DNA of 35,186 nucleotides from Halothiobacillus sp. (lineage in GTDB: Bacteria > Pseudomonadota > Gammaproteobacteria > JAAZVP01), in contig JAAZVP010000024.1 of assembly GCA_018623495.1 (NCBI GenBank), positions 1 through 35,186 of the forward strand, in the 5' to 3' direction. Under the pieces are notes generated by a model. The model was given only the letters and a program-made list of their open reading frames with translations. It was not told the DNA's origin and did no database searches. Position numbers and translations under genes: made by a program. Below, in pieces: positions 1 through 35,186 of the stretch (its first letter is position 1; every line of letters begins with the position of its first letter).

Positions 1-250
1 CCCACGGACAGTGGCCGGCCCGGGAGACCCACACCTTCCCCGTGGGAGCGGCGTCCCCGCCGCGAACCTTCCAGGGCGCCGGGGAACCCCCCGTTCGCGA
101 CCGGGAGGTCGCTCCCACGGACAGTGGCCGGCCCGGGAGACCCCCACCTTCACCGTGGGAGCGGCGTCCCCGCCGCGAACCTTCCAGGGCGCCGGGGAAA
201 CCCCCGCTCGCGACCGGGAGGTCGCTCCCACCGGCAGTGGCCGGCCCTGC
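1..250. repeat. Tandem 113-bp repeat carrying inverted REP-like hairpins
   Basis: The same sequence recurs with a period of 113 bp: copies start at 1, 114 and 227 (the third breaks off near 250), and the array is cut by the window start. Each unit holds a forward REP-like element (42-66, 155-179) with a GTGGGAG head and a 6-bp hairpin GCGGCG/CGCCGC. It also holds an inverted partner (94-118, 207-231) ending in CTCCCAC with a GCGACC/GGTCGC hairpin. Paired inverted REPs of this GTGGGAG type are known from Pseudomonas and relatives, where RAYT transposases are thought to spread them. No gene is seen here. Confidence 0.85.
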
Positions 251-260
251 GAGCGGCGCC

Positions 261-1019
261 CTACTCGGCGCGTTCCGTGCGGTCGCGCCCTTTGTCCGTG
301 GCCAGGCTGAGCACGTCGTCGGCCCGGTCGATGAGCATGCGCAGGTTGTCGTCGGGGCGCATCTGGGTCACCCCGAGGCTGAGGGTGATGCTGCGCTCGG
401 GCAGCACCTGGAGGCCCTGGACGACGGCACGGAGCTTCTCGGCCAGCTTGCCGGCGGCCGTCGAATCGGTGTTCGGCGCCAGGACCACGAATTTCTCGCC
501 GCCGTACCGGAAGAGGATGTCGGAACCCCGCACGGCCATGGTCACCGCCTGGGCCACCGCCTCCAGCACCCGGTCGCCGGTCTCGTGGTCGAAATCGCGG
601 TTGATGCGCGCGAAGTGGTCGATGTCGAACATGATCACCGACAGGGGGTAGCGGTACTGGCGCGCCCGGTTCATCTCGGCGCGCACCCGGCTGTCGAAGT
701 CGCTGCGGTTGAGTGCGCCGGTGAGCATGTCGCGCCCCGCCTGCTGGTGGGCCGTGTTGACCCGCTCGCGCAGGCGGACGATGTGGGCCTCGCAGTCCTC
801 GAGCTGGCGCCGCGACGAAACGGTCAGCACCTCGACGAAGAGCAGGGCAATGGCGATCACCAGCAGTCGCTGGAGGATCACCTCGATGCCCGGACCGGCC
901 AGCGCATCCAGCGGGTTCAGCCCGCCGATGTCCACCAGCCAGTCCACCAGCGCCTGGGCGCCCCAGAGCACCAGCGCGAGCCCCACGTGAAGCCGGAGTC
1001 GGAATCCTTTCTGCGCCAC
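261..1019 (-). CDS. Membrane-anchored GGDEF-domain protein with altered signature motif
   Basis: Probable diguanylate cyclase or c-di-GMP-binding relative, about 252 residues. Two hydrophobic segments near the N-terminus are followed by a short coiled coil and one GGDEF domain (DMLTGALNR, FDIDHF). The signature reads GGEKF instead of GG(D/E)EF, so the fourth residue, normally an acidic metal ligand, is lysine. The inhibitory I-site RxxD (RGSD) is intact five residues upstream. The C-terminal end is also atypical (ADDVLSLATDKGRDR where AD-ALY-AK-GRN is usual). The GTG at 1019 is chosen because a GGGGGGAG stretch precedes it; a GTG at 1076 would add 19 residues that look untranslated. Activity is uncertain: it may be a degenerate cyclase acting as a c-di-GMP sensor. 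Confidence 0.8.
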   Translation of the reverse strand: MAQKGFRLRLHVGLALVLWGAQALVDWLVDIGGLNPLDALAGPGIEVILQRLLVIAIALLFVEVLTVSSRRQLEDCEAHIVRLRERVNTAHQQAGRDMLTGALNRSDFDSRVRAEMNRARQYRYPLSVIMFDIDHFARINRDFDHETGDRVLEAVAQAVTMAVRGSDILFRYGGEKFVVLAPNTDSTAAGKLAEKLRAVVQGLQVLPERSITLSLGVTQMRPDDNLRMLIDRADDVLSLATDKGRDRTERAE

Positions 1020-1111
1020 CTCTCCCCCCTGGGCCGCGATCACCCCGCCTTTATACCACGGCCGCCGGTCAACCACGGAATGCCGCGGGCACGAGCGGCC
1101 CGTGGCCCACG

Positions 1112-1136
1112 AAAAAGGCCCCGGAAACCGGGGCCC
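1112..1136 (-). terminator. Rho-independent terminator after prk
   Basis: On the minus strand, an 8-bp perfect GC stem (GGCCCCGG/CCGGGGCC, 1117-1124 with 1128-1135) and a 3-nt loop are followed by a run of T. It lies about 40 bp after the phosphoribulokinase stop codon and separates that gene from the GGDEF gene. Confidence 0.85.
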
Positions 1137-1171
1137 TGTCGTTCAGCCTGATCCTGCCCGGGAGCCGGGGA

Positions 1172-2068
1172 TCAGCCCTTGGCCTTGAGCAGCTCGTGGA
1201 TGATCGGGTTGAGGATCAGCTCCATGGCATAACCCATCTTGGCCGCCGGGATCACCAGGGTGTTGCGGCGGGACATGAAGCTGTTGGGGATCATGTTGAG
1301 CAGGTACGGGAAGTCCATGCCGTACTTGTTCAGCATGTCCGGCTCGCGGAAGCGCACGATCACCAGCGACTCGTCCGGGGTGGGAATGTCGCGGGCGATG
1401 AACGGGTTGGAAGTGTCCACCGTGGGCACGCGCTGGAAGTTGATGTCGGTGCGCGAGAACTGCGGGGTGATGTAATTGATGTAGTCGGGCATCCGCCGCA
1501 GGATCGTGTCCACGGTCTTCTCGGGGGAGTAACCGCGCTCGGCGTGGTCGCGGTGGATCTTCTGGATCCACTCCAGGTTGACCACCGGCACCACGCCCAC
1601 GCCCAGGTCGACGTACTGGGAGGGATCGTTGTTCTCGGTCTTCACCAGCCCGTGCAGGCCCTCGTAGAACAGCAGGTCGGAACCGCCCTCGATGTCTTCC
1701 CAGGGGGTGAACTCGCCGGGGCCGACGTCGGTGCCCAGGCGGGCGTTGTGGTGGGCGGCCTCTTCGTCGTTGTGCAGGTAGTAGCGACGCTTGCCGCTGC
1801 CCGTCTCGCCGTAGGTCTTGAACAGCTCCTCGAGCTTGTCGAAGCGGTTGCCGGTCTCGCCGAAGTGGCTCAGGTTCTCGCCGCGCTCGTCGGCCTCCTT
1901 GATCTTCTGGCGCATCTCCATGCGGTTGTAGCGATGGAAGCTGTCGCCCTCGATGATGACGGGGTCGATGCTCTCGCGGCGGAAGATGTGCTCGAAGGCG
2001 TTCTTGACGGTGGAGGTACCGGCACCGGAGGAACCGGTCACGGCCACGATGGGATGCTTCTTGGACAT
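1172..2068 (-). CDS. prk: Phosphoribulokinase (Calvin cycle)
   Basis: Phosphorylates ribulose 5-phosphate with ATP to give ribulose 1,5-bisphosphate, the CO2 acceptor for RubisCO, in the cytoplasm. It has 298 residues, the size of the proteobacterial octameric class. The P-loop is at residues 12-20 (GSSGAGTST), followed by IIEGDSFHR, the substrate segment YYLHNDEEA and the FYEGLHG motif that supplies a catalytic acidic region. The ATG at 2068 has an AAGGAG site six bases upstream. The gene stands alone: no RubisCO, carboxysome or other cbb gene lies in the window, and a terminator follows. Its presence argues for autotrophic growth. Identity is very secure. Confidence 0.97.
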   Translation of the reverse strand: MSKKHPIVAVTGSSGAGTSTVKNAFEHIFRRESIDPVIIEGDSFHRYNRMEMRQKIKEADERGENLSHFGETGNRFDKLEELFKTYGETGSGKRRYYLHNDEEAAHHNARLGTDVGPGEFTPWEDIEGGSDLLFYEGLHGLVKTENNDPSQYVDLGVGVVPVVNLEWIQKIHRDHAERGYSPEKTVDTILRRMPDYINYITPQFSRTDINFQRVPTVDTSNPFIARDIPTPDESLVIVRFREPDMLNKYGMDFPYLLNMIPNSFMSRRNTLVIPAAKMGYAMELILNPIIHELLKAKG

Positions 2069-2218
2069 GGTCGCTCCTTTGGGTCTCTAGCAGTATGAAA
2101 ACCGGATCCGCCGCCGCGGCGGCGGAAGAAAAACCCGCCGGGCCGGGGAGACCGCCTGCCGGATTCCGGCAGACACGACAGTCCGTCGCGGGCCATCCCC
2201 GACCCCAAAATGCCGCCC

Positions 2219-2248
2219 ATCATACCCAAAGCGGGGAGCGAGGGCGAA
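2219..2248 (-). promoter_or_regulatory. Candidate sigma-70 promoter for prk
   Basis: In the 188-bp gap between trmB and prk, the minus strand has TATGAT (2219-2224, five of six to the -10 consensus) 18 bp after a weak -35, TTCGCC (2243-2248). This would leave a leader of about 140 nt. The leader contains palindromes (a GCCGGAATCCGGC region near 2157-2171 and an 18-bp GC-only palindrome near 2107-2124). The assignment rests on consensus matching only. Confidence 0.35.
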
Positions 2249-2256
2249 GATTGCCC

Positions 2257-2937
2257 TCAGACGCGCTCGAACAGCAGGTCGTGCACCACGTGGCCCTTGC
2301 GCAGGCCGCGGCGCTCGAACTTCGTCTCCGGCCGGTAGGCCGGGCGGTCGGAATAGCGCCCCTCGCCGGCCCGGTTGCGGAAGGCCGATTCCGCGCCCAC
2401 CACCTCCAGCATGTGCTCGGCGTAGTGTGCCCAGTCGGTGGCCAGGTGCAGCACGCCACCGTGGACCAGCTTGCGCGCCAGCAGCGCCACGAAGGGCGGC
2501 TGGACCAGGCGCCGCTTGTGGTGGCGCTTCTTCGGCCAGGGATCGGGAAACAGGATCTGCACGCGCGCCAGCGAGGCATCGGGGATGTTCTCCCGGAGCA
2601 CTTCCACCGCGTCCCGGTCCATCACCCGGAGGTTCTCCAGGCCGGCCTCCTCGATGCGCATGAGCAGATGCCCCACGCCCGGCCGATGGACCTCGATGCC
2701 GAGGAAGTCGGTCTGCGGGTCGGCCGCGGCCATCGCCGCCAGCGACTCACCGTCGCCGAAACCGATCTCCAGCACCACGGGGGCCTCGCGGCCGAAAACC
2801 GCCGGGAAGCCCATCGGCCCCTGCGGCTCCAGCCCGAACTCCGGCCAGAGCACCTCCAGCGCGCGCTCCTGGCCGCGGGTCAGCCGGCCTTCACGACGCA
2901 CGAAACTGCGGATCCGTCGATGCGGTTTCTCTTGCAT
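2257..2937 (-). CDS. trmB: tRNA (guanine-N7-)-methyltransferase
   Basis: Makes 7-methylguanosine at position 46 of tRNA variable loops, using S-adenosylmethionine. It has 226 residues, usual for the family. The SAM-binding motif is [11 protein letters not shown]; the family hallmark [14 protein letters not shown] follows near the middle, and the C-terminal [10 protein letters not shown] segment is also typical. The ATG at 2937 gives a normal N-terminus, though no strong ribosome-binding site is seen. It lies upstream of prk on the same strand but 188 bp away, so co-transcription is uncertain. Confidence 0.96.
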
Positions 2938-3013
2938 AGCCAGGCAACGATTGGGAAAGCGCGCAGTCTACCAGCCGGAGCGGGAGAAGGCGCGCCCCGG
3001 CCCGCGGACACCC

Positions 3014-3042
3014 TTGCCCGTCGCGCCGCGGCGGATTAGACT
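3014..3042 (+). promoter_or_regulatory. Promoter of the tRNA-Gly/tRNA-Thr unit
   Basis: TTGCCC (3014-3019), a 17-bp spacer and TAGACT (3037-3042) are followed by a GC-rich discriminator just before the tRNA-Gly 5' end. GC-rich discriminators are typical of stable-RNA promoters under stringent control. Assigned by consensus and position only. Confidence 0.55.
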
Positions 3043-3053
3043 CCCCGGCTCGG

Positions 3054-3127
3054 GCGGGTGTAGTTCAATGGTAGAACATCAGCTTCCCAAGCTGAGAACG
3101 TGGGTTCGATTCCCATCACCCGCTCCA
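3054..3127 (+). tRNA. tRNA-Gly (anticodon CCC)
   Basis: A complete 74-nt cloverleaf. The acceptor stem GCGGGTG pairs with CACCCGC. The anticodon loop TTCCCAA sits on a perfect stem, giving anticodon CCC, which reads GGG. The T-loop is TTCGATT, and CCA is encoded after discriminator T. It is 15 bp upstream of tRNA-Thr and probably co-transcribed with it. Confidence 0.97.
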
Positions 3128-3142
3128 CCCCTTTCCAGCCCG

Positions 3143-3218
<76 letters not shown>

Positions 3219-3225
3219 TGCTTTC

Positions 3226-3756
3226 TCAGCAGCCATTCTTGTCGATATCCGCCTGCGCGCGGGAAACCCGCGGCCGACCGGTCGAGCTGATCACGATGGC
3301 CCGCGCATGTCGGGCATTGGCCGTGCCCGTGTCGTCACAGAGCGTGAAGGTCCCCATCTGGAACGCCCCGGACGGCTTGCGGGTCTGGCCCGTGGCTCGA
3401 TAGGACACGGAGTCCGCCACATGGAAATTGCCCACCAGGGTGAATCCTTCGCGTAACGGGCCCGCCCTGCGAAGCACCACCTCGCCGGAATCCCGCTGGC
3501 CGTCTTCGTCGAGATCGACGAACACCGTCCAGCCGTTGGCCCAGTCGCCCTGCCGGCCGATGGTGAGCGTCCGGCCGCGCTTGATCGCCTCGGAACGACC
3601 GAGATGCAGCGTGCTCACGAAACGGTTGGCCTCGGCAACCAGCGCGTTGTGACGAATCCAGCCGGAAAAGGCCGGCACCCCCAGCGTCACGAGCGCGGCG
3701 ACCAGCGCGACCGTCACCAGGAGTTCCATCAGCGTCAAACCGCGAATCCCTTGCAT
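3226..3756 (-). CDS. GspH/FimT-family type IV pseudopilin, divergent from the pilus cluster
   Basis: A minor pilin-like protein of 176 residues. A short leader ends in Gly (MQGIRG) and is followed by the prepilin peptidase site and hydrophobic helix LTLMELLVTVALVAALV, with the conserved Glu at mature position 5. The periplasmic part has the GspH pattern (RFVSTLHLGRSEAIKRG, then NGWTVFVDLDEDG and STGRPR near the end). The ATG at 3756 is chosen because GGAGGA lies seven bases upstream; the frame stays open to 3789 without such a site. It is transcribed away from the fimU-pilE set, with a 146-bp shared upstream region. It is likely to join the minor-pilin priming complex, but as a paralogue of the fimU product its partner set is unknown. 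Confidence 0.88.
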   Translation of the reverse strand: MQGIRGLTLMELLVTVALVAALVTLGVPAFSGWIRHNALVAEANRFVSTLHLGRSEAIKRGRTLTIGRQGDWANGWTVFVDLDEDGQRDSGEVVLRRAGPLREGFTLVGNFHVADSVSYRATGQTRKPSGAFQMGTFTLCDDTGTANARHARAIVISSTGRPRVSRAQADIDKNGC

Positions 3757-3850
3757 CGATGCTCCTCCGTGAGCAGAGGGCACGATCACCCTCGTTCATC
3801 TAGAATGGCTCAATCAGCCCCGCGGCCCCGACTGCCGCTCATCACGACTT

Positions 3851-3873
3851 CATGGCCGTCGATCGCGGCCATG
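3851..3873. promoter_or_regulatory. Inverted repeat in the divergent pilin promoter region
   Basis: A perfect 8-bp inverted repeat, CATGGCCG/CGGCCATG, with a 7-bp loop lies in the 146-bp gap between the divergent gspH-like gene and fimU, about 30 bp before fimU. It could be an operator or a 5'-leader hairpin. No clear -35/-10 pair stands out; TAGAAT at 3801-3806 is the best -10-like hexamer on the plus strand. Confidence 0.3.
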
Positions 3874-3902
3874 TCGCCAGGACCCTCGATCAAGGCTAGC
3901 TT

Positions 3903-4415
3903 ATGGACATGAAAACGAACCGCGGCTTCACACTCATCGAGTTGATGATCACGCTGGTGGTGGCCGCCATCCTGCTGACGGTGGCGATACCGAGCTTCTT
4001 CTCGGTGATCCAGAACAACCGGCTGACCACGGCGACCAACGCGTTCATCACGGCCATGACCCTTGCCCGGAGCGAGGCAGTCAAGCGCGGGGCCGACGTG
4101 ATGGTCGACACGATCGACAGCTCGGACGGCAGCAACGAATGGGGCCGCGGATTCAGGGTCGGCATCGACGGCGACGGCGATGGAGCCATCGCCGCCGGCG
4201 AGGCCCTGCAGACCTGGCCGGCTTTCGAGGGCGGAATAACCCTGGACAGCGATGGAGACATCGCCAGTTTCACCTACGATGCCAACGGTGTCGTCGATTC
4301 AGGGGACACCCTCGACCTGTGTGACAGCCAGCGATCCGGAGAAACGGGCCGGGAGATCACCATTGCAAACACCGGCCGGGTCTCGGTCACCGACCGCTCT
4401 CTCAACTGCAGCTGA
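3903..4415 (+). CDS. fimU: Type IV minor pilin FimU/FimT (set A)
   Basis: GspH/FimT-domain minor pilin, 170 residues. The leader MDMKTNRG is followed by FTLIELMITLVVAAILLTV with Glu5. The body has the family pattern FITAMTLARSEAVKRG, then EWGRGFRVGIDGDGDG and ITIANTGRVSV. AAGG seven bases upstream of the ATG at 3903 supports this start. It is the first gene of set A; pilV follows 4 bp after its stop. In Pseudomonas, FimU with PilV, PilW, PilX and PilE forms the complex that primes pilus assembly and carries PilY1 at the tip. The body is rich in Asp and Gly, which suggests a saline habitat. Confidence 0.9.
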   Translation: MDMKTNRGFTLIELMITLVVAAILLTVAIPSFFSVIQNNRLTTATNAFITAMTLARSEAVKRGADVMVDTIDSSDGSNEWGRGFRVGIDGDGDGAIAAGEALQTWPAFEGGITLDSDGDIASFTYDANGVVDSGDTLDLCDSQRSGETGREITIANTGRVSVTDRSLNCS

Positions 4416-4419
4416 GACG

Positions 4420-4989
4420 ATGATTGCCATGAACCTCAACCGACAATCGGGCGTGGGCATGATCGAGATCATGGTGACGACCCTGGTATTGGCCATCGGC
4501 CTGGTGGGCCTGGCCGCACTCAACCTCGAATCGGTCCGTGCCAATACCGACGCCATGAAACGCTCGCAGAACATCTGGGTAGTGGATTCCCTCGTCGAGC
4601 AGATGCACGCGAACCCGGCAGGCGCCCGCAATTACCTCAACGCGGACGACCCGCCGCTGCCGCCGTTCAAGGATGACGACGACACGCCCTGCGCTGAGAA
4701 ACCCACAGACCATTGCAGTGACGGCGCAGAACTCTCCGGCAACGACCTGGATGAATGCCAGCAATTCCGGGAGGCGCTATGGAATGCCGCCTGCGCCACC
4801 AGTCTGGGTGCACCGGCTTCGGGCATCGTCGGCATGCCGGGAGGGACGCTCGACGTCCAGTGCCAGATGGGTGGTGACGGGCAATGTGATCCCGGAGACC
4901 CCGTGCAGCTCCAGGCCCAATGGACCAACAAGGTGGACCTGGACGATGACGACTCCGTGAGCACCATCACCCAGGTGATCGTCCCATGA
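4420..4989 (+). CDS. pilV: Type IV minor pilin PilV (set A)
   Basis: 189 residues from the ATG at 4420; an in-frame ATG at 4429 would give the more usual 8-residue leader MNLNRQSG. The cleavage site and helix are G/VGMIEIMVTTLVLAIGLVGLAAL, with Glu5, and the PilV hallmark (GLVGLAAL then SLVEQMHANPAGARNY) follows. The C-terminal half has several cysteines (CAEKPTDHC, CQQ, AAC, VQCQMGGDGQC) able to form disulfides. Its stop overlaps the pilW start (ATGA), indicating translational coupling. A diverged second copy begins at 10835. Confidence 0.9.
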   Translation: MIAMNLNRQSGVGMIEIMVTTLVLAIGLVGLAALNLESVRANTDAMKRSQNIWVVDSLVEQMHANPAGARNYLNADDPPLPPFKDDDDTPCAEKPTDHCSDGAELSGNDLDECQQFREALWNAACATSLGAPASGIVGMPGGTLDVQCQMGGDGQCDPGDPVQLQAQWTNKVDLDDDDSVSTITQVIVP

Positions 4990-5765
4990 ACGCACAAAGG
5001 ACAAACCCCGACCGCCGACAACAGGGCCTGACGCTCATCGAGATGATGATCGCCATGGTCCTCGGGCTCGTGCTGGTGGCCGGCGCCATCCAGTTGCTGG
5101 TGGCCAACAAGCAGAGCTATTTCCTGCAGGACGCCATGTCCCGCCTCCAGGAAAACGGTCGCTTCGCCCTCCAACTGCTGACGCGGGACGTCCGCATGGC
5201 GGGATTCCACGATCCCCTGGTGGGGCCGACTCCTCCCGCCTTCTACACGGATGCGGCGATCACCGGTGCTGCCGCCGCGGACAACCTGGGCGGCGGGGTC
5301 GGCGATCGGCTCTCCGTGCTGCGCCTGAACGATGCCGGCATCGCCAGCGACTGCCTCGGCCAGAATGCCACCAGCAACCAGGCCATCAATGTCTACTGGG
5401 TGGGCGACACCGACGGTGACGGCAACACCGAACTGCTCTGCCGGGGAGGCGACCCCATCGCCGGAAACTGGCTGGGGCCGGCGCAACCCCTCGTCGACGA
5501 CGTGGAATCGCTTCAGGTGCAGTACGGTATCGACGGTGACGGCGATGGCAGCGTCGAGCAATACCAGACGGCCGACAACGTCGGCGACTGGGCCGAGGTA
5601 AGCACGGTGCGCCTGGCGCTCCTGCTCCGGACCAACCGCGACAATCTCCGCGAGGCCTCCAGCAAGACCTACACCCTGCTGGGACAGAACGTGTCCTCGC
5701 CGAATGACGGCCGCATCCGCAATGTCTTCGACACCACCGTGGTCCTACGGAACCGACTCCAATGA
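4986..5765 (+). CDS. pilW: Type IV minor pilin PilW (set A, short form)
   Basis: 259 residues. The leader ends RRQQG, followed by LTLIEMMIAMVLGLVLVAGAIQLL (Glu5 present) and the PilW signature SRLQENGRFALQLLTRDVRMAGF. The C-terminal domain starts near LVDDVESLQVQYGIDGDGDG and runs to VSTVRLALLLRT and VFDTTVVLRNRL. Compared with the 378-residue set-B copy it lacks about 110 residues in the middle, while both ends align. It overlaps pilV upstream and pilX downstream by 4 bp, so it belongs to a tightly coupled operon. Confidence 0.9.
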   Translation: MNAQRTNPDRRQQGLTLIEMMIAMVLGLVLVAGAIQLLVANKQSYFLQDAMSRLQENGRFALQLLTRDVRMAGFHDPLVGPTPPAFYTDAAITGAAAADNLGGGVGDRLSVLRLNDAGIASDCLGQNATSNQAINVYWVGDTDGDGNTELLCRGGDPIAGNWLGPAQPLVDDVESLQVQYGIDGDGDGSVEQYQTADNVGDWAEVSTVRLALLLRTNRDNLREASSKTYTLLGQNVSSPNDGRIRNVFDTTVVLRNRLQ

Positions 5766-6247
5766 ACGAACATCATCACAACGCTCGCTTCCCCGACAAC
5801 CAGCGCGGCGTAGCCCTGGCCGTGAGCCTGGTGCTCCTGCTCGTCCTCTCGGTGGTGGCGATCACCGCCTCCAACGTCTCCCGCATGCAGGAAAAGATCT
5901 CGGGCAACACTCAGCAGGAGCGGACGACGTTCCAGGCCGGGTTCTCCGCCCTCAACGCCAAGATCGAGGAATTCAAGACGGACCCGGAAGACCTCAAGGA
6001 CGCCATCGATGATGGCACCAAGAACCTTTCCCTGGACAGCGGCGCGAAGACCGCCGTCCTCGACAACGCGAACGTCAACCTGGACACCTTTCGGGCCACC
6101 CACATGGCCCAGGGGTGTCCGTACAAGTTCAGCTGCGACCACTTCGAAGGCCACTTCTTCGAACTCGACGCCCGAACCTCGATCTCCAACACCGGTGCCG
6201 TGACCGACCAGACCCAGGGCGCGCTCCGGGTGACGCCCAGGCCATGA
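5762..6247 (+). CDS. pilX: Type IV pilus assembly protein PilX (set A)
   Basis: 161 residues. A basic N-terminus ending QRG precedes a long hydrophobic helix, VALAVSLVLLLVLSVVAITA, then the PilX pattern SRMQEKISGN. Position 5 is not Glu; PilX and the type II secretion protein GspK characteristically lack it, consistent with a place at the very tip. The start overlaps the pilW stop (ATGA). The later body is less conserved and has two cysteines (GCPYKFSC). It is the PilX partner of the set-A PilV/PilW/PilY1 complex. Confidence 0.86.
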   Translation: MNEHHHNARFPDNQRGVALAVSLVLLLVLSVVAITASNVSRMQEKISGNTQQERTTFQAGFSALNAKIEEFKTDPEDLKDAIDDGTKNLSLDSGAKTAVLDNANVNLDTFRATHMAQGCPYKFSCDHFEGHFFELDARTSISNTGAVTDQTQGALRVTPRP

Positions 6248-6276
6248 ACCGAAGACCGTCAAAAGGAGTGACCGGC

Positions 6277-6606
6277 ATGAACCGCATCTTCACTCAGTCA
6301 TTGATCCCGCTGCTCGGCGCCTTGATGCTCATGGCCGTTCCCGCGGTCAGCGCCGAAATGCGACATCCCGAGGCGGCCATCGAAGCCTTCAGTCTCGAAG
6401 CCATCGAGGACTCCGGAGAAGGCCTGGTCATCGAGGTTCAGGCCTGCGAGGCATGTGATTATCGGCGTTTCGAGGTGCGTCCAGAGACGCGCTTCATTCA
6501 CCGGGGCAAGCCGACGAGCGCCGACGCACTGCCACGGAGAACGCCGGTCACGGGCACCGTCATCTACGACCGGGAAACGGAAAAGCTCACCAAGGTCATC
6601 TGGTGA
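6277..6606 (+). CDS. Small exported CxxC protein between pilX and pilY1, possibly PilY2-like
   Basis: 109 residues from the ATG at 6277, which has AAGGAG eight bases upstream. A signal peptide (hydrophobic LIPLLGALMLMAVPAVSA) precedes a mature part of about 80 residues with one CEAC motif near the middle and the ending KLTKVIW. I do not recognise a characterised family with certainty. Size, export signal, beta-rich look and operon place resemble PilY2, the small protein beside PilY1 in Pseudomonas; a clearer PilY2 candidate follows the second pilY1. The Cys pair could form a disulfide or bind metal. It may aid folding or export of PilY1, but that is inference. Confidence 0.7.
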   Translation: MNRIFTQSLIPLLGALMLMAVPAVSAEMRHPEAAIEAFSLEAIEDSGEGLVIEVQACEACDYRRFEVRPETRFIHRGKPTSADALPRRTPVTGTVIYDRETEKLTKVIW

Positions 6607-6667
6607 CCACGGCCTTTCGGAAACGTCCGCGTCGAGCGCAAGGAACAAAGCATTGAGGAGAACCATC

Positions 6668-9600
6668 ATGGACAGCATCAACACCCAGCGCGTCGTTCTC
6701 TCGGCCTTCGTGGGCAGTCTCCTGTTCGCCCCCGTGGCCATGGGCGACGACACCGAGATCTACCTGCCCGACGAGAACATCTGGAAGCAGCCCAACGTGC
6801 TGTTCGTGATGGACACCTCGGGGAGCATGGCCTCGACGGTCCAGATCACGCCCGAGGACTACGACCCCACCCAGACCTACAGCGGCAACTGCAGCACGGA
6901 CCGCATCTACTGGAGGGACAGCTCCAACGGTGAACCGAGCTGCGGGACGGACAACTGGATCACCGAGGACGCGTTCAAGTGCAACAGCGCACAAGGCGCA
7001 CTGAACACTGCCGGCCACACCCAGCAAATCGATGCAGGGCAATTCAGAGAGCGGTGCAAGGAGCGGGTCTGCACCACGCGGTGGCGCGACCTGGATGACG
7101 ACGAGCACAGCGAACCCGTGGAATGCCGCAATGACAGCGGCACCCACGGCGAGAACGACGGCTCGGCCGACGTCTACGCCACCAACGATGACGCTTCGGG
7201 CTGGTCATCCGACAGCGACGACGAAATCTACTGGCCCAACCGGGACGACTACAGCTTTTTCACCGGGAATTACCTCAACTACCTCGAAAGCGTGGGCACT
7301 GTCGAAAGGACCCGCCTGGAAGTCGTCCAGCAGATCGCCAGCGATCTCGTCGACAGCATGACCGGGATCAATATCGGGCTGATGCGCTTCGACGTGGACG
7401 AAGGCTATTACGATGGCTACAACGGTGGCTTCGTCGACGTGGCCGTCGATGACATCGAATCGGTTCGCTCCGAGTTCAAAACGGTCCTGAACAGCTACTC
7501 GGCCTACGGCAACACGCCCTTGAGCGAGACCTACTGGGAGGCCGCCCGCTATTTCCGGGGTGAAGGCCTGGACTTCGGCGATTCCAGCGAGCCACGTGAA
7601 AGCACGAGCGACTCCTACAGTGGCGGCAAATACATCTCGCCCATCCAGGACCCCTGCCAGAATAACTTCATCATCCTGTTCACCGACGGCCTGCCGACGG
7701 CCGACAAGGAGACGGACAACAGTTATCGGGTCCCCGACCTGATCGGCGGCAGCTGTTCATACACGGGCGACGCTGATGGCGACGGCGCCTGCATGGTGGA
7801 CCTCGCCGAGTTCCTCTACGAAGAGGACCAGTTCAGCGACGCCGACTTCTCGCGGGACCTCAGCGCCTACGACGAGAGCACCCAGAAGATCGTCACCTAC
7901 ACCGTCGGCTTCCAGCTCGATGCCGGCATCCTGAGCGAGACCGCCAACAAGGGCGGCGGCAAGTACTACACCGCCGACACCTACGACGAACTGAAACAGG
8001 CACTCACCGAGATCTTCGTCGAGATCAAGGACTCCGCGGCCATATTCACCTCCCCGGGCGTGGCGGTGGACAACTTCAACCGGCTGCAGCACCGCAACCA
8101 GCTCTACTACGCGCTGTTCAAGCCGGCCTCCACCGCTAGTTGGCCGGGCAACTTCAAGCGCTACGAGCTGGCCTACAACACGACCTCGGAGACCTTCGAG
8201 ATCGTCGACGTGAACGACGACGCGGCGATCGATCCCCAGACCGGCTTCTTCCGCCAGGGCGCGCAGAGCCACTGGAGCGACGAGGCCGACGGCAACTACG
8301 TCGAAAAGGGCGGGGCCGCCAACGAGCTGACGCTTTCCCGCAACATCTACACCTATACCGGCTCGAAAGACAGCCTTACCGACAGCAGCAATGAGCTTTC
8401 CGAGACCAACTCGGCCATCACCAAGGCCATGCTGGGCATTCCCTCCGCCACCGACGCCGAGCGGGAGAAGGTCCTCGAGTGGGCACGCGGCGTGGACGTG
8501 AACGACATCGACGACGACGGTTCGAGCACCGATGCCTGCACCCGGCTGGGTGACCCCCTCCACGGCGAACCCATCCTGGTGACCTACGGCGGCACCGAGG
8601 ACTCGCCGGACATCACCATGTTCAGTATCACCAACGACGGCTATCTCCACGCCTTCGACCCCGACGACGGCAGCGAAGAATTCGCCTTCGTCCCGCAGGA
8701 CCTGCTGATCAACCTGCCGACACTGATGGAGAACCCCGAGGGCAGCGGCAAGGTCTACGGCCTGGACGGGCCGCTGGAGTTCTACCGCCAGGAATCCTCC
8801 GACGACGGGATCGAGATCGAGGCCGACGAAGGGGACAAGGTATATGTCTTCGCCGGCATGCGCCGCGGTGGCCGCAACTACTATGGCCTGGACGTGACCG
8901 ACCGTGACGCCCCGGAACGCCTTTGGGCCATCAAGGGCGGCAGCGGCGACTTCGCCGAGCTGGGCGAAACCTGGTCCGCCCCCAGGGTCGCCAGGATGCG
9001 CTGGAACGACGGCAGCCTGAAGACCGTGCTCATCTTCGGCGGCGGCTACGACGACGCCCAGGATGCCGAGGGGGCGCCGGTTGCGGACAGCCAGGGTCGT
9101 GCGATTTACATCGTCGACATGGAGACGGGCAGTCGCCTGTGGTGGGCCGGGCCTTCCGGCTCCGGGGCCGACCTGGAACTCGCGAGCCTCACGAACTCCA
9201 TCCCCGGGGACGTGATGCCCGCCGATATCAATGCTGACGGCCTCGTGGACATCATCTTTGCCTCCGACACGGCCGGCCAGGTATTCCGCATGGACGTCGC
9301 CTACCAGGACACGGACAACGACCAGACCGTGGACACGCTGGACACCATTACCGGCGGCCGCATCGCCAATCTCGGCGGCGACGATGCCGATGACAACCGT
9401 CGCTTCTACAACACCCCCGACGTGACCGTGATGAAGGACCCCAGCGGGGACTACATCGCCATCACCATCGGCTCCGGTCTGCGGGCCCATCCGCTCAACA
9501 CCACCATCAACGACCGCTTCTACGTCCTCGAGGACCATGCCGTCTACGGCCCGCCCAAGGATGACGACGGCAACGTCAGCTACACCACCGTGACCGAGAG

Positions 9601-10177
9601 CGACCTCTACGACGCCACCGCCAACACGATCGGTGAGGGCGCCGACGACGCAGCCTCGACGGCCCGGACGGCACTCGACAACCAGAACGGCTGGTTCATC
9701 AAGCTCGAGGAGGAAGGCGAGAAGGTGCTCGGCTCTTCCAACGTCTTCAACGGGCGACTGCTGTTCACCACCTTCATTCCCAGCAGCGATCCCGCGGCCG
9801 TCTGTGGCACCAAGAACGGGTATTCCCGCATGTACCTTGTCGACCTGAAGGATGCCACGCCGGTTGCCAATTTCGACGGCAAGGGCACCGACGATGCGCT
9901 GACCAAGAGTGATCGCTTCCTGACGATGAAGCGTGGCGGCATCGCCCCCGAACCCCAGGTGCTGCTGGTACCCAAGGACGATGGCGATGCCAACACCGAG
10001 GACCCCATCGAGCCGGTGGTGACGGTGGGTTCGGAGACGCCCATCGAGGACTGGAAGAAGGATCGCCTGGAGGAGTGCACTGGTGACGACTGCCCCGACG
10101 CCGACGACCCGGTACTCAACCCCCTGGGCGAACTGCCGCCGATCACGCGGACCTATTGGCGGGAAAACGACAAGTAA
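6668..10177 (+). CDS. pilY1: PilY1 pilus-tip adhesin/assembly protein (set A)
   Basis: 1169 residues with a signal peptide (cleavage near residue 26). An N-terminal von Willebrand factor A domain carries the MIDAS motif DTSGS at 49-53 and NTPLSETYWEAARYF further on. A C-terminal beta-propeller carries the calcium loop D853-N855-D857-D861 (DINADGLVD), the type of site that controls PilY1 effects on pilus retraction. The protein is extremely rich in Asp, Glu, Ser and Gly and has many Cys in the VWA insert. The ATG at 6668 follows a GAGGAG site; the upstream frame overlaps the preceding gene. PilY1 sits at the pilus tip on the minor-pilin complex, binds surfaces and in Pseudomonas helps surface sensing. 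A second copy is at 13065. Confidence 0.95.
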   Translation: MDSINTQRVVLSAFVGSLLFAPVAMGDDTEIYLPDENIWKQPNVLFVMDTSGSMASTVQITPEDYDPTQTYSGNCSTDRIYWRDSSNGEPSCGTDNWITEDAFKCNSAQGALNTAGHTQQIDAGQFRERCKERVCTTRWRDLDDDEHSEPVECRNDSGTHGENDGSADVYATNDDASGWSSDSDDEIYWPNRDDYSFFTGNYLNYLESVGTVERTRLEVVQQIASDLVDSMTGINIGLMRFDVDEGYYDGYNGGFVDVAVDDIESVRSEFKTVLNSYSAYGNTPLSETYWEAARYFRGEGLDFGDSSEPRESTSDSYSGGKYISPIQDPCQNNFIILFTDGLPTADKETDNSYRVPDLIGGSCSYTGDADGDGACMVDLAEFLYEEDQFSDADFSRDLSAYDESTQKIVTYTVGFQLDAGILSETANKGGGKYYTADTYDELKQALTEIFVEIKDSAAIFTSPGVAVDNFNRLQHRNQLYYALFKPASTASWPGNFKRYELAYNTTSETFEIVDVNDDAAIDPQTGFFRQGAQSHWSDEADGNYVEKGGAANELTLSRNIYTYTGSKDSLTDSSNELSETNSAITKAMLGIPSATDAEREKVLEWARGVDVNDIDDDGSSTDACTRLGDPLHGEPILVTYGGTEDSPDITMFSITNDGYLHAFDPDDGSEEFAFVPQDLLINLPTLMENPEGSGKVYGLDGPLEFYRQESSDDGIEIEADEGDKVYVFAGMRRGGRNYYGLDVTDRDAPERLWAIKGGSGDFAELGETWSAPRVARMRWNDGSLKTVLIFGGGYDDAQDAEGAPVADSQGRAIYIVDMETGSRLWWAGPSGSGADLELASLTNSIPGDVMPADINADGLVDIIFASDTAGQVFRMDVAYQDTDNDQTVDTLDTITGGRIANLGGDDADDNRRFYNTPDVTVMKDPSGDYIAITIGSGLRAHPLNTTINDRFYVLEDHAVYGPPKDDDGNVSYTTVTESDLYDATANTIGEGADDAASTARTALDNQNGWFIKLEEEGEKVLGSSNVFNGRLLFTTFIPSSDPAAVCGTKNGYSRMYLVDLKDATPVANFDGKGTDDALTKSDRFLTMKRGGIAPEPQVLLVPKDDGDANTEDPIEPVVTVGSETPIEDWKKDRLEECTGDDCPDADDPVLNPLGELPPITRTYWRENDK

Positions 10178-10192
10178 GGAGGCGATAACGCC

Positions 10193-10657
10193 ATGCAGTA
10201 TGCGCCGCACCGGAAGGCCGGCCTCGGCTTCACCCTGATCGAGCTGATGATCACGGTGGCCATCCTGGCCATCATCGTCTCCATCGCCTATCCCTCCTAC
10301 CAGGAGCAGGTGCGCAAATCGAGGCGCGCCGACGGGCAGTCGATGCTCATGCAGGTGATGCAGGCCCAGGAACGCCACTACACGGAGAACTACACCTACA
10401 CTACCGACCTCGACTCCAGTGGCGATGCCGGGGAACTCGGCCTGGATGGTTCGGGCGCCTCCGCCGGCAACGTCCTCTCCGACGAGGAGCACTATGAGAT
10501 CAGCGCCGCGGCCTGCGGGGGCGGCATCGGTGAATGCGTACAGCTCACCGCCACGCCCCGGAAGGACCAGGCCAATGACGGCTGCGGCAACCTGACCCTC
10601 GACTCGACGGGCGACAAGGGCAGGACCGGAAGCACCCCGCTCGAGCAGTGCTGGTAG
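10193..10657 (+). CDS. pilE: Type IV minor pilin PilE (end of set A)
   Basis: 154 residues. The leader MQYAPHRKAGLG is followed by FTLIELMITVAILAIIVSIAYPSYQEQVRKSRRADG, a PilE-type N-terminus with Glu5. Two C-terminal cysteines (DGCGNLTL and the final QCW) match the usual pilin disulfide loop. AAGGAGG lies upstream of the ATG at 10193. It begins 15 bp after pilY1 and closes set A; set B has no pilE, so this PilE may serve both. It could also be called a PilA-like pilin, but length and position favour PilE. Confidence 0.9.
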   Translation: MQYAPHRKAGLGFTLIELMITVAILAIIVSIAYPSYQEQVRKSRRADGQSMLMQVMQAQERHYTENYTYTTDLDSSGDAGELGLDGSGASAGNVLSDEEHYEISAAACGGGIGECVQLTATPRKDQANDGCGNLTLDSTGDKGRTGSTPLEQCW

Positions 10658-10834
10658 CCCGGTCGAGCACCGTTTTCGGGGCTGCTTGATACGGCCTGGC
10701 AACCTGGCGGTCGCCGGCGGCATTCCGCCCGTCGAGCGACTATGCTTGTAGGTGGCGGTGGAAATCGCCCCGGCCACCGAAGACCCGGCAGGGGCAAGTC
10801 ATTGGAGTACGACACGGAAGGGGTAAGGGCCTTC
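10658..10834. other. 177-bp gap between the two minor-pilin sets
   Basis: No gene or clear terminator is seen here. It probably holds the promoter of set B; the best -10-like hexamer is TATGCT at 10741-10746, with no convincing -35. A reading frame continues upstream of the pilV start into this gap but lacks coding character. Confidence 0.4.
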
Positions 10835-11296
10835 ATGAACGCCATTCCATCCCGGTCTCTTCCAGGGCAGCGAAAGAGTCGGCCCCAGCAAGGCTTCACC
10901 CTGCTCGAGGTACTGATCACGGCCGTCATCCTGGCGATCGGTCTGCTGGGCCTGGCCGCGCTGCAGACCGCGGCGCTGCGCAGCAACGATGGCGCCTACA
11001 TGCGCAGCCAGGCCACCATCCTCGCCTACGACATGCTCGACCGCATGCGCGCCAACCGCGAAGCGGCCCTCGCCGGTGACTACGACATCAACCTGAGCGC
11101 CGCGGCACCCTCGGGCGGATCGGTGGCCGACGAAGACCTCCAGAACTGGCTGGACGATCTGCAATCCACCCTGCCGGCCGGCGACGGCGCGGTCGACTGT
11201 CCCGCCGGCGCCGCCTGCCGGATCACCGTCGTCTGGAACGACCTGCGGGCCAATGGCGACACCACCGCTTCCTGGATCATGGAGGCTCGCCTATGA
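10835..11296 (+). CDS. pilV: Type IV minor pilin PilV (set B)
   Basis: 153 residues from the ATG at 10835. The leader of 18 residues ends RPQQG, followed by FTLLEVLITAVILAIGLLGLAAL (Glu5 present) and the PilV pattern AYDMLDRMRANREAALAGDY. The C-terminal part has the cysteine pair DCPAGAAC and RITVVWNDLR, a classic PilV ending. It lacks the long cysteine-rich tail of the set-A copy. It is the first gene of set B; its stop overlaps the pilW start by 4 bp. Confidence 0.92.
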   Translation: MNAIPSRSLPGQRKSRPQQGFTLLEVLITAVILAIGLLGLAALQTAALRSNDGAYMRSQATILAYDMLDRMRANREAALAGDYDINLSAAAPSGGSVADEDLQNWLDDLQSTLPAGDGAVDCPAGAACRITVVWNDLRANGDTTASWIMEARL

Positions 11297-12429
11297 CCCC
11301 GAAAACCGCCTTTGCCGGCCGCTTTCCCCGGTCCCGGGCGGCGGGCCTCACGCTGGTGGAGCTGCTCATCGGCATCACCCTGGGCCTGGTCCTGGTGGCG
11401 GGCATGATCCAGCTCTTCATCAGCAACAAGGCCAGCTACCAGCTCAACGAGAGCATGTCCCGCGTCCAGGAAAACGGGCGTTTCGCGGTGCAGATGCTCA
11501 ACGACTGGACACGCGGGGCCGGCTTCATCGGCTGCACCCACGAGGTGGAGACGATCGGCAACGCGCTTGCCGGATCGGCACCGACCTACGGCTTCACGGG
11601 GACCTTCGATCCCCGCCAGCCGCTTGCCGGCTGGGAATACACCGCCACGGCCGACGGCGACAACCTGGCGCTGGCCGAGAATGCCCCGACCCAGGCCAAT
11701 GACAGCGGCAACCTGCTGACCACCGCCGGCAACATCGATCTGCCGGCCTTCGCCATCGTCCCCGGCTCGGACGTGCTGATGACCTGGAGTGCCGGGCGAC
11801 ACTCGGCGCCGCTCAACGACATCGTCAACCCCGGGGCCCTGCCGACCACGCTGGAGACCCAGTTTCCGAGCGGCATCCGCGCCGGGGACATCGTCGTGGT
11901 CTCCGACTGCGACCAGGGGGCCAGCTGGGCCCAGGTATGCTCGCTCTCGGGTGACGACCTGGTGCTCTCCGGCAGCTGTTCGCCGGGCAACACCCGCCCG
12001 CCGGCGGTGGTCGCCGACCATGGCCCGGTCGTCGGGGCGATGGAGGCCAGCATCTTTTTCGTCGGCAAGGAAGACGACGATCCAGTCAATCCGCCGACCC
12101 TCTTTCGACTCTCGCTCGATCCCGACGGCACCGCGGACACGCTCGAGGCCCTGGTCGAGGGCGTCGAGAGCCTGCAGATCACCTACGGCGAGGACGGTGG
12201 CGACAGCGACCGGGATGCCGATGTCTACCACGCCGCGGACCAGGTCGGCGACTGGGAGGACGTCGTCGCGGTGCGGATGGGCCTGCTGCTGCGCTCGGAC
12301 AACACCACCGTCCAGTCGCGCATGTCACGCACCCATGACCTGCTCGGGGTGAACGTCACCACCCCGGCCGACCGCCACTTGCGCCACGTGTTTCGCGTCA
12401 ACAACGCCATTCGCAACAACCTGCCGTGA
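11293..12429 (+). CDS. pilW: Type IV minor pilin PilW (set B, long form)
   Basis: 378 residues. The leader ends RSRAAG, followed by LTLVELLIGITLGLVLVAGMIQLF (Glu5) and the signature SRVQENGRFAVQML. A middle domain of more than 100 residues with cysteines (SDCDQGASWAQVC, SGSCSPGN) is absent from the set-A copy. The C-terminal part (VEGVESLQITYGEDGG to VAVRMGLLLRSDN and VFRVNNAIRNNLP) again aligns with it. This is the usual PilW size. It overlaps pilV (ATGA) and pilX (GTGA). Confidence 0.93.
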   Translation: MTPKTAFAGRFPRSRAAGLTLVELLIGITLGLVLVAGMIQLFISNKASYQLNESMSRVQENGRFAVQMLNDWTRGAGFIGCTHEVETIGNALAGSAPTYGFTGTFDPRQPLAGWEYTATADGDNLALAENAPTQANDSGNLLTTAGNIDLPAFAIVPGSDVLMTWSAGRHSAPLNDIVNPGALPTTLETQFPSGIRAGDIVVVSDCDQGASWAQVCSLSGDDLVLSGSCSPGNTRPPAVVADHGPVVGAMEASIFFVGKEDDDPVNPPTLFRLSLDPDGTADTLEALVEGVESLQITYGEDGGDSDRDADVYHAADQVGDWEDVVAVRMGLLLRSDNTTVQSRMSRTHDLLGVNVTTPADRHLRHVFRVNNAIRNNLP

Positions 12430-12998
12430 GCCGCAACGCCATGCCCGAGCGCAATCTCCCAAGCAGCAGCCGCTTTTTCCGCCGGGGCCAGGTCCTGGTC
12501 ATCAGCCTGATCGTGCTGCTGCTGCTCACCATCATCGGCGTCACGGCCATGCGCACCACCACGCTGCAAGAGCGGATGGCGGGCAACCTGCGCGACCAGA
12601 CCCTGGCCTTCCAGGCCGCGGAGAGCGGCCTGCGGGATGCCGAGCAGTGGCTCGACGACCAGGTGACCGAACCGGTGCCGGTTTCGCCGCCCTGCCCCTC
12701 GGGCCAGACCTGTCACGTCTACGAGGCCGACAGCCTCACCGACCTGCTCTCCCGGGACCCGGCATGGTGGGAGGCCAACGGCATCGAGTACGGCACCGAG
12801 GGCAGCACGGACATTGCCGGGGTCGCCGCCGATCCGCGCTACGTGACCGAATCCGAGGCCTTCATCCGCGACAGCCTGCGGATCGGCCACGAAGTCGCCA
12901 CCGGCCGCAACGTCTACCGTTCCACGGCGCGCGCCACGGGTGGCAGCGCCAACGCGGTGCGCACGGTGCAGGGCACCTATGTGCGCCGGTTCAATTAG
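12426..12998 (+). CDS. pilX: Type IV pilus assembly protein PilX (set B)
   Basis: 190 residues from a GTG at 12426 that overlaps the pilW stop (GTGA); an ATG at 12441 is a shorter alternative. The basic end FFRRG is followed by a hydrophobic helix, QVLVISLIVLLLLTIIGVTAM, then the textbook PilX sequence TTTLQERMAGNLRDQ and LAFQAAESGLRDAE. There is no Glu at position 5, as expected for PilX. This copy is much closer to the family consensus than the set-A one. Confidence 0.93.
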   Translation: MSRNAMPERNLPSSSRFFRRGQVLVISLIVLLLLTIIGVTAMRTTTLQERMAGNLRDQTLAFQAAESGLRDAEQWLDDQVTEPVPVSPPCPSGQTCHVYEADSLTDLLSRDPAWWEANGIEYGTEGSTDIAGVAADPRYVTESEAFIRDSLRIGHEVATGRNVYRSTARATGGSANAVRTVQGTYVRRFN

Positions 12999-13064
12999 CC
13001 TCGCCGGCCGGCTGACTCCCGGGTCGGGGCAATGATCGCGATCAGCGAAACGAGGGCTGAAGGC

Positions 13065-16000
13065 ATGAACAACGCGATCCGCAAGACACTGATGGCCACC
13101 GCCGTGGCCGGCACCCTGGCCACCGCCGGGCCGCTGCAGGCCGAGCCGCTCGCCATCTCCGAGATCCCCCTGAGCGTCTCCAGCAGCGTCCAGCCCAACG
13201 TGATGCTGCTGATCGACGACTCGGGCAGCATGGACAACATCATCTGGGCAGAGGGCTTCGACCCCACCGTGAGCTACCCCTACTGGGGCGGAGGCTACTG
13301 GAGCTCGACGAGCGGCAACGTCCACCTCTCTTCGCTCCCCGAGTACTACGGCGCGGGCGGCAACTGGTTCCGGGGCTACCGCAACGGCAGCTACAAGTAC
13401 CTGCGGCTGCCCGACCCCGTGGGCTATGAAAACACCCGCTACTCGGGCAACTACCTGAACTATCTGTTCTCGACCTACGACAACTGGACCGATCTCAGCG
13501 ACGGCGACATCCCCGACGACTACCGGATGAACGTGGCCCGCGACGTGGCCCGCCAGATCGTCACCGAGACCCCCGGCATGCGCTTCGGCGTGAGCTCGTT
13601 CAACTACAGCCAGGGCGGCTCCATCGATGCCGAGTGCGGCGCACCGGAAAGCGAGCTCACCGACGCCATCGACGACCTCTACTCCTCCAACTGGACCCCG
13701 CTGGCGGAGAGCTTCTACGAGGTGACGCGCTACTTCCGCGGGCTCGACGGCGAGTACGACAACGTCGACTACACCAGCCCCATCCAGTACCGCTGCCAGA
13801 AGAACTTCTCCATCGTCATCACCGACGGCTATCCCACCTACGACACGGACCTCGACTCGGTGAGCGACCCCGACGACGGTGGCCAGCTGCCCGACTGGGA
13901 CGGCGAGGCGCCGGCGACCGACGCGTCCGACTACCCCAACTTCCCGCAGTACTCGGACGGTTTCGGCCCCGACCAGGGCAACGCCAGCGACGAGGGCTAT
14001 GCCCTGTTCCTCGACGATGTCGCCAAGTTCGCCTGGGACATCGACTTCATCACCTCCGGCACCGACGACGCCGGCGTGAGCTACGAGGACCCGGCCTTCG
14101 ACCAGCAGCATCTCTCCACCTACACGGTGGGCTTCGCCACCAGCAACCAGATGCTCGAGGACGCCGCCGAATACGGCCACGCGCGCTACTACACGGCCGA
14201 CAACGCCGCCCAGCTCACCGCCGCGCTGCAAGCGGCCATCGCCGACATCCTCGCGCGCCTCGGCTCGTCCTCGTCGGCGGCCTCCAACACCGGCTTCGTC
14301 AGCAGCGGCGCGCGGGTCTACCAGGCCCGCTTCAACAGCACCGACTGGAGCGGCGAACTGCTCGCCTTCGACCTGGTCACCGACCCCACCGATCCCGCCT
14401 ATGGCCAGCTGCTGCACACCGGCACCGGGCCGGACGGTGCCCAGTGGGAGGCCGGCAACCGCATCGACTGCACCGGCATCGAGGGCGACACGCGCTGCAC
14501 CAACCGCCACATCCTGACCTTCAACGCCGGCGGCGTGCCCTTCCGCTGGGACGACCTGGGCACCGACCAGCGCAATGCCCTCGGCACCACCGAGACCCGG
14601 CAGAAGGCCGTCCTCAACTACCTGCGCGGCGACCAGGACCTGGAGGGTCCCGCCGCCGACGACTTCCGCCCGCGCGACAGCCTGCTCGGCGACATCGTCC
14701 ACTCCAGCCCGCGCTACGTGGCCGGGCCGAACTTCCGCTACCCGGCCAACTGGCCGGGCGCCTCGCCGCCCGAGGACGGCCACCCCTACGCCGACTTCCG
14801 CAGCGCCCACGACGACCGCGACCCGATGCTCTACGTGGGCGCCAACGACGGCATGCTGCACGCCTTCGACGCCATCACCGGGGACGAGCGGCTGGCCTAC
14901 GTGCCCTCGCCGGTCATCGAGACCGCCGCGCACCTGGCCGATCCCGACTACGGCCACCGCTTCTCGGTCGACGGCACCCCCACCGTCATCGACGCCTTCT
15001 TCGACGGGGCGTGGCACAGCGTGCTCGCCGGCGGGCTCAACAAGGGTGGACAGGGCATCTACGCCCTCGACGTCAGCGACCCGGACAGCGACTTCACCGA
15101 GGCCCAGGCGGGCAGCGTGGCCCTCTGGGAATTCACCGACGCCGATGATGCCGACCTCGGCTATACCTACAGCCAGCCGGCCATCGCGCGCATGGCCAAC
15201 GGCCAGTGGGCGGTGATCTTCGGCAACGGCTACAACAACACCGAGGCCGACGGCAACGCCAGCTCCACCGGCCACGCCGTGCTCTACATCGCCTTCATCG
15301 GCGCCGGCCTCGACGGCTGGAGCAGCGGCGACTTCATCAAGATCGACACCGGCAGCGGCAGCGTGGACACGCCCAACGGGCTGGCGACCGTCGCGCCCAT
15401 CGACCTCGACGGCAACCACGTCGTCGACGCCATCTATGCCGGCGACCTGCGCGGCAACCTGTGGAAATTCGACGTGGACAGCAGCGACAGCTCGGCGTGG
15501 GGCTCGGCCTTCACCGCGGGCGGCGCCCCCCGGCCCCTGTTCACCGCCTGCAGCGCCGATACCTGCTCGGCCGCCAACCGCCAGCCCATCACCACCCGCC
15601 CCGAGGTGGGCCGGGCGGCCGGGCGGCCGGGCGTGATGGTCTACTTCGGCACCGGCAAGTACCTGGAGACCACCGACAGCGCACCCGAGAACCCCGGCAT
15701 CGAGAGCTTCTACGGCATCCACGACCCGCTCGACGGCAGCCGCGTGGACAGCCGCTCCCAGCTTCTGGAACAGGAAGTCCTGCTGCACGACACCAGCAGC
15801 TTCGACACCGAGGTCCGGGTCACCAGCGACTACCCGCTGGCCGCCGACGACCGCGGCTGGTACCTCGACCTCACGCCGCCGGGCGGCAGCGCCACCGGCG
15901 AACGCCAGGTGACCAACTCGGTCCTGCGGGCCGGGCGCATCATCTTCACCACGCTCACGCCGGGGGACGACCCCTGCGTGCCGGGCGGTCGCAGCTGGCT

Positions 16001-16322
16001 GATGGAGCTCGACCCGGCCAACGGGGGCCGGCTGGGCTTCACCCCGTTCGACCTCGACGGCAACCGGATCTTCGACCAGGACGACTACGCCACCATCACC
16101 GAGGGCGGCGAGGAGGTCCTGGTACCGGTCTCCGGCGAGATCCTGGACGTGGGCGGGGCCGCCACACCCAGCTTCATGGCCGGCGAGGACGGCCAGGAAT
16201 TCGCCTACATCTCCGGCGACCCCATCGGGGACATGATGGGCGGGCCGCAAGCCCTGGTACTCAACCCCGGCGGGCAGGTCGAGGGACGCCAGTCCTGGAC
16301 GCAGCCCACCGGGGCCCGCTGA
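13065..16322 (+). CDS. pilY1: PilY1 pilus-tip adhesin/assembly protein (set B)
   Basis: 1085 residues with a signal peptide cleaved after PLQA (residue 26). The VWA domain has MIDAS motif DDSGS at 51-55, followed by NYLNYLFSTYDNW and TPLAESFYEVTRYFRG. The C-terminal propeller includes the DIVHSSPRYV and YVGANDGMLHAFDA signatures. The calcium loop is D780-D782-N784-D788 (DLDGNHVVD). The protein is acidic and rich in Tyr and Gly near the N-terminus. The ATG at 13065 gives a compact signal peptide; a frame from 13032 would add 11 charged residues. It is a diverged paralogue of the set-A PilY1: both have VWA and propeller parts, but the VWA inserts differ strongly. The two could bind different surfaces. 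Confidence 0.95.
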   Translation: MNNAIRKTLMATAVAGTLATAGPLQAEPLAISEIPLSVSSSVQPNVMLLIDDSGSMDNIIWAEGFDPTVSYPYWGGGYWSSTSGNVHLSSLPEYYGAGGNWFRGYRNGSYKYLRLPDPVGYENTRYSGNYLNYLFSTYDNWTDLSDGDIPDDYRMNVARDVARQIVTETPGMRFGVSSFNYSQGGSIDAECGAPESELTDAIDDLYSSNWTPLAESFYEVTRYFRGLDGEYDNVDYTSPIQYRCQKNFSIVITDGYPTYDTDLDSVSDPDDGGQLPDWDGEAPATDASDYPNFPQYSDGFGPDQGNASDEGYALFLDDVAKFAWDIDFITSGTDDAGVSYEDPAFDQQHLSTYTVGFATSNQMLEDAAEYGHARYYTADNAAQLTAALQAAIADILARLGSSSSAASNTGFVSSGARVYQARFNSTDWSGELLAFDLVTDPTDPAYGQLLHTGTGPDGAQWEAGNRIDCTGIEGDTRCTNRHILTFNAGGVPFRWDDLGTDQRNALGTTETRQKAVLNYLRGDQDLEGPAADDFRPRDSLLGDIVHSSPRYVAGPNFRYPANWPGASPPEDGHPYADFRSAHDDRDPMLYVGANDGMLHAFDAITGDERLAYVPSPVIETAAHLADPDYGHRFSVDGTPTVIDAFFDGAWHSVLAGGLNKGGQGIYALDVSDPDSDFTEAQAGSVALWEFTDADDADLGYTYSQPAIARMANGQWAVIFGNGYNNTEADGNASSTGHAVLYIAFIGAGLDGWSSGDFIKIDTGSGSVDTPNGLATVAPIDLDGNHVVDAIYAGDLRGNLWKFDVDSSDSSAWGSAFTAGGAPRPLFTACSADTCSAANRQPITTRPEVGRAAGRPGVMVYFGTGKYLETTDSAPENPGIESFYGIHDPLDGSRVDSRSQLLEQEVLLHDTSSFDTEVRVTSDYPLAADDRGWYLDLTPPGGSATGERQVTNSVLRAGRIIFTTLTPGDDPCVPGGRSWLMELDPANGGRLGFTPFDLDGNRIFDQDDYATITEGGEEVLVPVSGEILDVGGAATPSFMAGEDGQEFAYISGDPIGDMMGGPQALVLNPGGQVEGRQSWTQPTGAR

Positions 16323-16346
16323 AGCCTCATCCGGGAGTAACGCGCG

Positions 16347-16718
16347 ATGGGAAACGGGAAAACACGCGCCATCGTCGCCGCGGGGCTGCTGGGGATCGCC
16401 CCCGCGGCACCCGTGGTCGTGGCCCAGGAGACGCCCAGGACCGCCGAAACGGAAGACGGCCTCCGCCACGGCGAGATCGAGCACACCTGCGGCGCACGGG
16501 AGATCGCCATCAACGGCCGCGCGCATCGGCTGGCCGCGGACGTCGCCATCCGGGTCCAGGGCAGCGGGGAGAACCTCCCCGCGGAGGCCCTGCAGGCCGG
16601 CATGCCCGTCCGCTACCGGATCGCCGAAACCCCGGCGACCGACGACGCCGCGGCCGCCGAGGCCCGGAGGCCGCCGCCCCTGCCGGTGATCACCGAGATC
16701 CGGATCCTGCCACGTTGA
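16347..16718 (+). CDS. pilY2: PilY2-like small exported protein (set B)
   Basis: 123 residues with a signal peptide (hydrophobic AIVAAGLLGIAPAAPVVVA). The mature part has the PilY2-like pattern of a short beta domain: EIAINGRAHRLAADVAIRV, then AGMPVRYRI and a final VITEIRILPR. One cysteine (HTCGAR). It starts 24 bp after pilY1, the position of pilY2 in Pseudomonas, where the product is needed for pilus biogenesis. The family assignment rests on pattern and context, not on a search. It ends about 100 bp from the convergent ispH; no clear terminator lies between them. Confidence 0.75.
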   Translation: MGNGKTRAIVAAGLLGIAPAAPVVVAQETPRTAETEDGLRHGEIEHTCGAREIAINGRAHRLAADVAIRVQGSGENLPAEALQAGMPVRYRIAETPATDDAAAAEARRPPPLPVITEIRILPR

Positions 16719-16819
16719 CCGGACCGGCGACGGCCGCGGCAACCGCCGCTGCGCTGGTGCCCGAACGCGGGCCGGGCGAGGGAGGGAACCGGCGTGCCGG
16801 GCGACCTGCCGGGAAGGCC

Positions 16820-17752
16820 TCAGCGGAGGGCGCGGGGCAGGGCGAACACCACGTTCTCCTCCACGCCGGGGGCCGCGGCGGCCAGGCGACCACCCCAGCC
16901 CTGCAGGCGTTCCACCACGTCACTCACCAGCACCTCCGGTGCCGAGGCCCCGGCGGTGACGCCCACGGCCTCGCACTCGGCGAGCCAGTTGCGGTCGATC
17001 GCGTCGGCGTCGTCGATCAGGTGGGCCTCAACGCCCATCTTCTCGGCGATCTCGCGCAGGCGGTTGGAGTTGGAACTGTTGGGTGAGCCCACCACCAGCA
17101 CCAGGTCACTCTCCGAGGCCAGCGCCTTGACCGCGTCCTGGCGGTTCTGGGTGGCATAGCAGATGTCGTCCTTGCGCGGGCCGCGGATCGACGGGAAACG
17201 TTCGCGCAGGGCGTCGATCACCCCCTGGGTGTCGTCCACGGAGAGGGTGGTCTGGGTGACAAACGCCAGCCGCTGGGGGTCGTTGACCGCCAGCGCCGCG
17301 ACGTCGGCCGGCTTCTCCACCAGGTGGATGGCCCCGCCGGCCCGGGTGTCGTAGTGGCCCATGGTGCCCTCCACCTCCGGGTGCCCCGCGTGGCCGATCA
17401 GGACCACGTCGAAACCCTCGCGGGCATGGCGGGCCACCTCCATGTGCACCTTGGTCACCAGCGGGCAGGTGGCGTCGAAGACCGTCAGGTCGCGTCGCGC
17501 CGCTTCCTCGTGGATCGCCCGCGACACGCCGTGGGCGGAGAAGATCAGCGTCGCCCCGTCGGGGACCTCGGCGAGCTCCTCGATGAACACCGCCCCCTTC
17601 TCCCGCAGACCGTCCACGATGTAGCGGTTGTGCACGATCTCGTGGCGAACGTGGATCGGCGCGCCGAAGAGCTCCAGCGCGCGCTCGACGATGTCGATGG
17701 CGCGGTCCACCCCGGCGCAGAAACCGCGGGGATTGGCGAGCTTGATTTCCAT
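16820..17752 (-). CDS. ispH: 4-hydroxy-3-methylbut-2-enyl diphosphate reductase
   Basis: Last step of the MEP isoprenoid pathway: an iron-sulfur enzyme that makes isopentenyl and dimethylallyl diphosphate. It has 310 residues. Three cluster cysteines are visible: C12 (NPRGFC), one in [12 protein letters not shown] and one in [11 protein letters not shown]; the substrate motif [12 protein letters not shown] follows. The ATG at 17752 puts the first cysteine at position 12 as in E. coli; a TTG at 17761 in the same frame is less likely. It is the last gene of the ileS-lspA-fkpB-ispH order, separated from fkpB by 110 bp. Confidence 0.97.
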
Positions 17753-17862
17753 GACCGTCAAATCCGAGTAAATGGGTAGGGATTGGGACGAGTTTACAGG
17801 TTGGGGGCAGAAGGCTGAAAGCCGGAAGCGGGAAGCGCCTCGACGTTGACTTGCTGCCGGCG

Positions 17863-18342
17863 TCAGCCTTCCGGCTTCTCGCTCCCCGCCTCGTCCGCCG
17901 GGTTCTCGATTTCGAGGATCTTTACCCGGAAGGCCACCTCGTGGCCGGCGAGGGGATGGCTGAAGTCGACCTTGACGACGCCCTCGCCGACTTCCACCAC
18001 GGTGCCGGGGACCGAGTCGCCGGTGGGCGTGGCGAAGTCGATCACCAGGCCCGGCTCGGGCTCGATGTCGGCGGGGAAATCCTTGCGCGGGAGGTCGTGG
18101 ACGTTGCCCGGGTCGCGGTAGCCGAAGGCCAGGGCCGGCTCGATCTCCACCGCGTGCTCCTCGCCCTCGTGCAGGCCCAGCAGGGCCATTTCCAGGCCCT
18201 CGACCAGGGTGCCGTCGCCCATCCGGAAGGTGATGGGATCGTCGTCGAAGGTGGAATCGGCCACCGGGCCCCCGGCGATGCCCAGCTCGAAGTGCATGGT
18301 CACGCGGCTGCGCCGGCCGATCATGGGTCGCTCGTCAGTCAT
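17863..18342 (-). CDS. fkpB: FKBP-type peptidyl-prolyl isomerase, SlpA/FkpB type
   Basis: 159 residues. An FKBP fold is interrupted by the chaperone-like insert of the SlpA/SlyD type: [20 protein letters not shown], then [12 protein letters not shown], and the [10 protein letters not shown] signature after the insert. It catalyses proline isomerisation and acts as a cytoplasmic folding helper. The ATG at 18342 has a GAGGAGAAGG stretch just upstream. Its first 8 bp overlap the end of lspA, so the two are translationally coupled. The order ileS-lspA-fkpB-ispH is classical in gammaproteobacteria. Confidence 0.95.
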
Positions 18343-18832
18343 CTGCCTTCTCCTCGCTGCGGCCGCGGGCATCCGCCAGGCTGGTGATCAGCAGGATGAC
18401 CACGCCCACGGTGATGGCGCTGTCGGCGATGTTGAACGCCGGCCAGTGGCTCTCGCCCCAGTAGAGGTCGATGAAATCGACCACGTGACCGTAGGAGAGC
18501 CGGTCCACCAGGTTGCCGATGGCCCCGCCCAGCACCAGCGCCAGGCCGGCCCCCGTCCAGCGCTCGCCGACCCGCAGCCGGGCGATCCAGACCACGATCA
18601 GCGCGCTCACGGCGATCGAGATCAGCACGAAGAACCAGCGTTGCCAGCCACCGGCATCGCTGAGAAAACTGAACGCCGCACCGGTGTTGTGCAGCAGGGT
18701 GAGGTTGAACGAGGGCAGCACCGACACGGGCCGGGCATATTCCAGGCCATGGCTCGCCGCCCACTTGGTCAGCTGGTCGACGAGCAGTACACCCGCCGAC
18801 AGCCACAGCCACCCGAGATTGCTCCAGCGCAC
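18335..18832 (-). CDS. lspA: Lipoprotein signal peptidase (signal peptidase II)
   Basis: 165 residues with four membrane segments. It cleaves signal peptides of lipid-modified prolipoproteins at the inner membrane. The two catalytic aspartates are in GNLVDRL and NIADSAI, and the conserved N-terminal VDQLTKW and NTGAAFSF segments are present. The GTG at 18832 is chosen because GGAG lies six bases upstream and the N-terminus then has the right length; an ATG at 18979 in the same frame would run well into ileS. It starts 22 bp after the ileS stop. Confidence 0.95.
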
Positions 18833-18854
18833 GCGCTTCTCCGTTGCCGCCCGG

Positions 18855-21782
18855 TCAGACGAAGCGCCGCTGCTCACCGTCACCCTCGACGTTCTCCACG
18901 CAGCGGCCGCAGAGTTCCGGGTGGTCGGTGTGCCGGCCCACGTCGGCGCGATGGTGCCAGCAGCGCACGCACTTGGCATGCTCGCTGGGCCGGGCGAGGA
19001 TCGCCAGCGCCGTGCCGTCGTCGAGCTCGGCGTCGACGGCCCCGTCGGGCCGGGCCCGGAGCGGATGCACCCGGGCCTCGGAGGTCAGCAGGGCGAAGCG
19101 CAGCTCGTCGCCCAGCTGCCCCAGGTCGTCGTGCAGCGGGCCGTCGCAGTAGATGTCGACCTCGGCGGCCAGCGAGGCACCGATGCGCCCGTCCTTGCGC
19201 AGCAGCTCGAGCTGGCGGTCGACCCGCTCGCGGACCTCCATCACCCGGCGCCAGAATCCGGCGTTCATGGGCGCATCATCCGCCAGCTCGGCGAGACGCC
19301 CGTACCAGGTGGTGAGAAAGACGGCCTCCTCGCGCTCGCCGGGGATGTGCTCCCAGATCTCGTCGGCGGTGAAGCACAGGATCGGCGCCATCCAGCGGAC
19401 CATGGCCTCGACGATGTGGTACATCGCCGTCTGGCAGGAGCGCCGCGCCAGGCTGTCGGGCGGGGTGGTGTACTGGCGGTCCTTGATCACGTCGAGGTAG
19501 AAGCCCCCCATCTCCACCGAGCAGAAGTTGTGCAGCCGCTGGTAGATCAGGTGGAAGTTGTAGTCCTCGTAGGCGCAGGCGATCTCCTCCTGCAGCCGGC
19601 GGGCGTGGTCCACCGCCCAGCGGTCCAGGGCCAGCATCTCCTCGGCGGCCACGGCATGCTCGGCCGGGTCGAAACCGTTGAGGTTGCCCAGCAGGAAGCG
19701 GGCCGTGTTGCGGATGCGGCGGTAGGCATCGGCGGTGCGCTTGAGGATCTCGTCGGAGACGCTCATCTCCGCGGAGTAGTCGGTGCCCGCCACCCACAGG
19801 CGCAGGATGTCGGCGCCGAGCTTCTTGAACACGTCCTGCGGCGCCACCACGTTGCCCGCGGACTTGGACATCTTGCGGCCCTCGGCGTCCACGGTGAAGC
19901 CGTGGGTGAGCACGCCCTTGTAGGGGGCGACGTCGTTCATGGCCACCGAGGTGAGCAGCGAGGACTGGAACCAGCCCCGGTGCTGGTCCGAGCCTTCCAG
20001 GTAGAGGTCGGCGGGGAAGTCCAGGTTGTCCCGGGCCTCCAGCACGCAGGCGTGGGTCACGCCGGAGTCGAACCAGACGTCGAGCGTGTCGGTGATCTTT
20101 TCAAAGTCGTCACCTTCGTCGCCCAGCAGGTCCCGGGGATCCAGCTCGAACCAGTAGTCGATGCCCTCCTCGGCCACGCGGTCGGCCACGGTCCGCATCA
20201 GCGACTGGCTGTCGGGATGCGGCTCGCCGGTCTGGCGGTGGACGAACAGGGTGATGGGCACACCCCAGGTCCGCTGGCGGGAAATGCACCAGTCCGGGCG
20301 GTTGGCCACCATGGACTCGATCCGGTTGCGGCCCCAGTCGGGCATCCAGTGCACCTTGCGGATGGCTTCCATGGCGGCGTCACGCAGCCCGGCCCGGTCC
20401 ATGGTGATGCCCTGGCCGGTGTTCCCGGCAGGTCCAGGATGCTCACCGTCCATGGTGCTGCCCTGGCCCTTGTTCCCGACAGGGCCAGGGTACTCACCGT
20501 CCATGGTGATAAACCACTGGGGTGTGGCACGAAAGATCAGCGGGGTCTTGGTGCGCCAGCAGTGCGGGTAGCTGTGGGTGATGGTCTCGCGGTGGAGCAG
20601 TGCCCCCTTCTCGCGCAGTACCTCGAGGATGTGGTCGTCCACCTCGAGCACGTTCTCGCCGGCGAACAGCGGCGTGCCCTCGACGTAGTAGCCCTGGGCA
20701 TCGACCGGGTTGTCCACCTCCAGGCCGTAGGCCTCGCCGACCTCGAAGTCCTCCACCCCGTGGCCCGGCGCGGTGTGCACGCAGCCGGTGCCCGCATCCA
20801 GGGTGACGTGATCGCCCAGCACCACGGGCACCTCGCGATCATAGAAGGGGTGGTGAAGCTGCAGGTGCTCCAGGGCCGCGCCCCGGCAACGACCCACCAC
20901 GGCGTGGTCCTCGACGCCCACGCGCTCGAGCACCTCGTCCACCAGCTCCTCGGCCAGCAGCAGGCGCTCCGGGCCCCGCTCGGAGCGGATCTGGACCAGC
21001 GCGTACTCCAGCCCGGGATTGACCGCCACGGCCCGGTTGGCCGGCAGGGTCCAGGGCGTGGTGGTCCAGATGACCACCGACACCGGCCCCTCGCCCTCGG
21101 CCCCGCAGGCGGCCTCCACGGCCTCGTCGTCCACCGCCGCGAAGCGCACGTCGATGGCGTTGGACTGCTTGTCCTGGTACTCCACCTCGGCCTCGGCCAG
21201 GGCCGAGGCCCCGCCCACGCTCCAGTAGACCGGCTTGAAGCCGCGGTGGAGATGACCCTTGTCGATGATCCGCGCCAGCGAGCGGATGATCTCGGCCTCG
21301 AAGCGCGGGTCCATGGTCAGGTAGGGGTCGTCCCACTCGCCGAACACGCCCAGGCGCTGGAAGTCCTTCTTCTGGCGCTCCACCTGGGAGCCGGCGAACT
21401 CGCGGCACTTCTGGCGGAACGTGCGGAAATCCAGCTTGCGGCCCGGCTTGCCGTGCTTTTTCTCCACCTGCAGCTCGATGGGCAGGCCGTGGCAGTCCCA
21501 GCCGGGGACGTAGGGCGCGTCATAACCGGCGAGCGTCTTGCTCTTGGTGATGATGTCCTTGAGGATCTTGTTGACGGCGTGACCGATGTGGATGTCGCCG
21601 TTGGCATACGGCGGGCCGTCGTGCAGCGTGAACCGCGGACGATCCGCCGCCTGCTCGCGCATCTTCTGGTAGATGCCGAGCTCGTTCCACCGCGCCAGGC
21701 GCTCGGGCTCGCGCTGGGCGAGGTTGCCGCGCATGGGGAACTTCGTCTTCGGCAGGTTCAGCGTGTGTTTGTAGTCAGCCAC
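18855..21782 (-). CDS. ileS: Isoleucyl-tRNA synthetase with an in-frame repeat insertion
   Basis: Charges tRNA-Ile; 975 residues, about 37 more than the E. coli enzyme. HIGH is at residues 65-68, KMSKS at 637-641, and the C-terminal zinc knuckle has C938, C941, C958 and C961. The start is GTG at 21782; the N-terminus ([25 protein letters not shown]) matches the family. The extra length is explained by two near-identical 17-residue units (M427-T443, M444-T460) inserted directly after the conserved WFITMD, where the chain leaves the editing domain. The insertion is a 2 x 51-bp tandem repeat with an internal palindrome. All catalytic motifs are intact, so the enzyme is presumably active. It overlaps the end of ribF by 8 bp. 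Confidence 0.97.
20399..20500. repeat. 2 x 51-bp palindromic tandem repeat inside ileS
   Basis: Two units (20399-20449, 20450-20500) each begin CCATGGTG; a third start, CCATGGTGAT, follows at 20501. The second unit contains a perfect 9-bp inverted repeat, CCCTGGCCC/GGGCCAGGG, with a 12-nt loop; the first has the same arms with a mismatch. The period is a multiple of three, so the ileS frame is kept and 34 residues rich in Gly, Pro, Asp and Asn are added (MDGE-PGP-GN-GQG). Confidence 0.9.
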
Positions 21783-22758
21783 GGTCGGTCACACCCGGAA
21801 TACTCGGCATTGGCGAAGGGGTTTCAGGGGCGCCGGCCTCGGCGAAGAACCGCCGGGCCGCCGCCACGTCGTCATGGATCTGGTCGCGCAGGGCCGCCAG
21901 GCCGTCGAACCGGCGCTCGTCGCGCAGTCGGCGGCAGAAGGCGACCTCCAGCAGGCGGCCGTAGAGCGCGCCCTGGAAGTCGAGCAGGTGGACCTCCAGC
22001 TGCAGCCGCTCGCCGCCCACCGTGGGCCGCCGGCCGACGTTGGCCACCGCCGGCCGCTCGGCCAGCCCGGCCCCGCTCACCCGCACGGCGAACACCCCGC
22101 GCAGGGGGCTGCCGCCCGGCAGGGCCAGGTTGGCGGTGGGAAAGCCCAGCTCCCGCCCCCGGCGGTCGCCGTGAAACACCCGGCCGCTGACCCTGAAGGG
22201 CCGCCCCAGCAGGTGCTCGGCCAGCGCCAGCTCGCCGGCCTCCAGGGCCCGGCGCACCCGCGTGCTGGAGACCCGCTCGCCGTCCAGCCGGTAGGTCCGC
22301 GTGCGCTCCACGGAAAACCCGTGCGCCCGGCCCGCGCGCTCCAGCAGGGCGAAATCGCCGGCGCGGTCGCGGCCGAAGCGGAAATCGTCGCCGATCACCA
22401 GGTGGCGCAGCCCCAGGCCCTCCACCAGCACCCGGCGGATGAAGCCGTCGGCCGGCATCGCCGCCAGCCGGGCGTCGAAGTGCAGGCAGACCACCCGGTC
22501 CAGCCCCAGCCCGCGCAAGACCGCCAGCTTGTCCCGCAGGCGGCTCAGCCGGGGCACCCGGCCGCGGCCGCCGAAATACTCGTGCGGCAGCGGCTCGAAG
22601 GTCACCAGCACCGCCGGCCGGCCGCGCGAGCGGGCCTCGTCCACCACCTGCCGGATCACCGCCTGGTGACCGCGGTGCATGCCGTCGAAGTTGCCGATGG
22701 TGGCCACGCAACCGTCCGGCGACGGCCGCAGGTTGCACAGGCCCCGAATCAACTCCAT
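21775..22758 (-). CDS. ribF: Bifunctional riboflavin kinase/FMN adenylyltransferase
   Basis: Converts riboflavin to FMN and then FAD; 327 residues. The N-terminal nucleotidyltransferase has [11 protein letters not shown] and the later SSTRVR motif; the C-terminal kinase has [11 protein letters not shown] and EVHLLDF. The ATG at 22758 gives the normal N-terminus MELIRGL; the frame is open further upstream but without family similarity. It sits in the usual place between murJ and ileS, overlapping ileS by 8 bp and lying 61 bp after murJ. Confidence 0.96.
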
Positions 22759-22819
22759 CGAGTCATTTTCCCGGCAAAACCGCAAAGATAGCGCGAAGCC
22801 CGGTGGCAAAGCAAAGCAG

Positions 22820-24370
22820 TCACGGGCGCAGGAAGTGGCGCGGCCGCAGCCCCAGCACCCCGAGCGCCACGCCGTAGGTCCCGGCCCCCAGCCCGATGAG
22901 CCCGGCCAGGGCCGCCGCCCGCTGCCAGGCCGACCAGTCGAACCAGGCATGCAGGCCGGGCGCGGACCCGAGCAGGACCGCCACCATCAGCCCCCCGGCC
23001 AGCCCCGCAGCGCGCCCGAAGCACGGGCCCGCGCGCCGCCCGCAGATGCCGTCACGCACCAGCCCACGATAGAGCAGCCCGGCATTGACCCAGGCCGCCA
23101 GCGCCGTGGCCAGGGCCAGCCCCATGTGCAACCCGGGCACCCCCGCCAGGGCCAGCGGCCCGACGATGGCGAGGTTGAGGATCATGTTGGCAGCCATGGC
23201 GATCACCCCGATGCGCACCGGGGTGGCCGTGTCCTGGCGGGCGTAGAACCCCGGCGCCAGCACCTTGACCAGCAGGAAGGCCGGCAGCCCCAGGGCGTAG
23301 GCCGCCAGGCTCAGGGCGGCCATGCGCGTGTCCTCGGCATCGAAGGCGCCGTACTGGAACAGGGTGGCCAGCATGGGGCCGGCCAGCACCATCAGCCCCA
23401 GGGTCGCCGGCAGGCCCACCAGCCACACCAGCCGTACCGCCCAGGCGAGCGTGCGGGCGAACTCCTCCGCGCTCTTCTGCGCGTGCTGGCGCGACAGGCT
23501 GGGCAGGATCACCGTGCCCAGGGCGATGCCGAACACCCCCAGCGGGAACTCCATCAGCCGGTCCGAGTAGTAGAGCCAGGAGATCGAGCCGGCCGCCAGG
23601 AAGGAGGCGATCAGCGTGTCGAGCAGCAGGTTGATCTGGGCCACCGAGGAACCGAACAGCGCCGGCAGCATCAGCCGGGCCGTGCGCCGCACCCCGGGAT
23701 GGCCGAACCCCGGCCGGGGACGCGGCAAGAGCCCCGCCCGGGCGAGGAAGGGCAGCTGGAAGGCCAGCTGGACCACCCCGGCGACGAACACCGCCCAGGC
23801 CAGGCCCATCAGCGGCTCTTCCATTCGCGGGGAGAGCCACAGGGCACCGCCGATCAGCGCGAGGTTGAGCAGCACGGGGGTGAAGGCCGGCACCGCGAAC
23901 CGTCCCGCGCTGTTCAGGAGGCTCGCGGCAAAGGCGGTGAGCGAGATGAAGAACAGGTAGGGGAAGGTGATGCGCAGCATCTCCTCGGCCAGCGCCGCGC
24001 GCCCGGGGTCGTCGTGAAAGCCCGGGGCGAAGCCGAGGATCAGCAGGGGCGCGCCCGCCACGCCCAGGGTGGTCACCAGCAGCAGCACCGCGGCGAAGCT
24101 GCCCGCCATGCGGTCGATGAACTCGCGCAACTCGGCGCGGCGGTGCTCGCGGTAGTCGGCCAGCACCGGCACGAAGGCCTGGTTGAAGGCCCCCTCGCCG
24201 AACAGCCGGCGAAGGAAGTTGGGAATCTTGAAGACCACGAAGAAGGCATCGGTGCCGCCGTCGGCCCCGAACAGGCGGGCGAAGAGGATGTCGCGCAAAA
24301 AACCCAGCACGCGCGAGAGCATGGTCATCCCGCCGACCACCGCCGTGCCCTGGAGAAGCTTGCCGCTCAG
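22820..24370 (-). CDS. murJ: Lipid II flippase MurJ, probable CTG start
   Basis: Flips the peptidoglycan precursor lipid II across the inner membrane; 516 residues and about 14 membrane segments, the usual size. The N-terminal GGMTMLSRVLGFLRD and the following FKIPNFLRRLFGEGAFNQAFVPV are highly conserved in the family. No in-frame ATG, GTG or TTG lies at the expected start. The CTG at 24370 has AGGGGG six bases upstream and gives an N-terminus aligning with E. coli MurJ. The only upstream in-frame ATG nearby (24439) overlaps the divergent HAD gene and adds 23 unconserved residues. The murJ-ribF-ileS order is common. Confidence 0.93.
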   Translation of the reverse strand: MSGKLLQGTAVVGGMTMLSRVLGFLRDILFARLFGADGGTDAFFVVFKIPNFLRRLFGEGAFNQAFVPVLADYREHRRAELREFIDRMAGSFAAVLLLVTTLGVAGAPLLILGFAPGFHDDPGRAALAEEMLRITFPYLFFISLTAFAASLLNSAGRFAVPAFTPVLLNLALIGGALWLSPRMEEPLMGLAWAVFVAGVVQLAFQLPFLARAGLLPRPRPGFGHPGVRRTARLMLPALFGSSVAQINLLLDTLIASFLAAGSISWLYYSDRLMEFPLGVFGIALGTVILPSLSRQHAQKSAEEFARTLAWAVRLVWLVGLPATLGLMVLAGPMLATLFQYGAFDAEDTRMAALSLAAYALGLPAFLLVKVLAPGFYARQDTATPVRIGVIAMAANMILNLAIVGPLALAGVPGLHMGLALATALAAWVNAGLLYRGLVRDGICGRRAGPCFGRAAGLAGGLMVAVLLGSAPGLHAWFDWSAWQRAAALAGLIGLGAGTYGVALGVLGLRPRHFLRP

Positions 24371-24437
24371 TTCACACCCCCTGCATACTCGGTGACCGCA
24401 ATCCGCCCAACCCCTCGCCGAACCCGGGAAGACGACC

Positions 24438-25112
24438 ATGAAGATCGACTGGCAGCCCATCGACACCGTCATGCTGGACATGGACGGCACGCTGCTCGAC
24501 CTGCACTTCGACAGCCACTTCTGGCTCGAGCACCTCCCCCGGCGCTATGCGCAGCTGCGCGGCCTGCCGGAGAGCGAGGCCCGCGACCGGCTGCGCGGCC
24601 ACATGGAGCGCCTGTCGGGGCAGCTGGAATGGTACTGCCTGGACCACTGGCGCGACCTGCTCGAGCTCGACATCGTCGCCCTCAAGCGCGAAGTGGAGCA
24701 CCTGATCGCCATCCACCCCCACGTGGTGGAGTTCCTCGATGCCGCGCGCCTGGACGGCAAGCGGGTCTGGCTGGTGACCAACGCCCACTTCGACAGCCTG
24801 GAACTGAAGATGGAGCGTACCCGGCTGGGCGGCCACTTCGACCGCCTGATCTGCTCCCACGAGTTCCGCCGCCCCAAGGAAGACCCGGGCTTCTGGGGTG
24901 CGCTGCGCCAGCGCTACCCCTTCAACCCCGAACGCACCCTGTTCGTCGACGACAACCTCGACGTGCTGGCCTCGGCGCGCGACTACGGCATCCGCCAGGC
25001 GGTTGCCGTGCGTCACCCCGACACCAGCCGCCCCCGGATCGAGGACACCCGCGGCTTCCCCGCCATCGAGGACTTCCGCGACCTGATGCCGGGCGGGGCA
25101 CTGCGACGTTGA
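24438..25112 (+). CDS. yrfG: HAD-family phosphatase, YrfG-like GMP/IMP nucleotidase
   Basis: 224 residues. All four haloacid dehalogenase motifs are visible: DMDGT (nucleophile D14, acid/base D16), LVTNAH, the lysine in EFRRPKEDPGFW, and FVDDNLDVL. The all-alpha cap with HFWLEHLPRRYAQLRG resembles YrfG, a 5'-nucleotidase acting on GMP and IMP. The substrate is inferred from this resemblance. It is divergent from murJ (68 bp between starts), and its TGA stop lies at the edge of the following repeat block. Confidence 0.87.
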   Translation: MKIDWQPIDTVMLDMDGTLLDLHFDSHFWLEHLPRRYAQLRGLPESEARDRLRGHMERLSGQLEWYCLDHWRDLLELDIVALKREVEHLIAIHPHVVEFLDAARLDGKRVWLVTNAHFDSLELKMERTRLGGHFDRLICSHEFRRPKEDPGFWGALRQRYPFNPERTLFVDDNLDVLASARDYGIRQAVAVRHPDTSRPRIEDTRGFPAIEDFRDLMPGGALRR

Positions 25113-25417
25113 GCGTTCAGCCAGTCGCGTTCAGCGGGCAGAAAAGGCGCACCCCCTCACCCCAACCCCTCTCCCCGGCGGGGAGAGGGGCTTTGATCGA
25201 CCCGCCCTGCCATCCACGGCCCCCCGGTCCCCCTCTCCCGGCGGGGAGACGGTTACGATTCGCCTTCTCGAGACTCTCCAGAGTCCGGTCCCCCTCTCCC
25301 GGCGGGGAGACGGGCTTCGATGACCCCACCCATCCATCGACGGCCCGCCGGTCCCCCTCTCCCCCTGGGAGAGGGGTCAGGGGTGAGGGTGTTGTGTCGT
25401 CGAGCGTTCAGCAAGTC

Positions 25418-25493
25418 GCGTTCAGTGGATAGAAAAAGAGCAGGATGAACCGGAGCCCCACCCCGCATTCTCTACGCGCTACCCCCTGAACAC
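25418..25493. repeat. 76-bp element with inverted ends, copy 1
   Basis: Bounded by GCGTTCAG at 25418 and CTGAACAC at 25486-25493, an imperfect inverted pair. The interior is nearly identical to the copy at 25684. Small size and inverted ends resemble a miniature mobile element, but no target-site duplication is established. Confidence 0.6.
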
Positions 25494-25683
25494 CGAACCC
25501 TCGCTCCCCCTCACCCCAACCCCTCTCCCCGGCGGGGAGAGGGGCTTTCATGGCCCCGCCGGCTTTCTTCCTGCCGTGGCCCAGATCCTGCCGCCCATCC
25601 ATCGACGGCCCCCCGGTTCCCCTCTCCCCCCGGGAGAGGGGCCAGGGGTGAGGGGCGCTACGCCGTCGAGCGTTCAGCAAGTC

Positions 25684-25759
25684 GCGTTCAGTCGGTAGAA
25701 AAAGCGCAGGATAAACCGGAGCCCCACCCCGCATTCTCTACGCACAACCCACTGAACGC
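25684..25759. repeat. 76-bp element with inverted ends, copy 2
   Basis: Bounded by perfect 9-bp inverted repeats, GCGTTCAGT (25684-25692) and ACTGAACGC (25751-25759). Exactly the same length as the copy 266 bp upstream. It ends 8 bp before the purD stop codon. Confidence 0.65.
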
Positions 25760-25767
25760 CGAACCCT

Positions 25768-27057
25768 CTACTCCCCCTTCTCCCGCTGGATCGCCCGGTA
25801 ACCGATATCGCTGCGGTAATAGGCATCCTGCCAGCGGATCCTGCCCACGCCGGTGTAGGCCTGCTGCTGGGCTTCGCCCACGGTCTCGCCCAGGCCGGTG
25901 ACGCACAGCACCCGGCCGCCGCTGGTGACCACCTCGCCGCCCCGCTCGGCGGTACCGGCGTGGAAGACCTTGCAGTCCGGCCCGTCGGCCGCGTCCAGGC
26001 CCTCGATCACGTCGCCCTTGCGGTAGCTGCCGGGATAGCCGCCGGCGGCCATCACCACGCCCAGCGCGGCCCGCGGGTCCCAGTCCACGGCCTGGCCATC
26101 CAGGCGTCCTTCGACCCCCGCGTGCAACAGCTCCACCAGGTCCGAGCGCAGGCGCATCATGATGGGCTGGGTCTCGGGATCGCCGAAACGGCAGTTGAAC
26201 TCCAGGACCCTGGGCTGGCCCTCGCCATCCACCATCACCCCGGCATAGAGGAACCCCGTGTAGGCACGGCCGTCGGCGGCCATCCCCGCCACGGTGGGGC
26301 GGATCACCTGGTCCATGATCCGCGCCTCCACCTCGGGGGTGACCACCGGCGCCGGCGAGTAGGCCCCCATGCCCCCGGTGTTGGGCCCGGTATCGCCATC
26401 GTCGCGGGGCTTGTGGTCCTGGGAGGAGGCCATGGGCAGGACATTCTCGCCGTCCACCAGGCAGATGAAGCTGGCCTCCTCGCCCTCCAGGCACTCCTCG
26501 ACCACCACCCGGCTGCCGGCCGAGCCGAAGCGGCCCTCGCCGAGCATGTCCGTGATCGCCGCCTCGGCCTCCTCCAGGCTGGCGGCCACCACCACGCCCT
26601 TGCCCGCGGCCAGGCCATCGGCCTTGATCACGATGGGCGCGCCCTGCTCGCGCACGTAGGCCAACGCCGGGCGCACGTCGGTGAAGGTGGCGTAACGGGC
26701 CGTGGGGATGGAATGGCGCCGCATGAAACCCTTGGAGAAGGTCTTGGAACCCTCCAGCTGGGCGGCCGAGCGGGTCGGGCCCCAGATGGCGAGCCCGGCC
26801 TCGCGGAAGGCATCCACCACGCCGGCCACCAGTGGGGCCTCGGGGCCCACCACCGTCAGGTCCACCCCGTGGTCGCGGGCGAAGGCCACCAGCTCCTCGA
26901 TCGCCTCCACGTCGATGGCCACGTTCTCCAGGCCCGGTTCCCGCGCCGTGCCCGCGTTGCCCGGTGCCACGAACACCTTGTTCGCCCGCGGCGACTGCGC
27001 CAGCTTCCAGGCCAGCGCGTGCTCGCGCCCGCCGGCCCCGATCACCAGGATGTTCAT
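25768..27057 (-). CDS. purD: Phosphoribosylamine-glycine ligase
   Basis: Second step of purine synthesis: joins glycine to phosphoribosylamine with ATP. It has 429 residues, the normal length. ATP-grasp fold: the N-terminal [19 protein letters not shown], then GPEAPLVAG, the nucleotide loop [27 protein letters not shown] and the metal-site [13 protein letters not shown]. The ATG at 27057 is preferred because AGGGG lies seven bases upstream; another ATG two codons earlier (27063) is too close to it. purH, its usual partner, is not upstream. The last codons and stop fall at the edge of a repeat block, so the extreme C-terminus may be repeat-derived. Confidence 0.97.
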
Positions 27058-27287
27058 CCGCATTCCCCTCTCGACTGGTTGGCGACCCGCCCCGCGCTCG
27101 AACCGGGACAGCCCTGCATTGCCCGGGATGATAATTTTTCGGCGCCGGAAATGCATGCCGGCCCGGGAGACTGGTCGCCGGCGACACCACCGGGTAGAAT
27201 GATCGTTCCACTCCGCGAGGTCTCCCTTCCTCCCGCGGCGATTGGCCGGCCCGGCCGGCCCCTTTTCGCGCCTGCCCGTACCCCCGG

Positions 27288-27327
27288 ACACACGAAAGGC
27301 CACCGCGAGGGGTGGCCTTTCGTGTGT
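27288..27327. terminator. Strong bidirectional hairpin, copy 1
   Basis: A perfect 17-bp stem (27288-27304 with 27311-27327) and a 6-nt loop. The core GAAAGGCCACC/GGTGGCCTTTC is identical to the hairpin beside tRNA-Arg. It could terminate RNA from either side, although the T-runs are short. Confidence 0.6.
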
Positions 27328-27545
27328 ATATGCCGCCGCGCCCGAGAGGATGGATCGCGGCCGTCCCTGGCCGCGACCCTCCGGGCGTCGTCGCCAGGCG
27401 ACGACGTCCCGATCCGCCCTCCTGCCGATCGGTCGAACCTCTCGGCCCCAGGACGCCAAGCCACTCATCGCTCCGAGCCCGTTCGCCGACACGGGCCGCA
27501 ACCGCACAGCGGACGCGAGGCCCGAACCAGGGCCTTCGGACTCCC

Positions 27546-27589
27546 ATTCACACGAAAGGCCACCGCGATGGGTGGCCTTTCGTGTGAAT
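27546..27589 (-). terminator. Hairpin terminator after tRNA-Arg, copy 2
   Basis: A perfect 19-bp stem (27546-27564 with 27571-27589) and a 6-nt loop begin 1 bp after the tRNA-Arg 3' end on the minus strand. The core GGCCACC/GGTGGCC followed by TTTC suits a tRNA terminator. Confidence 0.7.
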
Positions 27590-27590
27590 A

Positions 27591-27667
27591 TGGCGCGCCC
27601 GAGAGGATTCGAACCTCTGACTTCCACCTCCGGAGGGTGGCGCTCTATCCAGCTGAGCTACGGGCGC
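27591..27667 (-). tRNA. tRNA-Arg (anticodon CCG)
   Basis: A complete 77-nt cloverleaf on the minus strand with acceptor stem GCGCCCG/CGGGCGC. The D-arm is TAGCTCAGCTGGATAGAGC, the anticodon loop CTCCGGA (anticodon CCG, reading CGG), and the T-loop TTCGAAT. The 3' GCCA is encoded. Confidence 0.97.
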
Positions 27668-27702
27668 CTTGTGTCGACCGTGCGAACCGATCGAGGCGCA
27701 GG

Positions 27703-27708
27703 ATTATA
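27703..27708 (-). promoter_or_regulatory. -10 box of the tRNA-Arg promoter
   Basis: A perfect TATAAT on the minus strand, 35 bp before the mature tRNA 5' end. No good -35 is seen 16-18 bp upstream (the best is TGGAAT), so the promoter may rely on upstream or activator contacts. Confidence 0.55.
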
Positions 27709-27773
27709 ACCCGCAAGCGACCACGATTCCATCCCCCGAGCGGCAGCGCAAAACCCTTGACGCCGCAATGGCC

Positions 27774-27802
27774 TTCAACCATTGACGCCGCACATCTATA
27801 AT
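27774..27802 (+). promoter_or_regulatory. Promoter of the triheme cytochrome gene
   Basis: TTCAAC (27774-27779), a 17-bp spacer and a perfect TATAAT (27797-27802). The -35 lies inside an inverted repeat CAATGG/CCATTG (27766-27784). It is also flanked by two direct copies of TTGACGCCGCA (27757-27767, 27782-27792). These repeats could be an operator, with no regulator identified. Confidence 0.6.
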
Positions 27803-27866
27803 AGCCCGGTATTCCCGTCGCCCACCCGGGCCATAACAATTAGCAAACCCCATCGAGGAGACCGTT

Positions 27867-28988
27867 ATGGGAGACCACCAGGCCCCCAAGACCGATCCAA
27901 TTTCCAAGCTCGCGGCGCTGCTCGGCGGCGTGGCCCTGCTGATCACCCTCGGCTATTTCGCCGTTTCCTTCCAGGCCACGATCAAGAAGAACACACTGCC
28001 TGACGAGGTCGCCACCAACCCCAAGGCACCGGAAGCCGAGACCGAGCAGGCCGCGGCCGAAGCGGTCACCCAGACGGCCTCCGCCGAGCCGGCGGCAGAG
28101 ACCGGGGCGGCACCCGCCGCCGAAGAGAGCGCCAGCGGCGGCGCCACCGCCGCCAAGGGCGCCGACCTGTACGCCACCAGCTGCACCAGCTGCCACGGCG
28201 CCGAAGGCCAGGGCCAGGGCATGTTTCCCAAGGTCGCCGGTCTCCCGCACGACGAGATCGTGAGCAAGCTCGAGGCCTACCGCGCCGGCGAGCAGGTGGG
28301 TCCGCAGACCGCCATGATGGCACCCAACGCCGCCAACCTCTCCGACGAGGACATCGAGAGCCTGGCGCTGCACCTCGCGGGTGACGGCGGCTCCGGCGGC
28401 GCGGCCGAGCCGGCCGCGGCGGCAAGCGCCGGCGGTGGCGATGCCCAGGCGGGTGCCGACCTGTATGCCTCCAGCTGCGCCAGCTGCCACGGCGCCGACG
28501 GCCAGGGCCAGGGCACCTTCCCCAAGGTCGCCGGCCTGGCCCACTCCGAGATCGTGAGCAAGCTCGAGGCCTACCGCGCGGGTGAGCAGGTCGGTCCGCA
28601 GACCGCGCTGATGGCGCCCAACGCGGCCAACCTCTCCGATGCCGACATCGCCAACCTCGCCGCCCATCTCTCCGGTGGCAATGGCGGTGGCAAGGCCGCC
28701 GCGGATGACGGCGCGTCCGCCGACGCGGCCGCGGCCCCGGCCGGCAACGTGTCCGCCGGCAAGGACATGTTCACCGCCAAGTGCGCCAGCTGCCACGGCA
28801 TGCAGGGCGCCGGCCAGGGCATGTTCCCCGCCGTCGCCGGGCTGTCCGCGGCCGACGCCGCCGGCAAGCTCGAGGCCTACCGCGCCGGCGAGCAGGTGGG
28901 CCCGCAGACGGCGATGATGGCCCCCAACGCCGCCAGCCTCTCCGACGAGGACATCGCCGACCTAGCGGCCTTCATCGGCCAGCTCTGA
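27867..28988 (+). CDS. Membrane-anchored triheme cytochrome c with three tandem domains
   Basis: 373 residues. One N-terminal membrane helix (about 18-36) and an Ala/Glu-rich linker precede three class I cytochrome c domains with heme sites C106-H110, C204-H208 and C306-H310. Each has a likely axial Met in an MAPNA motif. The domains are nearly identical, including KLEAYRAGEQVGPQTA, so they arose by internal triplication. There is no cleavable signal; the helix should anchor the hemes on the periplasmic side. It likely relays electrons to a terminal oxidase or other acceptor, but the partner is not encoded nearby. GAGGAG precedes the ATG at 27867. The gene stands alone between its own promoter and terminator. 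Confidence 0.92.
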   Translation: MGDHQAPKTDPISKLAALLGGVALLITLGYFAVSFQATIKKNTLPDEVATNPKAPEAETEQAAAEAVTQTASAEPAAETGAAPAAEESASGGATAAKGADLYATSCTSCHGAEGQGQGMFPKVAGLPHDEIVSKLEAYRAGEQVGPQTAMMAPNAANLSDEDIESLALHLAGDGGSGGAAEPAAAASAGGGDAQAGADLYASSCASCHGADGQGQGTFPKVAGLAHSEIVSKLEAYRAGEQVGPQTALMAPNAANLSDADIANLAAHLSGGNGGGKAAADDGASADAAAAPAGNVSAGKDMFTAKCASCHGMQGAGQGMFPAVAGLSAADAAGKLEAYRAGEQVGPQTAMMAPNAASLSDEDIADLAAFIGQL

Positions 28989-29017
28989 TCCCGGACCCCG
29001 CCCCGGGACCGAACAAG

Positions 29018-29045
29018 GCCGCCGGCACCCCCGGCGGCTTTTTTT
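29018..29045 (+). terminator. Rho-independent terminator of the cytochrome gene
   Basis: An 8-bp GC stem (GCCGCCGG, 29018-29025, with CCGGCGGC, 29031-29038), a 5-nt loop, then seven T. It lies 30 bp after the cytochrome stop codon. The rest of the gap up to 29213 shows no gene. Confidence 0.93.
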
Positions 29046-29213
29046 GTGCGCCTCCAGCAGGATCGCCCGGGGTTCCTCGAACACCCGGTGACCTCGAGCC
29101 GAGCCGTTGCGGCTGCGGCGATCCGGGAATCGCACGGTTGACCGGGCCGGGCCCGCCGCGCGCTGGAGGCCCTCGCTGCCCGGGGCCGTGGCATCGCCTT
29201 TCCGGCCGCTTGT

Positions 29214-30707
29214 TCAGCGGTAGAGCCGGTCGAGGCTGCGGTAATTGATGGCCTCGGCCAGGTGTGCGCTGCCGATGGCCTCGGCGCCCTCCAGGTCGGC
29301 CACCGTGCGGGCCAGGCGCAGGATGCGGTCGCGGGCCCGGGCCGACAGGCCCAGCCGGCCGATGGCCGCCTCCAGCAGGTCGGCCTCGGCCCGCCCCAGG
29401 CGACAGTGGCGATCCAGGTCGGCCGGACCGAGGTGGGCATTGGGCCGGCCCTGGCGGGCCAGCTGGCGCTCGCGGGCGGCAACGGTCCGCTCGCGCACCG
29501 CGGCCGAGGACTCGCCGGGCACGGCCCGGTCGGCGCGCAGGTCCTCGCGGGCCACCGGCGGCACCTCCACCTGGATGTCGATGCGGTCGAGCAGCGGACC
29601 GGAGACCCGGCTGCGGTAGCGCTGGGCACGCCGCTCGTCTCCCCCGGCGCCGTCGGGGCTGGGGTTCATGGCCGCCACCAGCTGGAAGCGCGCCGGGAAC
29701 TCGGCCTGGCGGGCCGCCCTGGAGATGGTGATCCGGCCGGTCTCCAGGGGTTCGCGCAGCACCTCCAGGGCACGGCGCTCGAACTCGGGCAACTCGTCGA
29801 GAAACAGCACGCCCCGGTGCGCCAGGCTGATCTCGCCGGGGCGCGGATGGGAACCGCCGCCCACCAGCGCGGTGCCGGATACCGAGTGATGGGGGGCACG
29901 AAACGGCGGCCACGGGCTCCAGGCCCGGTCGCCCTCGGCCCCGGCGACCAGCGAGCGGACCATGGCCACCTCCAGGGCCTCTGCCTCGGTGAGCGGCGGC
30001 AGGATGCCCGGCAGGCGGCTGGCGAGCATGCTCTTGCCCGTCCCGGGCTCGCCTACCATCAGCAGGTTGTGGCCCCCGGCCGCGGCCACCTCCAGCGCCC
30101 GGCGGGCCTGGTGCTGGCCGCGCACCTCGGCCAGGTCGCCCACGGGATCGGCCGCCGCGGCGTCGAAGGGCTCGGCCGCCGCGGGTTGCAGCACGGATTC
30201 GCCAGCCAGGTGGGCGACCGCCTCGACGAGCGATTCCGGGGCGAGGACGTCCAGGCCGTCGAGGCGGGCCGCCTGGCCGGCATTGGCCGGCGGGGCCACC
30301 AGCGTGGCCCCGGCATCGCGGGCCGCTACCGCGGCGGGCAGGACGCCGGGCACCGGGCGTACCCGGCCGTCCAGGGCGAGCTCGCCGAGGAATTCGTGGC
30401 CCGCGAGCGCGGCCGGGTCGAGCTGGCCGGTGGCGGCCAGCACCCCCAGGGCGATGGGCAGGTCGAAGCGGCCGCCCTCCTTGGGCAGGTCGGCGGGGGC
30501 GAGGTTGACGGTGACGCGCCGTGGCGGGAACTCGAAGCGGGCATTGAGGATGGCGGAGCGCACGCGGTCGCGGCTCTCGCGCACGGCGGCCTCCGGCAGG
30601 CCGACGATGGAAAAGGCGGGCAGGCCGCCCGAGGCATGCACCTCCACCTGCACGGGCGGTGCGTCGACGCCGCTCTGGGCGCGGCTGGTGACATTGGCCA
30701 GCGACAT
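29214..30707 (-). CDS. comM: ComM/YifB-family AAA+ ATPase (Mg-chelatase-like)
   Basis: 497 residues. An N-terminal Lon-protease-like domain (VEVHASGGLPAFSIVGLPEAAVRESRDRVRSA) precedes a Mg-chelatase AAA+ module with Walker A GEPGTGKSM and Walker B GVLFLDELPEF. The FRAPHHSVS and SGPLLDRIDI motifs and the C-terminal YifB domain follow. ComM is a hexameric helicase that promotes branch migration during natural transformation in gammaproteobacteria. The cysteines found between AAMNPSP and RYRSR in many relatives are missing, and that loop is short. The ATG at 30707 has AGGGGAAG upstream. It is 50 bp after ubiK on the same strand, probably one operon. Confidence 0.93.
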   Translation of the reverse strand: MSLANVTSRAQSGVDAPPVQVEVHASGGLPAFSIVGLPEAAVRESRDRVRSAILNARFEFPPRRVTVNLAPADLPKEGGRFDLPIALGVLAATGQLDPAALAGHEFLGELALDGRVRPVPGVLPAAVAARDAGATLVAPPANAGQAARLDGLDVLAPESLVEAVAHLAGESVLQPAAAEPFDAAAADPVGDLAEVRGQHQARRALEVAAAGGHNLLMVGEPGTGKSMLASRLPGILPPLTEAEALEVAMVRSLVAGAEGDRAWSPWPPFRAPHHSVSGTALVGGGSHPRPGEISLAHRGVLFLDELPEFERRALEVLREPLETGRITISRAARQAEFPARFQLVAAMNPSPDGAGGDERRAQRYRSRVSGPLLDRIDIQVEVPPVAREDLRADRAVPGESSAAVRERTVAARERQLARQGRPNAHLGPADLDRHCRLGRAEADLLEAAIGRLGLSARARDRILRLARTVADLEGAEAIGSAHLAEAINYRSLDRLYR

Positions 30708-30757
30708 GAGGCTTCCCTTCCCCCGGTGGTTTCTGACGGGCTGCGCCCCGTTGGTGG

Positions 30758-31021
30758 TCAGTGGTCCGCGGTACGCTCCGCGTCCCTGCCTTCCAGCTCG
30801 GCCACCCGCTTTTCCAGGGCCTCGAGCCGCTCGCGGGTGCGCCTGAGCACCGCTGCCTGGACGTCGAATTCCTCGCGGGTGACCAGGTCCATCCGCTGAA
30901 AGGCGTTCTGCAGGCTGATCTGGACCTGGCGGTCGATGTCCTGCTTGAGTTCCTGCATGCCCTCGGGCAGCGCCTCGCTGATGCGCCGGGCCATGTCGTC
31001 GAGTACCTGGGGCTTGATCAT
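30758..31021 (-). CDS. ubiK: Ubiquinone biosynthesis accessory factor UbiK (BMFP domain)
   Basis: 87 residues. An amphipathic N-terminal half (VLDDMARRISEALPEGMQELKQDIDRQVQ) is followed by the conserved MDLVTREEFDVQAAVL and a C-terminal coiled coil (RTRERLEALEKRVAELEGRD). UbiK assists UbiJ in organising the soluble ubiquinone-synthesis complex under aerobic conditions. The ATG at 31021 has GGAAGGA just upstream. It is followed by comM and is divergent from the nitrogen operon, a common gammaproteobacterial arrangement. Confidence 0.93.
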   Translation of the reverse strand: MIKPQVLDDMARRISEALPEGMQELKQDIDRQVQISLQNAFQRMDLVTREEFDVQAAVLRRTRERLEALEKRVAELEGRDAERTADH

Positions 31022-31081
31022 CGTCCTTCCTCGCTCGGTTTCCCGTTGCCCCGAGTGTATCGGATTTTGCCGCAGACCCGC

Positions 31082-31098
31082 TGCACCACCACGGCGCA
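31082..31098 (+). promoter_or_regulatory. NtrC-like binding site 1 (porin-glnK-amtB operon)
   Basis: TGCACC-N5-GGCGCA, one mismatch from the palindromic NtrC consensus TGCACC-N5-GGTGCA. It is centred near -143 relative to the predicted sigma-54 start. Its distance to site 2 is 32 bp, about three helical turns. Confidence 0.7.
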
Positions 31099-31114
31099 CC
31101 ACCGTGGACGCCAG

Positions 31115-31129
31115 GCACCAACACGGCGC
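31115..31129 (+). promoter_or_regulatory. NtrC-like binding site 2 (porin-glnK-amtB operon)
   Basis: GCACC-N5-GGCGC, the same one-base deviation as site 1, centred near -111. With site 1 it mimics the paired enhancer of enterobacterial glnA. Confidence 0.65.
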
Positions 31130-31206
31130 GGCACGCCCAGCCCCCGGCCCACCACGGGCCCCTCGAAAAAACCCTATCCCGTTGTTTTAGCGACCATTTT
31201 CCAGAA

Positions 31207-31222
31207 TGGCACGGAGCCTGCA
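31207..31222 (+). promoter_or_regulatory. Sigma-54 promoter of the porin-glnK-amtB operon
   Basis: TGGCACGGAGCCTGCA fits the -24/-12 consensus TGGCACG-N4-TTGCA with a single mismatch and correct GG-to-GC spacing. Transcription should begin near 31233, about 30 bp before the porin ATG. Confidence 0.88.
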
Positions 31223-31264
31223 ATCAGGGCGGCGAACCCCATCGCTCATTCACGGAGCACGACC

Positions 31265-32282
<1,018 letters not shown>

Positions 32283-32306
32283 GCCGCAGCACAAAGAGGT
32301 AACCCC

Positions 32307-33554
32307 ATGGAAAGCCCAATCATTCAACTGTCCTATGCACTGGATACCTTCTATTTCCTGGTATCCGGCGCCCTGGTGATGTGGATGGCCGCCGGCTTCA
32401 CGATGCTCGAATCGGGGCTGGTGCGGTCCAAGAACACCACCGAGATACTTACCAAGAACGTCGCCCTCTACGCGATCGCCTGCGTGATGTACATGTTCGT
32501 CGGCTACAACATCATGTACGGCGGCTCCGACAGCGGCCTGATCCCGTCCGTCAGCTTCCTGCTGGGCGGTGACAACAGCGTCGCGGACGTCGTGGGCAGC
32601 GGCGGGGACATCTACTACTCCAACCTGTCCGACTTCTTCTTCCAGGTCGTGTTCGTGGCCACCGCCATGTCCGTGGTCTCCGGCGCGGTCGCCGAGCGGA
32701 TGAAGCTGTGGGCCTTCCTGGTCTTCGCCGTGGTCCTCACCGGCTTCATCTACCCCGTCCAGGGCTTCTGGAAGTGGGGCGGCGGCTTCCTCGACCAGAT
32801 GGGCTTCCAGGACTTCGCCGGCTCCGGCGTGGTGCACATGACCGGTGCCGCCGCGGCCCTGGCCGGTGTCCTGCTGCTCGGCGCACGCAAGGGCAAGTAC
32901 GGCCCCAACGGCGAGGTGCACGCCATCCCGGGTGCCAACATGCCGCTCGCCGCACTGGGCATGTTCATCCTCTGGCTCGGCTGGTTCGGCTTCAACGGCG
33001 GCTCGGAGCTGATGATCTCCAACATCGACGAGGCCAACGCCGTGGCCAAGGTGTTCGTCAACACCAACATGGCGGCCGCCGGTGGCCTGATCGCCGCGCT
33101 GATCACCGCCAAGCTGATGTTCGGCAAGGCCGACCTGACCATGACCATCAACGGCGCGCTCGCGGGCCTGGTGGCCATCACCGCCGAGCCCCTGGCCCCC
33201 TCCCCCGGCTGGGCCACCCTGATCGGTGCCGTGGGCGGCGTGATCGTGGTCCTCTCCGTGATCGGCCTGGACAAGCTCCGGATCGACGATCCCGTGGGCG
33301 CCATCTCCGTGCACGGCGTGGTCGGCATCTGGGGCCTGCTGGCCGTCCCGTTCAACAACCCCGACGCCGGCTTCGTCACCCAGGTCATCGGTGCGATCGT
33401 GATCTTCGCCTGGGTCTTCATCGCCTCCTTCATCGTCTGGATGATCCTCAAGAAGACCATGGGCATCCGGGTCTCCGAGGAAGACGAGTACGAGGGCGTG
33501 GACTTGGTGGAGTGCGGCATGGAGGCCTACCCCGAGTTCGGCTCGCAGAAGTAA
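32307..33554 (+). CDS. amtB: Ammonium transporter (glnK-linked AmtB)
   Basis: 415 residues with 11 membrane segments; an ammonium channel of the inner membrane. The twin-histidine pore motifs are in GSGVVHMTGAAAAL and ISVHGVVGIWGLLA. Conserved segments include AAGFTMLESGLVRSKNT, VVSGAVAERMK and LGWFGFNGGSEL. The cytoplasmic tail (GIRVSEEDEYEGVDLVECG) matches the GlnK-interacting tail of the family. There is no long signal peptide. An AAAGAGG site precedes the ATG at 32307. It is the last gene of the porin-glnK-amtB operon, with a terminator downstream. Confidence 0.97.
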   Translation: MESPIIQLSYALDTFYFLVSGALVMWMAAGFTMLESGLVRSKNTTEILTKNVALYAIACVMYMFVGYNIMYGGSDSGLIPSVSFLLGGDNSVADVVGSGGDIYYSNLSDFFFQVVFVATAMSVVSGAVAERMKLWAFLVFAVVLTGFIYPVQGFWKWGGGFLDQMGFQDFAGSGVVHMTGAAAALAGVLLLGARKGKYGPNGEVHAIPGANMPLAALGMFILWLGWFGFNGGSELMISNIDEANAVAKVFVNTNMAAAGGLIAALITAKLMFGKADLTMTINGALAGLVAITAEPLAPSPGWATLIGAVGGVIVVLSVIGLDKLRIDDPVGAISVHGVVGIWGLLAVPFNNPDAGFVTQVIGAIVIFAWVFIASFIVWMILKKTMGIRVSEEDEYEGVDLVECGMEAYPEFGSQK

Positions 33555-33579
33555 CCCGAGCGTCATCTCCTGGAAGGCA

Positions 33580-33601
33580 AGCGGGCTCCGGCCCGCTTTT
33601 T
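33580..33601 (+). terminator. Rho-independent terminator after amtB
   Basis: A 7-bp stem, AGCGGGC (33580-33586) with GCCCGCT (33591-33597), and loop TCCG are followed by T residues. It separates the glnK-amtB unit from the second amt gene. Confidence 0.92.
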
Positions 33602-33714
33602 CCGTCATGGGGTCGCGCAAGGGCAAGAAACGCCCCCCTGTGGCCGCTCCCCCCGCCCGCTCCCGCGCCGGTCAGCTCCCCTCCTCGCAACACGCGATCC
33701 CCGGCCCCGGCAAC

Positions 33715-33729
33715 GCCCCATCCTGGTGC
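33715..33729 (+). promoter_or_regulatory. NtrC-like binding site 1 (second amt gene)
   Basis: GCCCC-N5-GGTGC, one mismatch to the consensus core GCACC-N5-GGTGC, centred near -109 relative to the predicted start and 31 bp from site 2. Confidence 0.55.
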
Positions 33730-33744
33730 CCGCCCGCCGGGCCC

Positions 33745-33761
33745 TGCACCGCATCCGTGCA
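33745..33761 (+). promoter_or_regulatory. NtrC-like binding site 2 (second amt gene)
   Basis: TGCACC-N5-CGTGCA, a single mismatch to TGCACC-N5-GGTGCA, centred near -78 relative to the predicted start. Confidence 0.65.
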
Positions 33762-33804
33762 CGACCGGACCCGGAATGGGCGGATCCACCGCCCGAACAC
33801 CGCC

Positions 33805-33820
33805 TGGCCCGCATCCTGCA
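33805..33820 (+). promoter_or_regulatory. Sigma-54 promoter of the second amt gene
   Basis: TGGCCCGCATCCTGCA matches TGGCACG-N4-TTGCA with two mismatches and the correct -24/-12 spacing. Transcription should begin near 33831, about 22 bp before the ATG. Confidence 0.75.
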
Positions 33821-33852
33821 TCGGCATGCACCAAATCGTTTCGGGAGACCCC

Positions 33853-35064
33853 ATGGACGCTTTCCAGAATGGTGCAAACACCTTCTTTCTCTTGATCGGT
33901 GCCGCCATGGTGCTGGCCATGCACGCCGGTTTCGCCTTTCTCGAGGTGGGCACGGTACGCGAGAAGAACCAGGTCAACGCCCTGGTCAAGATCATCGGCG
34001 ACTTCGCCGTGGCCACCATCGCCTACTTCTTCATCGGCTACACGGTGGCCTACGGTATGGACTTCTTCGCCGCGGCAAGCGAACTCAACGCGGGCAATGG
34101 CTATGAGCTGGTGAAGTTCTTCTTCCTGCTCACCTTCGCCGCGGCGATCCCCGCCATCGTCTCCGGCGGCGTGGCCGAGCGGGCCAAGTTCTACCCCCTG
34201 CTGGCGGCCACCTTCGTGATCGTCGCCTTCGTCTACCCGTTCTACGAGGGCATCGTCTGGAACGGCCGGCTGGGCCTGCAGGGCTGGCTGGAGCGGACCT
34301 TCGGCGCGGGCTTCCACGACTTCGCCGGCTCCATGGTGGTGCACGGCATGGGCGGCTGGATCGCCCTGGCAGCCGTGGTGCTGCTGGGCGCCCGGCGTGG
34401 CCGCTACGGCAAGGCGGGCGGCATGTCGGCCCACCCGCCCTCGAGCATCCCCTTCCTCGCCCTGGGCGCCTGGATCCTGACCGTGGGCTGGTTCGGCTTC
34501 AACGTGATGTCGGCGCAATCGGTAGAGGCGGTTTCCGGCCTGGTGGCGATCAACTCGCTGATGGCCATGGTGGGCGGGGTGCTGGCCGCGCTGGTGGCCG
34601 GCCGCAACGACCCGGGCTTCATCCACAACGGCCCGCTGGCCGGGCTGGTGGCGGTCTGCGCGGGCTCGGACGTGATGCACCCCCTGGGGGCACTGGCCAC
34701 CGGCGCGGTGGCCGGGGCCATCTTCGTCTGGACCTTCATCCTCACCCAGAACCGCTGGAAGATCGACGACGTGCTGGGCGTATGGCCGCTGCACGGCATC
34801 TGCGGCGCCTGGGGGGCGCTGGCCGCCGGCCTCTTCGGCCTCGAGGCCCTGGGCGGGCTGGGCGGGGTGAACCTGCTGGTCCAGCTGATCGGCACCGTGG
34901 CCGGCATCGCCATCGCCCTGCTCGGCGGCTTCGCCGTCTACGGCATCCTCGCGCGCACCGTGGGTATCCGGCTGGACGAGGAGCAGGAGTACGAGGGCGC
35001 CGACCTGGCGATCCACCGCATCAGCGCCACGCCCAAGACCGGCAGCGAGGCGGGTATGTTCTAA
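33853..35064 (+). CDS. amt: Second ammonium transporter (Amt paralogue)
   Basis: 403 residues with 11 predicted membrane segments. The twin histidines lie in SMVVHGMGGWIAL and WPLHGICGAWGAL. Other family motifs are AMHAGFAFLEVGTVREKNQVNAL, VSGGVAERAKF and VGWFGFNVMS. It differs clearly from the first AmtB, so this is an old duplication or a separate subtype, not a recent copy. The ATG at 33853 lies after a GGGAG site; the frame is open upstream but that stretch contains the regulatory sites. The C-terminal tail (GIRLDEEQEYEGADLAIHR) resembles the PII-binding tail of the first copy, so GlnK may control it too. An ABC ATPase gene begins 7 bp downstream. Confidence 0.96.
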   Translation: MDAFQNGANTFFLLIGAAMVLAMHAGFAFLEVGTVREKNQVNALVKIIGDFAVATIAYFFIGYTVAYGMDFFAAASELNAGNGYELVKFFFLLTFAAAIPAIVSGGVAERAKFYPLLAATFVIVAFVYPFYEGIVWNGRLGLQGWLERTFGAGFHDFAGSMVVHGMGGWIALAAVVLLGARRGRYGKAGGMSAHPPSSIPFLALGAWILTVGWFGFNVMSAQSVEAVSGLVAINSLMAMVGGVLAALVAGRNDPGFIHNGPLAGLVAVCAGSDVMHPLGALATGAVAGAIFVWTFILTQNRWKIDDVLGVWPLHGICGAWGALAAGLFGLEALGGLGGVNLLVQLIGTVAGIAIALLGGFAVYGILARTVGIRLDEEQEYEGADLAIHRISATPKTGSEAGMF

Positions 35065-35071
35065 TACGCGG

Positions 35072-35186
35072 ATGCTATCCGCGCGCGATCTCCGCGGGCC
35101 GAACTTCGGCCCCATCGACCTCGACCTCGAGGCCGGCGAGACCACCTGTCTCTCGGGCCCCTCCGGCAGCGGCAAGAGCCAGCTGC
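35072..35186 (+). CDS. ABC transporter ATP-binding protein, N-terminal fragment
   Basis: Cut by the window end after 38 codons. The visible part has the usual start of an ABC ATPase: LRGPNFGPIDLDLEAGETTCLSGPSGSGKS, with Walker A GPSGSGKS. The short N-terminus before it and the GPIDLDLEAGE style recall FetA/YbbL-type export ATPases, but the fragment is too short to assign a substrate. It starts 7 bp after the second amt stop and may be co-transcribed; no ribosome-binding site is obvious. Confidence 0.8.
   Translation, partial: MLSARDLRGPNFGPIDLDLEAGETTCLSGPSGSGKSQL

Follow-up and report, generated by a model that had tools for sequence, protein, structure and literature searches.

The window analysed here, a stretch of 35,186 nucleotides from Halothiobacillus sp., carries genes for a porin, a P-II protein and an ammonium transporter in tandem. 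A divergent ubiK gene lies to their left and a second ammonium transporter gene lies downstream. The genes and the predicted control elements are the following:

30758-31021, minus strand: ubiK (BMFP), the conserved divergent left neighbour (PF04380, 100.3 bits)
31082-31098, plus strand: NtrC-like site 1, a predicted upstream activator site, TGCACCACCACGGCGCA, with 1 mismatch to TGCACC-N5-GGTGCA; centre at -143
31114-31130, plus strand: NtrC-like site 2, GGCACCAACACGGCGCG, with the core GCACC-AACAC-GGCGC; centre at -111
31207-31222, plus strand: predicted sigma-54 -24/-12 box, TGGCACGGAGCCTGCA, with 1 mismatch and the GG/GC pair at the correct spacing
31265-31906, plus strand: porin of the TorF family (Gcw_chp), 213 aa (TIGR02001, 82.6 bits, cut-off 47.15; PF09694, 60.3 bits, cut-off 24)
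31944-32282, plus strand: GlnK-type P-II nitrogen regulator (NF007946, 183.9 bits, cut-off 181)
32307-33554, plus strand: ammonium transporter (amtB), marine subtype (TIGR03644, 693 bits, cut-off 514)
33579-33601, plus strand: GC-rich hairpin followed by a T run, terminator-like, after amtB (fold of 33570-33610, -21.2 kcal/mol, z -3.2)
33745-33761, plus strand: NtrC-like site upstream of the second amt gene, TGCACCGCATCCGTGCA, with 1 mismatch; centre at -78 of a start predicted at 33831
33805-33820, plus strand: sigma-54-like box upstream of the second amt gene, TGGCCCGCATCCTGCA, with 2 mismatches and GG/GC kept
33853-35064, plus strand: second gene of the ammonium transporter family (PF00909, 294.9 bits), with promoter motifs of its own

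The assignment of the porin to the TorF type in the preliminary description is borne out by the TIGR02001 and PF09694 scores, both of which exceed their cut-offs, the best matched stretches stopping at residues 142-151 of 213. No other PF09694 match occurs in the genome. The P-II gene is likewise the only PF00543 match in this 99%-complete draft, and because this sole P-II gene lies in an NtrC-type operon, a separate constitutive GlnB may be absent, although a gap in the draft could also account for this. Most relatives with a P-II match have two P-II genes, versus one in this genome. The hairpin after amtB is not among the terminators listed by a consensus terminator scan. Judged by its own promoter motifs, which the preliminary description did not mention, the second amt gene is apparently a separate transcription unit. 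The spacing of its NtrC-like site resembles that found before the glnA gene of this genome.

Promoter motifs upstream of the porin gene

The divergent ubiK and porin genes are separated by 243 bp, and the promoter motifs lie inside this gap. From the sigma-54 box, transcription is predicted to start at about 31233, and the centres of the NtrC-like sites are counted from this position. The two sites start 32 bp apart, and their reported placement at about -143 and -111 is confirmed against the predicted start; so is the near-perfect character of the box, which has a single mismatch and keeps the GG/GC pair. The statement that both sites carry an identical one-base deviation holds only for the 15-base core, GCACC-N5-GGTGC, from which each site departs by the same T-to-C change. 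Over 17 bases it does not stand, site 2 being clearly weaker, with 1 mismatch in the 10 fixed bases of the core but 3 in the 12 fixed bases of the 17-mer.

In the E. coli glnAp2 promoter, a sigma-54 box is preceded by two NtrC sites near -140 and -108, at a distance of about 32 bp from each other. The layout found here is similar to this geometry, but the gene at the head of the operon is a porin rather than glnA, both sites deviate from the consensus, and the second one is weak. The 243-bp gap was put through 20,000 rounds of dinucleotide shuffling: 431 of the resulting sequences had one or more cores, 6 had two, and 24 had the sigma-54 box, while the combination of two cores and the box arose in none. 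A composite pattern, consisting of a core, 92-122 bp and TGGCAC-N6-TGC, has a single occurrence in the 2.46-Mb draft genome, and a control with this pattern reversed gave 0 matches in the same 2.46 Mb.

The genome encodes both NtrC (734.8 bits, against a cut-off of 558.6) and RpoN. The exact palindrome TGCACCN5GGYGCA is found in three places in the genome, namely before glnA, before ntrB and at site 1 of the porin promoter (glnA and ntrB were identified by eye from their translations). The palindrome at glnA is followed by a sigma-54 box 57 bp downstream.

Conservation of the operon and its promoter

A match to the porin was found in 35 of 94 class-level relatives, a count that includes the genome of the window. 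At 16 of the 29 other porin loci that were fetched and examined, a P-II gene lies on the same strand within 400 bp downstream. Named genomes were scanned with seven porins as query, and among the best 80 of at least 554 loci, 45 have a P-II gene within 400 bp. These 45 loci include a divergent ubiK in 42 cases and yifB as well in 35. The P-II-linked porin loci include those of Azoarcus, Thauera, Methylobacillus, Methylotenera and Sedimenticola, and the synteny with ubiK and yifB spans the beta- and gamma-proteobacteria.

The promoter was examined in 450 bp upstream of each of 59 P-II-linked porins, including that of the window and after removal of three duplicates. A strict joint motif was defined as a sigma-54 box with at most 2 mismatches and an NtrC core with at most 1, centred between -200 and -60; in the loose definition the core could have up to 2. 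The strict motif is present in 33 of the 59 porin-PII operons and absent from 26, with 0 in shuffled sequences (40 rounds); the loose motif is present in 40 and absent from 19, against a shuffle mean of 0.1. TorF loci linked only to Amt have the joint motif in 3 of 6 cases. Of the 42 unlinked TorF genes, one had too little upstream DNA; among the other 41, the strict motif is present in 5 and the loose motif in 9.

When the best NtrC centre was taken from each of 43 linked loci, the positions showed a period of about 10.9-11 bp; the R of 0.66 was not reached in any of 5000 jittered sets. With only the 25 unique positions, a test that handles shared ancestry in part, 0 of 5000 random sets were as high. 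When all sites with at most 1 mismatch were used (50 positions), R was 0.53, and 3 of 5000 random sets with unique positions were as high. The phase derived from the porin-PII set also agrees with 8 of 9 sites at urea-linked loci and, among P-II operons that have no porin, with 11 of 14 sites, where half would be expected. As for the two NtrC sites of the window, one falls within the half-turn band and the other just outside it.

The local motifs, the glnA and ntrB controls in the same genome and the relatives (33/59, helical phase) support the regulatory reading of the preliminary description. Thus, the porin operon is very probably under NtrC/sigma-54 control; motifs, operon order, conservation and phasing can be read directly from the DNA, and from them we infer NtrC binding and induction in Halothiobacillus sp.

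Several loci show variations on this arrangement. In one genome, two adjacent TorF genes (L177, 4756-5478 and 5874-6584, genome G002) lie ahead of P-II and Amt. In another (L165, genome G086), the TorF gene is found at 6677-7294, beyond yifB, and P-II-Amt (3943-4278) is still beside ubiK, as if the porin had moved out. A third record, L073, titled as a Klebsiella pneumoniae MAG, carries the TorF-ubiK-yifB block. This title is probably a mislabel, since a quick tree groups the block with uncultured gammaproteobacterial and Thiotrichaceae sequences.

The porin is a variable part of the regulon

The preliminary description had proposed to check whether the porin gene always follows this promoter. 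A survey that started from P-II, comprising 29 non-self loci fetched from 72 genomes with a match, indicates that it does not. The porin directly precedes P-II in 9 of the 29 loci and is missing in 20; the loose joint motif is present before P-II in 14 of the 20 porin-less loci and in 8 of the 9 that have the porin. Because the porin-less operons keep the motif, the enhancer is best regarded as that of glnK-amtB, which the porin shares in some lineages. For the same reason, the porin is dispensable for the glnK-amtB regulon.

Structure and lumen of the porin

A model of the window porin was created with AlphaFold2 using 62 porins, and shows a 12-strand barrel with a mean pLDDT of 88. According to this confident model, the protein would be a 12-stranded beta-barrel, presumably of the outer membrane. 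The nearest solved folds are those of the porins KdgM, VhGalP and NanC (Z 15.5-16.8, rmsd 2.2-2.8, about 6-14% identity). A sequence search for a solved structure yielded none, with one match at E 0.48 and one weak match to an OprD-type porin at E 0.0051. At E <= 0.001, the porin matches PF09694 and not PF06178 (the KdgM family), for which the genome has no match.

Inward-facing positions, assigned from strand parity in the sequence and not from the coordinates of the model, contain on average 10.5 Asp/Glu versus 2.1 Lys/Arg, and the acidic excess is seen in 62 of 62 porins. Glu78, Asp80 and Glu114 are invariant in this set and Asp57 is 98% conserved; all are predicted to be inward acidic residues. 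In its mature form, the porin of the window contains 36 acidic residues and 2 basic ones. KdgM sequences were sought as a control for charge, and none was found in the 94 relatives. The NanC porin takes up acidic sugars. KdgM and VhGalP also transport acidic sugars, as stated in the titles of their structures. The modelled TorF porin shares the 12-strand fold with these proteins but has an acidic lumen, whereas their substrates are acidic sugars.

Acidity of the lumen is equally strong in urea-linked and ammonium-linked members of the family, which have the same acidic-aromatic ring. We therefore rejected lumen acidity as a signature of ammonium, the urea-linked members being just as acidic; since both groups are alike, such a lumen agrees more broadly with cations and hydrogen-bond donors.

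A branch of the TorF family linked to urea

Three of the unlinked TorF genes (L166, L169 and L171) adjoin genes for urease and/or UrtABC; the first of these urea genes were named by eye from translations and the others by similarity to those. A query consisting of six urea-type TorF proteins gave matches in 67 of 370 genomes of the class. Twenty loci, mostly the top-scoring ones, were fetched together with wider flanking sequences: 13 lie in urease/Urt clusters, 3 precede P-II-Amt, and 4 are near neither, two of the latter (L227 and L228) coming from genomes already sampled as L039 and L045. The loose joint motif was found at 9 of the 13 urease/Urt loci, with the gene start taken from the match and not from an annotated ATG.

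In the quick tree (119 rows), a single branch of 25 rows (SH-aLRT 100) holds 15 of the 16 urea-linked rows. Ammonium-linked rows surround this branch, the remaining urea-linked row, L041, falls elsewhere, and the window porin clusters with L024, L025 and L026.

At six loci, a single open frame encodes two TorF repeats in tandem, giving proteins of 462-489 aa:

L085: 27-1496
L092: 3501-4889
L096: 3501-4907
L103: 3489-4907
L104: 2676-4070
L126: 890-2353

Such a protein could fold either as a pair of barrels on a single chain or as one barrel of larger size; the model obtained with AlphaFold has 24 strands and is too weak (pLDDT 57) to favor either.

Discussion

The explanation that best accounts for the data as a whole, and which we consider probable, is that of a porin-glnK-amtB operon switched by NtrC, in which the TorF porin aids nitrogen uptake. 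Under nitrogen limitation, phosphorylated NtrC would bind the two upstream sites and loop to the sigma-54 polymerase at the -24/-12 box, so that the operon would be switched on; the second amt gene downstream would be controlled likewise, from a separate promoter of this kind. The porin would most likely raise the permeability of the outer membrane to small nitrogen compounds, i.e., ammonium here and urea in the sister operons. We propose that AmtB in the inner membrane would therefore be supplied when its substrate is scarce, while P-II would gate AmtB and report the nitrogen status.

Published operons from related bacteria resemble this arrangement. In Herbaspirillum seropedicae, the nlmAglnKamtB operon is NtrC-dependent, with amtB::lacZ expression 21-fold higher under nitrogen limitation (PMC3023670). 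As predicted for the operon described here, an operon in which a further gene precedes glnK-amtB is thus under NtrC-dependent control and induced by nitrogen limitation; the product of that gene, NlmA, is proposed to be periplasmic and, in the passages considered, is not called a porin (PMC3023670). One reading frame of a primer that was published for a place near the border of nlmA and glnK gives SKTFD, a suggestive likeness to the C-termini of TorF proteins. In an OM43 methylotroph, NB46_00251 rises about 1,900-fold under nutrient depletion, the largest transcript change of that study (PMC5120137). It is a conserved hypothetical gene there, and PII and amt belong to the same putative operon, an arrangement like that of the porin here (PMC5120137). 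From their position in the operon, we infer that both NlmA and NB46_00251 are TorF proteins; for NB46_00251 the basis is the TorF-PII-Amt order in other Methylophilaceae of this analysis. Because the Herbaspirillum operon and the induction in the methylotroph fit, the type of promoter and operon is to be counted as already known in relatives, and the reading of TorF as a nitrogen channel is the newer part, as yet unproven. In the open-licence PMC texts consulted, we found no assignment of TorF to a role in nitrogen uptake.

FmdC is a larger porin, of another family. In Methylophilus methylotrophus, FmdC is an outer-membrane porin tied to the uptake of urea and short-chain amides (PMC5877670). 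It is thus a precedent for nitrogen porins.

The motifs could in principle be due to chance, with the operon driven from elsewhere, and NtrC-like matches with at most 3 mismatches are indeed common in the GC-rich window (43 versus 26.8 expected). Against this, none of the 20,000 shuffles reproduced two cores and the box, the composite is unique in the genome, the joint motif is kept in relatives with helically phased NtrC centres, and no sigma-70-like promoter was found in 30900-34000. We have rejected a chance origin on account of the shuffles, the uniqueness, the conservation and the phasing, and consider it highly improbable. It is also unlikely, though less so, that the promoter belongs to glnK-amtB and the porin is an inserted passenger, i.e., a general small porin with no role in nitrogen metabolism. 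The porin is indeed absent from most sampled families (match in 35/94), and P-II operons without it retain both the ubiK border and the promoter type. Nonetheless, it stays at the head of the operon across many families (16/29 loci besides the window, and 45 of the best 80 of at least 554), and its family has a separate link to gene clusters for urea uptake, whose promoters are of the NtrC type. An association with a second nitrogen system is not expected of a pure passenger.

A somewhat more plausible alternative, albeit still a doubtful one, is that the porin imports another small nitrogen compound (urea, amides, amines or a compound like TMAO), and is co-induced for the scavenging of nitrogen in general rather than as a partner of AmtB. 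A urea clade does exist in the TorF family, and the acidic-aromatic ring of the lumen is identical in both clades. Moreover, the named member of the family, torF of Shewanella, is listed as an outer membrane porin of the TMAO reductase system (PMC5955497), and so belongs with respiration and not with assimilation. However, the only TorF gene of this genome directly precedes P-II and AmtB, and the quick tree places ammonium-linked members around the urea clade.

On balance, we favor the view that the porin of the NtrC-switched operon is a nitrogen-uptake channel, with predicted channel activity and substrate. This view is strengthened by the occurrence of the TorF family with genes for urease and urea transporters, and by reports in the literature of induced genes at the corresponding place in the operon. 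For the family in general, context and regulation lend good support to TorF proteins being nitrogen-uptake channels common to ammonium and urea systems. We lean, with more reserve, towards a broader proposal: TorF/Gcw_chp proteins would be outer-membrane channels dedicated to small nitrogen compounds, their partners being AmtB-GlnK in the case of ammonium and urease/UrtABC in that of urea. In most cases NtrC/sigma-54 would be in control, the channels would complete a three-layer uptake system switched by nitrogen, and some lineages would have two fused barrels.

The passage of scarce ammonium or urea across the outer membrane is usually ascribed to general porins. If the present interpretation is true, dedicated nitrogen uptake at the outer membrane would become directly testable, and a family still named 'putative porin' would gain a function. 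It could also explain the 'hypothetical' gene that is the most induced in a marine methylotroph under nutrient starvation (PMC5120137).
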